A stretch of 64,000 nucleotides of DNA from Lutibacter citreus (GTDB lineage: Bacteria > Bacteroidota > Bacteroidia > Flavobacteriales > Flavobacteriaceae). Below, piece by piece: positions 1-64,000 of this stretch; within the stretch, counting starts at the first letter, position 1, and each line of letters starts with the position of its first letter. The notes under the pieces are model-generated. The model was given only the letters and a program-made list of their open reading frames with translations, ran no database searches and was not told the DNA's origin. The DNA is taken from the NCBI RefSeq assembly GCF_003260195.1, contig NZ_QEIH01000005.1:434001-498000 (forward strand). Direction: 5' to 3'. The position numbers and the translations under genes are program-made.

Positions 1-89
1 CAAATTACTTTTTGGAGCACTAAAATAATTTGTAAATCATAAAAAGTATTATCTTTCGGAGAGAAAAAATAAACCGAAATATTTTAATA

Positions 90-1910
90 ATGAAAAAACA
101 AATCTCTTTACTAATTCTTTTTATATTAACTGTATTTATTACTGAATTGCAAGCTCAAAAAATAGATGGAGAATTAAAAAAATGGCACAAATTAACATTA
201 GTTTTTGATGGTCCGGAATGTTCTGAAAATGATGAGTTTAATCCGTTTTATAATTACAGATTAGATGTTTCTTTTAAACATAACAAGACAGGGAAAACAT
301 ATTTAATTCCTGGTTATTTTGCAGCCGATGGAAATGCAGGACAAACTTCAGCAACTTCAGGGAATAAATGGAAAGTTCATTTTTCACCAGATGAAATAGG
401 AGAGTGGTCTTATAGTGTGAAATTTATTAAAGGTAAATGGGCTGCAGTTAGAACTCGTGAAAAAGGTGCCCCATCTGGTAAATTTATGGACGGTACAAAA
501 GGAAATTTCACAATTAAACCTACGGATAAAGTTGGTAGTGATTTTAGAGGGAGAGGTAGATTGAAATATGATGGTACCCCATATTTAAAACTAGCAGAAA
601 AGGGAGAGGTATTTTATAAGTGCGGATCTGATGCTCCTGAAAATTTCTTATCATATTATGCTTTTGATGGTGATTTTGCATCGGATGGACATAAAGATAA
701 TTTGGTAAAAAAATGGTCAGCGCATCTTAAAGATTGGAAAAATAATAATCCTATATGGAAAGACGGTAAAGGAAAGGAAATAATTGGAGCAGTAAACTAT
801 TTGGCCTCAAAAGGTATGAATTCAGTTTCCTTTTTAACAAATAATATATCTGGAGATGATCAGAATGTGTTTCCATATATAAACTATGATACTTTTGATC
901 GTTTTGATTGTTCAAAATTAGATCAATGGGAAATTGTTTTTGAACACGCACAGGAATTAGGAATATTTTTACATTTTAAAACCTTAGAATATGAAAATCA
1001 AGGATTGTTAGATGCTGGAGCAATTGGAGGTTTAACTAAACTATATTACCGTGAATTAATAGCGCGATTTGGACATCATTTAGCTCTAAACTGGAATTTA
1101 TGTGAAGAAATTGGAGATTGGGGTAATTATGATAAAATCCCTACAATGCCATTAGATGATTATCAGCGAAGAGCTTTGTCTGAATATATTTATAGTGTTG
1201 ATGCTTATCACCATCATATGGTAATTCACAATGGTAATTGGTATGATGCTATGTATGGAAATAAATCAAAACTAACAGGAGCTTCATTACAAACTAATAA
1301 AGCTGATTTTAGTAAAGTTCACGAACAAGTTATTAAAGTTTTAGCAGAAGCTAAAGCAGCAGGTAAAGTTTGGGCGGTTGCTTGTGATGAGCCTGGTGAT
1401 GCACAGCATTCATTAATAACAGATGAAGAAGATCCTGAACATTATTTTGCTAGAACCAATGGATTGTGGGGAGCAATGTTAGCTGGTGCTTGGGGAACAG
1501 AGTGGTATTTTGGTTATAAGCACCCACATTCTGATTTGTCTTGTGAAGATTATCGTTCACGAGATAAGTTTTGGGAAATGGGTAAAATATGTTTAGATTT
1601 TTTCACTAAGAATAATTTACCTGTAGATAAAATGACAAATAATGATAGTTTAATTTCTAACAAAAATGATTATTGTTTTTCTTTAGAAGGTGATACTTAT
1701 GTAATACTTTTAAAGAAAGGTGGAGAAGCCAAGTTGAATTTAAAATCTTATTTAGGTGAATATTCTATACAATGGTATAACCCTAGAATTGGAGGTGAAC
1801 TTCAAAATAGTAACATAAAAACCGTAAAAGGTGGAAATTTGCAGTCCTTAGGAAATCCACCAAAAGATATGGATAAAGATTGGGTTGTTTTGGTAAAGAA
1901 AATATCCTAA
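90..1910 (+). CDS. Secreted DUF5060 glycoside hydrolase-like protein
   Basis: A 606-residue protein with a type I signal peptide (about residues 1-22, ending in LQAQ). Residues 28-145 look like a DUF5060 beta-sandwich. The rest resembles a TIM-barrel glycosidase of the clan GH-A kind. Candidate acid residues are E339/E340 in NWNLCEE and D433/E434 in CDEPGDA, which fit the usual places after strands 4 and 7. The C-terminal 100 residues form a small beta domain. Proteins of this kind are common in polysaccharide loci of marine Bacteroidota, so a periplasmic or outer-membrane role on an algal glycan is inferred. The exact substrate cannot be read from the sequence. The gene ends in a strong hairpin shared with the convergent regulator gene. 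Confidence 0.8.
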   Translation: MKKQISLLILFILTVFITELQAQKIDGELKKWHKLTLVFDGPECSENDEFNPFYNYRLDVSFKHNKTGKTYLIPGYFAADGNAGQTSATSGNKWKVHFSPDEIGEWSYSVKFIKGKWAAVRTREKGAPSGKFMDGTKGNFTIKPTDKVGSDFRGRGRLKYDGTPYLKLAEKGEVFYKCGSDAPENFLSYYAFDGDFASDGHKDNLVKKWSAHLKDWKNNNPIWKDGKGKEIIGAVNYLASKGMNSVSFLTNNISGDDQNVFPYINYDTFDRFDCSKLDQWEIVFEHAQELGIFLHFKTLEYENQGLLDAGAIGGLTKLYYRELIARFGHHLALNWNLCEEIGDWGNYDKIPTMPLDDYQRRALSEYIYSVDAYHHHMVIHNGNWYDAMYGNKSKLTGASLQTNKADFSKVHEQVIKVLAEAKAAGKVWAVACDEPGDAQHSLITDEEDPEHYFARTNGLWGAMLAGAWGTEWYFGYKHPHSDLSCEDYRSRDKFWEMGKICLDFFTKNNLPVDKMTNNDSLISNKNDYCFSLEGDTYVILLKKGGEAKLNLKSYLGEYSIQWYNPRIGGELQNSNIKTVKGGNLQSLGNPPKDMDKDWVVLVKKIS

Positions 1911-1926
1911 TCAATTAAATAAATTC

Positions 1927-1969
1927 AAAAAAATAACTGTTTAGAATTATCTAAACAGTTATTTTTTTT
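1927..1969. terminator. Bidirectional intrinsic terminator
   Basis: A perfect 15-bp inverted repeat (1931-1945 and 1950-1964) with a 4-nt loop. It has a T-run on the plus side (to 1969) and an A-run on the other side (from 1927). It lies between two convergent genes and can serve both. Confidence 0.9.
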
Positions 1970-1991
1970 GTGTAAAATGTAGACTAATAAT

Positions 1992-3290
1992 TTATGGTGT
2001 TGATGAAAAATCATAAACGTAAATAGGTCCCTTATTTAAATCTTTTAATTCAATAAAATCTAACATTCCACAACCTTTAAAAATATTTTCAATTCCTACA
2101 ATTTTACCATTTGTGGTATTGTAAATATATTCAAAAATTAATTTATTATTTATATAAATTTTTACTTTTTTGTTTTTAACAATAACATTAAATAAATTCC
2201 AATTTTGGGTGTCAAGTTTAAAAGAAGAAAGGTTAGTATCCATTCCGTTTATTACTTTTTCACCAATTTTAACTCCAGAATATTGCGAACAACCATTTTC
2301 CATTAAACTGAAATAATTTGTTTCATTGGTACAAAAAAGTTTCAAATTAAAATTATAACAAGTTATCCCTCCAATATCTTCGGTGTTTTTAAATCTCGCT
2401 TTTAATTCAAAATTATCTCCATCAATTTCAAATTGTTTAAAGAGTCTATTTACAACATAAAATACAGGATCATTAAAACCATTGTTTCTAATTCTTTGAG
2501 GGCTGTAATACAATGAACCATTTTCAGAATGCGATTCAATTTTACGATTTATCCAAAATGTTTGAGAATCTTTTTCAGGCATTATATAACTATCCCAACC
2601 ATCGGATAGGGCAAGAACTTTTTTTGAATTTATAGTTTCACCATCAACTTTTAAATCTACCTGATAATAACCTGGTATTTGATATGTGAAATTGTTTATA
2701 AACTTAGATTTATTTAATTTGGTTGTACGAGGGCCTCTAATTGGGTTTTTAAAATTATAATCAACAATTATACTATCTGTGTTTATTTCGCTTATATTAT
2801 AATTTATAGATATTGTATAGGGTGTTAAACCAATTGAGTCTTTTAAATCAAATTTAAAATTGTTATTTATTTTAAAAGCTTGGGGAGAAATAAAAACCAT
2901 ATATAAAAATGCAATAACCAAAATACTTACAGAAATTAAAACGAGTTTTAACCAATTTTCACTTAGAGTATATCTTTTCGGGTTGTTTTTGTTTTTAGAA
3001 TTATCACTATTAATAGAAATTCTTGTTTCTATAAAATCATCCCAATTTTTGAATCCAATAAAAATAGACAAAGCATCTTTTGTAGCCTGTTGTGGGTTAT
3101 AGGATTTTACATATTTTATTTTACCAAAAAGACGTTTTAATGTATGTGAACTAATTGAAATATTAGATTCAGCTGAAATGATTTCAGATAATTTTATAAA
3201 ATCTCGATCTTTCCATAAGTTTGGTTTATCCCAGTTAAGTTTTTTCTCAATTTCAATTAAACAATATTTTAGATAATCCTTATCATTCAT
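1992..3290 (-). CDS. Membrane-spanning one-component regulator (HTH, TM, PKD-like, LamG-like)
   Basis: A 432-residue protein. Residues 1-90 match an unnamed N-terminal domain I recall from many Bacteroidota proteins (LSEIISAESNISISSHTLKRLFGK), which reads as a helix-turn-helix. A polar linker leads to one membrane helix at about 113-134. The exported part has a PKD-like beta domain (about 145-230) and a ConA/LamG-like jelly roll (about 250-425), a fold that often binds glycans. The layout suggests a sensor that reads a periplasmic ligand and binds DNA directly, with no kinase. It is convergent with the DUF5060 gene and divergent from the DUF5107 gene. A phased AAASTTT array lies 19-58 bp before its start. 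DNA binding and ligand are inferred. Confidence 0.65.
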   Translation of the reverse strand: MNDKDYLKYCLIEIEKKLNWDKPNLWKDRDFIKLSEIISAESNISISSHTLKRLFGKIKYVKSYNPQQATKDALSIFIGFKNWDDFIETRISINSDNSKNKNNPKRYTLSENWLKLVLISVSILVIAFLYMVFISPQAFKINNNFKFDLKDSIGLTPYTISINYNISEINTDSIIVDYNFKNPIRGPRTTKLNKSKFINNFTYQIPGYYQVDLKVDGETINSKKVLALSDGWDSYIMPEKDSQTFWINRKIESHSENGSLYYSPQRIRNNGFNDPVFYVVNRLFKQFEIDGDNFELKARFKNTEDIGGITCYNFNLKLFCTNETNYFSLMENGCSQYSGVKIGEKVINGMDTNLSSFKLDTQNWNLFNVIVKNKKVKIYINNKLIFEYIYNTTNGKIVGIENIFKGCGMLDFIELKDLNKGPIYVYDFSSTP

Positions 3291-3308
3291 ATGAGGTTAA
3301 AAATAGAA

Positions 3309-3348
3309 AAACTTTAAATAAACTTTGCACAAAGTTTGCAAAAACTTT
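3309..3348. promoter_or_regulatory. Four AAASTTT heptamers in 11-bp phase
   Basis: AAACTTT at 3309, 3320 and 3342 and AAAGTTT at 3331 lie exactly 11 bp apart, one per helical turn. The second and third also form the palindrome AAACTTTGCACAAAGTTT (3320-3337). A fifth copy is at 3374. The array sits between the divergent regulator (start 3290) and DUF5107 gene (start 3455). It is a candidate operator. Confidence 0.55.
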
Positions 3349-3454
3349 GAACATAAGTCTGTGGAAGGAAATTAAACTTTAATTGCTAAATTGAAAAAGC
3401 AGTTAGTCTTCTGCTTTTAATTTTAAACTAATTATTTAACCAAATATAACTTTT

Positions 3455-6400
3455 ATGAAATTTATTAAACCATTAACAAGTTTTTTAATGTTGCTTTTTA
3501 TAAGCACATTATTTGCACAAAAACAATCTGTAAAAATTAAAGTTTTTAAAAAGAATATTCCTACTTATGATATGGGAGCAGATGATCCTAATGCTTATTT
3601 AAAGGATTTTAAAATTGAGGGCTTAAAATATTTTAGGGATAAAAGATCTACGTATCCATATTCATTTCAGAATGATTATAAACCAACAAAAAAAGAGGTA
3701 GAATATGAAGTTGTTCGTTTAGAAAATGATTATATATATGTGGATATAATTCCGCAATTAAGAGGAAGAATACAAGGAGCTGTTGATAAACGAAACGGGT
3801 GGGATTTTTTATATTATAATAATGTTATTAAACCAGCAGAAATTGCAGTGCGCTCGGCATGGTTATCAGGAGGGTTGGAATACAATCATCCTGGAGGTCA
3901 TGGATATACTCAAATGAATAAAATAACTTATGATATTAAAGAGAATTCAGATGGTAGTAAAACTGTGATAGTTGCAGAAATAGAACCTGTGAGAATGATG
4001 AAATGGGAGTATGAAATTATTTTAAGACCAGATGCATTGTTTGTAGAAACTAAAGGAAGGTTTATAAGTACGGTTCCTTATATGGTACCATTTGTATCGT
4101 CTAATAATGCGGCGATGCATGCTACAGATGAGATGGAATTAATCTATCCTCAAGAAACATATGCAACTGGACATGGAATTAGTAATTTAAAAAAATGGTC
4201 TGAATATTCAAAAGATGGTACAGATTGGAATTGGGTAAAAAATGTAAAACATTCACTTTCTGCTTTTACTGATGGTACAGGAACGGTTATGGATTATTGG
4301 GGAGTTTATTCCCATGATAAAGGTATTAATGCTGGTTCAGTTGTTGTTGCAGATCATAGAGTTGCTCCAGGAAAAAAATACTTTACTTGGGGAACTTCAG
4401 AAAGTGGTAAACAATGGGATACTTTTTTAAGTGATAATGATGGTGGTTATATTGAGCTGCAACATCAGGCTTTTAATGAAAGAATGAATCACGGATACGG
4501 TGTGTTACAGCCATTTGAAGTTAAAGAATTTTCTATTTTTTGGTACCCTATTAAAAATACTTCAGGATTTATAAAAGCAACAAAAGAAATTGCCGTTAAT
4601 TTTAAAAGAATTAATGATAATAATTATAGATTGGATCTAGCACCAACACTTAATTTGCCAAGCTCAGTAATTACTATTTTGAAAAATGGTAAAAAGATTG
4701 AAGAGTTGAATTATGATTTTAAGGTAGGTGAAATTTATAACAAAAATTTAAATCTGAAATCAATAGAATCAGATACTTTAGAATTGATAATTGTAGACAA
4801 TACTAAAAAACCATTTTTTAAATATGTAAATAAAATTAAATCAGAACTACCTGTTCATCATAAGATTTTAGAAATAGATAAAAAAGAATTGACTATAGAT
4901 CAGCTTTATACAAAAGCAATGTCTAATTATTTTGATTTTTATGGTACAGATGCAGATGAATATATTGAAGAAATTTTATTAAGAAATCCAACAGAATCAA
5001 GAGCTCTTAGGTTAAAAGGAACTATTCAAGTTAAGAGAGGTGAGTATAAAAAAGCCAATGAAACATTTGCAAAGTCATATATAACGGGTCATTTTTACGG
5101 TCGTTCAAGAGCTGATTTTTTAAATGGTTATGCATATATTCAGTTAGGTGAACTTGATAATGCTCATAAATATCTTGCTAAATCTTCTAGAAATAGGGGA
5201 GATTTGGATAATTCATTGTTTTATTTGGCGCAGGTTGAGGTTTTAAAAGGTAATTTACATGAGGCATTGAGAAGGTTAGAGGAAGTTCCTTTATCATATC
5301 TTACACATCCTAATATTTATAATCTTTTCACTTATGTTACAAGAAAATTGGGTGATAAAAATAAAGCTCAATTTTATCTTGCAAAATCATTTGAAAGAGA
5401 CCCACTTAATTTTGTGGGTTATATAGAAAGAATGGAATTAGAAGGAGCAACCGAGCAGCTAATTGATAAAATTAATTTTTTATTCGATAGAAAAGATAAA
5501 CTTTTTCTTGGTTCACAAAATTATATGGAGACTGCAATATTCTATATGAATTTAAACGATTACACTGAAGCCTTGAAAGTTTTAAGAATTGCAGAAGAAA
5601 ATTATGCTTCACAAAAATCTATGTATCCAATGGTAAATTACTATTTGGGATATTGCTTAATGCAAATGGGGGGAAACACAGAAGCTTTAAATTATTATAA
5701 AAAGGCATCAGCAACAAATACTAATTATGTGTTTCCGTTTAGGGTAAGTTCTGTTCCAGTTTTAAAAGATGTTTTAAAAAACAATCCTGAAGATGATATT
5801 GCAATGATGTATTTAGGAGACTTGTTATATCATTTAAGACGTCATAAAGAAGCCATAACATTATGGGAAACTTCAAATAAATTAAATCCGAATAATAGTA
5901 GAGTAAATCGAAATTTAGCAATAGGTAGACATGTTGAGAAAGTTGATGATGTTGATGCTACAATTTATCTAATGGAGAAGTCTTTTGCAAATTCAAATAA
6001 TAGTTTAAGAACGTTTAGTGAATTAGAGTTTTTATATATAAAAAAAGGGAATAATAAGAAACTAGAAGAGCATTATGATAATAATCTAGAGTTATTGTAT
6101 CGTAAGGGGGAATCTGCACTTAATGCTGTTGATTTTTATAATAAAGTTGGAAGGTATGTTGATGCTCAAAATATATTGAAAAATTCATATTTTAGTGCGG
6201 TTGAGAAATTATTGGGTATACCGTTTCGTCATGTGCGTTATTCAGAAGCATTAATTGGGAACGGTAAAAAAATGATGGAAGAAGGTAATTATAAGCAAGC
6301 AATTGAAGAATTTCAAAAATCTTATTTATACCCAAAATACTTAAATGAGGTTATTGTAAATCATCCAGTTTTCACTCGAACAGATTATTATGTTGGGTTG

Positions 6401-6796
6401 GCTTATAAGTTGGATAAGCAGACCGAAAAAGCAAAAAAGTATTTTAAGAAAGCTATAAATCAGAATATGAACCCTATTTCTGTTGCTACAGTTTTTAAAG
6501 CAAAAGCATTAAAAGAGCTAGGGCGTAAAAAGGAAGGTGATAAAATTGTTAAGAAGCTGATTAGTGAAATAGAATCAATGATTAAATTGAATGAAGAAGA
6601 AACCCTTTTAAATGAACGGGGAGGTAATAATGCTGCTGTTAATGATTATATTTTATCATTGTCTTATAATTATTTAGGTGAAAATGATAAAGCCCAAAAA
6701 ATTATGGAATTAGCTTTAGAAAAGGATTATAATGTAGCATATAATGCTATGTTGGCTTCAGTTCATATATATGCAAGAAAATTCACATTAGAATAA
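3455..6796 (+). CDS. Secreted DUF5107 protein with TPR repeats
   Basis: A 1113-residue protein with a signal peptide (MKFIKPLTSFLMLLFISTLFAQ). Residues about 50-370 match DUF5107, a beta-rich domain resembling galactose mutarotase or GH beta-sandwich folds, with conserved LRGRIQGAVDKRNGWDFLYYN and WLSGGLEYNHPGGHG. Residues about 480-1100 are a string of tetratricopeptide repeats. Members occur in carbohydrate loci of Bacteroidota and their biochemical role is not settled. A glycan-binding or glycan-cleaving role with a protein-interaction half is inferred. It starts downstream of the phased array shared with the membrane regulator and ends in a hairpin terminator. Confidence 0.8.
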   Translation: MKFIKPLTSFLMLLFISTLFAQKQSVKIKVFKKNIPTYDMGADDPNAYLKDFKIEGLKYFRDKRSTYPYSFQNDYKPTKKEVEYEVVRLENDYIYVDIIPQLRGRIQGAVDKRNGWDFLYYNNVIKPAEIAVRSAWLSGGLEYNHPGGHGYTQMNKITYDIKENSDGSKTVIVAEIEPVRMMKWEYEIILRPDALFVETKGRFISTVPYMVPFVSSNNAAMHATDEMELIYPQETYATGHGISNLKKWSEYSKDGTDWNWVKNVKHSLSAFTDGTGTVMDYWGVYSHDKGINAGSVVVADHRVAPGKKYFTWGTSESGKQWDTFLSDNDGGYIELQHQAFNERMNHGYGVLQPFEVKEFSIFWYPIKNTSGFIKATKEIAVNFKRINDNNYRLDLAPTLNLPSSVITILKNGKKIEELNYDFKVGEIYNKNLNLKSIESDTLELIIVDNTKKPFFKYVNKIKSELPVHHKILEIDKKELTIDQLYTKAMSNYFDFYGTDADEYIEEILLRNPTESRALRLKGTIQVKRGEYKKANETFAKSYITGHFYGRSRADFLNGYAYIQLGELDNAHKYLAKSSRNRGDLDNSLFYLAQVEVLKGNLHEALRRLEEVPLSYLTHPNIYNLFTYVTRKLGDKNKAQFYLAKSFERDPLNFVGYIERMELEGATEQLIDKINFLFDRKDKLFLGSQNYMETAIFYMNLNDYTEALKVLRIAEENYASQKSMYPMVNYYLGYCLMQMGGNTEALNYYKKASATNTNYVFPFRVSSVPVLKDVLKNNPEDDIAMMYLGDLLYHLRRHKEAITLWETSNKLNPNNSRVNRNLAIGRHVEKVDDVDATIYLMEKSFANSNNSLRTFSELEFLYIKKGNNKKLEEHYDNNLELLYRKGESALNAVDFYNKVGRYVDAQNILKNSYFSAVEKLLGIPFRHVRYSEALIGNGKKMMEEGNYKQAIEEFQKSYLYPKYLNEVIVNHPVFTRTDYYVGLAYKLDKQTEKAKKYFKKAINQNMNPISVATVFKAKALKELGRKKEGDKIVKKLISEIESMIKLNEEETLLNERGGNNAAVNDYILSLSYNYLGENDKAQKIMELALEKDYNVAYNAMLASVHIYARKFTLE

Positions 6797-6857
6797 TTTT
6801 ACTAGTGAATTAATTTAAAATTATTTCTAAATTATTCTAAGGTTTAAAGTAAAATTT

Positions 6858-6907
6858 CAGTAGTGAAGACTTTAAAAAAAAGGTTTTTATTACTGGAGTT
6901 TTCTTTT
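6858..6907 (+). terminator. Intrinsic terminator after the DUF5107 gene
   Basis: A 15-bp stem (6858-6872 with 6881-6895) that includes several G-T wobble pairs, followed by a T-rich tract. It lies between convergent genes. Confidence 0.7.
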
Positions 6908-6921
6908 TTGTTTATTGAATA

Positions 6922-8583
6922 TTAACCAAAATTATTTTGAACTGTTTTTCTAGCATCAATGATAATTTCATCTGGATAATCATATAATTCTAAAATTTTA
7001 ATAGCATTTCTAGTTTTTAGTTTACCCGGTTTTAATTTGTGATCAAAAATTAGTTTTCCGTTTTCAATACTTTCGTTAAAATGATATAATTCGTAACTAT
7101 CGTTTTTAAGTAGTTCAGTTAATTCTACATCATGAGTTGAAACTAATACAATGTGATTTTTTTTATTTATAAATGTTAAAATTGCTTTTCCACCAGAAAT
7201 TCTTTCAATTGTATTTGTTCCTTTAAAAATTTCATCAAGCACAAATAAACAAGGATTTTTATCTTCAGAAGCTTTAATAAGTTCTTTAATTGTTAATACT
7301 TCTTTTAAATAATAACTGGTATCATCCAGTAAATCATCAGTTATTCTAATTGAAGAATATACCTTTAAAAAAGGAGCTGAATATTCTTTAGCAAAACAAA
7401 TATTTAATGTTTGAGCTAAAATAGAATTTGTTGCAATGGTTCTAATAAAAGTAGTTTTACCAGACATATTTGAACCCGTTAACAGCAAACTTTTATTAAT
7501 TAGATTTAAATTATTTGGAATACAATTTTTAATTAAAGGATGTTTAATTTCTTTGGTAGTAATTTGTTTGTTTAAAGTGAAATTAGGAGCGCAAGTTTCT
7601 ACCTGGTCTGCTTTTAATGATGCCACTGAAATTGCAGCGTCAATTTCTCCAATAAATTGAAATAGTTTATCAATACTTTCTTTTTCTTTTGAAATATCAT
7701 CAACAAAACTATAAAAAACAAGATATTCAATCATAAATAGAATTTTCAACAATTCAATAACAAACCAAAAGAACAATGCATATTCATTACTTATTTGTTT
7801 TTCAAAAGCAATAAATTCAGTTTTATTTTTTATTGTACTTACTTTTTTTAGAAAGGACACATCTGAAAAATAGTTATTTATTTCTTCAATTTTAGAAAGT
7901 TTTTTACCAACTGTTAAAGCTTTAGAAAGTTGATTTACGGCACTAATATAATAAGTTATATTTTCTTTATTTTTATAATGAAAAACGGTATTTATAAAAA
8001 ATACGGGAATTAAAAAAAGGAAAAATATAGGATTAAAAAAGCCAGAAATAATTAAGAGAATTGATGTTAAAGAAGAAACGTAAATAAGTTTTAAATAGGT
8101 AGGTTTTTCAATTGGTTTATCATTTATTAAATTTTCCAAATCATAAGCATTGTTAGAATTTAGTTTAGATAAAATTAATTGACTTTTAATTCTTAATGTT
8201 TTATTATTTAAGAACAAATTACTTAATGTGTCAAAATTTTTTAATTTTTCAATAGTACCAATTGTTCTAATTTTATAATAAAGATATTGTTGACCAATTT
8301 TAGAAGTTGTTCGGTCTATAAATTTAAAAATTTCATCTATATCTAAATCTTTACTTGTTGGTTCAGTTATTAAGTGGAATGATTTATTTTTATGAATACT
8401 ATTTTTAAAGTATTGTTTAATACTATAAAAATTAAAATATTCGTTTTCTTTTGGCTTTCCCCAATTTATTAGGAGTGTATTTTTTAATCTTTTAATTCTT
8501 TTTTTTCTTGAATAACTACTAATTATTGAAATTAAAACAAGAATAAAAATTATTATAGTTAAAATAAATATTTTATTTTCCAT
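6922..8583 (-). CDS. Membrane-anchored MutS-like ATPase
   Basis: A 553-residue protein. The C-terminal third is a MutS-family ATPase: Walker A GSNMSGKTT near residue 373, Walker B LFVLDEIFKGTN near 445, and a STHD switch. The mismatch-recognition domain of true MutS is missing. Instead there are hydrophobic spans at the N-terminus (about 4-24), at about 165-200 (two helices) and near 270-295. A short lever-like region precedes the ATPase. Similar Bacteroidota proteins are annotated as MutS-related with no known role. The ATPase call is firm; a role in mismatch repair is unlikely given the membrane anchors. It lies 48 bp downstream of the VIT gene and may share its transcript. Confidence 0.85.
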   Translation of the reverse strand: MENKIFILTIIIFILVLISIISSYSRKKRIKRLKNTLLINWGKPKENEYFNFYSIKQYFKNSIHKNKSFHLITEPTSKDLDIDEIFKFIDRTTSKIGQQYLYYKIRTIGTIEKLKNFDTLSNLFLNNKTLRIKSQLILSKLNSNNAYDLENLINDKPIEKPTYLKLIYVSSLTSILLIISGFFNPIFFLFLIPVFFINTVFHYKNKENITYYISAVNQLSKALTVGKKLSKIEEINNYFSDVSFLKKVSTIKNKTEFIAFEKQISNEYALFFWFVIELLKILFMIEYLVFYSFVDDISKEKESIDKLFQFIGEIDAAISVASLKADQVETCAPNFTLNKQITTKEIKHPLIKNCIPNNLNLINKSLLLTGSNMSGKTTFIRTIATNSILAQTLNICFAKEYSAPFLKVYSSIRITDDLLDDTSYYLKEVLTIKELIKASEDKNPCLFVLDEIFKGTNTIERISGGKAILTFINKKNHIVLVSTHDVELTELLKNDSYELYHFNESIENGKLIFDHKLKPGKLKTRNAIKILELYDYPDEIIIDARKTVQNNFG

Positions 8584-8631
8584 TGTTTGTTTAAGGGAAT
8601 GGTTTGATTGAGGATTTAAAAGTATGGTTAA

Positions 8632-9348
8632 TTAACCAATATTCACATTAAACAAATAACCAACTGCAGCTGTTAATCCCATTGCAATTGTTCCCCAAAA
8701 GGTAATTCTTATAATTGCTTTTCCAATATTTGATCCACCAGTTTTAGCTGATAATGCTCCTAAAATTATAAGAAAGAATAAAGAAAAACCATAAAGTGAA
8801 AATTCCATGCTTTTTAAAGGTAAAAAGATTGTGACTAAAAAGGGTAGGAGTCCTCCAATAGTAAATGCTGCACCTGAAGCCATTGCCGCTTGAATGGGAT
8901 TTGCTTCATTTATCTCATTAATTCCTAATTCATCTCTAACATGAGCTGCTAAAGCATCTTTTAAAGTAAGTTCTTTAGCAACAATTAAGGCAGTTTCTTT
9001 TTTTAGGCCTCTTTTTTCATAAATGTCTGCTAAACGTTGTAATTCAATTTCAGGCATTTCTTCTAATTCTATTCGTTCTCTTTCAATATCTGCCTTTTCT
9101 ACATCAGTTTGCGAACTTACCGAAACGTATTCTCCGGCTGCCATGGATAATGCTCCGGCAACTAATCCTGCTAAGGTTGCTAAAATAATAGGTTCTCTTA
9201 TATCAGTTGCCGCAGCAACACCAATAGCAATACTTGCAGTAGATAAAATTCCGTCATTTGCTCCAAGAACTGCAGCTCTTAACCAATTGCTTCTATGTAT
9301 GTAGTGATTATCTAAATAATTATCTAATTCTTCTGAATTTTCGTTCAT
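8632..9348 (-). CDS. VIT1/CCC1 family iron or manganese transporter
   Basis: A 238-residue inner-membrane protein of the vacuolar iron transporter family. It opens with the family pattern HYIHRSNWLRAAVLGANDGILSTASI. It has about five membrane helices: a pair near 24-70 and a set in the last 90 residues (GAAFTIGGLLPF, FSLFFLIILGALS, ITFWGTIAMGLTAAVGYLF). The charged segment at about 80-145 matches the cytoplasmic metal-binding domain, with several Glu residues (EKADIERERIELEEMPE). Length is normal. Family members export Fe(II) or Mn(II) from the cytosol; which metal is used here is unknown. It follows cbpM by 77 bp on the same strand. Confidence 0.88.
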   Translation of the reverse strand: MNENSEELDNYLDNHYIHRSNWLRAAVLGANDGILSTASIAIGVAAATDIREPIILATLAGLVAGALSMAAGEYVSVSSQTDVEKADIERERIELEEMPEIELQRLADIYEKRGLKKETALIVAKELTLKDALAAHVRDELGINEINEANPIQAAMASGAAFTIGGLLPFLVTIFLPLKSMEFSLYGFSLFFLIILGALSAKTGGSNIGKAIIRITFWGTIAMGLTAAVGYLFNVNIG

Positions 9349-9425
9349 TTATTTCTTTAATTGTATTAAAAATCTAATTAAAAGTAACGTTTTGTTTTTG
9401 ATTAGTACCTCCATAAAAACAGAAT

Positions 9426-9722
9426 TTAAATATTTTCATATAAGCCTAGTCTGTTTTTTAAAGTCTTAATTTCTTCTCGCAGTGCTTTTTCGTTTTTTAA
9501 AAGATTAAATACTACATCAATACCTTCTATATTTACATTTAACTCGTTATGAATTCTAATTATTTTTTCAAGATCTCTTATTTTATCTTGTTGAATGAAT
9601 TTATTATGTTCATATATTTCAATTTTTATAAGCCCTATTTTATCTAAAGCATCAAAAAATGAAAGTTCTATTTTATACTGTATACAAAGTTTTTCTATAA
9701 GTATTAAATCTTGTAAAGCCAT
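9426..9722 (-). CDS. cbpM: Chaperone modulator CbpM
   Basis: A 98-residue protein starting MALQDLILIEKLC. This start lies 1 bp after the cbpA stop; a longer frame upstream would overlap cbpA and is not needed. It is small and helical, with the MerR-like CbpM pattern (ELSFFDALDKIGLIKIE) followed by a coiled C-terminus. In known systems CbpM binds the J-domain of CbpA and limits its co-chaperone and DNA-binding activity. The identification rests on size, pattern and position directly after a CbpA-type DnaJ gene. It should be co-translated with cbpA. Confidence 0.8.
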   Translation of the reverse strand: MALQDLILIEKLCIQYKIELSFFDALDKIGLIKIEIYEHNKFIQQDKIRDLEKIIRIHNELNVNIEGIDVVFNLLKNEKALREEIKTLKNRLGLYENI

Positions 9723-9723
9723 T

Positions 9724-10593
9724 TTATTGTAATTTTTGTAATTCAACAAACAATTCTTTTTCCTTATCATTTAAATTGGTAGGTATTTTAAGCTGATAAG
9801 TGATTATTAAATCACCAAATTGATTGTCTTTTTTGTAAATAGGAAAACCTTTTCCTTTTAATTTTACTTTTGTAAGATTAGCGGTTTCGGGGGCAATTTT
9901 TAATTTTACTTTGCCTTTAAAACTATCAATAGTAATCTCTCCTCCTAAAATAGCAGTGTATAAATCTAAATCTACAAATGCATATAAATTGTTTCCTTCT
10001 CTTTTAAATTTAGTATGATTTTTTATAGAAAATTTAATATATAAATCTCCATTAGGTCCTCCATTTATTCCTTCTCCACCTTTTCCTTTTATTTTAATAA
10101 CCTGGCCATTTTCTACTCCAGCAGGTATTGTAAGTCTTATTTTTTTATTATTAATAGTAAGTACTTGTTTATGAGTTTCAAAAACATCTTTTAAATTTAA
10201 GTGAAGCTCAGTGTTAAAATCTTGCCCTCTATATTTTCTATTTCCTTGTTTATATGATGAGCTATTTCCACCAAACATAGAGCTAAAATAATCAGAAAAA
10301 TCTTGTTCTGAATATCCTTGCTGTCTTTGGGAGCTTTGGCGTTGTTTTTCTTTTTCAAACTGTTCACTATGTTTCCAATCTTTACCGTAATTGTCGTATT
10401 TTATTCTGTTTTCAGAATTACTTAACACTTCATTAGCCTCATTAATTTCTTTAAATTTTTTTTCGGCTTCTTTATTGTCGGGATTTAAATCGGGATGGTA
10501 TTTACGCGCTAACTTTCTATATGCTTTTTTAATATCTTTATCAGTTGCGGTTTTTTCAATACCTAATATTTTATAATAATCTACAAATGTCAT
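9724..10593 (-). CDS. cbpA: CbpA-type DnaJ co-chaperone
   Basis: A 289-residue protein. The J-domain covers residues 4-70 with the HPD triad at 33-35. A Ser/Gly/Gln-rich linker follows (about 75-125, [16 protein letters not shown]), then the two beta-barrel substrate-binding domains of DnaJ (about 125-285). The Cys-rich zinc finger of classical DnaJ is absent, which makes it class II, CbpA-like. It stimulates DnaK ATPase and delivers unfolded clients. Its ATG overlaps the stop of the upstream small gene (ATGA), and cbpM follows after 1 bp, so the three genes form a tight operon. Confidence 0.9.
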
Positions 10594-10901
10594 TTAGCAA
10601 TTTGTTTTATGGTTCTTATTAATTCAACATTCTGATTATGTTTTGCACTATAGGACATTACCATTGTTCCTTTTGTACCATCATTAGCAATTATAGCAAA
10701 AAGTTCCGTATCATCTTCTGGACTGTCCATGCCGTCAAAACGATAGGTTTGGGTAATTTTAAGTTCTTTTGGTAAATATTCTTTTTTAGAATAGAGAGCT
10801 ACAATAGTTTTCTCTTCAGCTTTAAAATCTTCAGTAAATCCATTGTTGGTTAAAGAATCAACAGCTTGTGAAAGTGTATCAAAATTTATAGTGCCCATCA
10901 T
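10590..10901 (-). CDS. Small conserved protein upstream of cbpA
   Basis: A 103-residue cytoplasmic protein that starts [17 protein letters not shown]; the second Met at 10898 is an equally good start. Similar short Bacteroidota proteins are, as far as I recall, annotated as phosphoribosylpyrophosphate synthetase. That name looks wrong, because the protein is far too short and has no PRPP-binding loop. It is an alpha/beta protein with a conserved centre ([18 protein letters not shown]). It is the first gene of the operon with cbpA and cbpM, joined by an ATGA overlap, so a link to stress or chaperone work is inferred. No function is assigned. Confidence 0.75.
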
Positions 10902-11176
10902 TTTTAAATTTAATTCAATAATTACGCTTAAAACTAATGAATAAGTAATACCACAGTTTTTTTGAATAATAAAATTAGTTTGTTATGATACTTGTATTAT
11001 TAATAACATATTAAAGTTACAAATAAATTATAACTATTGAAGTTAATTATTATTCAATTTTTAAAGCTTTTATTTGCTTTGTAAACTCTTTATTATTGGG
11101 TAATATTTATATTAAATTAATTTGAAAAAGATAATTGAGTATTAATATTATTAATTATTTTTAAAAGTAGTTTTAA

Positions 11177-12670
11177 TCATTTTAAAGGTAAAGTGAATTT
11201 AAAATTACTTCCCTTGCCTAATTCACTCTCAACCCAAATTTTCCCTCCTTGGTTTTCTATAAATTCTTTGCAAAGTATTAAGCCTAAACCAGAACCTTTT
11301 TCATTTGCTGTTCCAACTGTTGTTTCATTGGATTGAAATTCAAATAATTTATTTAAAGTTTCTTTATTCATTCCAATTCCATTATCTGATACCGTAATTT
11401 CAATAAAATTATTTTTTTCCAAAGCACTAACTTCTATGCAACCTTCTGAATTAGTGAATTTTATAGCATTAGTAATTAAATTTCGAATTATTATTTTTAG
11501 CATATATTGATCTGCAAAAACCTCAAGACCATTACTTTGAAAATGTTTTAATGTTATGTTTTTAAGTTCTGCGGCTGGATTTAAGACCTCAATTATGTGC
11601 GTTATTAATGGTTGTAAATTTAATTTTACAGGATTAAACATAATTTGCCCCGTTTGTGATTTTGCCCAATTTAATAAATTATCAAGTAAGGTAAGTGTGT
11701 TTAATGCTGCGGAATTTATATAGGAGCTAAATTTTTCAACTTTTTCAGAATCATAATTTTGTGTATTGTTAGCTAACAAATTTGAAAGACCTAAAATTGT
11801 ATTAAAAGGGCTTCTTAAATCGTGCGCAATAATGGAGAAAAGCTTGTCTTTTGTAGCATTTAGTTCTTTTAATTTTTTTTCACTTTCTTTTAATTCTTCT
11901 TCTTTTAATTTTTTTGAAGTAATATTCTGAAAAGAACCTTGAAGCATAACTATATTCCCTTTATAATCTCTTACAGCTTTGCCAGTAGTACGTACCCATA
12001 TTTTATTTCCCTTAGCAGTTGAAATAATCATTTCTTCATCGTAGGGAATTCCTAATTCTAAACAATCTTGGAATACTTTTGAGATTTTATCACGATATTC
12101 TGGTTCGTAAGCTGCGATTCCGCTTTTTAAATCAGGAGAAAAACCTAATGGTTCTTCTCTCATAATTGCAATTTCATCACTCCAATGTATTTTTTTTTCT
12201 GCTACATTATAATTCCAGCCTCCAAATTTTGCAGTTTCACCTGCAATTCTAAGCAAAGAATAATTAAATTTAAGTTTTTCTTCTGCTTTTTTCCGTTGAG
12301 TAATATCACGTACATTAAGAACTATAGATTTTATTGCAGTATTTTTTAATTGATTAGTCCCAAAAGCTTCTAGATAAACCCAACTACCATTTTTATGACG
12401 ATGGCGGTATTGCTCACCACCATTTGTTTTATTTTTAACAATATTTAAAAAGCCTTTTAATGCGGACTCCCGGTCATCTGGATGAATCATTTTCTCAATA
12501 GCAGAAATATTGATTAACTCTTCTTGCTTATAACCCAGTATTTTCTCACATGACTCACTAATATATTGCTGAACTCCTTCTGAATTTAAAAGAACAATCA
12601 TATCAAAAGAATTTTTGATAAGTTGTTTAAACCTTTTGTCTTCACCAAATAAATGGTCTTCTTTTAACAT
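11177..12670 (-). CDS. Cytosolic PAS-PAS sensor histidine kinase
   Basis: A 497-residue protein with no membrane helix or signal peptide. Two PAS folds (about 10-125 and 140-255, each ending in a PAC-type NVRDIT or NITSKK segment) are followed by a short coiled coil. The HisKA domain has phospho-acceptor H283 in IIAHDLRSPFN, and the HATPase domain (about 385-497) has N, G1 (DNGIGM) and G2 (GSGLGL) boxes. No response regulator is next to it, so it is an orphan kinase. Its catalytic half is very like that of the TPR kinase at 30013-32073 (both have the GTANE-GSGLGL segment). The sensed signal is unknown. Confidence 0.9.
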   Translation of the reverse strand: MLKEDHLFGEDKRFKQLIKNSFDMIVLLNSEGVQQYISESCEKILGYKQEELINISAIEKMIHPDDRESALKGFLNIVKNKTNGGEQYRHRHKNGSWVYLEAFGTNQLKNTAIKSIVLNVRDITQRKKAEEKLKFNYSLLRIAGETAKFGGWNYNVAEKKIHWSDEIAIMREEPLGFSPDLKSGIAAYEPEYRDKISKVFQDCLELGIPYDEEMIISTAKGNKIWVRTTGKAVRDYKGNIVMLQGSFQNITSKKLKEEELKESEKKLKELNATKDKLFSIIAHDLRSPFNTILGLSNLLANNTQNYDSEKVEKFSSYINSAALNTLTLLDNLLNWAKSQTGQIMFNPVKLNLQPLITHIIEVLNPAAELKNITLKHFQSNGLEVFADQYMLKIIIRNLITNAIKFTNSEGCIEVSALEKNNFIEITVSDNGIGMNKETLNKLFEFQSNETTVGTANEKGSGLGLILCKEFIENQGGKIWVESELGKGSNFKFTLPLK

Positions 12671-12980
12671 TTTGATTTTTATTTATTGTTCAAAATATAG
12701 AGCTTTCACGTACTATGTGAATGTCATAAAGGGTAAATATAATTCTTTTGATTAATAAATTACAAAAAGGTTGAGTTGCTTTAGTTTTATGATAATATTT
12801 ATGTTAGAAAGTGCTTTGTTTATTCTTAATGTATTTCTTAAAAATTTTGGTGTAAAAAGATTATAAAATAAATCTTTAGAAGAGAATTTATTAAAAACTA
12901 GGGATACCTTTTTAAAATAATTATTGATATAAATGAGTTTTTAATAAATTCGTTAAATGTGTTAGTTCTTTGTATGAGTA
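12671..12980. other. Intergenic region with no gene seen
   Basis: 310 bp of AT-rich DNA between the PAS kinase start and the serine hydrolase stop. It should hold the kinase promoter. The only structure seen is a short inverted repeat, TTCAC/GTGAA, near 12707-12723. No open frame looks coding. Confidence 0.5.
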
Positions 12981-14618
12981 TTATTTTTTAAATATTATAT
13001 TCTTAAAGTTTTGTCCTGATAATTTAAAACCTTCAACAAGGCCTTTTTCGTTATAAGTAAAATCTAATTTTCCTAATTCTGAAGAATAAAAGCTTTTTAA
13101 AGTAAGTGGATTTAAAATAATAGTATTTCCAAAAGTACGCTTAAGGTTAAGTTTGTTTTCTACTATAAATAATTCGTAAATTATATTGTGTTCTTTATTT
13201 ATAAATACTCCTGTTAAATTAGTTAAGTCTATTTCATCTAATTTTGGCTGTTGTATTTTGGTTTTAAAACATTCATAGGTGAAATCTGCAATGCGAAAAT
13301 CAAATTTATTATCAGAAAAAATAAATTTAGAATATGGAATGTATGGAAACTCAAAAGTGTTTTTATCTAAAGAAGGTAGTGGGCTTTTGGTTTTTGAACC
13401 AAATTCCTGAAAATATAGAGTGTCTTTTTCTGCAATGATATTAAAATAAACTCCTGGTTGAAACTCATAAGTTCCTTCATATTTTTTTAGTTGTTTTATA
13501 CTAGGTATTGTTACTTTTTTAGAAGCTTCTATTGTGTAATCTTTTAAAAGGATATCTATTGTACGGTACACTAAATCTAGTGCTGAAAAATCGTTTGTAT
13601 TGGCTAAAATTATAATTGAAAGTTTGTGTTTTGGTACATGTAAAATATAAGAGCGGTAAGCAGCTGTTCCACCTCCATGAAATACAATTTCTACCCCTTT
13701 GTAAGAATCAAATTGAAGTCCTAAACCATAATTAATTATTTTACCTGAATTAAGTAATGTTGCTTGCTCCATTTTGTTATAAAATGATCTACTACCAATA
13801 ATTGGGTTTTGATAGTTTTTTGCCCATATAATCATATCATTAATAGTTGTATTTATGCCAGAAGAACCTATTGTGGATAATTTCACAGGATAATTTTTGT
13901 AAGTGTTATTTATTAATTGATAAGAGTAAGCTTTATTAGGAACTACTATATTTATATCATCAATTGCTTTTGAATGATTCATACCAAGAGGTGCAAAAAT
14001 TCTTTGTTGTAATTGATCTTTAAATGGCTTTTTTTCAATACGTTCTATAATTTCAGAGAGTAAAATATATCCTGTATTATTGTATTCATATTTGTCCCCA
14101 ACTTTAAAATTAGTCTGTTTAATGTTTAATAACATCCTTACTACTTGTTGATGAGTCATTTTTCCATTGGGTAAAATACCTTTAAGATATGCCAACTCAT
14201 CAGTATTTGGCAAACCATGTGTATGAGTAGTTAAATCTTTGATTGTTATTTTGTTGGGTAAGTGATTTAATTCTGGTAAATAAGTTTTAATATCATCAGA
14301 AAAAGAAAGTTTGCCCTCTTGTTCTAAAAGAAGTGCTAAATAGGTGGTGAATTGTTTGGATATTGAAGCAATATTAAATACTGTAGAATCAGTTATAGGT
14401 AAATGATATTCTACGTTTGCCAATCCCTTAAATTTTTTATAGGTAGTTTCTCCATCTTTAATTATAGTAAATGCAGCACCTGTTGTATTAGATTTGTAAT
14501 GTGAATTGAATAATGAATCAATTTTAGAATAAGATTGTTGTTCTAGACTATTTGTTTGACCCGAAACAAATATTGATTGGATAAATAGAATTGAGATAAT
14601 AACGATTTGATGTTTCAT
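12981..14618 (-). CDS. Secreted class C beta-lactamase-like serine hydrolase
   Basis: A 545-residue protein. The start is placed at MKHQIVIISILF because this gives a proper signal peptide (to about residue 20); the frame is open 20 codons further up but that part is not signal-like. Residues 30-370 form the beta-lactamase/transpeptidase fold with S85-x-x-K88 (SISK), Y179-x-N181 (YNN) and an HGG motif in VFHGGG. A beta-rich C-terminal extension follows, as in many Bacteroidota members. These are usually esterases, peptidases or D-amino acid hydrolases, not drug resistance enzymes. It follows an AraC-type regulator gene on the same strand after 112 bp. Confidence 0.87.
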   Translation of the reverse strand: MKHQIVIISILFIQSIFVSGQTNSLEQQSYSKIDSLFNSHYKSNTTGAAFTIIKDGETTYKKFKGLANVEYHLPITDSTVFNIASISKQFTTYLALLLEQEGKLSFSDDIKTYLPELNHLPNKITIKDLTTHTHGLPNTDELAYLKGILPNGKMTHQQVVRMLLNIKQTNFKVGDKYEYNNTGYILLSEIIERIEKKPFKDQLQQRIFAPLGMNHSKAIDDINIVVPNKAYSYQLINNTYKNYPVKLSTIGSSGINTTINDMIIWAKNYQNPIIGSRSFYNKMEQATLLNSGKIINYGLGLQFDSYKGVEIVFHGGGTAAYRSYILHVPKHKLSIIILANTNDFSALDLVYRTIDILLKDYTIEASKKVTIPSIKQLKKYEGTYEFQPGVYFNIIAEKDTLYFQEFGSKTKSPLPSLDKNTFEFPYIPYSKFIFSDNKFDFRIADFTYECFKTKIQQPKLDEIDLTNLTGVFINKEHNIIYELFIVENKLNLKRTFGNTIILNPLTLKSFYSSELGKLDFTYNEKGLVEGFKLSGQNFKNIIFKK

Positions 14619-14682
14619 TTTTATTATTTTTTGTTCCAGACAAAAGTGAAACATAAAATCAAGTAAAGAGTTTGACAATAGG

Positions 14683-14732
14683 AAATCGGACTGATTTTAT
14701 AGCTAAAAATGTGTTCGACTTTAAATCGGACT
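14683..14732. repeat. Direct repeat AAATCGGACT, candidate operator
   Basis: The 10-mer AAATCGGACT occurs at 14683-14692 and 14723-14732, exactly 40 bp apart, between the AraC-type regulator and the serine hydrolase. The second copy overlaps the regulator stop codon. AraC proteins often bind direct repeats, so this may control the hydrolase. Confidence 0.4.
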
Positions 14733-15792
14733 ATCCTAGTTCTGCTGATTTTCTATATGCGGTAGGCGTTTGATGGGTTTCTTTTTTAAAAGCTGTATAA
14801 AACGATGATTTTGAATTAAAACCTATTTTATAAAGTATTTCTAAAACGGTTAAGTGAGGTTGATCTTTTAAAAGAGTTTTAGCATCATTAATTCTAAATT
14901 CATTAATATAATCAAAAAAATGTTTTCCAATATGTTTATTAATGAGTTGCGAAAGTTGTTTTTCTGGAAGGTTTAAACCTATTGCTAATTTTTGCAAACT
15001 AAGTTCTGGGTCTAAATAGGGTTTTTCGGTAGTTAGATATTCAGAAAGTAATTGTAATGTTTGTTCCGTTTCTGCAGTTAAGTTTTTAACAGTTTTAATT
15101 GTGGTTAAATTTTTGTCAATTCCTAAAAATAATTTTGGTTGATATAAAGCTTTTAAAACAAACCAACAAATAACAAATAAAGCAAAAATACTTATTAGTA
15201 AGTTTATGTTTGCCAACATAACGCTGTTTTGCTCTGGAAGCAAAAAAGATCTGAATAGTACAAAACAATTTCCTATTAAAAATAAAATGGTAATTTGAAA
15301 CAACCATTTATGGATTATTTTATGGTTGGTGGCATAATTTTCTTGATACAGTTTTTTAAAATGACTCAATGTAAAAAAGACAGCGATTATATAATAGTAA
15401 TATTGCACTTTAGCTATAATTTGAAAAATATCATAGCTTTTTTCAGAAACTTGGGTTACAAATAGTACAATAAATAAACCGATAAACAGAAGTGTATGTA
15501 AAAGGTGCTTTCTTTCTAGTTTAAAATTAAAATAACAAACTGATTTTACATATAAATAGTATAATGGCATTTGAAGTAAAACAGATGCTATTTTTAAGCT
15601 ATTTAAAGTGTTATTAGGAATTTTTAATAGAAACATTCCTGAAAAATGAAAAGCTGTAACTAAAAGAAATGCAGCAAATAAATAGTTAGATAGTTTCTTG
15701 GTAGATTTTACAGTAATTAAAAAAATGGATAATAATATCATTAAAAAAACAATGATTTTTCCAATGTCATTAATCAGTAATGTAGTTGTCAA
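14731..15792 (-). CDS. Membrane-bound AraC-family transcriptional regulator
   Basis: A 353-residue protein. The N-terminal 220 residues hold about seven hydrophobic helices (for example IIVFLMILLSIFLITV, LLFIGLFIVLFVTQV, NLLISIFALFVICWFVL). A linker leads to an AraC-type pair of helix-turn-helix motifs at about 245-350, ending in IGFNSKSSFYTAFKKETHQTPTAYRKS. Membrane-anchored AraC regulators with this layout are common in Bacteroidota and their ligands are mostly unknown. It lies directly upstream of the serine hydrolase gene, which is its likely target. The direct repeat between the two genes fits that idea. Confidence 0.88.
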   Translation of the reverse strand: MTTTLLINDIGKIIVFLMILLSIFLITVKSTKKLSNYLFAAFLLVTAFHFSGMFLLKIPNNTLNSLKIASVLLQMPLYYLYVKSVCYFNFKLERKHLLHTLLFIGLFIVLFVTQVSEKSYDIFQIIAKVQYYYYIIAVFFTLSHFKKLYQENYATNHKIIHKWLFQITILFLIGNCFVLFRSFLLPEQNSVMLANINLLISIFALFVICWFVLKALYQPKLFLGIDKNLTTIKTVKNLTAETEQTLQLLSEYLTTEKPYLDPELSLQKLAIGLNLPEKQLSQLINKHIGKHFFDYINEFRINDAKTLLKDQPHLTVLEILYKIGFNSKSSFYTAFKKETHQTPTAYRKSAELG

Positions 15793-15945
15793 ATTAGTTT
15801 AATTTTTTATGATCCAACGAGTTTTTGTATTGTTAATATAAATTTTTAAAAAACCAATTTAGTAAATAAAAACCATATAGAAAATCTCCTAAGTATTTTT
15901 ACAAGTTTGTTAAAAGAAAAATGTAAAATAGAACCAGTTTTTTAG

Positions 15946-17325
15946 CTATTCAACAATTACACTTTTAATTATCCAATCTGCATTTGTTTTACTAGGTACA
16001 GGTTGAATAGCTAATTGATGAAGATGTTTTTTTCGTGTTTTAAATTGTGATAAAGGAATGATAATTTCTTGCCATTCATCAGTAACTTCAACTTTAGAAG
16101 AAACCCATTCTTCGGAGCTCCAATCAACTTTCTGAGGTGCAACACGTGTAAAGCGGGTTGGATCATCGTATCCGTTTAAGGCTAATTTAATAGAATTAGT
16201 TCCACTTATATTTTTAGTAACAATTTTTACCTGATTACATAAATAAATTGGAGTATGAATAAATGGTGTTGTAGCAATAATAGCTCCTTTAGACTCTGAT
16301 TTACCATAAATATAAACAGGTTCTTCATTTCGTATTAGGTCAGTTCCTTTTTCACTTCTCCAACCTTGTGTAGTATATTTAAAGTTATATGTACGCCCAG
16401 GTAAAGGGTATTCAAAATTATTTTCAGGAATATAAACTGTATTATCATTGTTAAAATATAGAGGTCTTATTTGTACACCACGATAAAAGGCATTGGTTTC
16501 GTGATTTTCCTGAATGCTATACCATTGATCTTTCCAAACAAACGCACTACCATGACCACCATCTATATAATCACCTTTAAATGTGTAAGGTCCTTTTAAG
16601 TTCTTAGACATAGAATATTTATTACCCCAAAATAGATAATACCATTCACCACGCTTAAAAATTGCAGGTTTATCTCCAGTTGGTTTTCTGGAGCCATCAT
16701 CATTTAGCACCATTAGTTTTTGTGGTTTATCTGCTAAGGAAACCATATCATCTCCCAGTGTGGCAATGTAATATTGTCCAGCACCAAAAATGATATTATA
16801 TACTCCGTTTTCTTCGTAAACTTCTGGGTCGTAAGACTTTGTAGGGGTAAGGGAATCAGGTAAAAGAGGTTTTCCTAAAGCATCTTTCCAAGGTCCATTC
16901 ATTGTAGGAGCTTCCATAACCCCAGTATTAAAGTTACGATTTGAAAAGTACCAGTAATATTTACCATCTTTAGTAGCAAGGTCGCCTGCCCAACAATTGT
17001 CTTGATTTCCAATATAGGTTTGAGTTGGTAAAATATTTAGTTTGTGATCCCAATCTGTAAGGTTGTTAGAAGCCCAAAGTTCCCAATGATCCATTCTACA
17101 AAAATCAACAATATTCCAATCACGATCGTGTCCACACATAGCGTATATACTATCACCTACAATAATAACATGTGGATCAGCAAGTCCTCGGTCCGGAGCA
17201 ATAGAGTTAACTGAAATAGCACTTGGGTTGTAACCAGGAATCTTATTTTCAGCTGTTTTTTCTTTAGTGCTACAGGCGTAAAATAAAATGATTGATAAAC
17301 TCAAGGTTATTAAAGAATGTTTCAT
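15946..17325 (-). CDS. GH43-like beta-propeller lipoprotein
   Basis: A 459-residue protein. The start MKHSLITLSLS gives a lipoprotein signal with Cys18 (LFYACS); the frame is open 19 codons further up but that part is not signal-like. Residues about 50-320 look like a five-blade propeller of glycoside hydrolase family 43: GLADPHVIIVGDSIYAM (putative base Asp), a YDPEVYEENGVYNI strand and several WYY/YYW repeats. The last 130 residues form a CBM-like beta-sandwich. Family 43 enzymes act on arabinose, xylose or galactose linkages. The substrate is not clear here and no other saccharide gene touches it apart from an SMP-30 gene upstream. Confidence 0.75.
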   Translation of the reverse strand: MKHSLITLSLSIILFYACSTKEKTAENKIPGYNPSAISVNSIAPDRGLADPHVIIVGDSIYAMCGHDRDWNIVDFCRMDHWELWASNNLTDWDHKLNILPTQTYIGNQDNCWAGDLATKDGKYYWYFSNRNFNTGVMEAPTMNGPWKDALGKPLLPDSLTPTKSYDPEVYEENGVYNIIFGAGQYYIATLGDDMVSLADKPQKLMVLNDDGSRKPTGDKPAIFKRGEWYYLFWGNKYSMSKNLKGPYTFKGDYIDGGHGSAFVWKDQWYSIQENHETNAFYRGVQIRPLYFNNDNTVYIPENNFEYPLPGRTYNFKYTTQGWRSEKGTDLIRNEEPVYIYGKSESKGAIIATTPFIHTPIYLCNQVKIVTKNISGTNSIKLALNGYDDPTRFTRVAPQKVDWSSEEWVSSKVEVTDEWQEIIIPLSQFKTRKKHLHQLAIQPVPSKTNADWIIKSVIVE

Positions 17326-17633
17326 ATAAATTGTTTTATAAGTTAGATAAAATATACTAACTATTTTGCGTATGGTTTTCAATGATTTTTAAACTACTAA
17401 TTTAGCAAATAAAACATTTGTAGATACTTAAATTTAGCGAAAATATTTATCGAAAAAAATTACATTAGCAAGATAACTGAACTTTAAAATTAAAAACTAA
17501 TGAGTAACCATTTGTTAATAACGGATTGATTTTAACATATGATGAAATATTTTTGAAGGAAAAGGAAAGCTTTGGAATACTGAAAACCTTCAATGGAATT
17601 GTTGTTGTAGACGGCAGGTTTTTAGAAATGTTT
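17326..17633. other. Intergenic region with a possible coding remnant
   Basis: 308 bp between two same-strand genes. It must contain the promoter of the GH43-like gene, but no clear TAnnTTTG was seen. On the plus strand a 44-codon open stretch without a start codon (17508 to stop at 17640-17642) is less AT-rich than its surroundings and could be a decayed gene end. This is weak. Confidence 0.35.
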
Positions 17634-18542
17634 TTATTTTGAATTTATTATAGGGACATTGACCCGTTTCAATTTTTTATCGGCAGTAATATAAAGTGTT
17701 TTTCCATCGGCTGCTAAAATACAATTAGACGTAAGTGGTCCAGTAGAGATGGTACCTATAGCGCTTCCATCGGAGCTTAAGACCAACAAAAGATCTGATT
17801 TGTATAAAGCTAGAAAAACCTTTCCATCTTTTGCTATAGCCATACCATCAGGACTTTGAAATCCCATTTTTCCAATATCGGCAAAGAGTTTTAGCTTCCC
17901 TATCTTTCCCTTTTTAATTTTTGCATGGTAAAGTTTATTGCTTCTATCCCCAATAAAAAGTCTACTCCCTTTTGGAGAAATTGCTATACCGTTTGGGCTT
18001 ATAAAATCGAATTTAAGGGTATCTAAGTGTTTGTTTTTCATATTAAAAGAATAGACACGGTTTTGAAAAATCTGACGTGTTGTTCCTGTATCTTTATGAA
18101 TGTTTTGTAGCCAAAATTCGCTAAAAAATATGGTTTGATCTGTCACTGTAATATCATTGGGAGAACCTAAACTGTCTCCTTTATAGGTGCTAACTAATAC
18201 TTCTCGTGATTTTGGACCTAATTTAAGATTGTATCTGACTATAGATCTTCCAAGAGCCTCACAAGCGTAGAGATAATTATTTTTTATAAAGAGTCCATTT
18301 GATCTACCACTTTGGTTTTGCCAAACCTTAGTATTGTTGGTAAGGGGATTAAACTTGATGATTTTTCCGTTGTCCATATCTGAGAAAAAAAGTGTTCCAT
18401 CAATTGCTAAAGCCGGACCTTCTGTAAAGCCATAACCTTCAGATACGGTTTCTATGGGCCAGTCCAATTTGGGGATTTGTGCTCTTAAAAGCATAATAGA
18501 ACCCAAAAAACAAGCAACAAACATAAAGACAATACGATTCAT
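17634..18542 (-). CDS. Secreted SMP-30/gluconolactonase-like beta-propeller
   Basis: A 302-residue protein with a signal peptide (MNRIVFMFVACFLGSIMLLRAQ). The rest is a six-blade propeller of the SMP-30/LRE type: EGPALAIDGTLFFSDMDNGKI, SPNDITVTDQTIFFSEF, ISPNGIAISPKGSRLFI and SPDGMAIAKDGKVFL. The conserved Glu, Asn and Asp residues that hold the metal in this family are present (E in EGPA, N in SPND, D in SPDG). Members are lactonases for sugar acids or related esters. It appears less AT-rich than the neighbouring CorA-like gene, which may mean a different origin. The substrate is unknown. Confidence 0.85.
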   Translation of the reverse strand: MNRIVFMFVACFLGSIMLLRAQIPKLDWPIETVSEGYGFTEGPALAIDGTLFFSDMDNGKIIKFNPLTNNTKVWQNQSGRSNGLFIKNNYLYACEALGRSIVRYNLKLGPKSREVLVSTYKGDSLGSPNDITVTDQTIFFSEFWLQNIHKDTGTTRQIFQNRVYSFNMKNKHLDTLKFDFISPNGIAISPKGSRLFIGDRSNKLYHAKIKKGKIGKLKLFADIGKMGFQSPDGMAIAKDGKVFLALYKSDLLLVLSSDGSAIGTISTGPLTSNCILAADGKTLYITADKKLKRVNVPIINSK

Positions 18543-18722
18543 ATTTATATGGAATAGATTTTTTAAAATTAAATTATGCTATAAAGTTATATTAAACTAA
18601 ATATAGATGGAACTTTTTAGTTGTTTTAGAATTGTAATTTTCCGATTGTAAGTTTTGTGTAATAAAGTTAATTAATTATAGTTTTATGGAACAAATTTAG
18701 TTGTTACAATTTTTTTATAATC

Positions 18723-19679
18723 TCATTTAATCCATTTTTTATTTTTAAAATAAACAATTGCAATTATGAAGCATAATATCATTAATCCTATAGCTATTGG
18801 ATATCCAAACTTCCATTCTAGTTCAGGTATGTTTTTAAAATTCATTCCGTAAATTCCAGCAATAAGTGTTGGTAAAGAGATGCATACGGTAATAATTGTT
18901 AATGTTCTAAATATACTATTTTGTTCTAAATCAATTTTACTATTTATATTTTCCTTTAAATCATCTAGCCTATTAAAATTAAATTGAATGTGGTCTGAAA
19001 TTACTGAAATATCATTAAGTTCTAAATTTATTTTACTTGTTATTGTCTTTTCTTCAAATTTGTTTTGTTTTAGTAAAACTAGGATTCTTTGAAAATTACT
19101 GATTGATTCTTTTATCAATAGATTATTATAATTTAAAATCATTATTAAATTTAAATCTTTTGAAATAAAATCTTTTGAATTTAAAATATCTTCATAAAAT
19201 TGTTTTATTTCTTTCGTTATTATTTCTGTCAAATCTGCATAATAATCTGAAATAATACCTATTTGAAATACAAAATGTTCTAAATGAGAATTAAAATTTA
19301 TACTACTTAAGTCATATCTAGTTTTTGATAGATTTATGAAATTTTTATCAATGTATGAAGTTAAAAAGTAATAGACTACTTGGTTTTTTATTATTATAAA
19401 TATTTCCTCTTCTTTAAATAATGTATTTGAATTGTAATTGGGTATTGAAAAATTAAAAGATAATTGGTCGGATAATTTTAAGTAATGAGAACTTATTTCA
19501 ATATCTCCCTTTTGATTAAAAATTGATAAGTCAATACCAAATTTATCAGAAATATTATTTAATTCTTTTTCAGTAAAATCAATTATACGAACATTAAATA
19601 TGTCTTTAGCCTTATACTTGATTTCGCTTACTAAATTTAGTTTTTCTAATTTGTTACTTTTCAAATATAATTCTATCAT
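18723..19679 (-). CDS. CorA-family divalent cation channel
   Basis: A 318-residue protein. The N-terminal 240 residues form the cytosolic alpha/beta and long-helix funnel. Two membrane helices end the protein (about 257-277 and 290-310), with the family signature GMN in GIYGMNFKN between them. Family members carry Mg2+, sometimes Co2+ or Zn2+. The gene is very AT-rich even for this genome. It stands alone, with a 470-bp spacer before it. Confidence 0.9.
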   Translation of the reverse strand: MIELYLKSNKLEKLNLVSEIKYKAKDIFNVRIIDFTEKELNNISDKFGIDLSIFNQKGDIEISSHYLKLSDQLSFNFSIPNYNSNTLFKEEEIFIIIKNQVVYYFLTSYIDKNFINLSKTRYDLSSINFNSHLEHFVFQIGIISDYYADLTEIITKEIKQFYEDILNSKDFISKDLNLIMILNYNNLLIKESISNFQRILVLLKQNKFEEKTITSKINLELNDISVISDHIQFNFNRLDDLKENINSKIDLEQNSIFRTLTIITVCISLPTLIAGIYGMNFKNIPELEWKFGYPIAIGLMILCFIIAIVYFKNKKWIK

Positions 19680-20149
19680 AATCTTTACAGTTGTTTAAAA
19701 ATGGTTAGTCTTAAATTATGACTACAATTTAATATACTAAAACAAGCGTTTTTTAAAACACCTTTTTTGTATATCTAAATATAATGTGTTTGTATTTCCA
19801 ATCTTTTGTGTAAAATGTTTTTTTGTGAAAATCCTCAGGTCTAGGTTAGAAATTGTTTTTTTATCTTTTACTAATCACTAAATTTTATATTTAGCAGACT
19901 TTAATTAATATCACAGAACTTTTGTTTAGAACAAACGAGCAATGTTTTTATATGTTTTGCATACCCAATATGGATTTATTTTCCTTACGAAAATAAGGAA
20001 TTAATCAATAGGGGCAAGTACCTAATAAACATTAGTAATGGCTAAAACCTTTAATAATTTACAAGATTACAACTCGTACGCTTGAATTGAATATGGCTAA
20101 AAAATAATCATACAAGGTATTGGTGTTATTTGTACTCCTAAAATAAGTA
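19680..20149. other. Long intergenic region, no gene seen
   Basis: 470 bp upstream of the CorA-like gene. It has a small hairpin, TTCCTTA/TAAGGAA with a 6-nt loop (19981-20000), with no T-run, and the 10-mer ATGGCTAAAA twice (near 20038 and 20093). No convincing frame in either direction. A small RNA is possible but unsupported. Confidence 0.4.
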
Positions 20150-20860
20150 TTATTTATTTTTTTTATAAAACCGATTGATAAAAGTAACAGTTATTGGAAT
20201 GGTGAGATAGGTTAAAACAGACCATAAGGCTAAATTTTCAGATAATATAAGGGCTAAAAAAGTAGCAACTAACCCAGTAAAGGAAACCGCTGCCAATAGG
20301 GTAATTTTATTTTTTGTTTTATGAACTTCAAATTTATTCAATTTCAGAAAAATTCTTTTAGAGTATGCGCGTAAGTACAAAAGTGATATTATTCCTGCCA
20401 TTGCAAAAAGGCCAATACCGTAAATAACAAATAATCCAATTAGTTCACTTTTGCTTTTAACTTCAAATGTTGAAGGAAACCACCCATTACTTAACCAAGC
20501 AAAAAGATTGGAGAAAATTAACCGAAGTGGATACATATATATAAGTAAAATAAATATTAAACTAATACTTAAAAAAATGGTATTCTTATCTTCCAAACCA
20601 TATCTTCTGCTCCAGGTTCTATGGCTTAACCAAAAAGTCATTATGATAAAAAAGCTACACACAAATGCCGGAATTTCTTTTAATGAAATTATTAATTCGG
20701 GATAATTTTTAGGTATTGTTCCCACAGAAATAACTAACATAGTCATTGCAAAAGCAAATGCGGCATCCATAAATGTTTCTAACCTAGTAATTTGAGTTCC
20801 ACGCATCTTAAAATCTTCACTACTCGAGAGATTTGTTTGTTTACTTTCAGATTTAGTCAT
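20150..20860 (-). CDS. TMEM175-family (DUF1211) potassium channel-like protein
   Basis: A 236-residue protein. The start MTKSESKQ at 20860 is preferred over an upstream Met because the extra 15 residues are not family-like. The pore-helix signature is RLETFMDAAFAFAMTMLVISVG at about residue 25; the usual F-S-D triad is F-M-D here. About six hydrophobic helices follow, with charged loops between. Prokaryotic members form K+-selective tetramers. Ion selectivity is inferred from the family only, and the S-to-M change in the triad is worth noting. It is transcribed alone. Confidence 0.82.
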   Translation of the reverse strand: MTKSESKQTNLSSSEDFKMRGTQITRLETFMDAAFAFAMTMLVISVGTIPKNYPELIISLKEIPAFVCSFFIIMTFWLSHRTWSRRYGLEDKNTIFLSISLIFILLIYMYPLRLIFSNLFAWLSNGWFPSTFEVKSKSELIGLFVIYGIGLFAMAGIISLLYLRAYSKRIFLKLNKFEVHKTKNKITLLAAVSFTGLVATFLALILSENLALWSVLTYLTIPITVTFINRFYKKNK

Positions 20861-21455
20861 AATTGTTTTTTGAATTCTATAAACTCTAAAATATTTAAAC
20901 TTCAATATAATAAGATTTAGGTTAAGTTTTATATAAATCTAAATTTTGAAAAGATTATTTCTTTTAATATTAACATTGTAGGGTAAGTTCCTCTGTTGTT
21001 TTGAGTATAAATTTTTCAATGAAAGATTAAGTTAGAGTAGGAGCTTTTTTGAAAACGTAATTTTCAGGTGTATAAAATATTGTTTAAAAAAATCAATTTA
21101 TGCTCTCGCATTTTCGTAACTTTTAAATGGTGTTTTTCTTTTGAATTAATTGTAAAAGATATAAATATATTAAAGTTAAAAGCGTGAATAAGTTCTCATA
21201 GTTTATTTTGTAAGTATTTAACTTTCTATATCCTAATAAAATAAACTTTTGCCTTTTTAAATTTGTAGAGTAAAAAGTAGTGAAGGTCTTATTCCATAAG
21301 GGCAAATTGAAAATAAATTCAATAGTATAGCCCTTTTTGGAATAAAATTGTAATAACACGTAAATTTAATTATTTCGATAAATATGATTGATGATTTTTT
21401 GTATAATTAACAGAACTTATTAACAAAAATATAAGGTGATTTAAACAGAATTATT
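20861..21455. other. Intergenic region, no reliable gene
   Basis: About 600 AT-rich bases between the TMEM175-type gene and the rlmD terminator. One 78-codon frame on the minus strand (21123-21359) is hydrophobic, Leu/Tyr/Lys rich and without family features. I do not call it. Confidence 0.5.
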
Positions 21456-21495
21456 AAACCTCAATCTCTCAGTAAATTATGAGAAATTGAGGTTT
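21456..21495 (-). terminator. Hairpin terminator of rlmD
   Basis: A 16-bp stem with one mismatch (21456-21471 with 21480-21495) and an 8-nt loop lies 32 bp after the rlmD stop. The T-run is weak. Confidence 0.7.
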
Positions 21496-21526
21496 ATTAA
21501 ATAGTTTTTTAATATAAGTGATTTGT

Positions 21527-22939
21527 TTAAGCTTTTAGCTCAAGTAAAACAACATTCTCTACATGGTGTGTTTGTGGAAACATATCAACAGCTTGTGTTT
21601 TAATAATGTTGTATTGGTCTTTCATTAAAGATAAATCACGTGCTTGGGTAGCAGAATTACAACTTACATAAACAATACGTTTAGGTGCAATTTCTAATAT
21701 TTTGTTAACCACATTTTTATGCATTCCGTCTCTTGGCGGATCTGTTATTATTACATCTGGCTGACCGTGCTTAGCAATAAAGGCATTGTTAAAAACATCT
21801 TTCATATCACCAGCATAAAACTCAACATTATCTATGTTATTAAATTTTGCATTTAATTTTGCATCTTCAATTGCTTCAGGAACAGATTCAACACCAATTA
21901 CCTTTTTTGCTTTTTTAGCAACAAACTGAGCAATGGTTCCAGTTCCTGTATAAAAATCGTATACAGTTTCGTTTCCAGATAAATTTGCGAAATCACGTGT
22001 TATTTTATACAATTCATATGCTTGGGTAGAATTTGTTTGATAAAATGATTTTGGTCCAATTTTAAATTTTAACCCTTCCATTTCTTCAAAAATATGATCT
22101 CTACCTTTAAATAATATAATATTCTGATCGTATAAAGTATCGTTTCCTTTTCCGTTAATTACATATTGTAAAGATGTGATTTCAGGGAATTTAGCTTCAA
22201 GAGCATTTAATAAACCTTCTCTTTTTTCTTTATCTTCTTTAAAAAATTGAATTACCACCATTATTTCTCCTGTTGAAGAAGTTCGTAACATAATAGTACG
22301 TAATAAACCAGATTGTTCTCTTGGATTGTAAAATTCCAATCCGTTTTCAATTCCGTAATTTTTTATAAAATTACGAATGTCGTTTGAAGGATCTTCTTGT
22401 AAATGACATTTAGTAACATCTAAAATTTTATCCCACATTCCAGAAATATGAAAACCACAAGCATTTCGGTTATCAATTTCTTCATCTGAATTTATTTCTT
22501 CCAACGTTAGCCATCTACTATTTGAAAAAGAAAATTCCATTTTATTTCTATAGAAATATTGTTTTTCACAACCTAAAATAGGTGTAACCTTTGGCAATTC
22601 TAAATGTCCAATTCTAATTAAGTTATTGGTAACTTCCTTTTCTTTATAAGCTAATTGGTGTTCATAGCCCATATTTTGCCATTTGCAACCACCGCAGTGT
22701 TCAAAATGTTCGCAAACAGGTTCAGTACGTTTGTCTGAAAGTTTATGAAATTTTATGGCTGTACCTTCAAAATAAGCTTTTCTCTTTTTTCCGGTTCTAA
22801 TATCAACAACATCACCAGGTACAGTGTTTGTTAAAAAAATAACACGTCCGTCTGGGGCCTTCGCTACAGTTTTACCTCTTGCTCCTGCATCTATTACTTC
22901 TATATTCTCAAAAATGAGTGGTGTTTTTCTTCTTGCCAT
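21527..22939 (-). CDS. rlmD: 23S rRNA (uracil-C5)-methyltransferase RlmD
   Basis: A 470-residue protein. An N-terminal TRAM domain (about 8-65) is followed by the Fe-S cluster cysteines C76, C82 and C85 (CEHFEHCGGC) and a later Cys near 180. The C-terminal half is a class I SAM methyltransferase with VYDFYTGTGTIAQFVA, TDPPRDG and the catalytic Cys in VYVSCNSATQARDL. It methylates U1939 of 23S rRNA (E. coli numbering); Bacteroidota members may also modify a second site. The gene diverges from glmM. Its -7 element (22944-22951) lies so close to the ATG that the mRNA may have almost no leader. Confidence 0.93.
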   Translation of the reverse strand: MARRKTPLIFENIEVIDAGARGKTVAKAPDGRVIFLTNTVPGDVVDIRTGKKRKAYFEGTAIKFHKLSDKRTEPVCEHFEHCGGCKWQNMGYEHQLAYKEKEVTNNLIRIGHLELPKVTPILGCEKQYFYRNKMEFSFSNSRWLTLEEINSDEEIDNRNACGFHISGMWDKILDVTKCHLQEDPSNDIRNFIKNYGIENGLEFYNPREQSGLLRTIMLRTSSTGEIMVVIQFFKEDKEKREGLLNALEAKFPEITSLQYVINGKGNDTLYDQNIILFKGRDHIFEEMEGLKFKIGPKSFYQTNSTQAYELYKITRDFANLSGNETVYDFYTGTGTIAQFVAKKAKKVIGVESVPEAIEDAKLNAKFNNIDNVEFYAGDMKDVFNNAFIAKHGQPDVIITDPPRDGMHKNVVNKILEIAPKRIVYVSCNSATQARDLSLMKDQYNIIKTQAVDMFPQTHHVENVVLLELKA

Positions 22940-22943
22940 TTTG

Positions 22944-22951
22944 CAAATGTA
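22944..22951 (-). promoter_or_regulatory. -7 promoter element of rlmD
   Basis: TACATTTG on the minus strand matches the Bacteroidota TAnnTTTG element exactly. It ends 4 nt before the ATG (22939), so transcription would start at or next to the start codon. Confidence 0.6.
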
Positions 22952-23020
22952 CTATTTATATAGAAAAAAACACATCTTAAATTGGATGCCTTTTTTATTT
23001 TAATAATGAGCAATATAAAT

Positions 23021-23028
23021 TAACTTTG
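23021..23028 (+). promoter_or_regulatory. -7 promoter element of glmM
   Basis: TAACTTTG matches TAnnTTTG exactly and lies 18 nt before the glmM ATG, giving a short leader. No clear -33 TTTG was seen. Confidence 0.6.
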
Positions 23029-23046
23029 GCACACTTAAATTTACAT

Positions 23047-24432
23047 ATGGCTTTAATAAAATCAATTTCAGGAATAAGAGGAACAATAGGAGGGACAGTA
23101 GCAACAAATTTAACACCAATTGATACTGTAAAATTTGCAGCAGCATATGGTATGTGGCTTAAATCTCAAACAAATAAAGAAAAATTAACGGTAGTTGTAG
23201 GTAGAGATGCTCGTATATCGGGTAAAATGGTTAGTAGTTTAGTTTGTAATACACTAGTTGGATTAGGCATTAATGTAAACGATATTGGCTTATCTACCAC
23301 ACCAACGGTTGAAGTTGCGGTGCAAATGGATGGTGCTGATGGAGGTATAATTATCACAGCGAGTCACAATCCAAAACAATGGAATGCGCTAAAACTATTA
23401 AATGGTAAAGGTGAATTTTTAAATGGAGAGGCAGGAGAAAAAGTATTAGAAATTGCCAAAGATGATGCTTATTTGTTTTCTGAAGTAGATGATTTAGGAA
23501 ACTATAGAAAGAAACAAGGATACATAAATAAACATATTAAAGAAGTTTTAGCTTTAAAATTAGTGGATGTTGAAGCTATTAAAAAAGCAAACTTTAAAGT
23601 GGTTGTTGATGCGGTAAATTCTACAGGAGGAATTGCCATACCAGCTTTGTTAGAAAGATTAGGGGTAGAATGTATAGAATTGTATTGTGAACCAAACGGA
23701 CAATTTCCTCACAATCCAGAACCTTTAAAAGAACATTTAACTGATATTTCGGAATTGGTAGTTAAAGAAAAAGCCCATTTAGGGATTGTTGTGGATCCTG
23801 ATGTAGATCGTTTGGCAATTGTAAGTGAAGACGGATCTATGTTTGGTGAAGAATATACATTGGTTGCTTGTGCAGATTATGTGCTTGGTAAAACTAAAGG
23901 GAATACAGTTTCTAATTTATCATCTTCAAGAGCTTTAAGGGATATTACTGAAAAACACGGTGGCAACTATCAAGCAAGTGCAGTAGGAGAGGTGAATGTG
24001 GTTGAATTAATGAAAGCTTCAGATGCTATTATTGGTGGTGAGGGAAACGGTGGGATTATTTATCCAGAATCGCATTATGGTAGAGATTCATTGGTTGGTG
24101 TTGCATTGTTTTTGTCACATTTAGCAAATCTTAAAATAAGCTGTAAAGAATTAAGAGATAGTTACCCAAGTTATTTTATGAGTAAGAATAAAATTGAATT
24201 AACACCAGAAATTGATGTAGATGCTATTTTAGAACAAATGGCTGCTAAATATTCAAATGAAGATGTAATAACTATAGATGGTGTTAAAATTAATTTTGAA
24301 AGTGAGTGGGTACATTTAAGAAAATCTAATACTGAACCAATTATTAGAATATATACAGAAAGTACATCTCAAGTAAATGCAGATGAATTGGCTGTTAGGG
24401 TTATTAATGAAATTAAAGAAATTTCAAAATAA
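23047..24432 (+). CDS. glmM: Phosphoglucosamine mutase
   Basis: A 461-residue protein. The start is the ATG at 23047 (MALIKSISGIRGTIGG), not the in-frame TTG at 23026, which lies within the promoter. It has the four phosphohexomutase domains: active-site serine S106 in TASHNP, the Mg loop DPDVDR, the sugar-binding GEGNGG and the phosphate-binding RKSNTEPIIRIY. It converts glucosamine-6-P to glucosamine-1-P for UDP-GlcNAc, peptidoglycan and lipid A. The choice of GlmM over phosphoglucomutase or phosphomannomutase rests on overall likeness to Bacteroidota GlmM, and is likely but not proven. Confidence 0.88.
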   Translation: MALIKSISGIRGTIGGTVATNLTPIDTVKFAAAYGMWLKSQTNKEKLTVVVGRDARISGKMVSSLVCNTLVGLGINVNDIGLSTTPTVEVAVQMDGADGGIIITASHNPKQWNALKLLNGKGEFLNGEAGEKVLEIAKDDAYLFSEVDDLGNYRKKQGYINKHIKEVLALKLVDVEAIKKANFKVVVDAVNSTGGIAIPALLERLGVECIELYCEPNGQFPHNPEPLKEHLTDISELVVKEKAHLGIVVDPDVDRLAIVSEDGSMFGEEYTLVACADYVLGKTKGNTVSNLSSSRALRDITEKHGGNYQASAVGEVNVVELMKASDAIIGGEGNGGIIYPESHYGRDSLVGVALFLSHLANLKISCKELRDSYPSYFMSKNKIELTPEIDVDAILEQMAAKYSNEDVITIDGVKINFESEWVHLRKSNTEPIIRIYTESTSQVNADELAVRVINEIKEISK

Positions 24433-24526
24433 AGTTTTATGAAACGGGCATGTCTAATTTTGGCACGTATTGGTATGGCTAATAATAAACAAAATGTGTC
24501 ACCTTATTAAAATAAAATTTAAACAA

Positions 24527-25357
24527 ATGAAAAATATATTTACAACACTTTTAGTGTTGTTATCAATTGCAGGTTATTCTCAAGAAGAAATTAATTATAA
24601 TGATGCGGGCGCTAACAAAGGGAAAATGTTTGCTTATTGGGGTTGGAATAGAGGTCATTTTAGTAATTCGGATATTACATTTAAAGGAGATAATTATAAT
24701 TTCACATTATCTGATGTTGCAGCAAAGGATAAGCCAAAGCCTTTTGGAATTTATTATTTTAAACCAGATGAGGTTACTATTCCTCAAACAAATTTTAGAA
24801 TTGGTTATTTTTTCAAAGAAAACTATACTGTTGCTATAGGTGTAGATCATATGAAATACGTAATGACAAATAATCAAACTGTAAAATTTAATGGAGATTT
24901 ACCATTAGGAAGTAAAATTTATACTTCAACAGGAAATAATATAAATTTAACAGAAGATTTCTTAACCTTTGAACATACCGATGGTTTAAACTATGTAAAT
25001 GTTGAAGTGAGTAGATTTGATAATTTAGATAACTGGTTAAAATTTCCAATTAAAAATATTGATATTAACTTAACCGAAGGAGTAGGAGTTGGTTTATTGT
25101 ATCCAAAAACAAATACAAAGTTGTTAGGAAAAGAACGTCATGATGATTTTCACGTTTCTGGTTATGGAGTTTCTGCGCACGTAGGATTAAACTTAACTTT
25201 TTTCAAATACTTTTTTATTCAATCTAATTTAAAGGTTGGATATATAAATATGGGTGATATTAGAACTACAAAAAGTAATAGTGACTCAGCTTCTCAGCAT
25301 TTTACTTTTTTAGAAAATATGTATGTATTTGGAGCTAGATTTAATATTTCAAAATAA
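24527..25357 (+). CDS. Predicted outer-membrane beta-barrel protein
   Basis: A 276-residue protein. The start MKNIFTTLLVLLS gives a clean signal peptide ending near GYSQ; a TTG 19 codons further up is unlikely. The mature part alternates polar and aromatic residues in strands (for example FFIQSNLKVGYINMG, VSAHVGLNLTFF) and ends in FGARFNISK, which suits a small barrel of 8-12 strands. Function is not recognised. It lies 94 bp after glmM on the same strand and has its own terminator. Confidence 0.7.
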   Translation: MKNIFTTLLVLLSIAGYSQEEINYNDAGANKGKMFAYWGWNRGHFSNSDITFKGDNYNFTLSDVAAKDKPKPFGIYYFKPDEVTIPQTNFRIGYFFKENYTVAIGVDHMKYVMTNNQTVKFNGDLPLGSKIYTSTGNNINLTEDFLTFEHTDGLNYVNVEVSRFDNLDNWLKFPIKNIDINLTEGVGVGLLYPKTNTKLLGKERHDDFHVSGYGVSAHVGLNLTFFKYFFIQSNLKVGYINMGDIRTTKSNSDSASQHFTFLENMYVFGARFNISK

Positions 25358-25386
25358 TAATTATATAAGCTATTATTTTAATCAAT

Positions 25387-25433
25387 AATGAAGAATCTTA
25401 CTGATTGCTAAATCTAAGATTCTTCATTTTGTT
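25387..25433 (+). terminator. Intrinsic terminator
   Basis: A perfect 14-bp stem (25387-25400 with 25415-25428) with a 14-nt loop and a following TTTTGTT tract, 30 bp after the barrel gene. Confidence 0.85.
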
Positions 25434-25612
25434 ATAGAATACATTCAGAATTACAGATTACACGAGTCTTTTTGAAAGATTGTTCCAAAGATTAATATAA
25501 GTTGGTTACAACGAAGTGTTTCCACATTAAAGTAAATAGATGCATAATTTTGTAAAAACTGCATTTATAATAAGTTACAATTGTCATTATATGAATAGCA
25601 GGGCAGAAGAAA

Positions 25613-26500
25613 TTAAACTTTAGGAGCTTTATCTTTATGTTTAAAGCGCTTGTGTGTCCAAAAATAATATTCAGGTTGATTTCTTACTTGTTTTTCAACC
25701 AAATCTGAAAATATATCAGTTAGCTTATAATCATCATACGCAGTGGCATTATCAGTAATTAAACTAAAAGTAGTTTCATAATAGCCTCGTTTTACTTTTT
25801 TAGTGTTCATAAAAACAACATTCATATCAAAACGTTTGGCTAGCATTTCAGAACCAGTATGAATTGGAACATTTTTTACACCTAAAAATTCACCCCAATA
25901 ATAGGTTTTTTTAAGTTGAGGTGATTGATCACTAAGCAAGCCATATATAGATTGAATATTATTTTTTTTGTTATTTTTCATTTCAGAAATAATTTTTGAA
26001 GTTTGAACTAAACTAGTACCAAATTTAATTCTAGACTTTAAAATAGTATTGTTGAAATAATGGTTATTTACTTTAGTAAAGGCTGCATATCCTTTATACT
26101 TAACAAAAGCCTCTAAACTCATAATCCATTCCCAATTAGCATAATGTGCACCAGTTAAAATAACACTCTTACCATCTTTAAACAACTCTGTAAAAAAATC
26201 TATATTGGTGAATTTATAACGTTTAAAAACTTCTTCTTTGGAAACCGTAAAAGATTTAATCATTTCAATAAAAACATCAACAAAATGATGATAAAATTTC
26301 TTACGTATTAAAATATTCTTTTCTTTTGAGTTTTCAGGAAACACAAGCTCTAAATTATGTAGAACAACTTTTTTACGATATCCTATTACATAATATAATA
26401 ACAAATAAATTATGTCAGATATAAAATATAAAACACGAAATGGTAGTATTGACAAAAACCAAATTAAAGGGTAAACAAGTATGTAGACTAATAAATTCAT
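25613..26500 (-). CDS. LpxL/HtrB-type acyltransferase
   Basis: A 295-residue inner-membrane protein with a hydrophobic N-terminus (about 3-40). It has the HX4E catalytic pair H119 and E124 (GAHYANWEW) of lipid A late acyltransferases, then a basic domain typical of the family. It likely adds a secondary acyl chain to the lipid A precursor. In Bacteroidota, relatives also make aminolipids, so the acceptor is not certain. It diverges from the rhomboid gene. Confidence 0.88.
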   Translation of the reverse strand: MNLLVYILVYPLIWFLSILPFRVLYFISDIIYLLLYYVIGYRKKVVLHNLELVFPENSKEKNILIRKKFYHHFVDVFIEMIKSFTVSKEEVFKRYKFTNIDFFTELFKDGKSVILTGAHYANWEWIMSLEAFVKYKGYAAFTKVNNHYFNNTILKSRIKFGTSLVQTSKIISEMKNNKKNNIQSIYGLLSDQSPQLKKTYYWGEFLGVKNVPIHTGSEMLAKRFDMNVVFMNTKKVKRGYYETTFSLITDNATAYDDYKLTDIFSDLVEKQVRNQPEYYFWTHKRFKHKDKAPKV

Positions 26501-26604
26501 AATATAGATTGCAAATATCGTATTTAATTTTTGAATGATTATTAAACTTTAAAATCATTATCATCATTTTTTTATACATTCGCTACAACAAAAAATAGTA
26601 ATAA

Positions 26605-27246
26605 ATGAATATTGATAAAATACTTTTAATTATAATTGTTGCAAACGTAATAGCATCTATTAAAGGATTTAGTGATCGTCTTTTTTTTGATAAATATAAA
26701 TTTCAAATAGGCGCCATAAATAGGGGAGAGAAAATAAGAATGTTAACTTCAGGTTTTTTGCATGTAGATTATATGCATTTAATTTTAAATATGTACGTTC
26801 TCTTTATATTTGCACCAAACATTATTGCAAAGCTTGGAATTGTAAAGTTTTTAATAATTTATTTTGGAAGTTTAATTACAGGTAGTTTATTAACACTTTT
26901 TTTTCATAAAAAAGAATTGTACTATACAGCAGTTGGAGCATCTGGAGCAGTTGCAGGAATAATTTATGCTGCAATATTACTGGAACCAAATATGAGTTTA
27001 TTTATGTTTCCATTACCATTTCCAATTCCTGGTTATATTTTTGGAATAGGGTATTTATTATATTCAATTTATGGAATGAAAAAGCAACTTGGCAATGTTG
27101 GTCACTCAGCTCATATAGGAGGTGCTATTGGTGGTTATACACTAATTTTATTAGTATATCCTCAAGTATTTACTATAAGCTTATCTACGGTTATTATTCT
27201 GGGAGTTCCAATAGTACTTTTATTACTGTTTGGAAATAAATTATAA
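26605..27246 (+). CDS. Rhomboid intramembrane serine protease
   Basis: A 213-residue protein with six membrane helices, the minimal rhomboid core. The catalytic dyad is S113 in GASG and H170 in GHSAHIGGAIGG; the oxyanion-side H58 and N62 are in MHLILNMY. It cleaves within the membrane next to helix-breaking residues. Its substrate is unknown. The gene stops at 27246, the first base of the duplicated tRNA unit, and shares the hairpin that follows. Confidence 0.92.
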   Translation: MNIDKILLIIIVANVIASIKGFSDRLFFDKYKFQIGAINRGEKIRMLTSGFLHVDYMHLILNMYVLFIFAPNIIAKLGIVKFLIIYFGSLITGSLLTLFFHKKELYYTAVGASGAVAGIIYAAILLEPNMSLFMFPLPFPIPGYIFGIGYLLYSIYGMKKQLGNVGHSAHIGGAIGGYTLILLVYPQVFTISLSTVIILGVPIVLLLLFGNKL

Positions 27247-27247
27247 T

Positions 27248-27279
27248 AAAAAAAGCCAAACAAATGTTTGGCTTTTTTT
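27248..27279. terminator. Terminator between rhomboid gene and tRNA-Gly copy 1
   Basis: A perfect 15-bp inverted repeat, AAAAAAAGCCAAACA and its complement, with T-runs on both strands. It can stop both the rhomboid mRNA and the convergent tRNA. Confidence 0.9.
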
Positions 27280-27281
27280 TG

Positions 27282-27354
27282 AGCGAGAGACCGGGCTCGA
27301 ACCGGCGACAGTCAGCTTGGAAGGCTGAAGCTCTACCAACTGAGCTACTCTCGC
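27282..27354 (-). tRNA. tRNA-Gly (anticodon TCC), copy 1
   Basis: A 73-nt cloverleaf: acceptor stem GCGAGAG/CTCTCGC, D-arm AGCTCAGTTGGTAGAGCT, anticodon stem TCAGC/GCTGA with loop CTTCCAA, and T-loop TTCGAGC. No CCA is encoded. It is identical to copy 2. Confidence 0.97.
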
Positions 27355-27365
27355 AATTGGTGCTG

Positions 27366-27395
27366 CAAATATACAATCCTTTTTCACTTCTGCAA
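27366..27395 (-). promoter_or_regulatory. Promoter of tRNA-Gly copy 1
   Basis: On the minus strand, TTG (27393-27395), a 19-bp spacer and TATATTTG (27366-27373) match the Bacteroidota -33/-7 consensus. It ends 11 bp before the tRNA 5' end. Confidence 0.8.
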
Positions 27396-27642
27396 GACTT
27401 TATTGATGTTTCTATTACTATTTTTAATTATTGGTTTTGTTTTTGTAATTTAAAAAGAACTTAGTAATGTTGGTTATCTATCGTATTTAGTTGGGTAATT
27501 GAAGGTTAGGCGCCCGTTTTGTTATTTTTTCGTCTGGAATTTTTTTCAAGTATGTTTACCGTAATTATTTTTGTAGTTTAAATAGTATTTATTCTTGATA
27601 AGAAATAAGTTAAAATAACTATTAAATAGAGAGTGTAGAAAT

Positions 27643-27674
27643 AAAAAAAGCCAAACAAATGTTTGGCTTTTTTT
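27643..27674 (-). terminator. Terminator of tRNA-Gly copy 2
   Basis: The same 15-bp hairpin as in copy 1. No plus-strand gene reads into it here. Confidence 0.88.
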
Positions 27675-27676
27675 TG

Positions 27677-27749
27677 AGCGAGAGACCGGGCTCGAACCGG
27701 CGACAGTCAGCTTGGAAGGCTGAAGCTCTACCAACTGAGCTACTCTCGC
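27677..27749 (-). tRNA. tRNA-Gly (anticodon TCC), copy 2
   Basis: A 73-nt sequence with the same bases and fold as copy 1 (27282-27354). It lies upstream of copy 1 on the minus strand, with its own promoter and terminator. Confidence 0.97.
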
Positions 27750-27760
27750 AATTGGTGCTG

Positions 27761-27790
27761 CAAATATACAATCCTTTTTTACTTCTGCAA
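27761..27790 (-). promoter_or_regulatory. Promoter of tRNA-Gly copy 2
   Basis: TTG (27788-27790), a 19-bp spacer and TATATTTG (27761-27768) on the minus strand, as in copy 1. The single base difference between the copies falls inside this spacer. Confidence 0.8.
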
Positions 27791-27807
27791 GACTTTTTTA
27801 CATAAAA

Positions 27808-28233
27808 TTAAAAATATTTTATGTAGTGATAACCTAGCTTTTTGTAACCCTCATTTTCATAGAATTCATGTGACTTCACGTTAGAGATATAAGTGTTTAA
27901 TTCAGAAGCTTCATAACCAATACTTTGTGCGTAATTATAAATCCAATTGAACAAGATTTTACCCAGTCCTTTGCTTCTATATTGTGAAGTAATTATAACA
28001 TGATCTGGCTCTAAAATTTTTCCACAATAAAGTCTTGTTAAAAACCAAAGTCCCGAAATTCCAACTAATTTATCAAAATGATAGACTCCAACACACTTAT
28101 AATTTTGAGATGTCATATCTAATAATCTAATTTTAAGTATATTTTTTTCAATTTTCGGATTCAATTCTTCTAAAAGAGGAAGAATAATTTCAATTTTATC
28201 AGATGGTATAATTTTAATTTCAATATTTTCCAT
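27808..28233 (-). CDS. GNAT-family N-acetyltransferase
   Basis: A 141-residue cytosolic protein with the GNAT fold. The acetyl-CoA loop is seen in SQYRSKGLGKILFNWIYNYA (the R/Q-x-x-G-x-G/A pattern), followed by the C-terminal strand ELNTYISNVKSHEFYENEGYKKLGYHY. The acceptor substrate cannot be inferred. It diverges from the next acetyltransferase with only 35 bp between the two starts. Confidence 0.88.
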   Translation of the reverse strand: MENIEIKIIPSDKIEIILPLLEELNPKIEKNILKIRLLDMTSQNYKCVGVYHFDKLVGISGLWFLTRLYCGKILEPDHVIITSQYRSKGLGKILFNWIYNYAQSIGYEASELNTYISNVKSHEFYENEGYKKLGYHYIKYF

Positions 28234-28268
28234 TTAAATAGTAAATTAGCATTGCAGAGCTCAATATT

Positions 28269-28775
28269 ATGAAAATTATTTTAGAAACGAAGCGGTTGTA
28301 TTTGAGAGAATTTGAATCTTTAGATGGGGTTCATTTTTTTCATTTGAATAATAATCCTGAAGTTTTAAAGTATACAGGTGATTCTGCTTTTAAAAATATT
28401 GATGAAGCAAACAAGTTTATAAATAATTATTCAGATTATAAGTTAAATGGATATGGTAGATGGGCAGTTTGTTTAAAAGATACAAATGAATTTATAGGTT
28501 GGTGTGGTTTAAAGCTTGATAATTATGAAGTAGATTTAGGTTTTCGGTTTTTTCAAAAATATTGGGGGCTAGGGTACGCTTCCGAATCTGCAAAAGCTTG
28601 TGTAGAATATGGATTTTCTAAACTAAAGATTAAAAAAATAATTGGAAGAGCTTATATAAAGAATAAAGCTTCAATAAAAGTATTACAAAAATGTAATTTA
28701 GTATTTGAAAAAGACTTTGTATATGATGGTAAACCAGCAGTTTTATACAGTATAAAAAATGATAAGAATAGTTAA
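28269..28775 (+). CDS. RimJ/RimL-type GNAT acetyltransferase
   Basis: A 168-residue protein that starts ILETKRLYLREFESLDGVHFFHL, typical of the RimJ/RimL group. The CoA-binding part is RFFQKYWGLGYASESAKACVEYGF, and NKASIKVLQKCNLVFE ends the fold. Such enzymes acetylate ribosomal protein N-termini or small amines; the target here is unknown. Its last 17 bp overlap the next acetyltransferase gene. Confidence 0.88.
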   Translation: MKIILETKRLYLREFESLDGVHFFHLNNNPEVLKYTGDSAFKNIDEANKFINNYSDYKLNGYGRWAVCLKDTNEFIGWCGLKLDNYEVDLGFRFFQKYWGLGYASESAKACVEYGFSKLKIKKIIGRAYIKNKASIKVLQKCNLVFEKDFVYDGKPAVLYSIKNDKNS

Positions 28776-29196
28776 AATAGAGACTAAAGATACTTACGCT
28801 ATAAGAAAGGAAGTTTTAAGAAAAAATATTCCATTACCTTTTATGTTTAATGGGGACGATGCAATTGATACATTTCATCTTGGAGCATTTAAAAAGGATA
28901 AATTAATAGCTGTATCAAGTTATATGAAAGTTGAAAACAAAAACTTTAAAGGCAATCAATATCAATTAAGAGGAATGGCTACTCTAGAAAATTTTCAGGG
29001 TTTAGGAGCTGGGAAGTTAATGCTGATAGAGGCTTTTAAAATTTTAAAAGAATTAAATATTGAATGTTTTTGGTGTAATGCTCGTTTAATTGCGGTAAAG
29101 TTTTATGAAAAACAAGGATTATCAACTTTTGGTGAGAAATTTGATGTAAAGCTTATTGGTGAACATTATGTAATGTATAAATATTTAAATGAATGA
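28759..29196 (+). CDS. GNAT-family N-acetyltransferase
   Basis: A 145-residue protein. The start overlaps the upstream gene by 17 bp and is the first Met of the frame. It has the GNAT core: a beta strand with YQLRGMATLENFQGLGAGKLMLIEA (CoA loop QGLGAG) and CNARLIAVKFYEKQGLSTFGEKF. It is short but complete. The end overlaps the next gene by 4 bp (ATGA), so three genes (28269-29903) are likely co-translated. The acceptor is unknown. Confidence 0.86.
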   Translation: MIRIVKIETKDTYAIRKEVLRKNIPLPFMFNGDDAIDTFHLGAFKKDKLIAVSSYMKVENKNFKGNQYQLRGMATLENFQGLGAGKLMLIEAFKILKELNIECFWCNARLIAVKFYEKQGLSTFGEKFDVKLIGEHYVMYKYLNE

Positions 29197-29903
29197 TTAA
29201 AAAATTTATTTGCTTTTTGTCTGCGATTCTTGTTTTTGGAATTGCCTTTTCTCAAAAAAAATATTCTGTTAATGCTTTAACAGGACAAGGAGACATTGAA
29301 TTTATTGGGAAAACTGTAAAGTTGCAAAAGGAAACGTATAATGCTTTTGAAAAAATGAAAAAAGCAGCATTAAAAGAAGGAATAAATTTAAAAATTGTTT
29401 CAGGATATAGAAGTTTTAATAGTCAGAAAAATATTTGGAATAGAAAGTATAATAGATTTATTTCACAGGGTTTTTCTCCTAAAAAATCAATAGAAAAAAT
29501 AGTAGAATATTCAACATTACCTGGTACGTCTCGTCACCATTGGGGAACTGATATTGATATTATAGATGGTTCAATAAAAATTCCAAAATCAATTTTAGTT
29601 GAAAGTAATTATGAAGGAAATGGAGTTTATTCTAAATTAAAAAAATGGATGGATGATCATTCACAAAGTTTTGGGTTTTACTTGGTTTATACAAAAGATA
29701 AAATTAGAAAAGGTTTTAAATATGAACCTTGGCATTATAGTTATAAGCCGTTATCTAAGAGTATGTTATCTCAGTATAAGGAAATAAAATTAGATGATTT
29801 TTATAAAAAGACTAAACTTAACGGGAAGAAATATATTGATGCAAAATTTTTAAATATTTATACTGCAGAGAATATATCATCTATTAATCCAGCACTAGAT
29901 TAA
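29193..29903 (+). CDS. M15B (VanY-like) D-Ala-D-Ala carboxypeptidase
   Basis: A 236-residue protein with a signal peptide (MIKKFICFLSAILVFGIAFSQ). The zinc site is clear: H115 and D122 in SRHHWGTDID and H181 in EPWH, with catalytic E178. The family serine/arginine segment SGYRSFNSQ is at 70-78. It trims peptidoglycan stem peptides in the periplasm. It is translationally coupled to two acetyltransferase genes. Confidence 0.92.
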   Translation: MIKKFICFLSAILVFGIAFSQKKYSVNALTGQGDIEFIGKTVKLQKETYNAFEKMKKAALKEGINLKIVSGYRSFNSQKNIWNRKYNRFISQGFSPKKSIEKIVEYSTLPGTSRHHWGTDIDIIDGSIKIPKSILVESNYEGNGVYSKLKKWMDDHSQSFGFYLVYTKDKIRKGFKYEPWHYSYKPLSKSMLSQYKEIKLDDFYKKTKLNGKKYIDAKFLNIYTAENISSINPALD

Positions 29904-29981
29904 TTTAATATTCTAAAAAATAGTGTTACGTTTGTAGCGTAAATATTTGAAAATCTGAAGAGAAGGAATTTCGAACACTTA

Positions 29982-30010
29982 TTAACCCCAGTTTAACCCC
30001 AATTTACCCC
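29982..30010 (+). repeat. Three TTWACCCC repeats before a start codon
   Basis: TTAACCCC at 29982 and 29993 and TTTACCCC at 30003 are spaced 11 and 10 bp. The last ends 2 nt before the ATG of the TPR kinase, where a ribosome site would be. Such C-rich DNA is rare in this AT-rich genome. Confidence 0.5.
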
Positions 30011-30012
30011 CT

Positions 30013-32073
30013 ATGAAAAGAATTATTCTTTTTTTTCTATCGGTGTGCTTTTCCTTTGCAGTCTTTTCGCAGACTAATAAAACATTTCCGGATGAAAAAA
30101 CATCCAAATTACTCATTAAAAGAATTGATACTTTACAAGTTGAAATATTATTAGAAAAAGCAAAAGTATTTTTTAATAATAAAGAACTAGACTCTGCAAA
30201 TATTTATTATAAAAAGGCATTAGTAGTAGCGAAAGGCACTAAATCTAAATTACATATTGCAAATTGTTTGTTTTGGATTGGTGATTTTTATCAGGGCATA
30301 GACAGCTATAAAGAGGCAATAATTTATTATATTAAAGCTATTGAGGTTTATAGTGAAATAGGAGATGTAAAAGATGTGGCAGAGGTTCAAAATAAAATTG
30401 GGTCGAATTATATTAGTTTATATGAAGAAAATAATGCCATAACATATTTTTTTAAATCTTTAAAAAATTATGAAAGTCTTAATGATATGAATGGAATTGC
30501 AGTTAATTATATTGACATAGGAAATTTATATTACGAAATTGAAAATTACGAGTTTGCTAAGAGATATTTTACTGACGCTTTGAAGATATGTGAAGAATTA
30601 GATGATAAATATGGTATTTCAACTTGCTATACAAACCTAGGTAATGTTAGTGCAGATTCTGGAGATAGATTAAATGGCGTAAAATTCTATTTAAAATCTA
30701 TTGAAATTGAAAAAGAACTTAATAGAAAAGATGCTTTTGCTGCAAATTATAATAATATTGGTGATTGTTTTTTAATTATGGGTAAGCTAAATAAGGCTAA
30801 AACTTATTTTTTTAAATCATTAAAAATTATTAAAGAAATTGATGATGCAGAGTTAGAAGAAATAGTTTACTTAAACTTAGCTGATTTATTTATTAGAAAT
30901 AAAAATTTTCAAAAATCCATTCATTATGCAAAAAAAGGATTGGAGTTAGCAAGAATTAAAAAGTCTTTAGATATTCAATTAGAGTTATTAGATTTTTTAG
31001 CTTTGGGTTATGAAAAACTGGGAGATAAATCTATGTCTCTTCAATTTTTAAAAGAATGTAAAAAATTAAATGATAGTATTAATACTGTAGATAAGATTAA
31101 AAAGGTTCAATTGTTTAATACATTAAATGAATTAGAAAAGTCTAATTTTAAAATAGATGAACTTTCAGAAAAAAGTGAGTTAGCAGAATTAAGGTTGGAA
31201 AATGAAAAGAAATTTAATTATTTTCTGGTTATTTCAATGGTGGGGTTTGCGGTGCTAATAATTATATTATTATTTCAGCATACTTCTATAAAAAAGGCCT
31301 ATAATTTGTTAGAATTTAAAAATCATCAAATAAACAAAATGAATGATGAAATTAAAACTCAAGCAAATAATTTAGCGAAAATCAATCAAACAAAGGATAA
31401 GTTTTTTTCAATTATTGCTCATGATTTAAAAAACCCATTCAATTCTATTATGGGGTTTACAGATTTGTTAATGGAAAACATAAGAAATTATGATGAAGAA
31501 AAAAGATTGAAATTTTTAAAAATCATTAAGGGATCGGCTACTAAAGCTTCAGATTTATTAAGTAACTTATTAATTTGGGCAAATTCTCAATCTGGTAATT
31601 TAAAATTTAGTCCTGAAAAAATAGAAATTGTTAAACAAGTAGCTGATGTTATTTCGCTTTTAGAAATTCAGGCAATTAATAAGGATATTTCAATTTATAA
31701 TAATGTGCATCATAATATGTTTGTTGCTGCAGATAAAAATATGCTTAGTACAATTTTAAGAAATTTAATTTCAAATTCAATTAAGTTTTCCAATCCTGGA
31801 GATAGTATTACTATTTCTACTTTTTTGGATAAAAATAGTGTGAACGTTTTAATACAAGATCAAGGTGTAGGAATGAGTGAAGAAACTATAGGTAATTTGT
31901 TTAATGTTGAAAGTAAAGACTCTAAGATAGGTACGGCAAATGAGCAAGGGTCTGGTTTAGGGCTTGTTTTATGTAAAGATTTTGTAGAAAAACATGGAGG
32001 AGAAATATCGGTAACATCTACAATAAATAAAGGGAGTTTATTTAAGTTTTCATTACCAAAATATGAAGAGTAA
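30013..32073 (+). CDS. TPR-containing membrane histidine kinase
   Basis: A 686-residue protein with a signal peptide (to about residue 21). Some seven tetratricopeptide repeats fill residues 45-365 in the periplasm. A membrane helix at about 400-420 and a coiled coil lead to HisKA with H470 (IIAHDLKNPFN) and a HATPase domain with DQGVGM and GSGLGL. No response regulator is adjacent. The catalytic half is closely like that of the PAS kinase at 11177-12670. It likely senses a periplasmic peptide or protein through the TPRs; this is inference. C-rich repeats lie at its start. Confidence 0.92.
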   Translation: MKRIILFFLSVCFSFAVFSQTNKTFPDEKTSKLLIKRIDTLQVEILLEKAKVFFNNKELDSANIYYKKALVVAKGTKSKLHIANCLFWIGDFYQGIDSYKEAIIYYIKAIEVYSEIGDVKDVAEVQNKIGSNYISLYEENNAITYFFKSLKNYESLNDMNGIAVNYIDIGNLYYEIENYEFAKRYFTDALKICEELDDKYGISTCYTNLGNVSADSGDRLNGVKFYLKSIEIEKELNRKDAFAANYNNIGDCFLIMGKLNKAKTYFFKSLKIIKEIDDAELEEIVYLNLADLFIRNKNFQKSIHYAKKGLELARIKKSLDIQLELLDFLALGYEKLGDKSMSLQFLKECKKLNDSINTVDKIKKVQLFNTLNELEKSNFKIDELSEKSELAELRLENEKKFNYFLVISMVGFAVLIIILLFQHTSIKKAYNLLEFKNHQINKMNDEIKTQANNLAKINQTKDKFFSIIAHDLKNPFNSIMGFTDLLMENIRNYDEEKRLKFLKIIKGSATKASDLLSNLLIWANSQSGNLKFSPEKIEIVKQVADVISLLEIQAINKDISIYNNVHHNMFVAADKNMLSTILRNLISNSIKFSNPGDSITISTFLDKNSVNVLIQDQGVGMSEETIGNLFNVESKDSKIGTANEQGSGLGLVLCKDFVEKHGGEISVTSTINKGSLFKFSLPKYEE

Positions 32074-32138
32074 AGTATTATATATTTTTTAATATTAGAT
32101 TATTTTGAATTAGAAAAAATACTTATACTAAGATAATA

Positions 32139-32303
32139 CTATTCATTAGATTTAGCTTTTAGCTCATGCATCTTTTTAACCATTTCTTTTAAACGGTTCT
32201 CACGAGCAATTTTATCATCACGTAATTTGTTGGTTTTTCTAGCCATTAATTTAGAATGTTTTGCCTTGTTTTTTGTGTTTTTGGGAGACCCTTTTTTAGC
32301 CAT
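32139..32303 (-). CDS. Small basic protein, 54 residues
   Basis: An open frame starts MAKKGSPKNTKNKAKHSKLM and ends HELKAKSNE, with about one third Lys or Arg and no hydrophobic core. The frame is closed by TAG at 32139. It looks like the short Lys-rich proteins that Bacteroidota keep near housekeeping or stress genes and may bind RNA or DNA. It is placed between a kinase gene and a signalling operon, with its own upstream spacer. The role is unknown. Confidence 0.6.
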   Translation of the reverse strand: MAKKGSPKNTKNKAKHSKLMARKTNKLRDDKIARENRLKEMVKKMHELKAKSNE

Positions 32304-32579
32304 AAAGAAATTTTAATTTTAAAACTATAAAAATACTAAAAATAAAAGAATATGAATTTTATTTATTACGTTAAGTTATTGAGTAAAGTATTCTAATTAA
32401 GAAAGAGTTAAAATGTTTTTTGAATAAGGTTTACAAAACTTAATTTTATTTACAGATCAATATTTTCAATGCTTTTTTTATAATTTAAAAAATTAGTTAT
32501 TTAAATATAAAATTAGAAAATTGTATGATGAGATTTTTAGATAAAAAGGCGATTTATTGCTTTTTAGGATAATATTAAT

Positions 32580-34622
32580 TTAGTTGATTGGAACAGTAAA
32601 ATAAAATGAAGAGCCTATATTTTCAGTAGATTCAATCCAAATCTCTCCTCCAAACATTTTTACATAAGATTTTGAAATAGATAAACCTAAACCAGAACCT
32701 TGATGTACCTGCCCACAGGGTAAATCTACTTGAATAAATCTATCAAAAATTGAGGATTGTAGAACTTTAGGAATTCCAATTCCGGTATCAGATACATTAA
32801 AAATTAAATAACCGTCTATTAATTTTACCCCAAGTTCAATACTACCAGTATTTGTGAATTTTATAGCATTTTTAATTAGATTACTTAATATGGCAAACAA
32901 TTTATCTCTATCTATATTAATTATTATTTTATTTATCTCTTTTGGTTTTATTAATTTTAGTTGCAAGTTTTTATTGGATGCTTCTGGCAAAAAGAATGAA
33001 TGTAAAATTTCTAATTCTTCATTAATATTAGTGTCAACATAATTTAATTGTACTTGTCCGGTTTCAAGTTTAGAAATATCCATTAAATCATTTAATGTAT
33101 TTAACATACGTTCACCGCTTTTTACAATAATATCTATAAAAGATCGTTGTTTTTCTTCAGATAAATTTGGGTTTTTTAACAAATTTGAAAAACCTAGAAT
33201 ACCATTCATAGGTGTTCTAATTTCATGACTCATATTGTGTAAGAAAGCGGTTTTTAATTTATCGGATTCTGTTGCTTTTTCTAACGCTAAAATTAAATCT
33301 TGTTCTATTTTTTTATTTTGAATAGAAAGTCCAATTTGATCTGATATAAAAACTAATAAATTTTTATCATCCTCAGTGAAAACAACATTTTTATTATAGC
33401 TCTGTACAACAATAACTCCAGTAATTAGTTCTCCAATTTTTATTGGAACACCTAACCATTGTTTTGGTAAAGTACCTGAGATTTTTAATTTTTTATCATT
33501 TTCTAAAGCTTTTAGCTCATCACCAGAAACTAACAAAGGTTTTTTACTTTTTACTATATATTCTGTTATTGAATTTTCTACAAGAATTGTGTTAAAACCA
33601 TCCTGTTCATCTTGAAAAAATGGAAGTTGTATATGTTTTTCATCAGCATCAAATAAAGCAATATAAAAATTTGTAGTATCTATAATGCTATTTAGTTCAT
33701 TTTTAATAAATTTAATTAGTTGTTGTATATTTTTTGTAGAATTTACAGCATTAGATATTTGATATAATACATTTTGAATTTTTTGATTTTTAAGTCTTTT
33801 AGAAATATCACGTTGAATAGATATAAACCCAATTAGTGTATCATTAGCATTAATAATTGGTTCAAATGAACTTTCAATTTGAATTAAAGATCCATCTTTA
33901 CATTTATTTATATGATTATATCCAGAAACACCTTTTTTATTTAAAAGTGCAGTCCATATTTTATTAAAGTCAAAATTATTAGGACCATCAAACTTTAAAA
34001 TACGAGGAGTAACTTTGTCTATAATTTCTTCAGGTGAATAACCATACAGTTCAGTAAATTTAGGATTTATAAAAGTTATAATTCCATTTATATCAGTCAT
34101 AAAAGTTGCATCATTTGAATTTTTAAAAATCATATTCATTTTTAAAAGATCTTCTGAAGTTTCTTTGTTGATTCTTATTTCTTTTTTTAATTCGGCTGTA
34201 CGCTCATCAACTAATTTTTCTAAATTTTCATGGTATTTATTTAATTCTTTTTCAGACCTATAACGTTGTAGCGTGTTTTTTACGGTCATTGGAAGCATTT
34301 TTAAATAAAAGCCATCAATATCTTTAATTAAATAATCGTAGGCACCCATTTTTAAGGCATTTACGGCAATCTCCTCGCTTCCTGTTCCTGTTGTAACAAT
34401 TATTGGAATATCTATTTTTAATTCAAGAATTTCAAAAGCATTCCCATCACCTAAAAAATAATCGGAAATTATGGCATCAAAGTTTGTAGTTTTAATAGCA
34501 TTTTTTGCATCTTTTATTGAATGCACTAATTCATATGTATAATTAAACTCAGATTTTTCTGCAAATCGTTTAATGGCCATTTGATCTACTTCGTCGTCTT
34601 CAATAAATAAAAGATGCTCCAT
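32580..34622 (-). CDS. Receiver-PAS-GAF hybrid histidine kinase
   Basis: A 680-residue cytosolic protein. It begins with a receiver domain (1-120, phospho-acceptor D54 in IISDYFLG) and a coiled coil, then PAS (about 165-275), GAF (about 285-435), HisKA with H466 (NMSHEIRTPMNG) and HATPase (DTGIGIP, GSGLGLSI). An N-terminal receiver means it can take phosphate from, or be tuned by, another kinase. It is the last gene of a three-gene operon, 8 bp after the CheY-like gene. There is no DNA-binding output. Confidence 0.93.
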   Translation of the reverse strand: MEHLLFIEDDEVDQMAIKRFAEKSEFNYTYELVHSIKDAKNAIKTTNFDAIISDYFLGDGNAFEILELKIDIPIIVTTGTGSEEIAVNALKMGAYDYLIKDIDGFYLKMLPMTVKNTLQRYRSEKELNKYHENLEKLVDERTAELKKEIRINKETSEDLLKMNMIFKNSNDATFMTDINGIITFINPKFTELYGYSPEEIIDKVTPRILKFDGPNNFDFNKIWTALLNKKGVSGYNHINKCKDGSLIQIESSFEPIINANDTLIGFISIQRDISKRLKNQKIQNVLYQISNAVNSTKNIQQLIKFIKNELNSIIDTTNFYIALFDADEKHIQLPFFQDEQDGFNTILVENSITEYIVKSKKPLLVSGDELKALENDKKLKISGTLPKQWLGVPIKIGELITGVIVVQSYNKNVVFTEDDKNLLVFISDQIGLSIQNKKIEQDLILALEKATESDKLKTAFLHNMSHEIRTPMNGILGFSNLLKNPNLSEEKQRSFIDIIVKSGERMLNTLNDLMDISKLETGQVQLNYVDTNINEELEILHSFFLPEASNKNLQLKLIKPKEINKIIINIDRDKLFAILSNLIKNAIKFTNTGSIELGVKLIDGYLIFNVSDTGIGIPKVLQSSIFDRFIQVDLPCGQVHQGSGLGLSISKSYVKMFGGEIWIESTENIGSSFYFTVPIN

Positions 34623-34630
34623 ATAAAAAA

Positions 34631-35053
34631 TTAATTTCTATTAGCTAATTCACTCAATGTCCAATACAAGTCTATTGTTTTAATTACTTCAACAAACTGT
34701 AAATAATCAACAGGTTTAATCATATAACCTGCAACGCCTAATTTATAACTTTCAATTTTATCTTGTTCGGCTTTAGAGGTTGTTAAAACTATAACGGGAA
34801 TTAATTTTAACCAATCTATTTTTTCACGTTCTTGTAAAAATTCTAAGCCATTCATTTTTGGCATATTTAAATCAAGTAAGATAATACCAGGAGTTTTATT
34901 ACTAGCATTATTAAGGAAATCTAAACCTTCTAATCCGTTTTCACATACAGTTAAAGGGTTTAATATTTTTAGCTCTTTAAAGGCTCTTTTAATTGTTAAT
35001 ACATCAATCTTATCATCTTCAAGTAATAATATTGATAGTTTAGAGTTTTTCAT
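34631..35053 (-). CDS. Single-domain response regulator, Rcp1-like
   Basis: A 140-residue CheY-fold protein. Acid pocket residues are E12, D13 and D14, the phospho-acceptor is D61 (LLDLNMPKMNG), with T in VLTTS and K in MIKPVD. It has no output domain. The type is that of regulators paired with phytochrome-like kinases. It sits between two kinase genes in one operon and probably carries phosphate between them. Confidence 0.93.
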   Translation of the reverse strand: MKNSKLSILLLEDDKIDVLTIKRAFKELKILNPLTVCENGLEGLDFLNNASNKTPGIILLDLNMPKMNGLEFLQEREKIDWLKLIPVIVLTTSKAEQDKIESYKLGVAGYMIKPVDYLQFVEVIKTIDLYWTLSELANRN

Positions 35054-35071
35054 AGAGTTACAATTTATAAA

Positions 35072-38000
35072 TTATTTATTAATTGGTAAAGTAAAAAAGA
35101 AAATTGTTCCCTTGTCTATTTCAGATTCAATCCAAATTTTACCTCCATAAATTTGTAAAATTCTTTTAACTAAAGTAAGGCCTACACCAGTTCCTTCTTG
35201 ATTATCACGAGATTCTAATCTTTGAAATATTTGAAATATTCGGTCAAAATATTTTTCTTCAATTCCTGGTCCATTATCTGAAACATAAAATTGCCAATTT
35301 TTATTTACTTGCTTGCATCCAATATTTATTATTCCTTTTGGCTTGTTGTTAAATTTAATGGCATTATTAATTAGGTTTTGAAATAATTGACCAAAACGTG
35401 TAGGATCTCCTAAAATTTGTGGTAATGTGTTTTCTAAAGTAATGGTGATATTATTTGGAGGGTTAAGATCTGTAATTACATCATTTACAATAGTATCTAA
35501 ATTAATTGCTATTTCTTTTTCACGTGCTTTACCGGCTCTAGAATATTGAAGTACGCCTTCAATTAAATCGTCCATTCGTTTTACTCTGCTAACTAACATT
35601 TTTAAATATTCTTTTCCTTCAGCATCTATTTTATCTGAATAGTCTTCGGAAACCCAATAGCTTAATTGACTAATGGCACGAAGAGGAGCTTTTAAATCAT
35701 GTGAAACAATTTGAGCAAAATCTCGTAATTCACCATTTGAAAATTCTAATTGTGCTGTTCTTTCTTTTATTTTTTCTTCAAGATCTTCAGTATATTTTAA
35801 AATTTCACTTTTTAAGTTATTTTGTTGAATAAGAATAGCAAGTTGGTTTCCAATTTCTCTAATTATTTGAACATTACTGTCTGTAAATATTTTCATTGAT
35901 TTTGAAAAAACAGCAAGTGTTCCAACCATAATATTTTCTGAAATAAGAGGGAATATCATAAAAGATTTTAGTCCAAAATCTACGGCTTTTTTCACTAAAT
36001 CCGATTCAATATTGTGTTTACTTAAATCTTCAATAATTTGAGTTTTACCTTTAAATAAAATGTTGAAATCTAAAAAATTAAAATTAGACGCTGGTATAAT
36101 ATGTAGAGGAAGTTTAAAATCAGGAATAATTGTATTTACACTAATAAATTTAAAAGCATCAATATCTTTAGAATATTCAGTTATTGAAATATGGCTAAAC
36201 GGTATAATTTTTTTTAATTCATTTAAAACATTATCAGCAATCTGATTAATGTTGGTTACATTTAAAATGGCCGAATCTATATCATGTAATATTTTAAGTC
36301 TGTTATTATATTCAATTAATTTTTCTTTAGCAATTTGTTTTTCGGTAATATTTTGAAAAAAGATGGATATTCCATTTTTAGAAGGAATAAGTCTATTTTC
36401 TACCCAAATATTTAAAGTTTTAGAATAAGCTTCAAAAACTATTGGTTTTTGAGTTTCTAATGCTTTATGAATATTTTTATGAATAGGTTGGTTAATTGCT
36501 TCAGGAAAAACGTCCCACATATTTTTATTTAGAAGATTATTTGAGTTTTTCCCTAATAAATTAGACGCTTTTTTGTTTACAAAAATATAATTGCTATTAT
36601 AATCTAAAGAAACAAAACCATCATTCATGTTTTCTAAGGTGTTTAATAACATGTCTTTAGTTTTGTTAAGATCATTTTCTGTCTTTTTCTTTTCTGTAAT
36701 ATCTAGCCCAATTCCAATTTGTGTTCCATTTTTTAATTTAATATTTGTCCATTCAACATTCTTTATTTTACCAGATGTGCTTGATACAGGAAATTCTTTC
36801 CACTCATTAGGTGCTTTATCCATAAAGTCTATAGCTTGTTCTCTAATTATTTTGTCTGGATAAAACAGTTTCATGAAATCTATTTGAGAAGCTTCTTTTG
36901 CAGTAATTTCTAGTTTTTTTTCAAATTCCTTATTTAAAAAAAGTAGATTAATTTCTGGATTATAAAGTGTTATTAAAATCGGAATATTATCAATAATAGC
37001 TTTTAACTGCGTTTTTTCATTAAGTAATTCTGTTTCAAGTTCTTTGCGTTCGGTAATATCTTTTACCAATGCTAGTAGGTTACCATTGGGCATTGGAGTA
37101 ACACTTACTTCAGCGGAAAAGATAGAGTTGTCTTTTCGTTTAAATTGCCAAACTCTAAAATAAGAATTATCGGAGTTTATAATATCAAGCGCTGGTTCTA
37201 TATGTTCAATTTCTGTTGGAATTATAATATTAGAAGCATTTAAACCAATTAATTCTTTGTGGGTTAAGCCTAACATTTTACATATGGCAGTATTTGCATC
37301 AATATAATTACCATCTGCATTTGCAATTAATATTCCTTCAGGAGCATACTCAAACAGTGTTCTATATTTTGCTTCATTTTCTATCAGAATTTCTTCAGTT
37401 TTTTTACGCTGTGTAATATCTTCACCAGAACTTAATATTGTTTTAATATTTCCTTGGTCATCTAAAATTAAAACATTGGTCCAAGCAATTAATCTTTTAT
37501 TCCCATCTTTGGTAAGTATTTCATTTTCATAGTGCTTTAATTCTTCAATATTACCTTTTTTTATTTTTTTTAAAACTTCTTTAATATTATTTGAGTTAAG
37601 TTTAGGAATAAAGTTATCGAACCAATTTTTCCCAACTATTTCATCTTCGTTATAACCTAGTATTTCACATCCTTTAGGATTTATCATTTGTATAATCCCT
37701 TCAGTATTAATACTAAGTAGCATTACTCCAGCTACATTTAAATAATTTTGAGCTTTATTTTTTTCCTCCTTTAATTTGTCTTGAATTATTTTAGAATCAG
37801 TAATATCACGAACATTTACAATAAAACCGGTAATTTTTTTATTTTCATTATAAAATGGAGTATATCTTGCATCCATATATTTATCTTCAGAAGCAGGAAA
37901 TTTAACCCATTTTTTAGATTTTACATATTCCCCATTAAGGCAGCGATCAGCTTCTGGTTTAATAATATGTTCAAAAAAATCTTTCCCAAATACATTTAAT

Positions 38001-39316
38001 GCATTAAAACCGATAATTTTATTTTTGGTTAAATTAAAAGCTTTAGCATAGGCATCATTTACAGTTAAGTAGTTGAAATTCTCGTCTAAAAAGGCTATCA
38101 TATCTAAAGATGATTCAACAATTAAAGCATATCTTTTTATGTCTAATTCTTTTTGTAAACGAATTGTAATATCCCTAGCCTGAGCAAAATATAACATTTC
38201 ATTTTTCCAAGAAAATACTCCAAAATTAATTTCAACGGGGAATGAAGAGCCATTTTTATTTTTATGATTACCATAAAAAATAGAGGGTGCGTTTTGCTTG
38301 GTTTTTGCCCATTCTAATTGCGCCTTATTTAAATTAAAATTTGTTTCAATATCGGCAACATTCATTGTTAATAGTTCTTGTCTTGTATATCCCAAGCTTT
38401 TACAAGCACGTTCATTTACATCAACAAAATTTCCATTATAATTATGTACAAAATAAGCGTCAGAAGCTTGTTCTACAAGTGTTTTAAATCGTCTTTCATT
38501 TTCTTTTAATTCTTTTGATTTAGAAATATTTTCTTCATAAATATGTTCATATTTTTGTCTAAATGTTAGCGTGTGAAAAATATCTTTAAAAGCATTAACA
38601 TGATTGTTAATTAATAGACTTTCTTTTTTTTCATTATATTTTAAATAAAGCGTAAAGATTATAGTATAAATAATTGCTGCTATATTTTTGGAAACTAATC
38701 CCGCAATTAAGATTCTTTGAGCTTTTCCAGTACCATAAAAAGCAAGAAAAGCAAAAGCTATGGAATCTAAACTTAATATTGTTATTGTAGTAATTAGAAT
38801 TCTTAAAAAAAGGAATTTTGTATATTTTGAAACAAATTCATAAATAAAAATAATTAGAAAGGCGTCTATAAATAAAAGTAAGGCACCAGAAACTGAAATT
38901 CTAAAATTTTGAGTAAAAAGATCTCTAGGTAAATTATAAATGTTTAAAATTCGGTCTTCATTAAACCCTAAACTAATAGTTCCTTGTAAAATTATTAATG
39001 CAATATTTGCTGAAATAATTGCATAAATTAATTTTCGAGCTTCTTGTGTATCTTCTTTAATATATACCATTAAAATAGCAAATAAACTACCTGTGAATAA
39101 TATGGATGATCCTGATGATACATAAATTCCTTCAATAATTTCAAAATACAATGTATTGGCCAAAAATACTTGCATATATTGAAAAACCCCTAATACTGTA
39201 AGTAATAAACTCAAGCCAAAAACTGTACGTAATCTAAATAAGGATAGTAATAAAAAAGCGACAATTACAGATTGAAATATTAAAAAAAGAATCTGATCAA
39301 AATATATATTTGGCAT
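35072..39316 (-). CDS. Six-PAS, GAF membrane histidine kinase
   Basis: A 1414-residue protein. The N-terminal 225 residues form about seven membrane helices like a MASE-type sensor. Six PAS domains follow (about 275-385, 395-510, 520-640, 645-760, 765-870, 880-985), most closed by a DITxxK-type PAC end. Then come a GAF domain (about 1000-1160), HisKA with H1206 (IVSHDLKAPLRAI, phytochrome-kinase type) and HATPase (DNGPGIE, GTGVGLTLV). It is the first gene of a three-gene operon. The number of sensor domains is high even for Bacteroidota. Ligands are unknown; no PAS cofactor motif was clear. Confidence 0.93.
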   Translation of the reverse strand: MPNIYFDQILFLIFQSVIVAFLLLSLFRLRTVFGLSLLLTVLGVFQYMQVFLANTLYFEIIEGIYVSSGSSILFTGSLFAILMVYIKEDTQEARKLIYAIISANIALIILQGTISLGFNEDRILNIYNLPRDLFTQNFRISVSGALLLFIDAFLIIFIYEFVSKYTKFLFLRILITTITILSLDSIAFAFLAFYGTGKAQRILIAGLVSKNIAAIIYTIIFTLYLKYNEKKESLLINNHVNAFKDIFHTLTFRQKYEHIYEENISKSKELKENERRFKTLVEQASDAYFVHNYNGNFVDVNERACKSLGYTRQELLTMNVADIETNFNLNKAQLEWAKTKQNAPSIFYGNHKNKNGSSFPVEINFGVFSWKNEMLYFAQARDITIRLQKELDIKRYALIVESSLDMIAFLDENFNYLTVNDAYAKAFNLTKNKIIGFNALNVFGKDFFEHIIKPEADRCLNGEYVKSKKWVKFPASEDKYMDARYTPFYNENKKITGFIVNVRDITDSKIIQDKLKEEKNKAQNYLNVAGVMLLSINTEGIIQMINPKGCEILGYNEDEIVGKNWFDNFIPKLNSNNIKEVLKKIKKGNIEELKHYENEILTKDGNKRLIAWTNVLILDDQGNIKTILSSGEDITQRKKTEEILIENEAKYRTLFEYAPEGILIANADGNYIDANTAICKMLGLTHKELIGLNASNIIIPTEIEHIEPALDIINSDNSYFRVWQFKRKDNSIFSAEVSVTPMPNGNLLALVKDITERKELETELLNEKTQLKAIIDNIPILITLYNPEINLLFLNKEFEKKLEITAKEASQIDFMKLFYPDKIIREQAIDFMDKAPNEWKEFPVSSTSGKIKNVEWTNIKLKNGTQIGIGLDITEKKKTENDLNKTKDMLLNTLENMNDGFVSLDYNSNYIFVNKKASNLLGKNSNNLLNKNMWDVFPEAINQPIHKNIHKALETQKPIVFEAYSKTLNIWVENRLIPSKNGISIFFQNITEKQIAKEKLIEYNNRLKILHDIDSAILNVTNINQIADNVLNELKKIIPFSHISITEYSKDIDAFKFISVNTIIPDFKLPLHIIPASNFNFLDFNILFKGKTQIIEDLSKHNIESDLVKKAVDFGLKSFMIFPLISENIMVGTLAVFSKSMKIFTDSNVQIIREIGNQLAILIQQNNLKSEILKYTEDLEEKIKERTAQLEFSNGELRDFAQIVSHDLKAPLRAISQLSYWVSEDYSDKIDAEGKEYLKMLVSRVKRMDDLIEGVLQYSRAGKAREKEIAINLDTIVNDVITDLNPPNNITITLENTLPQILGDPTRFGQLFQNLINNAIKFNNKPKGIINIGCKQVNKNWQFYVSDNGPGIEEKYFDRIFQIFQRLESRDNQEGTGVGLTLVKRILQIYGGKIWIESEIDKGTIFFFTLPINK

Positions 39317-39508
39317 AAATTTGGGGTATTCTTAGAATTATTATTTAATATAAGATAAAATTAGTAATTATTTGGCTAAAATTATCATAGTTATTTAACT
39401 CTTAATAAATGTAAATAATACAATCATAGGTAATAAGAGTATATTTATTGGTAGTAAAGAACAAAAAATAGCTACACTTAATTTGTTTAAATTAAATGGT
39501 TTTTTATG

Positions 39509-39530
39509 ATCTTTAGATTAAATTAAGAAT
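39509..39530 (+). promoter_or_regulatory. Tandem 11-bp repeats before the response regulator gene
   Basis: Two adjacent 11-mers, ATCTTTAGATT (39509-39519) and AAATTAAGAAT (39520-39530). Each matches AACTTAAGATT, the perfect tandem 11-mer before the TonB receptor gene, at 9 of 11 bases. They end 34 bp before the ATG. This is a candidate autoregulatory site. Confidence 0.5.
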
Positions 39531-39564
39531 CTTATTATACTTTTATTGTATTAATTTTATAGCG

Positions 39565-40239
39565 ATGAAATATCTAATAGCCGAAGACGAATTTGATTTA
39601 CAACAATCAATTGTAACATATTTGCAGCGAGATGGAAATGTATGTGAAGTTGCTTCAAATTTTGAAGAAGCATTTGAAAAAGTTAGCATCTATGATTATG
39701 ACATCATTGTTCTTGATATAAACCTTTCAACCGGCAGCGGACTAGATATTCTTAAAACTATTAAAAAAGAAAGAAAACGAGCGGGAGTAATTATAATTTC
39801 TGCAAACAACTCTTTAAATGATAAACTAGAGGGGTTAGATTTAGGAGCGGACGATTATATTACAAAACCTTTTCATTTGGCTGAACTTAATTCAAGAATT
39901 AATGCAGTGTTAAGAAGAGGTAAGTATGGAGGTGAAGAGGTTATTGAGTTTAATGAAATTAAAATAAACACAAAAGCAAGAGAGGTTTATATAAATGATA
40001 AGTTAATAGCACTTACTCGAAAAGAGTATGATTTGCTTGTTTTTTTTATTTCAAATAAAGGCAGGGTATTATCTAAAGAAATTATAGCAGAACACCTTTG
40101 GGGAGATAATAGCGATTTATTGGATAATTTTGATTTTATTTATGTGCATATTAACAATTTACGAAAAAAATTGACTGCCGAAGGTTCTAAATATATTAAA
40201 ACAACTTATGGTAGTGGTTATAAATTTATTGAAGAATAA
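39565..40239 (+). CDS. OmpR/PhoB-family response regulator
   Basis: A 224-residue protein. The receiver (1-118) has E7, D8 and D51 (IVLDINLS) and K at 100 (ITKPFH). The winged-helix DNA-binding domain (about 128-222) has RKEYDLLVFFISNKGRVLSKE and YVHINNLRKKL. OmpR-type regulators bind tandem direct repeats of about 11 bp, and such repeats lie before this gene and before the TonB gene downstream. The kinase gene follows after 3 bp. Confidence 0.95.
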   Translation: MKYLIAEDEFDLQQSIVTYLQRDGNVCEVASNFEEAFEKVSIYDYDIIVLDINLSTGSGLDILKTIKKERKRAGVIIISANNSLNDKLEGLDLGADDYITKPFHLAELNSRINAVLRRGKYGGEEVIEFNEIKINTKAREVYINDKLIALTRKEYDLLVFFISNKGRVLSKEIIAEHLWGDNSDLLDNFDFIYVHINNLRKKLTAEGSKYIKTTYGSGYKFIEE

Positions 40240-40242
40240 TAC

Positions 40243-41490
40243 ATGGCTAACAAAATAAAACTTATAAAAAAAATGTCTAAAATCTTTCTTGTAACAGGGT
40301 TGGTTTTGGCAATTTTAAGTGTTGTTTTACTTTATTTTTATACTAAAAATTTACTTCAAGATGAAGTTGAAGAAGAGTTGTTTTCAACAGAAGCAAGAAT
40401 AGTAAGTGCATTAGAAAATGGAGAAATTGAGTATTCATTGCAGCCAGTAACAGAGGTGAAAAGAGTATCTGTACTGAAATCTCTTATCTTAAAAGATACC
40501 ATAATCTATGATCCCAGTCAAGATGAAATGGAACTTTTCAGGGAGCTATCTACATTTAAAAATATTAATAAAATAAATTATAAAATTACAGTTAGAACAC
40601 TTGTTGTAGAATCTGAAAACATACTTATAGCTGTGGTTGTAGCTTATTTAGTGGTTTTTTCATTGGCTTTTTTATTTTTATATTATTTAAATACATCACG
40701 AAATTTAAAATTATGGAATCCTTTTTTTCAGAATTTAGAGCAAATGAAATCTTTTTCATTATTATCAAATAAACCTTTAAACTTGGTTGAAAGTGATATT
40801 TTAGAATTTTCTGAATTAAAAAATGAAATAGTAACCTTAACAGAAAAGGTAAAAGCAGATTACGAAACATTAAAACAATTTACAGAAAATGTTTCGCACG
40901 AAATACAAACTCCATTAGCAGTTATACAAGCCAAAATAGATAATATTATTAATGGTAGTTCTATAAGTGAAGTTCAGTTTAAGCAAATAACTTCAATACA
41001 AAAAGATATACAACGTTTAAAATCATTGAATAAACGGATTACTTTGTTATCTAAAATAGATAACAATCAATTTGTAAAACTGGAGCAAATAAATTTAAAT
41101 TCATTCATTAGCAATAGTGTAGAAAATTTTAAAGAGTTACATAACTCTAATATTTCGTTTGATTTTAATAACGATTTAATTGTTTCTATGGATTCTTATT
41201 TGGTTGAAATTCTTTGTAATAATTTAATTTCAAATGCAATTAAATACAGTACTAATAAAGATTGTATTTTAATTAAAATTAAAAATCAGACACTTACCAT
41301 TTCTAATTTTGGGGAGGAGCCTTTGCATAACCCAGAAAAATTATTTCTTCGTTTTTATAAGGAAACAAACAACAAACAATCTACGGGACTAGGACTTGCA
41401 ATAGTGAAAAAAATTTGTGATTTGTATGGTTATAAACTTACTTATTATTACAAAGAGCATAAGCATTTCTTTTCTGTAAAATTTAAGTAG
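40243..41490 (+). CDS. Sensor histidine kinase of the OmpR-type pair
   Basis: A 415-residue inner-membrane kinase with helices at about 14-34 and 126-148 and a small periplasmic loop of about 90 residues between. HisKA has H219 (NVSHEIQTPLAV) and the HATPase domain is short, with GLGLAIV as the G2 box; the G1 box looks reduced (SNFGEEP). It is the partner of the regulator 3 bp upstream. The pair resembles kinases that sense metals or envelope state, but the signal is unknown. A TonB-dependent receptor gene follows. Confidence 0.93.
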   Translation: MANKIKLIKKMSKIFLVTGLVLAILSVVLLYFYTKNLLQDEVEEELFSTEARIVSALENGEIEYSLQPVTEVKRVSVLKSLILKDTIIYDPSQDEMELFRELSTFKNINKINYKITVRTLVVESENILIAVVVAYLVVFSLAFLFLYYLNTSRNLKLWNPFFQNLEQMKSFSLLSNKPLNLVESDILEFSELKNEIVTLTEKVKADYETLKQFTENVSHEIQTPLAVIQAKIDNIINGSSISEVQFKQITSIQKDIQRLKSLNKRITLLSKIDNNQFVKLEQINLNSFISNSVENFKELHNSNISFDFNNDLIVSMDSYLVEILCNNLISNAIKYSTNKDCILIKIKNQTLTISNFGEEPLHNPEKLFLRFYKETNNKQSTGLGLAIVKKICDLYGYKLTYYYKEHKHFFSVKFK

Positions 41491-41502
41491 TAAAATTATT
41501 AA

Positions 41503-41524
41503 AACTTAAGATTAACTTAAGATT
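41503..41524 (+). promoter_or_regulatory. Perfect tandem 11-bp repeat before the TonB receptor gene
   Basis: AACTTAAGATT is repeated head to tail (41503-41513 and 41514-41524), ending 32 bp before the ATG. The form fits an OmpR/PhoB binding site. A diverged copy of the pair lies before the response regulator gene. Confidence 0.6.
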
Positions 41525-41556
41525 TTAAAGGTATTTTAGTCGAAAATTTAATTCAA

Positions 41557-43965
41557 ATGCTAAAAAAGATACTTTTAATAATAACGGTTATATTATTTTC
41601 TACAACCGTATTTTCTCAAAAAAGTGTAGCCATTTCTGGAACTGTAATAGAAAAAAACACTCAAAATTCAATCCCGTTTGCAAGTGTGGTTCTTAAAACA
41701 AAATTAGAAAATGTTTTTGTAACAGGTACAGCAACTAATGAAAACGGACTTTTTATTTTAGAAAACACAAAACCGGGAAACTATATTTTAGAAATATCTA
41801 GTGTGGGTTTTATTACCCACAAACAGCCACTTTTTGTAGGTAGTTTGTCTAATTTTTTGGGTATAAAAACCATTGAACTTAATGATGATGTAGCGAGTTT
41901 AAAAGAGGTGGTTATAAATACAAAGCAAGAAGAAGTAAGTGTAAAAATGGATAAAAAAACGTATTCATTAAGAGATAATATCAATCAAAGTGGAGGTTCA
42001 GTTTTACAAGCCATGCAAAATTTACCAAGTGTAACGGTACAAGATGGTAAAGTTAAATTACGAGGTAATGATAAAGTAGTTGTACTTATAGATGGTAAAC
42101 AAACAGCACTTACGGGTTTTGGGAATCAATCTGGTTTAGATAATATTCCGTCTTCTGCAATTGATAGAATTGAAGTAATTAATAATCCATCTTCTAAATA
42201 TGATGCCAACGGAAATGGTGGTATTATTAATATAATTTACAAAAAGAATAAAACGCAAGGTTTTAATGGGAAGGTTGGTTTTACAGGAGGTTTGGGTGCT
42301 TTATGGGAACGAAAAGAAAACCTACCAACTATAAGACCTCAATACACGGCAACACCAAAATTAAATCCATCGTTGTCTTTAAATTATAGAAAAGATAAAA
42401 TAAATGTCTTTTTTCAAGGAGATTATTTATACACCGAAACCTTAAATAAAAATGAGTTTGTAACTAGAACTTATAATGACGGAACTGTTATAAAACAACA
42501 ATCTAAACGAAATAGAGATACAAAATTTACAACACTAAAATCTGGAATAGATTGGAATTTAGACGAGAAAAACACTATTAATATTTCAGGATTGTATGGT
42601 ACTGAAGTTATTATAGATAATGGAGATCAACCTTTTTTTAATGAAGATTTAAGTGAACGTTTACGTCTTTGGAAATTTTTGGAAGACGAAGTAAAAATAA
42701 CAGCGATGGCAACGGCTAGTTATTTGCATAAATTTAAAGAAGCTGGACATAATATTACTTTTGGCTTTAATTATACATTTCATAGAGAAGATGAAAAGTA
42801 CTTTTTTGATAATATTTTACCTAACGAGCCAGTTAGCGAAAACTCATTTAAATTACTTTCAGATGAACAGGTTTATGATTTTAATATTGATTATGTGAAA
42901 CCATTAACCTACGGAAAACTTGAAACAGGTGTAAAACTTAGAAAAAGAAATATTCCTATTAATATGCAATTCTTTCCGGGAACAAACACACCGTTAGATA
43001 TAGATGCAGGTGGTGAAGCAGAATATAAAGAAATTATACCAGCAATTTATGGGAATTATATTTTTGAAAATGAAAAATATGAAGCTGAAATTGGTTTACG
43101 TGTAGAATATGTGAATTTAGATTATTATGTAAATCCTGACCACAACACATACAAAAGCGGAGGTTATGATTATTTTGAACCTTTTCCAAATGTTAGATTA
43201 GCCAAAAAGATTGATGAAAATAATAAAATTTCTATTTTTTATAACAGACGTGTTGATAGACCAAACGAAGTTGATATTCGTATCTTTCCAAAATATGATG
43301 ATGCAGAAATTATTAAGGTTGGGAACCCAAATTTACGTCCGCAATTTACTAATTTATTAGAGCTAGGTTACAAAAATAGTTGGGATTCGGGGAGTTTATA
43401 TTCCGCTATTTATCACCGTTTTGCAGATGGTACTATTACAAGGATTTCTAGTACGGTTGGTAACGATCCTTTAATTTATGCTATTTTTCAAAATGCGGGT
43501 AAAAGTTATAACAGTGGTGTTGAGATGGTTTATGAGCAAGAAGTATCAGATATCTATTCCTTCAACTTAAATGTCAATGCTTATAGGAATAAAATAGATG
43601 CTTTTTCTGTAGTGAATTTATATCCTAGTGAAAATACTTTTTCAGCAGATGAACAAAAAATAACTTCAGGAACTATAAAATTAAATAATACATTTCATTT
43701 TATTAAAAAGTTTGATGCGCAACTTACTGCAAGTTATTTAGCGCCAGATATTATTCCGCAAGGTAAGCGGGAATCTATGTTTTCTTTAGATTTAGGTCTT
43801 AAAAAGTTAATTCAAAAAGGTAAAGGAGAATTGTTTTTTAACGCTACAGACTTATTAAATACTATGGTTGTTAAAAAAACAATTGAAGGAGAAACGTTTA
43901 ATTATACAAGTAATAATTATAATGAAACACAAGTAATTCGATTAGGTTATACTTATAAGTTTTAA
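41557..43965 (+). CDS. TonB-dependent receptor-like outer-membrane protein
   Basis: An 802-residue protein with a signal peptide (to about residue 21). A carboxypeptidase-regulatory-like beta domain (about 25-105) is followed by a plug (about 125-230, GGSVLQAMQNLPSVTVQDG, SSKYDANGNGGIINIIYKK) and a 22-strand-type barrel that ends in LGYTYKF. It is shorter than SusC and has no SusD next to it. It belongs to the outer_membrane_beta-barrel_3 group. Its cargo is unknown; control by the upstream two-component system is inferred from the 11-bp repeats. Confidence 0.9.
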   Translation: MLKKILLIITVILFSTTVFSQKSVAISGTVIEKNTQNSIPFASVVLKTKLENVFVTGTATNENGLFILENTKPGNYILEISSVGFITHKQPLFVGSLSNFLGIKTIELNDDVASLKEVVINTKQEEVSVKMDKKTYSLRDNINQSGGSVLQAMQNLPSVTVQDGKVKLRGNDKVVVLIDGKQTALTGFGNQSGLDNIPSSAIDRIEVINNPSSKYDANGNGGIINIIYKKNKTQGFNGKVGFTGGLGALWERKENLPTIRPQYTATPKLNPSLSLNYRKDKINVFFQGDYLYTETLNKNEFVTRTYNDGTVIKQQSKRNRDTKFTTLKSGIDWNLDEKNTINISGLYGTEVIIDNGDQPFFNEDLSERLRLWKFLEDEVKITAMATASYLHKFKEAGHNITFGFNYTFHREDEKYFFDNILPNEPVSENSFKLLSDEQVYDFNIDYVKPLTYGKLETGVKLRKRNIPINMQFFPGTNTPLDIDAGGEAEYKEIIPAIYGNYIFENEKYEAEIGLRVEYVNLDYYVNPDHNTYKSGGYDYFEPFPNVRLAKKIDENNKISIFYNRRVDRPNEVDIRIFPKYDDAEIIKVGNPNLRPQFTNLLELGYKNSWDSGSLYSAIYHRFADGTITRISSTVGNDPLIYAIFQNAGKSYNSGVEMVYEQEVSDIYSFNLNVNAYRNKIDAFSVVNLYPSENTFSADEQKITSGTIKLNNTFHFIKKFDAQLTASYLAPDIIPQGKRESMFSLDLGLKKLIQKGKGELFFNATDLLNTMVVKKTIEGETFNYTSNNYNETQVIRLGYTYKF

Positions 43966-44073
43966 ACATGAAAATCACTATTTTGAGATTGGATTATTAA
44001 TGAAAATAAAATAAAGAATGGATAATTTTATTCATTTTTTATTTTCTAATAAGATGTTGAGAATACTTTAAAA

Positions 44074-44100
44074 TTTCTTTAGAATTGAATACTAATTTTG
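44074..44100 (+). promoter_or_regulatory. Promoter-like element A, lipid cluster
   Basis: TTTCTTTAGAATT (44074-44086) and TAATTTTG (44093-44100, TAnnTTTG type) lie 29 bp before the LtaS-like gene. The same layout occurs at 47024-47050, with 24 of 27 bases equal. Confidence 0.6.
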
Positions 44101-44129
44101 TAAGGTTCAATAATTGAATTTAATATTTG

Positions 44130-46109
44130 ATGATCATAAAATTATTTCCTTCTCGTTTTAAATTGTTAAAGATTTTTATAATCTTATTTTTACTTATATC
44201 GTTTTTAGTAAGATTGAGTTTCTTGTTTTGGAACTTTTCAGAAATAGATAAAGGGGTATTTAAATTAGGTAATACTTTTTTTATAGGTTTCCTTTTTGAT
44301 ATTGCAACTATTTCCTTTTTTACCGTACCGTATCTTATATATCTTTTAATAATTCCTAAAAAATTATATGGTACTTTATTAGACAAGGTGCTTACTTATT
44401 TTGGGTTTTCCCTTGGAGTGCTCATTTTATTCTTTTCTTTTTTTGGTGAAGTTACTTTTTGGGATGAATTTGAAAGGCGTTATAATTTTATTGCGGTAGA
44501 TTATCTAATATATACCTATGAAGTTGTAAAAAATATAAATGAGTCGTACCCTTTGCCATTACTTATTTCTGCAATGTTAGCTCTAGTATTAGCTAGTATT
44601 TTTATTTCCTATAGATTAGGTTATTTTCGCAAAACATTTACAAGCGAAACAGGTTTTATGGCTAAAGCTATTGCTTCAATTCCTTGGTTTGCAATGGTAA
44701 TTATTTGTAGTTTATTTATTACCAATAAACAAGCTGATTGGTCTGGAAATAGATATAATAATGAACTTTCAAAAGCAGGAATTTACTCATTCTTTGCTGC
44801 ATTTAGAAATAATGAATTACCGTATAAAGATTATTATAAAACCATACCCAAAGAGCAAGCTTATAAAACGGTTAAGTTTAGTTATGAAAATACGGAAAAT
44901 ACATTTTTAAAACCTAGTGAAGATAAGATTTATAGAAGCGTTATAAATTCAGATAGTATAAAAAAACAATTAAAACCAAATGTTGTTTTTATTTGTATAG
45001 AAAGTTTAAGTGCTAAATATTTAACAACATTTGGAAGTAAGGCTAATATAACTTCCAATCTTGATGCATTAGAGAAAGAGAGTTTGTTTTTTACTAATTT
45101 GTTTGCAACAGGTACACGAACCGTTCGTGGTATGGAAGCTATTACTTTATCAATTCCACCAACACCAGGACGAAGTATTGTTAAGAGAAAAGATAATCAA
45201 GGTTTATTTACAATTGGTGAAGTGTTTAAACAACAGGGGTATAGCCGTAATTTCTTTTATGGTGGTGACGGTTATTTTGATAATATGAACTCTTATTTTG
45301 GAGGTAATGGTTTTGATATTATTGATAGAGGTCGTGGATTTTTATTAGATGCTAGTATTAAAACAAGCCGAACAAATATTGAAGATAATGAAGTAACCTT
45401 TGAAAATGCTTGGGGTGTTTGTGATACAGATATTTATAATAAAGTTTTAAAAGAGGCGGATAAAGCTCACGAAACTGGAAAACCGTTTTTTGATTTTGTA
45501 ATGACAACATCTAACCATAAACCATATACATATCCAGAAGGTAGTATTGATATTCCATCAGGAAGTGGTAGAAATGGAGCAGTAAAATATACAGATTTTG
45601 CAATTGGTGAATTTATAGCAAAAGCAAAGAAAAAACCCTGGTTTAAAAATACTGTATTTGTTATTATGAGCGACCATTGTGCTAGTAGTGCTGGACGTTG
45701 GGAACTTGATATACAAAACTATCATATTCCAGCATTAATTTATAACTTACCAAATATTAAGCCAATGAGAGTGAATAAATTATGTTCACAAATAGATATT
45801 TATCCAACGTTATTTGCATTATTAAGCTGGGATTATAATTCTAACCTTTTTGGTTTAAATATTATGGATTTAAAGCCAAAAGAAGAACGAGCTTTTATAG
45901 GTAATTATAGAAAATTAGGTTACTTAAAAGATAATAAAGTTATGGTGCTTGATGAACAATCTAATGCTAATTTTTATGATTGGAATCCAATAGATAATAG
46001 CTTAAAGACAAGAGAAATTGACAATAGATTTTTAAATAAAAGTATTTCGTTTTACCAAGTAGCTGATGATTTGTATAGAAATAACGGATTAAAAATTAAG
46101 AACAAATAG
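44130..46109 (+). CDS. LtaS-like membrane phosphotransferase (sulfatase fold)
   Basis: A 659-residue protein starting at the ATG at 44130 (MIIKLFPSRFKLL); a TTG just before it is not needed. Five membrane helices occupy about 1-210. The large C-terminal domain is of the alkaline phosphatase/sulfatase superfamily: metal site FICIES, a Thr nucleophile in GTRTVRGME (about 327) and MSDHCAS. LtaS enzymes take glycerol-1-phosphate from phosphatidylglycerol and release diacylglycerol; relatives in Gram-negative bacteria modify lipid A or glycans with phosphoglycerol or phosphoethanolamine. The acceptor is unknown here. The diacylglycerol kinase gene follows after 1 bp, which favours phosphoglycerol transfer. 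Confidence 0.88.
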   Translation: MIIKLFPSRFKLLKIFIILFLLISFLVRLSFLFWNFSEIDKGVFKLGNTFFIGFLFDIATISFFTVPYLIYLLIIPKKLYGTLLDKVLTYFGFSLGVLILFFSFFGEVTFWDEFERRYNFIAVDYLIYTYEVVKNINESYPLPLLISAMLALVLASIFISYRLGYFRKTFTSETGFMAKAIASIPWFAMVIICSLFITNKQADWSGNRYNNELSKAGIYSFFAAFRNNELPYKDYYKTIPKEQAYKTVKFSYENTENTFLKPSEDKIYRSVINSDSIKKQLKPNVVFICIESLSAKYLTTFGSKANITSNLDALEKESLFFTNLFATGTRTVRGMEAITLSIPPTPGRSIVKRKDNQGLFTIGEVFKQQGYSRNFFYGGDGYFDNMNSYFGGNGFDIIDRGRGFLLDASIKTSRTNIEDNEVTFENAWGVCDTDIYNKVLKEADKAHETGKPFFDFVMTTSNHKPYTYPEGSIDIPSGSGRNGAVKYTDFAIGEFIAKAKKKPWFKNTVFVIMSDHCASSAGRWELDIQNYHIPALIYNLPNIKPMRVNKLCSQIDIYPTLFALLSWDYNSNLFGLNIMDLKPKEERAFIGNYRKLGYLKDNKVMVLDEQSNANFYDWNPIDNSLKTREIDNRFLNKSISFYQVADDLYRNNGLKIKNK

Positions 46110-46110
46110 T

Positions 46111-46992
46111 TTGATAGATATTCATTTTATTGTAAACCCAATAGCTGGTTCAGGAAACCATAATTTTTCAGAAACTTTTTTTCATAATTATTTTGAAAGA
46201 GATACTTATAAAGTAACAGTAAAAAGTTCTAAATATAAAGGTCATGCAATAGATTTAACAAAGGAATCAATTAATCAAGAAGCAACAATTATAGTTGCTT
46301 GTGGTGGAGATGGTACTATTAATGAAGTTGCATCAACCTTGGTTGGTATTAATATTCCAATGGGAATTATTCCTGTTGGTTCCGGTAATGGTTTAGCTTC
46401 AAATTTAAAAATTCCTCAAAAAATTAATAAAGCGATTGAAGTTGTAAAAAATAATGTTCAAACTAAAATAGATGTTGGCTGTTTAAATAACCATTATTTT
46501 TTCAGCAATACAGGTTTTGGTTTTGACGCCAGTGTTATTGAAAACTATGAAGCTTCTACTAAAAGAACATTATATTGTTATTTAAAAGCTACCTTAAAAT
46601 CTTATAAATATTTTTATAATAAAAAGGTTGTAGCCATTGAGATAGATGAGGTTGAAACTATTTTTAATCCTTTTTTAATTTTTATTTCTAACTCTAATGA
46701 AATGGGGTATGGTATAAGTTTAACTCCAAAAGCGTTATTGCAAGATGGTTTGCTAGATGTTGTTATTGTGCCTAAATTAAATAAGGTTAAAATGTTGTTT
46801 TTTGGAATTTCAATGCTTTTTAAAAAACCTGATTTATTAAATAATGTTAGGTGTTATCAAACAAAAAACATTAAACTTTATAAAAAGAAAGGTGATTTTT
46901 TACAATCTCAAATGGATGGTGAGGTTTTAAAAATTAAGGATGATTTTGTAGCTATTTCATTAAAAGAAAAATCGTTATTAGTTATTGTTTAG
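46111..46992 (+). CDS. Diacylglycerol kinase-like lipid kinase
   Basis: A 293-residue protein of the DagK/YegS group. The nucleotide loop GGDGT (about 64-68, ACGGDGTINEVAS) and GSGNGLA are present. The only start that keeps the family N-terminus (IHFIVNPIAGSG) is TTG at 46111, 1 bp after the stop of the LtaS-like gene; there is no ATG between the preceding in-frame stop and residue 86. This suggests coupled translation. It phosphorylates diacylglycerol to phosphatidic acid, which would recycle the lipid product of the LtaS-like enzyme. Confidence 0.88.
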   Translation: MIDIHFIVNPIAGSGNHNFSETFFHNYFERDTYKVTVKSSKYKGHAIDLTKESINQEATIIVACGGDGTINEVASTLVGINIPMGIIPVGSGNGLASNLKIPQKINKAIEVVKNNVQTKIDVGCLNNHYFFSNTGFGFDASVIENYEASTKRTLYCYLKATLKSYKYFYNKKVVAIEIDEVETIFNPFLIFISNSNEMGYGISLTPKALLQDGLLDVVIVPKLNKVKMLFFGISMLFKKPDLLNNVRCYQTKNIKLYKKKGDFLQSQMDGEVLKIKDDFVAISLKEKSLLVIV

Positions 46993-47023
46993 TAGGTTTT
47001 AAATAGATGTTTTTACTTAAAGA

Positions 47024-47050
47024 TTTCTTTAGAATTCAATATTAGTTTTG
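47024..47050 (+). promoter_or_regulatory. Promoter-like element B, lipid cluster
   Basis: TTTCTTTAGAATT (47024-47036) and TAGTTTTG (47043-47050) with the same spacing as element A (44074-44100). It lies 30 bp before the PAP2-like remnant. Confidence 0.6.
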
Positions 47051-47080
47051 AGGTTTTAAAATAAATTCTATTAATTACTT

Positions 47081-47299
47081 ATGTATTTAAAAAGCCTTTT
47101 AATTTTCTTTATAGGTTTAATTTATTTAAATACTAATTTGGTAAAAGCACAAAAATCTACAATAGAAACAATGGGTGATATTGGGCTTATTGTAGTACCT
47201 CTAGCGGCAGTATCTACAACCTTCATTAAAGGTGATAGGCAAGGTTCTTGGCAATTTACAAAAGGGTTTTTATTGAATCAAGTACTTACCAATCATTAG
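47081..47299 (+). pseudogene. Truncated PAP2-family phosphatase remnant
   Basis: A 72-codon frame with a signal peptide and then GDIGLIVVPLAAVSTTFIKG and QFTKGFLLNQVLT, which resembles the N-terminus of Bacteroidota PAP2 phosphatases just before the conserved K-x6-RP motif. The frame stops there. None of the PAP2 catalytic motifs (RP, PSGH, SRxxxxxH) is found in any frame of the next 270 bp. It thus seems to be the start of a deleted gene. PAP2 enzymes dephosphorylate phosphatidic acid or undecaprenyl-PP, which fits the lipid genes before it. The family call is from memory of the pattern and is moderate. Confidence 0.5.
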
Positions 47300-47568
47300 T
47301 GAAATTAGGAATTTCTACAATTTCATCGGTTTTAAAATTATAGTAGGAGTTATTTCCGCAATTAAGATTTTCTGCAATTTCTATAATTATACTTGACTTC
47401 AAATTTGTTTTTATTTATCATTATTAAATTAAAATTAATAACTTTTTTGGTTAAAGTAGCAATTTGTAGTTTAAAGTTAACTCTTTGTTGGGGTTTTCTT
47501 TCGGTTTATTAGTATTTAGTAATTTTAAAATTTTATATTTGGCTAATAATTTAAAGAAAATTTAATTC

Positions 47569-48243
47569 ATGTTTTGGTTTCATCAAGATTTAAAAGGGTT
47601 AGAAAATCAAATTCAAGAATTAGAATATGATCCTAAATTGGTTTTTTATGGTAGTTCTACATTTACTTTATGGAGTGAATTAACAACTATTTTTAAAAAA
47701 CACAAACCTATAAATTTAGGTTTTGGAGGCTCAACTTTAGCTGCGTGTACTTGGTTTTTTGATCGTGTTTTTAAAAATATAAAAGATATAGATGCTATAA
47801 TAATTTATGCTGGAGATAACGATTTAGGAGATGGAAGACACCCTGAAGAGGTGCTGTTATTTTTAGAGAATTTATTATTAAAAATAAGAACAAAATATGG
47901 AAACATAAAGTGTACTTATATTTCTATAAAACCTAGTATTGCTCGTGAAAATCTGCTAGAAAGTATTCATTACACAAATTCAAAGATAAAAGAATTAGTA
48001 TTTAAAGATGATAATTTTTATTATGTAAATATTTACGATGCTTTATTAGATGAAAATGGAAATCCGGATATAAAATATTTTAAAGAAGACGGACTACATT
48101 TTAATACTAAAGGCAACCAAATATTGGCAAAAGCACTTAAATTACACCCTGAAATTTTCCCTGAAAAAAATGCTCGAGAAGATCTAAAAAAACAGTATCT
48201 TACTAAAAAGAATTGTTTTTTGCATGAAAAGAGAGTATCATAA
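47569..48243 (+). CDS. SGNH/GDSL hydrolase
   Basis: A 224-residue protein with no signal peptide. All four SGNH blocks are seen: Ser in FYGSSTF, Gly in GFGGSTL, Asn in YAGDNDLGDG, and D-x-x-H in DGLHFNTKG. The family covers lipases, thioesterases and carbohydrate esterases. The tail overlaps the next esterase gene by 20 bp, so the two are a coupled pair. The substrate is unknown. Confidence 0.88.
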   Translation: MFWFHQDLKGLENQIQELEYDPKLVFYGSSTFTLWSELTTIFKKHKPINLGFGGSTLAACTWFFDRVFKNIKDIDAIIIYAGDNDLGDGRHPEEVLLFLENLLLKIRTKYGNIKCTYISIKPSIARENLLESIHYTNSKIKELVFKDDNFYYVNIYDALLDENGNPDIKYFKEDGLHFNTKGNQILAKALKLHPEIFPEKNAREDLKKQYLTKKNCFLHEKRVS

Positions 48244-48964
48244 ATGGTATAGTCATAATCTTGAAGAAGAAATGGAACTTCTTGTATTTGGGTTTGCAGG
48301 TGAAAAAGTTTTATTTTTCCCTCCAAGAATGGGACGTTTTTTTGATTATGAAAACTGGAATGTTATTGCAGCTTTAAAAGAGGAAATTATAAATGGAGAA
48401 TTGCAAATATTTTGTGTAGATAGTGTAGATTTGGAATCTTTTTATAATAGTTTTAAGCATCCTGGATATCGTATTTATAGACATATTCAATACGAAAATT
48501 ATGTTCTTGAAGAAGTGCTTCCGCTTGCCAATTCAATTAATTCAAACAAAAATGTTATATCTGCAGGTTGTAGTTTAGGCGCATATCATGCAGTAAATAT
48601 AGCAATGCGGCACCCTCATTTATTTTCTAGAGTTGTGGGAATGAGTGGTCGTTATGATTTAACTAAATCTAGTGGCTATTTTGAAGATTTATTAAGTGGT
48701 TTTCATAATGATTTTGTTTATTTTAATATGCCAAATCAATTTTTAAAAAATTTAAATGACCCTGTTCTCATTCAAAAATTATGTAATATGGATATAATAT
48801 TAGCTATTGGGAAAGAGGACACATTTTTAGATAGTAATTATGAACTATCTAATATATTTAATGAAAAGGGAATTCCTCATCAGTTGTTTGAATGGGATGG
48901 TGAAGCACATAAAGCATATTATTGGAGGAAAATGGTGAAAATCTATTTAAAATCCAATTATTAA
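48224..48964 (+). CDS. Alpha/beta-fold esterase
   Basis: A 246-residue protein. The nucleophile is Ser in AGCSLGAYHA (GxSxG), with Asp in GKEDTFLD and His in WDGEAHKAYYW. It resembles the esterase D / PHB depolymerase-like group (alpha/beta hydrolase-fold). No signal peptide. The start overlaps the SGNH gene by 20 bp in another frame. The two hydrolases likely act on related esters; this is inference. Confidence 0.85.
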   Translation: MKREYHKWYSHNLEEEMELLVFGFAGEKVLFFPPRMGRFFDYENWNVIAALKEEIINGELQIFCVDSVDLESFYNSFKHPGYRIYRHIQYENYVLEEVLPLANSINSNKNVISAGCSLGAYHAVNIAMRHPHLFSRVVGMSGRYDLTKSSGYFEDLLSGFHNDFVYFNMPNQFLKNLNDPVLIQKLCNMDIILAIGKEDTFLDSNYELSNIFNEKGIPHQLFEWDGEAHKAYYWRKMVKIYLKSNY

Positions 48965-49047
48965 AAACATAAGTGCCTTCCTTATAAAGTGGTAAACATT
49001 TAAAAGCTTAAGAGTATAAAATTATTTTAGTTGCAAAAAAACAAGTA

Positions 49048-50655
49048 TTATAGTGTTGCCATAAATTTTGAAAGATTTATAGAGTTATCTAAATTCATTT
49101 TTTTTCGTAGACGATACCTCGCAGTATTTACACTTTCCATTGATATACCTAAAAGTTGAGATATTTCTTTACTTGAAAAGTTTAGTTTTATTAAGGCGCA
49201 TAATTTATGATCTCTCTGTGTTAGCTCAGGATATTGTTCAGATAATGTTTTATAAAACACTTTGTTTGTAGATGTAAACCGAGCATTAAACTCAGTCCAA
49301 TCCTGAGTTTTATTAATTCTTATTTTGGTTAAAATTTGATTGATTATTTTGTTTTCAGAACTTTTTAACTGAATTAAATTATCTTTTATGTTAAGTATTA
49401 ATTCATCTTTTTGAATTAATTGGAGGGCAGAAGTAGTTAGTTCCTTGTTTTTAAAGTTTAATAATTCTTCATTTTTTTCCTTATTTAGTTTTTGTTTGTT
49501 TTTAAAAAAAAGTTGCTCAGATTTTCTTCTTTTGTACAAGCCCCATATAATTATTCCTGATATTATTAATAAAGAAATAAATGAAATAGTTAGTAACATA
49601 TTTCTTAAAAAAAGATTTTCTTGTTTTTGTTTTAATTCGTTAATTTTAGTTGCATTTAAAACCTTTTTTTGTTCTTCTCGTTCAATTCTGTAGGTATCTT
49701 TTATTTCAAGAATACCACTGTTTTTTTTACTTCTAGCGCCAAAAAGTTCATCATTTAAAATCTTTGAAATTTTAAGGTTTTTATAAGCCAAGTCCATTTT
49801 ATTCATTTTAATCTGTACGTCTCCTAATTTTTCATATACATTAGGCACGTAGTTTTGATGACTTTTAAATTTGTCTGAAATTTTGAGCGATTTTAAGTAA
49901 CTTTTTTCGCTGTTAATGTAATCACTTTTCTTAAAATAAATATCTCCTAAAAATGAATAAAAAATTACTAGATATGTGGGGTTTTTATTTATAAACTGTC
50001 CTTCAAGACTGAGTAGAATTTCCAGAGCTTGGTCATTTTTGCCAAGATGATGTAATATATATGCTTGTTCTGCATCTTTAAAATGGAAATTACCAGATCC
50101 ATATTCTTGTTGTCTAATAATTGTACAGCTATCCAAATATTTTTGAGCTATACCATAATTTCCATTCTCCCTATTATGACTTGCTAATAGATGATAAGTA
50201 TTACTCAGCGCTTCGTATTGTTTTTTAGAAGTAATTGGATGTTTTTTTTGAAGTGATAATGATAGATTAAAATACTTTTCTGCTTTCAAGTTTTTTCTGA
50301 ATACACTGTAAAGCATACCTAACTCCGTATAAATGCGATGAGCATATGTATTGTCTTCAATATTATTAGAATAAATTAAAGCCTCCCAGTAACCGTCATA
50401 CGATTTAGAGTAGCTACCCGTATTGGCAAGCGCTCGTGATATTTCAATAATTGAACTTATAGCCTTTAAAGTATCACCATTCTTTAGATATTTTAGTTTT
50501 TCTAGTTGAAGTTTTGATATTGAACTGTCAGAGTATTTTAAAATAAATTGCTTGGGAATTTCTTTTTTGTAAGTGCTATTTTTAATGTTTTGAGCATTAA
50601 CACTAGTAAAGTAAACGGCAAATAGGATAGTCAATAATAAAAGGTATTGTTTCAT
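49048..50655 (-). CDS. TPR-LuxR membrane regulator of the galactan operon
   Basis: A 535-residue protein with a signal peptide, about six TPRs (residues 60-300), a membrane helix (about 350-370), a coiled coil and a C-terminal LuxR/GerE-type HTH (about 470-530, LTQRDHKLCALIKLNFSSKEISQLLGIS). Such proteins are common one-piece regulators in Bacteroidota glycan loci. It is divergent from the GH50 operon across 274 bp that hold several repeat motifs, so control of that operon is likely. The signal is unknown. Confidence 0.85.
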   Translation of the reverse strand: MKQYLLLLTILFAVYFTSVNAQNIKNSTYKKEIPKQFILKYSDSSISKLQLEKLKYLKNGDTLKAISSIIEISRALANTGSYSKSYDGYWEALIYSNNIEDNTYAHRIYTELGMLYSVFRKNLKAEKYFNLSLSLQKKHPITSKKQYEALSNTYHLLASHNRENGNYGIAQKYLDSCTIIRQQEYGSGNFHFKDAEQAYILHHLGKNDQALEILLSLEGQFINKNPTYLVIFYSFLGDIYFKKSDYINSEKSYLKSLKISDKFKSHQNYVPNVYEKLGDVQIKMNKMDLAYKNLKISKILNDELFGARSKKNSGILEIKDTYRIEREEQKKVLNATKINELKQKQENLFLRNMLLTISFISLLIISGIIIWGLYKRRKSEQLFFKNKQKLNKEKNEELLNFKNKELTTSALQLIQKDELILNIKDNLIQLKSSENKIINQILTKIRINKTQDWTEFNARFTSTNKVFYKTLSEQYPELTQRDHKLCALIKLNFSSKEISQLLGISMESVNTARYRLRKKMNLDNSINLSKFMATL

Positions 50656-50757
50656 TCTGTTTTAAATTAAATCCATGTATCAAAAGTAGGTATAAATTAA
50701 TTGTTGAAGTTGATTTGTTTTTAAATAGTTGATATACATAATTATATATGTTTTGTT

Positions 50758-50812
50758 ATATAGCTTTGTCTATATGTAATCTATAGGTTTTACTTGAATG
50801 TCTATATTATAG
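50758..50812. promoter_or_regulatory. Cluster of CTATA/TATAG palindromes
   Basis: ATATAG-CTTTGT-CTATAT (50758-50775), CTATAG (50781-50786) and CTATATTATAG (50802-50812) lie in the spacer between the TPR-LuxR regulator and the GH50 gene. GerE-type HTH proteins bind such dyads. Candidate operator. Confidence 0.4.
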
Positions 50813-50832
50813 CTATACGGAAATTTAGTTTT

Positions 50833-50865
50833 TTTTGATTTAAATTCTCAATTTTGATTTAAATT
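50833..50865 (+). repeat. Direct repeat TTTTGATTTAAATT before GH50
   Basis: A perfect 14-bp direct repeat (50833-50846 and 50852-50865) with a 19-bp period, 65-97 bp before the GH50 start. Either an operator or part of the promoter. Confidence 0.5.
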
Positions 50866-50929
50866 ATTTTACAAGAATAGTCTTTATAAGATTAGTGAAT
50901 GTTTTTGTTTAACCAAAAAAATATAAAAT

Positions 50930-53248
50930 ATGAATTATAGCTTGAGAATTATTTTAATTACTAGCCTTTTATTAATTGGGTTAGTAACTAAAGCTCAAAA
51001 CAATGAATCAATCTGGGATGGTCAAAAACAGTTGGTAGTAACTGATTTTGAAAAATCAAATTCATTGTCAATTATTCAAGAAATTTCTTCAGAAGTACAA
51101 ATAATAACAAAGAGAGGAGTTACTAAAGGTAAAAAAGCTTTGAAAATTAATTTTAAAGAGGACATTGAATTTTCTGGAATTGAGATTAAACCAAGAAAAC
51201 CTTGGGACAACAAAAATCTTGATAATTATTGTTTAGTTTTTGAAGTTACCAATCTTTCAGATATTTCGGTACATTTAAGAGCAAGTGTTAATAATGTTAA
51301 AGGTGTTGGGTTTTCACGAGGAACTTCAATTGCTGCAGGAATAACAAAAACTTGTTTTTTTGAAATAAAAGGTGAAAATGTTGGTATAGATAGAGGTTTA
51401 AGAGATGATCCTTCACCTTGGGTTACTGAAGATAATCGAATGATTATTCAAGGAGGGAAAAGTTCTGGAGATTTCAGTGTAATTTCAAAATTAAGAATTT
51501 CTGTAAAAAATCAAGATAACCCTAAAACTGTTGTTATAGATAATATTCGTTTTGTTAAGAATCCAGAATATAATGCAAATTACTATAAAGGAATTGTAGA
51601 TAAATTTGGGCAAAATAATAAAGTTGATTTTGCAATAAAAGTTCATTCAGATAAAGAATTGAAAGAAATTGCAGAAAAGGAATTACGTGAGTTAGCAGTT
51701 TCAAAGCCTATGGCAGACCGTAGTTTATTTGGAGGTTGGAAAAACGGACCAAAATTGAAAGGAACTGGATATTTTAGAACAGAAAAAGTGGGTGATAAAT
51801 GGGCAATGGTAGATCCTGAGGGTTATCTTTATTTTTCTACGGGGATCGCAAATGCGCGTATGGCAAATTCAACAACTTTCACCGGAATTGATTATAAAGA
51901 TGAATCTATAAAATATCGTGACCCTGAAGATTTAACTCCCGAAGATTCAAAAAATTTGGTAACGTTGTCTAAAGAGGTAACCAATACCGCTTTTAGAGCT
52001 TATCCTAAGCGTGCTGATATGTTTGAAGGTCTTCCAACATATGATGATCCTTTGGCAAATCATTACAGTTATAGAAGAGAATCACATAAAGGACCAGTGC
52101 CAAATGGAGAAACATATAGTTTTTATCAAGCAAATTTAGAACGCCGTTATGGAGAAAGATATCCGGGTTCTTACATTGTAAAATGGAAAGATGTTACCAT
52201 AGATCGTATGTTGGATTGGGGATTTACTTCCTTCGGAAATTGGGCAGCGGAAGATTTTTTTCAAAATAAACGAATTCCATATTACGCGAATGGTTGGATT
52301 ATTGGTGATTTTAAAACAATGAGTTCTGGTTATTGGGGACCAATGCCAGATCCTTTTGATCCTGAATTTAAGCGTAGAGCTAAACAATCTATTGATGTAG
52401 TTGCAGATCAAGTTAAAAATGATCCTTGGTGTGTGGGGATTTTTATAGATAATGAAAAAGCTTGGGGAAATATTAAATCAACACAATTAAGATTTCACAT
52501 TGTAATAGATGCTTTAAAGCATAATGCTTCAGCGTTACCAATGAAACGTGAAATTGTAAAAATGTTGAAGAATAAATACAACAGTGTAAATGAAATTTCT
52601 AAAGCTTGGAATGTGAAAATTGCATCTTGGGAATCTTTTTCAGAAGGAGTTGAAGTAGATAAATCAAAAAAGTTCAGTAAAGGACTTAAAGATGATTTAG
52701 CTGATATGACTGTTATGTATGCAGATAAATATTTTAGTATTGTTAATACAGCATTAAAAGAAGTATTACCAAACCATATGTATATGGGGGTTCGTTTTAC
52801 AAAATGGGGAATGACACCAGAAGTTCGTAAGGCAGCAGTTAAATACATTGATGTGTTTAGTATTAATTATTATGAAGAAACCATAGGTGAAAAAAACTGG
52901 GAGTTTTTGAAAGAGTTGGATATGCCTGCTATTATTGGAGAATATCATATTGGCGCTTTAGATTCTGGATATTTTAATCCAGGAATTATTCACGCTTCAA
53001 ATCAAGTTGATCGAGCAAGAATGTACAAACGTTATACGGAAAGTGTTATAGATAACCCATATTTTGTTGGAGTTCATTGGTTTCAATATACCGATTCACC
53101 TATTACAGGTCGCGCTCACGATGGTGAAAATTACAATATAGGTTTTGTTTCTTCAACAGATATACCATATCCTGAAATGGTAAAAGCGGCAAAGGAAGTT
53201 CACAAGAACTTATACCAAAGAAGATTCGGGAATTTAAAAAAAGATTAG
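50930..53248 (+). CDS. GH50 beta-agarase-like exo-hydrolase
   Basis: A 772-residue protein with a signal peptide (cleaved near KAQ, residue 23). A CBM-like beta-sandwich (about 30-210) is followed by a GH50 TIM barrel (about 255-765) with family patterns YFSTGIANARM, WGFTSFGNW and WFQYTDSPITGR. The likely acid/base is E509 (GIFIDNEKAWG) and the nucleophile E671 (IIGEYHIGALDSG). GH50 enzymes release neoagarobiose from agar ends or act as beta-galactosidases. It is the first gene of a six-gene operon, 18 bp before the PhoD-like gene. Agar or porphyran as substrate is inferred from the family. Confidence 0.9.
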   Translation: MNYSLRIILITSLLLIGLVTKAQNNESIWDGQKQLVVTDFEKSNSLSIIQEISSEVQIITKRGVTKGKKALKINFKEDIEFSGIEIKPRKPWDNKNLDNYCLVFEVTNLSDISVHLRASVNNVKGVGFSRGTSIAAGITKTCFFEIKGENVGIDRGLRDDPSPWVTEDNRMIIQGGKSSGDFSVISKLRISVKNQDNPKTVVIDNIRFVKNPEYNANYYKGIVDKFGQNNKVDFAIKVHSDKELKEIAEKELRELAVSKPMADRSLFGGWKNGPKLKGTGYFRTEKVGDKWAMVDPEGYLYFSTGIANARMANSTTFTGIDYKDESIKYRDPEDLTPEDSKNLVTLSKEVTNTAFRAYPKRADMFEGLPTYDDPLANHYSYRRESHKGPVPNGETYSFYQANLERRYGERYPGSYIVKWKDVTIDRMLDWGFTSFGNWAAEDFFQNKRIPYYANGWIIGDFKTMSSGYWGPMPDPFDPEFKRRAKQSIDVVADQVKNDPWCVGIFIDNEKAWGNIKSTQLRFHIVIDALKHNASALPMKREIVKMLKNKYNSVNEISKAWNVKIASWESFSEGVEVDKSKKFSKGLKDDLADMTVMYADKYFSIVNTALKEVLPNHMYMGVRFTKWGMTPEVRKAAVKYIDVFSINYYEETIGEKNWEFLKELDMPAIIGEYHIGALDSGYFNPGIIHASNQVDRARMYKRYTESVIDNPYFVGVHWFQYTDSPITGRAHDGENYNIGFVSSTDIPYPEMVKAAKEVHKNLYQRRFGNLKKD

Positions 53249-53266
53249 TTTACAAATTTATAGAAT

Positions 53267-55105
53267 ATGAAAACATTTAGTATGAGATTAATATGCGTTA
53301 TAATTGGCGTTATTTTTTTTCAAACTGTTTCAGCACAAAGAGAAGAAATTCTGAAACTACCAGAAAATATTAAGCCTAAAGATAGAATTGCATTTGCGTT
53401 ATATACTGTTCATGAAAACACAGTAAAAATTACTGCACAGTTTTATCCAATTCATAATATGGAGCCTTTTGAGGCAATATTAGAGATAAAAGAGAATGGA
53501 AAATGGATGGTTAAAAAAACTTCAGATATTCTTTATCCCGGTTATACAGCTCATTTTAGAATAGATAATTGGGATGATACTAAAGATCAACAATATAGAG
53601 TTGTTCATAACCGGAAGGCGTTTTTTGATGGGATTATTAAAAAAAATCCAAAGAATAAAGAAAACTTTGTAATGGCATCATTTTCTTGTATGTCCATTTA
53701 CCCAAAACACGGAGGACAAGAATCTACAGATGATATTGTTGAAAATTTGAAAAAATTAAATCCAGATTTACTATTTTTTGCAGGTGATCAAGTGTATGAT
53801 CATAGTCAACATTATTTGTATTGGTTAGAATTTGGTAGAAGATTTCGTGATGTAATGAGAAATACACCAACTATAACAATTCCAGATGATCACGATATAG
53901 GTCAAGCAAATATTTGGGGAGCAGGAGGGAAAAAGGCTACTGCACGTAATGGAATGTCTGGAGGTTATTATATGCCTGTTGCTTATGTGAATGAAGTACA
54001 ACGTGCACAAACTTGGCATTTACCTGATGCTTATGATCCAACACCTATAGAACGTGGAATTACTGTTTATTATACAGATTTAAAATGGGGAGGTATGAGT
54101 TTTGCTATTTTAGAAGATCGCAAGTTTAAATCAGGTTTAGAAGGCGTTATAGAGCAAGTTGGACCCCAGTTAGATGCTGTTTTAATTCCAGGAGTAGACC
54201 CAAAACAATTTGATGTAGAGGGAGCAACACTTTTAGGTGAACGACAATTAAAGTTTTTGGAAGATTGGACAACTGACTGGAAGGATGCTAGTATGAAATC
54301 TGTTTTGTCACAAACCATTTTTACGTATGCAAGTACGTATTCTGGAGTTTACGGTAAACAAGTTTATGCAGATTTTGATACAAATGGTTGGCCTCAAACA
54401 GGAAGAAATAAAGCATTAGCGGTTATTAGAAAAAGTTTTTCTACTATGGTAGCTGGTGATCAACATTTAGGTTCTGTTATTCGTCATGGTATTGATGATT
54501 GGGGTGATGCTGGTTATTCTTTTGCTACACCTGCAGTTGCAAGTTATTGGGTGCGTTGGTGGGAGCCAAAGCAACCAGCCATAAAATCGATAAAAGGGAA
54601 ACCTAGTTATTGTGGAGATTATTTAGATGGTTTTGATAACAAAATTACAATGTTAGCAGCTGCCAATCCAATATCAGCAGATAAAAGCAGTAAAACTGAA
54701 TTGTTGAATTCACGTGGAGCAGGTTGGGGTATTGTACGTTATAATAAAAAAGAACGTACTACTACTTTTGAATGTTGGGAACGTAATGTGGATGTTACAG
54801 CACCAGATAGTAAACCATATGAGGGCTGGCCTATTACAGTTAATCAATTAGATAATTTCAATATAAAAAAGGGATATCAACTACCTAAATTAACTATTTC
54901 AAAAGAAAACCAAGTAGTTACTATTCGTAAGAGCAGTGATAGAGCAGTGATTTCATCTATTAGAATTAAGGGAATATCTATTCAACCTAAAGTACTTACA
55001 GAAGGAAACTACACTGTTGAAATTGGTGAAGGAGATAATAAGCAGTTATTTTACAATGTTAAGGCTCTAAAAAAGAATAAAAATAAATTGGCAGTTAGCC
55101 TATAA
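53267..55105 (+). CDS. Secreted PhoD-like metallophosphatase
   Basis: A 612-residue protein with a signal peptide (to about SAQ, residue 24). It has the PhoD metallophosphatase pattern: SFSCMS, FFAGDQVYDH, IPDDHDIGQ and AGDQHLGSVIRHG, which hold the metal ligands. The C-terminal 120 residues form a beta domain. PhoD enzymes cleave phosphodiesters, but those in glycan loci may act on other esters, including sulfate; that is inference. It sits between GH50 and the isomerase-like gene in the operon. Confidence 0.85.
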   Translation: MKTFSMRLICVIIGVIFFQTVSAQREEILKLPENIKPKDRIAFALYTVHENTVKITAQFYPIHNMEPFEAILEIKENGKWMVKKTSDILYPGYTAHFRIDNWDDTKDQQYRVVHNRKAFFDGIIKKNPKNKENFVMASFSCMSIYPKHGGQESTDDIVENLKKLNPDLLFFAGDQVYDHSQHYLYWLEFGRRFRDVMRNTPTITIPDDHDIGQANIWGAGGKKATARNGMSGGYYMPVAYVNEVQRAQTWHLPDAYDPTPIERGITVYYTDLKWGGMSFAILEDRKFKSGLEGVIEQVGPQLDAVLIPGVDPKQFDVEGATLLGERQLKFLEDWTTDWKDASMKSVLSQTIFTYASTYSGVYGKQVYADFDTNGWPQTGRNKALAVIRKSFSTMVAGDQHLGSVIRHGIDDWGDAGYSFATPAVASYWVRWWEPKQPAIKSIKGKPSYCGDYLDGFDNKITMLAAANPISADKSSKTELLNSRGAGWGIVRYNKKERTTTFECWERNVDVTAPDSKPYEGWPITVNQLDNFNIKKGYQLPKLTISKENQVVTIRKSSDRAVISSIRIKGISIQPKVLTEGNYTVEIGEGDNKQLFYNVKALKKNKNKLAVSL

Positions 55106-55121
55106 AATATATCATATTAAT

Positions 55122-55955
55122 ATGAAAAAAACACTTTTAATAGTTTTATTAGTCTCTCAATTTGTATCAAATGCACAATTGAAGAACGGAGCGGAAAAAC
55201 TTGGGTGGACTCTTTCAGTTCATACGGTCAGTTTTTCAGAAAAAAACACCATTGAAAAATCACTCGATAGTATTAAAGCTATTGGGCTAACTCAAGTTGA
55301 TACTTATCGCGGTAATCAGTATGTGGGAGGTGACATTGACACCCTTCATTACTGGTTGGATAAGAAAAAACTGGATAAAGTGAAAATGCTTTTTAAAGAT
55401 AAAGGTGTTGAGTTAAATCATTTTGGTGTTATTCAAGGTGAAGACGAAAAAGAATGGCGTGAGATATTTGAGTTTGCAAAATATATGGGTGTTAAAATGC
55501 TGATTAGCGAACCTCAATACGAGCACTTAAAACTAGTGGATAAACTGTCGCAAGAATATGGCATACCGGTAGGTATTCACAATCATCCAGCACCAACAAA
55601 GTATTGGCATCCTAACACATTTATGACCTATGCAAAAAACCTAAAACTCAGCAAAAACATAGGAATATATCCTGATATTAACAATTGGGTTTATTCGGGT
55701 TTAAACCCAGTTGAAATGTTGAAGTTATGTGAAGGTCGGATTATTGGAATTCAGATTAAAGACCATATTGATGGAATTGGAATGGTGCAATGGGGAACGG
55801 GAACGGTAAATGTTCCGGGAATTTTTCACGAGCTGAAACGTCAAAATTTTAAAGGTAATATCTCTTTTGAGTATTTTGGAGATTTCAGCAAGGTAGATTA
55901 CATATCAAAATCAATTGATTACCTCAATTTTTTCAGTAAACAATTCAATAAGTAA
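55122..55955 (+). CDS. Secreted sugar isomerase/epimerase-like TIM-barrel protein
   Basis: A 277-residue protein of the xylose isomerase-like/AP endonuclease 2 superfamily with a signal peptide (MKKTLLIVLLVSQFVSNAQ). Metal-site candidates are E and H residues in LISEPQYEHL, GIHNHPAP and the ends IGIQIKDHIDG and ISFEYFGDF. Family enzymes isomerise or epimerise free sugars, usually inside the cell; export here means a periplasmic task on a sugar or keto-sugar. Parts of it look somewhat richer in GC than the neighbours. Gaps of 16 and 13 bp join it to the operon. Confidence 0.82.
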   Translation: MKKTLLIVLLVSQFVSNAQLKNGAEKLGWTLSVHTVSFSEKNTIEKSLDSIKAIGLTQVDTYRGNQYVGGDIDTLHYWLDKKKLDKVKMLFKDKGVELNHFGVIQGEDEKEWREIFEFAKYMGVKMLISEPQYEHLKLVDKLSQEYGIPVGIHNHPAPTKYWHPNTFMTYAKNLKLSKNIGIYPDINNWVYSGLNPVEMLKLCEGRIIGIQIKDHIDGIGMVQWGTGTVNVPGIFHELKRQNFKGNISFEYFGDFSKVDYISKSIDYLNFFSKQFNK

Positions 55956-55968
55956 AATATATTTAGAT

Positions 55969-57846
55969 ATGAAAAAAACACTAGGTTTAATTTTGACACT
56001 TTGTTGCTTTCAAATTATTCAAGCTCAAAAGAACCAAAAGTCTGTAGCGAGCAGCTTATCCAACCCAAATATTTTATGGATAATTACCGATGATCAAAGA
56101 GCTGATGCTCTAGAAGTATACAATAGAGAAACCATAGGTAAAAGTGAAAGTAGTTTAGGGTATGTAATGTCTCCTAATATTGATAAATTGGCTTCCGAAG
56201 GAACCTTATTTACAAATACGTATTGTAATTCCCCAATGTGTGCAATTTCAAGACCATCAATGCATATGGGGCGTCACGCCTTTCGTTCAGGACACTATAA
56301 GTTTTTTTCTCACCAAGAAGCTGATATTTCAAAACCATTTCTTTCTCAAATTTTAAGAAAAGAAGGTTATGGAACTGCTGTATTTGGTAAAACCCATTTT
56401 GCAACACAAAGTAAATTGAATCCTAAAGAGCGAAAACCAAATGATATGTTTGATTTGGTTGTTGAGTTTAAAAGAGATTTAAATAATAAAGGTTTTGGAA
56501 GTATTTTTACAAGTGGTGCAAAACAAATATTTATTGATGGTGTTTTTCAATTAGTTAACAAGCACGAAACAGCTACGTATCCTGATGGAACTAAATATGT
56601 CTATATGACAAATAATAGTGAAGGTGAAATTCCAAAGGAAGATAAAAAAATGTTTGACAAGGTGAATAAAGATTTTAATATTTTGCGTGCCAGAACACGT
56701 TTACATAATACCTTGATTATTGGAGGAGAAAATCCTAAAAAAGCTGGTGAAACAGTAGATGGTTATATAGTTAAAGAGTTCAAAAACCACCTTTCAAATG
56801 CTAATAAAAAATATAAAACATATGGAGGAAGAACTGTAAATGGAGTAGATACAACTAAACCAGCGTTTTTAAATTTGAGTTTTCATTTACCTCATACACC
56901 CGTTTTACCTCCTAAAAAGTTCCGTGATATTTTTAAAAATAAAAAGTATAAATTACCAGAATTTACTACAGATGAACTTTCAAAATTTCCTCCACAATTA
57001 GTAATACTTTATAACGAATGTAAAGCAGATAGATTAACAAATGAAGAAAAACAGCAGGCTATTAGAGATTATTATGCCTTTTGTGCATATGGAGATTCAT
57101 TAATTGGTGAGTCTGTAGAGGCTTTTAAAAAATATTGTAAAGAGAATAATCAGGAATATTTAATTCTATTCACTGTTGGAGATCACGGTTGGCATTTAGG
57201 TGAGCAAGGAGTAATGTCTAAATTTGGTCCTTGGAAACAGTCTGTGCACAATGCTACTATTGTAGTTTCTTCTAATAAAGATGAATTTCCGGCAGGAGAA
57301 GTGTGTGAAGAAATTACAGAATATGTAGATTTTGCACCAACTATGTTAGCTGCCGCAGGAGTAGATATTAACCAAAAAGAATATGATTATTTAGATGGTT
57401 ACGATTTAAATAAAGTACAAAAGGGTACAACTACACTTCGTGAATATGCGTTAGGAGAACAAAATATTGTGTGTGGGCATAGAGCATTTATGCGTAATGG
57501 TGTTTTTGCTTTTTCAATGCGTACACGAGATGAATGGGATTATTTTAAAGCACCAGATCTAAATAAAAACATTACGTGGGCATTAACTTGCGATCGTCCA
57601 AAAGCAGATATGGCTTTGTATGATTTAAGAGTAGATCCGCTTGAGAAAAATAATGTAGCTAATGATAAAGATTATGTAGCATTGGCAGATTGGTTTCGAA
57701 ACAAGTTAGGAACAATTGTTTTAGGAGATAGACGTGTAGAAGCAGATTGGACAAAACTAAACAGTTATAATGTTAGTAGTTTTGCTAGGGGAGCGGATGA
57801 TAAAAAATTAGATATTCCACAAGAAATTATTCCTAACGTAAAATAG
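55969..57846 (+). CDS. Secreted sulfatase with unusual CAISR motif
   Basis: A 625-residue protein. The start MKKTLGLILTLCC at 55969 gives a signal peptide; the frame is open for 18 more codons but these overlap the upstream gene. It is a formylglycine sulfatase of family S1: D41 and D42 (IITDDQRAD) for calcium, C91-A-I-S-R95, the later VGDHGWHLGEQG and K/H residues. The third motif position is Ile in place of Pro/Ala. It would need an anaerobic or FGE-type activating enzyme, which is not in this window. It likely removes sulfate from the algal galactan. Confidence 0.9.
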   Translation: MKKTLGLILTLCCFQIIQAQKNQKSVASSLSNPNILWIITDDQRADALEVYNRETIGKSESSLGYVMSPNIDKLASEGTLFTNTYCNSPMCAISRPSMHMGRHAFRSGHYKFFSHQEADISKPFLSQILRKEGYGTAVFGKTHFATQSKLNPKERKPNDMFDLVVEFKRDLNNKGFGSIFTSGAKQIFIDGVFQLVNKHETATYPDGTKYVYMTNNSEGEIPKEDKKMFDKVNKDFNILRARTRLHNTLIIGGENPKKAGETVDGYIVKEFKNHLSNANKKYKTYGGRTVNGVDTTKPAFLNLSFHLPHTPVLPPKKFRDIFKNKKYKLPEFTTDELSKFPPQLVILYNECKADRLTNEEKQQAIRDYYAFCAYGDSLIGESVEAFKKYCKENNQEYLILFTVGDHGWHLGEQGVMSKFGPWKQSVHNATIVVSSNKDEFPAGEVCEEITEYVDFAPTMLAAAGVDINQKEYDYLDGYDLNKVQKGTTTLREYALGEQNIVCGHRAFMRNGVFAFSMRTRDEWDYFKAPDLNKNITWALTCDRPKADMALYDLRVDPLEKNNVANDKDYVALADWFRNKLGTIVLGDRRVEADWTKLNSYNVSSFARGADDKKLDIPQEIIPNVK

Positions 57847-57855
57847 TAATATAAA

Positions 57856-58695
57856 ATGGCAAAAAAAATAATTGTAATCACAGGAGCATCGGGTGGAGTT
57901 GGAGGAATGTTAGCACTAGGTTTAGCTAAAAAAGGAAATCACATTGTTTGCTTAGGTCGTTCTAAAGAGAAATTGATTAAAATTTACAATAAAATTAATA
58001 GTGAATTAAAAGAATTTGGTGGAAGTGCCTCATATGATGTTGTTGATATGATGGACGATAATAATGTAATAGCTATAGGTGAAAAAATTAAAGAAGAATT
58101 TGGCAAGATAGATGTTTGGATAAATAATGTAGGTGTAAATAATCACAATGCCATTGGCCCAACATGGGAAATTGAACCGAAAAATTGGAGAACTGAAGTT
58201 AAATTAAATTTTTATACAGCCTTTATTGGTACTCATACAGCAATTAATTTGATGAAACAAAAAAATTATGGTTACATTATCAATTTAGGTGGTGGAGGAG
58301 TTCAGGAACCTAAACCGTATGGGTCGTCTTATGGTGCTGCGAAAACGGCTATTGTGAAATTTACAGAAACTGTGAATATTGAATTAGAAGAAGAAGGTTT
58401 GAATATTAAAGTTTTTTCATTCAATCCAGGTTTTATAAAAAATGATCGTACTGAAATGCTTGTTGAATCTGATGTAGCTAGAAAGTATATGCCAAAATTG
58501 GAGCAGATTTTAAAATATGGTAAAATGTCAGAAGCCCAAGATTCTATCGATTTGATTGACGCTTTAATTAGTGGTAGGGCAGATAATCTAGCAGGAAAAT
58601 ACTTTTTCTCGGATGATAAAAATATAGAGGATGCCATTAAAAATAGTAAAGATTTTATAAAACAAGAAAGAAATTTATTAAGAGTTAAGTTATAA
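57856..58695 (+). CDS. SDR oxidoreductase lacking the catalytic Ser
   Basis: A 279-residue cytosolic protein with a Rossmann fold: TGASGGVGG (10-18) for NAD(P), NNVG at 90-93, and Y159-x3-K163 (YGAAK). The usual Ser 13 residues before the Tyr is Gly146 in the run NLGGGGV. The enzyme may use another residue (S157 or S158 lie close to the Tyr) or have lost oxidoreductase activity. It is the only operon product with no export signal. Its substrate is unknown, perhaps a sugar or keto-sugar from this locus. Confidence 0.88.
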   Translation: MAKKIIVITGASGGVGGMLALGLAKKGNHIVCLGRSKEKLIKIYNKINSELKEFGGSASYDVVDMMDDNNVIAIGEKIKEEFGKIDVWINNVGVNNHNAIGPTWEIEPKNWRTEVKLNFYTAFIGTHTAINLMKQKNYGYIINLGGGGVQEPKPYGSSYGAAKTAIVKFTETVNIELEEEGLNIKVFSFNPGFIKNDRTEMLVESDVARKYMPKLEQILKYGKMSEAQDSIDLIDALISGRADNLAGKYFFSDDKNIEDAIKNSKDFIKQERNLLRVKL

Positions 58696-58710
58696 ATTAT
58701 TCAGAAGAAT

Positions 58711-59475
58711 ATGAGAGAAAAGAAAATAATTTATTTTTTGCTATTGACCTTTATAATGGTATTATTAACTTCCTGTATGTCCAGGGAACAAGAAGATTTA
58801 TCAGTGTTGGTAGTTCGTGGAGGACATCCATATGATACTCCAGAATTTGAGGAAATGTGTTTAAGCTTGGAAGGTATTAAGGCAGATCTAGTTCTTACTT
58901 CCCATATGGAAAGAATGAAGGCTGCTGAAATTAGTAAGAAGTATGATGCTATTTTATTTTTAAATCAAAATAAGCATTATACATCGTATGATTGGAATAG
59001 AAAACAATATATGGATCTGGCAAAACTAGGTGTTGGAATGGTATTTTTACATTTTACATTGTCGTCGCAACCAGAATGGGATGAATATCATAAATTAGTA
59101 GGAGGTAAGTGGTTTTTGAAGAATTATACAGAAGATAAAAGTTTACACTCTACTTATTTTACAGATCTTACACTTGATATTGAAGTAAAGGATGTAAATC
59201 ATCCAGTAACAAAAGGATTGAAAAATTTTAGAATGACAGATGCTTTTTATGGGAATATTTACATTGAACCAAACGTACATGCTTTGCTGGGTACAAATCA
59301 TGCTGGTATTTCAGAAACAATTGCTTGGACACACAAATATGACAATTCGAAGGTAGTTTATGTAATGCCTGGATATACAAAAAAAGCTTATAAAAATAAA
59401 CATTATAGAAGGTTGATTACCAACTCGTTAAATTATGTTGCAACAGGTGTATATCTTGAGCAAAAAGTGAACTGA
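58711..59475 (+). CDS. ThuA-like lipoprotein
   Basis: A 254-residue protein with a lipoprotein signal (LLTSC, Cys22). The rest is a ThuA-type flavodoxin-like domain: LVVRGGHPYDTPEFEEM, GMVFLHFTLSSQPEWDEYHKLVGGKW, HPVTKGLKNFRMTDAFYG and VVYVMPGYTKKAY. ThuA proteins take part in keto-disaccharide metabolism (trehalose in Rhizobium), and many Bacteroidota glycan loci hold one. It is the last gene of the six-gene operon (15-bp gap). Its exact reaction is not known. Confidence 0.85.
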   Translation: MREKKIIYFLLLTFIMVLLTSCMSREQEDLSVLVVRGGHPYDTPEFEEMCLSLEGIKADLVLTSHMERMKAAEISKKYDAILFLNQNKHYTSYDWNRKQYMDLAKLGVGMVFLHFTLSSQPEWDEYHKLVGGKWFLKNYTEDKSLHSTYFTDLTLDIEVKDVNHPVTKGLKNFRMTDAFYGNIYIEPNVHALLGTNHAGISETIAWTHKYDNSKVVYVMPGYTKKAYKNKHYRRLITNSLNYVATGVYLEQKVN

Positions 59476-59655
59476 TTTAATAATGTTTACCAGGGAAAAA
59501 TAATGTATTCATTCGTTTAAATTGAAACCAACTTTTGGTTAAAATTGTGCAGCTCTAATGTCAAAATTTAGATTTGCTTTTACAACTATAAAATCAGCTA
59601 ATTACAATTTTTTAAATGATTTGTTGAACGGCGTTTTTACTGATTTCAATTTTAT

Positions 59656-60909
59656 TTAGCTAAGAGCTATTGTTTCCCACTCTGGTATTGTTTCATTATT
59701 CAAAATGTTTATTAGTTCTTCAAAGGTTTGGGCTGATTCTTTAGTCTTATCAACATTAAAGTAAATAACCTTCTCTAAGTTGTCTTGCTCTCTTAAATTA
59801 GCTATCCATTTTTTAGCTTCCTGCGCATAAAATCTTAGGGCTTCAGTGGAAGTTGGAATCTCTGACGCTGCAAAAACTGATAATGGCAGGCCACCTCCAA
59901 TTACCCAGAGACGGTCATCCATATCATCTGAATCGGGTAAAATTTCAAAAGATAATACTACAAGGCTTTCAGAACTTCTTTTATCTAAGTATACATTCTT
60001 TATTTTATTAACCCAATGGGCTTTAAGTATAAAGGAAATTCCCGTCTCAATAGCGACTCTAAATTCGGGTGGTTGTATGTTGGGAATATTTTCGGGGCTT
60101 AATTGTACAAATACACTATCATTATTAGGAGGCATAAATAAGTGGTTGTTTTCTATTTCTTCAAAAATTTCTTTTGAAGCAGAGTTCATTTTCTTATTGG
60201 TTGAATTTGCAATAATCAAGTCCTTCCCTTCGTAAAAAATATCCCATCCCAACATTTGAAATAATTTACGATTTGGCAAAAATAAAGAAGCTATAATGCG
60301 ATCTATACTCTTATGATAAAATTCAAACGGTTCATCTAAATTATTATAATAATCCCAATTTTTTTTTAATATTGGAATATCAGATCTCTTTTGGAATTTA
60401 AGTAGCTGTTTTTTAATTTTTATTTGAGTTGGATACGTATCAAGCAGGCTCCAAGAATTATTAACAAGCTGTTTAAATTTTTTAGAATGCAATAGTTCCT
60501 CCTCCGGAAGCGTCAAGGTTTCTCCCATTTTAAATAGAAGTTCTTGTTTGGCATTGGCTTCCTTCCTTTTCTTGGCCTTCCTATTAAATATATCGTATAC
60601 CATTTTAAAATTATTACCTACACCAGTAATCGTGTCTTTGATTTCATTTAGTTCACTTATACCAGGAATTGATCCAAATACAAATTTTTCAAAAAAACCA
60701 CTTCTTGACGTTGTTTGATAAATAATAAGTCTCTTATTACTCAGTACAATCAAACCTTCGTTCTGATAAATATTTATATGTGCCGTTAACAACACTTTTT
60801 CAGTATCTGATTGCAAATACGTTTCTAATTCACCATTAATCAATTCAGGATGGATACATAAAAAAGGAAAGAAAGGATTGATATCTTTATTGTAATTTAT
60901 TAGAGACAT
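59656..60909 (-). CDS. Unknown protein with PH-like N-terminus
   Basis: A 417-residue cytosolic protein with no signal peptide or membrane helix. Residues about 35-70 (VLLTAHINIYQNEGLIVLSNKRLIIYQ) look like a bacterial PH-like domain. A Lys-rich helical stretch (110-200) and an alpha/beta C-terminal half follow, with no motif I recognise. It is not obviously part of the neighbouring operon, which points the other way. Function unknown. A tandem 11-bp repeat lies 65 bp before its start. Confidence 0.6.
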   Translation of the reverse strand: MSLINYNKDINPFFPFLCIHPELINGELETYLQSDTEKVLLTAHINIYQNEGLIVLSNKRLIIYQTTSRSGFFEKFVFGSIPGISELNEIKDTITGVGNNFKMVYDIFNRKAKKRKEANAKQELLFKMGETLTLPEEELLHSKKFKQLVNNSWSLLDTYPTQIKIKKQLLKFQKRSDIPILKKNWDYYNNLDEPFEFYHKSIDRIIASLFLPNRKLFQMLGWDIFYEGKDLIIANSTNKKMNSASKEIFEEIENNHLFMPPNNDSVFVQLSPENIPNIQPPEFRVAIETGISFILKAHWVNKIKNVYLDKRSSESLVVLSFEILPDSDDMDDRLWVIGGGLPLSVFAASEIPTSTEALRFYAQEAKKWIANLREQDNLEKVIYFNVDKTKESAQTFEELINILNNETIPEWETIALS

Positions 60910-60973
60910 ATTCGATTGTATTTATAGATTATTAAATGAGTTGCAATTGAATGTTGAAATATATACCGGTTAC

Positions 60974-60995
60974 AGCGGTTTCATAGCGGTTTTAT
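60974..60995. repeat. Tandem AGCGGTTTYAT repeat
   Basis: AGCGGTTTCAT and AGCGGTTTTAT are adjacent, with a further CCGGTT just before. They lie upstream of the gene at 60909. This is a possible regulator site. Confidence 0.35.
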
Positions 60996-61040
60996 AGTTA
61001 GTTATTAGTTTTTAATTAGAAAAAACGCACTTAAGAACTA

Positions 61041-61135
61041 TTAATTACATTGTTTAATTATGTAATTGAGTAAATAAAAATCGAATATAAAATCTGTTAG
61101 TATTTTGTAAGTGGTCTACAACCAATTAATAAATG
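61041..61135. repeat. Flanking direct repeat, copy A
   Basis: About 95 bp that are similar, by eye about three quarters the same, to 62319-62416. They share TTACATT, GAATATAAAAT and TTTTGTAAGT near their middle and right parts. The two copies flank the S33 hydrolase gene in the same orientation. Confidence 0.55.
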
Positions 61136-61151
61136 GGGTTGGTGGTTGTAA

Positions 61152-62261
61152 TTAGTTTTTTAGTATTTCATTAATATATATTGAACGGTATTTTTCTGGG
61201 TATTCAATTTGTACTCCGTGCGTTCCATTTTTAAATAAAAACCATTTTTTAGATGGTGCAACAATTGAATCAAAATATGCCTTTGCAACAGACGTTTCTG
61301 TAAAGTGGTCATTGTCTCCTTGCAATATATAAACGGGTACTTTCCATTCCGGAATATCGCGTATTAGGTTTATATTGATAGCTGTAGATTCTAAAATTTT
61401 AGAAGCAGGATAATAGGATTCAGGATTGTTTATCATATCAGTAAATTTTTCCTTAAACGTTAATCCATTATTCAAAAACATGTTCTTAATAAATTTAAAA
61501 TCGGTTTCTAATTTTAGCGGTGCATATTTAAGTACAATGGTTCGTTCTATTTCAAAGGCTTCAGTTATTCCATTACTTGAATTATTAGAATAAGGCGGTT
61601 TACCAATTTGTTTTAATTGATTGATGGAAACAGTATCATTTCTTTTTTGTGCTTCTGTCATTACAAAATTGTAGGACAATTTTCCAGAAAGTGATTGATT
61701 AGCCATTAAACCACTACCAATAAAGGCATGAAATAATTCAGGTTTTTTCTGAACCATTAATGCGCCTACAGCAGTACCCCAAGATGTTCCTTCAATATAA
61801 ATTTTATCCTTTTTGAATGTCTTTTTTAAGTAATTTGAAAGTTCCAAACCGTCATCTACAATTTGGTTTAAGGTAATTGATGAATCTGGAATGCTATCAT
61901 TATAGGCAAGTCCAGAACCTCTTTGCTCCCAATAACAAACCGTAAATAAATCTTCTAAATCCACATTCAAAAGTTTATAAAACACAGGTAAAATAGGAGC
62001 GCCTGGTCCACCATGTACCATTAAAAGTATAGGGTTATTCATGTCTTTTCCTCTAATTGTAACCCTTTGTGGAACTCCATTTAAGGTCATATTCTCATGC
62101 ATAGCTATACTATTTGGAAGTACATTACCTTGCCCATCTAAAAAAGGCTCTTCATTTCCAGAACTATTGATTTGGATTATTAATAAAAGAATTAAAATAA
62201 TCCCAACAATTGCTCCCAAAAAAATCAGAAGCCATTTTCTTATCTTTTTTAATATTTTCAT
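61152..62261 (-). CDS. Membrane-anchored S33-type alpha/beta hydrolase
   Basis: A 369-residue protein. An N-terminal membrane helix (about 10-31) anchors a periplasmic alpha/beta hydrolase of the proline iminopeptidase group. It has HGGPG (oxyanion), Ser in GTSWGTA, Asp in QGDNDH and His in GTHGVQ. The family comprises aminopeptidases and esterases; the substrate is unknown. The gene is flanked by two similar 95-bp direct repeats. Confidence 0.87.
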   Translation of the reverse strand: MKILKKIRKWLLIFLGAIVGIILILLLIIQINSSGNEEPFLDGQGNVLPNSIAMHENMTLNGVPQRVTIRGKDMNNPILLMVHGGPGAPILPVFYKLLNVDLEDLFTVCYWEQRGSGLAYNDSIPDSSITLNQIVDDGLELSNYLKKTFKKDKIYIEGTSWGTAVGALMVQKKPELFHAFIGSGLMANQSLSGKLSYNFVMTEAQKRNDTVSINQLKQIGKPPYSNNSSNGITEAFEIERTIVLKYAPLKLETDFKFIKNMFLNNGLTFKEKFTDMINNPESYYPASKILESTAININLIRDIPEWKVPVYILQGDNDHFTETSVAKAYFDSIVAPSKKWFLFKNGTHGVQIEYPEKYRSIYINEILKN

Positions 62262-62723
62262 GTGCTCTTAATTAGTAGTTTCTTGTTTTTCTTATTACCG
62301 CTAAATTGATTGTGTATTATTAGTTACATTTTTTATGTACCTAATTTAGCAAAAAAAAGTTGAATATAAAATTCGTGATAAATTTTGTAAGTTGTCTATA
62401 ACCAGTTAATTAAATGCACATGGATTAAGTTTATATTTTTTAAAATTTAAACAATAAATAGAAAAAACAAAAGAGTGAGATATTCCGTTCAGATTTGTGA
62501 AACACTAGATCTTGATTTTAAGTTTTTAAAATGTGAGTAGTTTTGTTCATTCCAAATTTCAGTTTTTATGGATAATTATGAAGAAATTTATGTTATCTAC
62601 ATTAGTAAAGCTAAGTAAATAGTAACAAAAAAAGTTTATTAATAAGAATAATAAATTTAGAATTATTATTCATATTATTATTTCAAAAATAAAGAAGAAT
62701 TTACTTGTTTTTCCCCACAGTAC
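62262..62723. other. Intergenic region with repeat copy B
   Basis: 462 bp between the S33 hydrolase start and the beta-helix gene stop. It contains the repeat at 62319-62416, which resembles 61041-61135. The remainder is AT-rich with no gene or hairpin of note. Confidence 0.5.
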
Positions 62724-64000
62724 TTAATATTTATACTTATTAAAAGGTGCTGAGTTTTTTGGATTAATAGGCCGATAAAAATTATTGCTGCAATCTCCTG
62801 TTTCAGCTACCGCATTACCACCATCTCCAAATGTTATAATGTTATCTGCTATAACACAGCTACTACTATTGTGTAATCTAACAACCGTTTGACTAATAAG
62901 TGTATGTATTATGTTATTGGAAAACATTAACTGCTTTGCGTTGTTAAACTGAATAAAAGATTGACCATTTGGTTCTGTATCTATAGTTCGTGTTCTTTTT
63001 CTACTATCTATATACTGTGTAATAGAGTTTCCTGATATATTCAGGTTTGTTGAGTTTTTTACATAGCAAAAAGAGCCATAGGCTGCAGCTCCAGTTGATA
63101 TCTTCCAATTATAAATAGCATTACCCGTAATAGTTGAATTTACGATATTGTCAATTTCAAAACATTTGCTTAAATAGGCAAAAGTATTATTATGAAACGT
63201 TGAAAAAATAGGTTTTGCGAGCACCAACGCTGTTTCCATATCTGCAAATAAATTGTTGCTAACCATCATTCCTTGACCATTGCCATGCAGTCGTATTCCA
63301 TAAGTAAGCTGTCCAAACCAGTTTTTATCAATATAACTAACATCACAATTAGCAATATCTATAGCAACATATAACTCCGTAAAATAGCATCCTGTTACTC
63401 TTAAAAGTTCACATTTCGAGACGCCTTTTCCTTTGGGTGCTTTTGGTAAAACTATGGCTTTCTGACCTTCTGTTTCAACTTCTTTATATCTATCTTTTGC
63501 AGGATACCAATGTAATCCTCTAAAGTTTGGTTCATCCCCTCGAAAACGGCTATACCCATCTGCTGTATTCACTCCTGTATTGTTATAACCAACAAAAGAC
63601 AGGTTTTCTAATTCTACCTTTAGGTTTTGATTGTGCCATGGAGATTCACCCGAAGGGAAAGCTTTACTTCGTCCTGCATAGTCAAATGTTATACAATTGG
63701 GAGCACAGTTTTTTCCGAGTCGAAAAATAGTACCGCTTTCAATATTTGCACCATGAATATCAATACCTCCATGCCCATTTCCTACTAATTTTATGCTTGC
63801 CATTTTAACTACAATGGGGGCGTCTAAAAAATATACTCCAGGTAAAAAGGTAATAGTTGCAGAGACATCTTTTAAAGAGCAAAGTTCATCTAAAATAGTC
63901 TGTAACGCTTCTGAAACATCAATATCTCCTTTATTATTAAGGTGATAGCTGAATTTTCCGTGATTTGTTAAGGCCTCAACTGTTGCAAACCTTTCAGTTG
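62724..64000 (-). CDS. Right-handed beta-helix protein, 5' end outside the window
   Basis: The frame stays open from the stop at 62724 to the window edge, so at least 425 residues are encoded and the Met at 63803 is internal, not the start. The upstream part reads EALTNHGKFSYHLNNKGDID and then TFLPGVYFLDAPIVV, as in pectate-lyase-3-type proteins. The rest is a ladder of short Asn-rich repeats (ISGNSI, FSNNII, VSNNLF), the mark of a right-handed beta-helix. It could be a polysaccharide lyase, a glycosidase or a phage-like tail spike. There is no basis to choose. The N-terminus is missing. Confidence 0.75.
   Translation of the reverse strand, partial: TERFATVEALTNHGKFSYHLNNKGDIDVSEALQTILDELCSLKDVSATITFLPGVYFLDAPIVVKMASIKLVGNGHGGIDIHGANIESGTIFRLGKNCAPNCITFDYAGRSKAFPSGESPWHNQNLKVELENLSFVGYNNTGVNTADGYSRFRGDEPNFRGLHWYPAKDRYKEVETEGQKAIVLPKAPKGKGVSKCELLRVTGCYFTELYVAIDIANCDVSYIDKNWFGQLTYGIRLHGNGQGMMVSNNLFADMETALVLAKPIFSTFHNNTFAYLSKCFEIDNIVNSTITGNAIYNWKISTGAAAYGSFCYVKNSTNLNISGNSITQYIDSRKRTRTIDTEPNGQSFIQFNNAKQLMFSNNIIHTLISQTVVRLHNSSSCVIADNIITFGDGGNAVAETGDCSNNFYRPINPKNSAPFNKYKY

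Follow-up and report, generated by a model that had tools for sequence, protein, structure and literature searches.

Six open reading frames (ORFs) lie on the forward strand at 50930-59475 of the window (the whole stretch of 64,000 nucleotides that was analysed), separated by intergenic gaps of 18, 16, 13, 9 and 15 bp and accompanied by a divergent regulator gene (Table 1). The host is a marine flavobacterium. A first-pass annotation had described the six genes as an operon with gaps of 9-18 bp, and ORF calls and Pfam matches bear out both the spacing and the families. The sulfatase start is taken as an ATG inside a longer ORF that opens with TTG. The hydrophobic N-terminal leaders of four products and the lipobox of the ThuA protein, judged by eye and with a hydropathy window and no signal-peptide program, agree with the five exported products counted earlier. 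The SDR opens straight on a TGASGG motif.

Table 1. Features of the six-gene cluster and its upstream region, in window positions
Feature	Position	Strand	Description
TPR-LuxR regulator gene, divergent	49048..50655	-	535 aa; Pfam TPR_12 and C-terminal LuxR/GerE HTH (GerE)
TGTCTATAT copy 1, candidate operator	50767..50775	+	
TGTCTATAT copy 2, candidate operator	50799..50807	+	32 bp downstream of copy 1
GH50, exo-beta-agarase type	50930..53248	+	772 aa; Pfam Agarase_CBM PF17992, E 3e-33; predicted export leader
PhoD-like metallophosphoesterase	53267..55105	+	612 aa; Pfam PhoD PF09423, E 8e-9; predicted export leader
Xylose isomerase-like TIM barrel (TIM)	55122..55955	+	277 aa; Pfam AP_endonuc_2 PF01261, E 3e-16; predicted export leader
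S1-type sulfatase	55969..57846	+	625 aa; Pfam Sulfatase PF00884, E 2e-28; predicted export leader
Short-chain dehydrogenase/reductase (SDR)	57856..58695	+	279 aa; Pfam adh_short PF00106, E 2e-38; no export leader
ThuA-domain lipoprotein	58711..59475	+	254 aa; Pfam ThuA PF06283, E 8e-22; lipobox LLTSC

Pfam found no Plug domain in the operon (52 Plug-domain matches genome-wide); the nearest is in an 802-aa TonB-type receptor at 41557-43965, about 7 kb upstream with intervening genes. The earlier statement that no SusC/SusD pair adjoins the genes is thus upheld for its SusC part, absence being judged on the SusC-type Plug domain. A scan of 59400-59800 revealed no terminator-like site. Base composition was compared as a gauge of foreign origin. 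GC content is 0.323 in the operon and 0.336 in a second operon on contig C34; the window as a whole has 0.281, and seven stretches of the same genome, one of which (L052) contains the C34 operon, span 0.305-0.319. GC3 of the operon genes ranges from 0.17 to 0.30 against a mean of 0.19 (sd 0.04; 100 ORFs from eight stretches of this genome, operon genes included), and the TIM gene is the sole composition outlier among them.

The C34 operon is a sister of the one in the window. It runs from a regulator gene into genes for GH50, ThuA, an MFS sugar porter, SDR and TIM, and the shared proteins are 65% (GH50), 66% (ThuA), 75% (SDR) and 74% (TIM) identical between the copies. Gene order differs, the PhoD-like and sulfatase genes occur in the window operon only, and the MFS porter occurs in the C34 operon only. 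The C34 regulator homologue is split by a frameshift into pieces in frames 1 and 3 (49% and 61% identical). Leaders are predicted for TIM and ThuA in both copies, and the SDR is leaderless in both. Because these four genes and the regulator recur, we regard GH50, ThuA, SDR and TIM as the core, and PhoD and the sulfatase as add-ons. That four members of the set occur again in this genome, next to a divergent regulator gene homologous to the one in the window, also argues that the grouping in the window is beyond chance. However, the samples searched held this core in no genome but its own, so its co-occurrence is carried by two paralogous operons and not by independent lineages. Conservation of the gene set as a unit stands only in part: the six-gene order was absent from the genomes sampled, while the core and its regulator are duplicated within the genome.

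The two operons also share a candidate control element. Both gaps between regulator and GH50 genes contain TGTCTATAT twice at the same spacing, TGTCTATAT-N23-TGTCTATAT. With up to 2 mismatches allowed, the tandem pair matches twice in the 5.1-Mb genome, both times perfectly and exactly in these gaps, and the reversed control gives 0 matches. The motif was derived from the two gaps, so its presence there is by construction; its absence elsewhere is the new fact. A 9-mer repeated at equal spacing in both gaps arose in 5 of 2000 dinucleotide-preserving shuffles, and a common 13-bp word alone was reached in 99 of 2000. No tandem pair was found in genomes G431 and G133. Genomes G072 and G087 each have one tandem match with 2 mismatches, and the reversed control in G370 yields as many. 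As a query against its own genome, the regulator gave 13 match rows at E<=1e-15, including itself and the two C34 pieces; this type of regulator consequently need not be agar-specific. TPR-LuxR genes of the same type adjoin GH117/L-anhydrogalactose (L-AHG) clusters on contig C1 and in G072 and G087.

The proposed link to galactans, in the form of an agar-type substrate, is borne out by the GH50 itself, by GH50-PhoD pairs elsewhere (two on contigs with GH117/L-AHG genes) and by the regulators beside such clusters. Almost the whole length of the GH50 can be aligned to PDB 4bq2 (entry title B-AGARASE; residues 37-768, E 6e-237), which we take to be Aga50D and a member of family GH50. Glutamates E509 (DNEK) and E671 (GEYH) align with 4bq2 and are presumably the catalytic GH-A glutamates. 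Contig C1, a different contig of the same genome, encodes a GH117 (3p2n, E 4e-207), an aldehyde dehydrogenase, an MR_MLE enzyme and a GH2, together with Zn-dehydrogenase-type, KduD-type and AHG-dehydrogenase genes and an adjoining regulator homologue. This published-type agar/L-AHG cluster makes the window operon accessory. The idea that the operon substitutes for a missing L-AHG route was rejected, given the GH117, aldehyde dehydrogenase and MR_MLE enzyme on C1. A possible GH117 at 15949-17325 of the window was likewise discarded, as it matched GH43-type structures, and so was L053:6173-7558.

Pairing of GH50 with PhoD recurs in other flavobacteria; among 18 stretches examined, 6 have the PhoD gene immediately after GH50. 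In G072 and G087, the contig with the pair also encodes proteins identical to the C1 GH117 at 79%, to its aldehyde dehydrogenase at 85-88% and to its MR_MLE enzyme at 82-90%, as well as an MFS porter and a TPR-LuxR gene. In the stretches examined, these contigs have no open frames longer than 826 aa. The GH117, dehydrogenase, MR_MLE, GH2 and MFS assignments were upheld in G072, G087 and L083.

Three of the accompanying enzymes were examined more closely. The best Foldseek match to the predicted model of the PhoD-like protein is Bacillus subtilis PhoD (2yeq, E 9e-18), whose fold it shares over 413 residues (VIA: Z 23.2, rmsd 4.1) at 14% identity; purple acid phosphatases outscore 2yeq in the second comparison (Z 26.5 versus 23.2). 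Residues C141, D174, Y177 and H400 are invariant in 16 of 16 sequences and may correspond to the PhoD metal ligands. The position of window-type PhoD behind GH50 also sets it apart from the Bacillus protein. In the sulfatase, the maturation motif reads C91-A-I-S-R, where 7 of 7 homologues in an eight-sequence alignment have C[AG]PSR; the DDQR, PHTP and GDHGW motifs line up. S1 formylglycine sulfatases mature at CxPxR or CxAxR, and CAISR fits neither form. This departure from its homologues makes the activity of the sulfatase uncertain. The sulfated substrate envisaged earlier is weakened accordingly, since the one sulfatase has an altered motif and is missing from the C34 operon. Metal-dependent sugar isomerases of PF01261 use a Glu/Asp/His/Glu metal set; compared with PDB 3p6l, the TIM keeps the Glu and Asp positions and has Gln in place of the His of HFKD (QIKD). 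Its predicted structure has a mean pLDDT of 52.

Taking the best three or fewer candidates per genome, PhoD homologues (E<=1e-60) were found in 12 of 395 genomes of the order and sulfatase homologues (1e-60) in 4 of 395, own genome included. With the best six or fewer candidates, ThuA (E<=1e-30) was found in one of 395 and the SDR (E<=1e-45) in one of 386, in each case the genome itself. Within the genus, the SDR (1e-50) occurs in 2 of 38 genomes, including this one. Comparisons of GH50 and TIM covered the own genome and the stretches examined. G370 and G373 each have homologues of PhoD and of the sulfatase, but the two lie either on separate contigs or some 640 kb from each other. In a phylum sample, 6 of 365 genomes, own included, have ThuA relatives at 1e-12, and the stretches examined in the other five lack GH50, TIM and PhoD partners. 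Among the papers listed by searches of open-access literature, none dealt with the ThuA/GH50/PhoD/sulfatase set, with ThuA and an agarase or with PhoD and an agarase.

Several described systems resemble parts of this arrangement. The flavobacterial agar locus PUL-a of Aquimarina sp. ERC-38 comprises GH117, the L-AHG pathway, SusD/TonB transporters and GH16/GH86 enzymes (PMC10163077). It has an agar-type target in common with our system, and its GH117, GH2, Zn-dehydrogenase-type, KduD-type and AHG-dehydrogenase genes have counterparts on C1. The window operon differs in that no SusC adjoins it and in its additional ThuA, exported TIM and distinct SDR. The levoglucosan pathway consists of LgdA, LgdB1, LgdB2 and LgdC, with LgdB1 opening the anhydro ring through beta-elimination (PMC7676230, PMC10066097). 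There, too, a dehydrogenase and PF01261 proteins occur together, and both of our operons have a PF01261 partner, a likeness at family level. However, the Lgd dehydrogenases belong to Gfo/Idh/MocA, and the pathway as described there has no GH50, ThuA or SDR. The Gfo/Idh/MocA dehydrogenase that marks 3-keto-glycoside or levoglucosan-type pathways is missing here, the SDR being the sole oxidoreductase in either operon. The rhizobial ThuA/ThuB trehalose system works with 3-keto sugars, and ThuB is a Gfo/Idh/MocA dehydrogenase. In that system, as here, a ThuA domain stands beside a sugar oxidoreductase, but the partner in our operons is an SDR and the ThuA is a lipoprotein.

We consider that the cluster is probably an accessory operon for agar oligosaccharides, and probably co-regulated with its sister on C34. 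In this scheme, the TPR-LuxR regulator would likely bind the tandem TGTCTATAT and activate the two operons in the presence of agar fragments, and the exported GH50 would likely trim neoagaro-oligosaccharides to neoagarobiose outside the cytoplasm. The sulfatase and PhoD-like enzyme could plausibly strip ester substituents, and the MFS sugar porter of the C34 operon could plausibly import the product. The exported TIM and ThuA might conceivably isomerise, eliminate from or hydrate a keto- or anhydro-sugar form, and the cytoplasmic SDR might conceivably perform a closing redox step. Since other loci can cut and import longer chains, SusC/SusD would be dispensable beside these genes. An exported TIM and ThuA with a cytoplasmic SDR do not make one compartmentally simple pathway, and this counts against the accessory-operon explanation.

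It is possible, if on balance unlikely, that only the GH50, with the sulfatase and PhoD, is relevant to agar, and that the SDR, TIM and ThuA, sugar enzymes with no connection to it, were carried along in a duplicated block. These are broad families, a published-type L-AHG route already exists on C1, and the SDR homologue of G431, 74-75% identical, has no GH50, TIM or ThuA homologues around it in the 20 kb examined. Yet GH50, ThuA, SDR and TIM are retained in both operons despite reordering and differences in PhoD, sulfatase and MFS genes, and the 65-75% identity of the common proteins would argue for selection on the set. We find it unlikely that the target is another red-algal galactan or a sulfated, methylated or phosphorylated side group to which the GH50 is tuned. 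The confinement of the sulfatase and PhoD-like genes to the window copy would suit such a target. The same holds for a number of further PhoD homologues (one of them from this genome), which follow a sulfatase, SASA-type esterase, GH16 or beta-helix protein and not GH50. However, the near end-to-end alignment with an agarase and the uncertain activity of the sulfatase count against it.

The first-pass annotation had gone further and proposed a periplasmic route of oxidation and isomerisation steps. Taken as a self-contained route, with oxidation outside the cytoplasm followed by isomerisation by TIM and ThuA, this we now judge improbable. The leaders of TIM and ThuA in both copies are consistent with it, and PF01261 enzymes follow a 3-dehydrogenase in levoglucosan breakdown (PMC7676230, PMC10066097). 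Yet neither operon encodes an exported dehydrogenase, and the only oxidoreductase, the SDR, is predicted to be cytoplasmic, so periplasmic oxidation is unsupported; in addition, the Lgd dehydrogenases are of Gfo/Idh/MocA type, not SDRs (PMC10066097). More speculatively still, the core might handle the anhydro half of agar by a route of its own, parallel to the aldehyde dehydrogenase/cycloisomerase route of C1. Keto-neoagarobiose or keto-anhydrogalactose would be opened or cleaved through beta-elimination by the exported PF01261 protein and ThuA; the MFS porter would then take up the product, and the SDR would reduce it. We hold this, too, to be improbable.

To our knowledge, ThuA and exported PF01261 proteins mostly have no assigned reactions. 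A core that one genome keeps in two copies, together with neoagaro-oligosaccharides as its likely substrate pool and a sequence that may be its operator, makes a small and tractable system for the function of both. The GH50-PhoD pair raises a further question, namely why a phosphoesterase-fold protein stands behind an agarase in several genera. Elsewhere in the phylum, the ThuA gene of G599 adjoins KduI, SDR and Ldh_2 genes, upstream of exported proteins that appear pectin-related by eye.

The L. citreus genome carries two related operons, probably for agar-type galactan, that share a core of four genes (GH50, ThuA, SDR and TIM) and a regulator. The second copy, which searches of the L. citreus genome for SDR and GH50 homologues located on contig C34, comprises a TPR-LuxR regulator homologue divergent to GH50 (65% identity), ThuA (66%), an MFS sugar porter (528 aa), SDR (75%) and TIM (74%). 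PhoD and the window-type sulfatase are absent from this sister operon, and the common core is therefore limited to those four genes plus the regulator. In the window, the six open reading frames lie where the first-pass annotation placed them, on a single strand with intergenic distances of 18, 16, 13, 9 and 15 bp; in order, Pfam assigns them to Agarase_CBM, PhoD, AP_endonuc_2, Sulfatase, adh_short and ThuA. Five exported products had been claimed, and leaders, judged solely by eye and hydropathy, do occur on five of six proteins, with ThuA a lipoprotein and the SDR leaderless. The suggested oxidation outside the cytoplasm is not supported, as neither operon encodes an exported dehydrogenase. 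A Plug-domain search of the genome gave 52 matches, the one closest to the operon being an 802-aa receptor, so on this basis the reported lack of a SusCD pair stands.

Coordinates of features in the window and related loci
Feature	Location	Strand
Window operon	window 50930-59475	+
TIM gene	window 55122-55955	+
Sulfatase gene	window 55969-57846	+
Sulfatase maturation motif CAISR	window, near 56239	+
802-aa Plug-domain receptor	window 41557-43965	
Gene for GH43-matching protein	window 15946-17382	
tRNA-Gly (TCC)	window 27281-27354	-
tRNA-Gly (TCC)	window 27676-27749	-
Sister-operon regulator gene	L052:12918-14521	
Regulator homologue	C1:63196-64695	
ThuA relative with KduI, SDR and Ldh_2 genes, G599	L070:4937-10338	

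Both gaps between regulator and GH50 (274 and 318 bp) contain the candidate operator word TGTCTATAT twice, at the same 32 bp spacing. Allowing two mismatches, the pair matches the genome twice, perfectly and inside these gaps, while the reversed pair gives no match. The pair was picked after inspection of the gaps, and its informative part is therefore its absence elsewhere. A 9-mer repeated at equal spacing in both gaps arose in 5 of 2000 shuffled gap pairs, and a 13-bp word common to both was reached in 99 of 2000. The single word is less telling than the tandem pair (three matches in the window where 0.78 would be expected, a count that 4 of 100 shuffles also reach). Across five further genomes, G072 and G087 each hold one two-mismatch match to the pair, and G431, G370 and G133 hold none at that threshold; the reversed control matched once, in G370. 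In the sister operon's regulator gene, a frameshift separates the TPR and HTH parts into two frames. Both operons may therefore be controlled by the window regulator, though the split could also be an assembly error.

Agar-type genes occur elsewhere in this genome. On contig C1, a regulator homologue adjoins genes for a Zn-dehydrogenase, KduD-type SDR, aldehyde dehydrogenase, MR_MLE enzyme, aldose epimerase, RhaT-type transporter, GH2 and GH117 (E 4e-207 to 3p2n). These match in kind the genes that a study of Aquimarina ERC-38 describes for agar and L-anhydrogalactose (L-AHG) use (PMC10163077). A second C1 cluster holds an MFS porter, a divergent GH50-type gene and a GH2 with 81% identity to the Pfam-confirmed GH2 of flavobacterial stretch L018; Plug-domain frames of 1007 and 1032 aa lie 10-19 kb away. 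Given both clusters, we infer that the window operon is accessory to an agar system, and longer-chain uptake may be provided by other loci. One further window protein, whose N-terminus resembles a lipobox by eye, was considered as GH117 and ruled out, matching GH43 in Pfam and GH43-type structures.

Residues 37-768 of the window GH50 align with an agarase of known structure, 4bq2 (E 6e-237), and the alignment includes both GH-A site glutamates. With Aga50D as our assumed model, an exo-agarase releasing neoagarobiose, we propose that the exported GH50 would release this disaccharide, that both operons would be under common regulation, that the ThuA/TIM/SDR set would act on a derived sugar, and that import would proceed through the sister operon's MFS porter.

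The analysis shows the gene layout, the paralogy of the two operons and the candidate operator, whereas the chemistry of the ThuA/TIM/SDR route is inferred. The SDR has TGASGG and YGAAK motifs, ThuA weakly matches profiles of 4e5v and 4jqs, and both TIM copies align Gln with the His of 3p6l. According to PMC7676230, the PF01261 enzyme LgdB1 opens 3-keto-levoglucosan by elimination, with Mn having no effect, and LgdB2 is enhanced by Mn; for the window TIM this family parallel is a lead, with no membership of the levoglucosan pathway claimed. The duplicated core makes a system in which the roles of ThuA and of exported PF01261 proteins can be tested. The TIM gene has a GC3 of 0.30 (mean 0.19, sd 0.04, 100 L. 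citreus ORFs).

The predicted PhoD-like model (pLDDT 81) has B. subtilis PhoD 2yeq as its top Foldseek match (E 9e-18), and a second structural comparison returned purple acid phosphatases (Z 26.5, rmsd 3.2, 374 residues) and 2yeq (Z 23.2, rmsd 4.1, 413 residues), which makes a metallophosphoesterase fold well supported for this model. Maturation of the window sulfatase is doubtful, its motif being CAISR where seven of seven homologues have C[AG]PSR. A first-look query with the sulfatase gave 183 candidates in L. citreus, the highest among the genomes listed.

Neither the six-gene set nor the four-gene core was found in any other genome within the stretches examined. PhoD homologues (E<=1e-60) occur in 12 of 395 order genomes and sulfatase homologues in four of 395, L. 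citreus counted; in these samples L. citreus alone has matches to ThuA (1/395, 1e-30) and SDR (1/386, 1e-45), and SDR at 1e-50 is found in two of 38 genus genomes, again counting L. citreus. Eighteen of the longer stretches with a PhoD gene, the window's among them, were examined, and in six GH50 lies immediately upstream of PhoD (the window, two Croceitalea bins, Tenacibaculum M341, G072 and G087), a count in which M341 and G072 are possibly one organism, further duplicates between collections are possible, and short loci (G379, G306, second copies in G391, G373 and G133) are left out. One of the 18, L019, has no gene upstream of PhoD on its contig. The flavobacterial stretches with GH50 then a PhoD-like gene are L017, L018, L024, L038 and L039.

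In G072, neighbouring stretches of contig C4 hold GH117 and L-AHG genes together with an MFS porter, a TPR-LuxR gene and the GH50-PhoD pair; in G087 the corresponding genes are on contig C69, ~30 kb apart (116.9-136 kb being outside the stretches examined). The four G072/G087 stretches contain no SusC-length frame, the longest being 826 aa. Identities to the C1 proteins are 79% for GH117, 85-88% for aldehyde dehydrogenase and 82-90% for MR_MLE; the KduD-type gene reaches 81% in G072 and just 35% in G087. In G599, a ThuA relative sits beside KduI, an SDR and Ldh_2 genes. The two window tRNA-Gly genes are ~320 bp apart.
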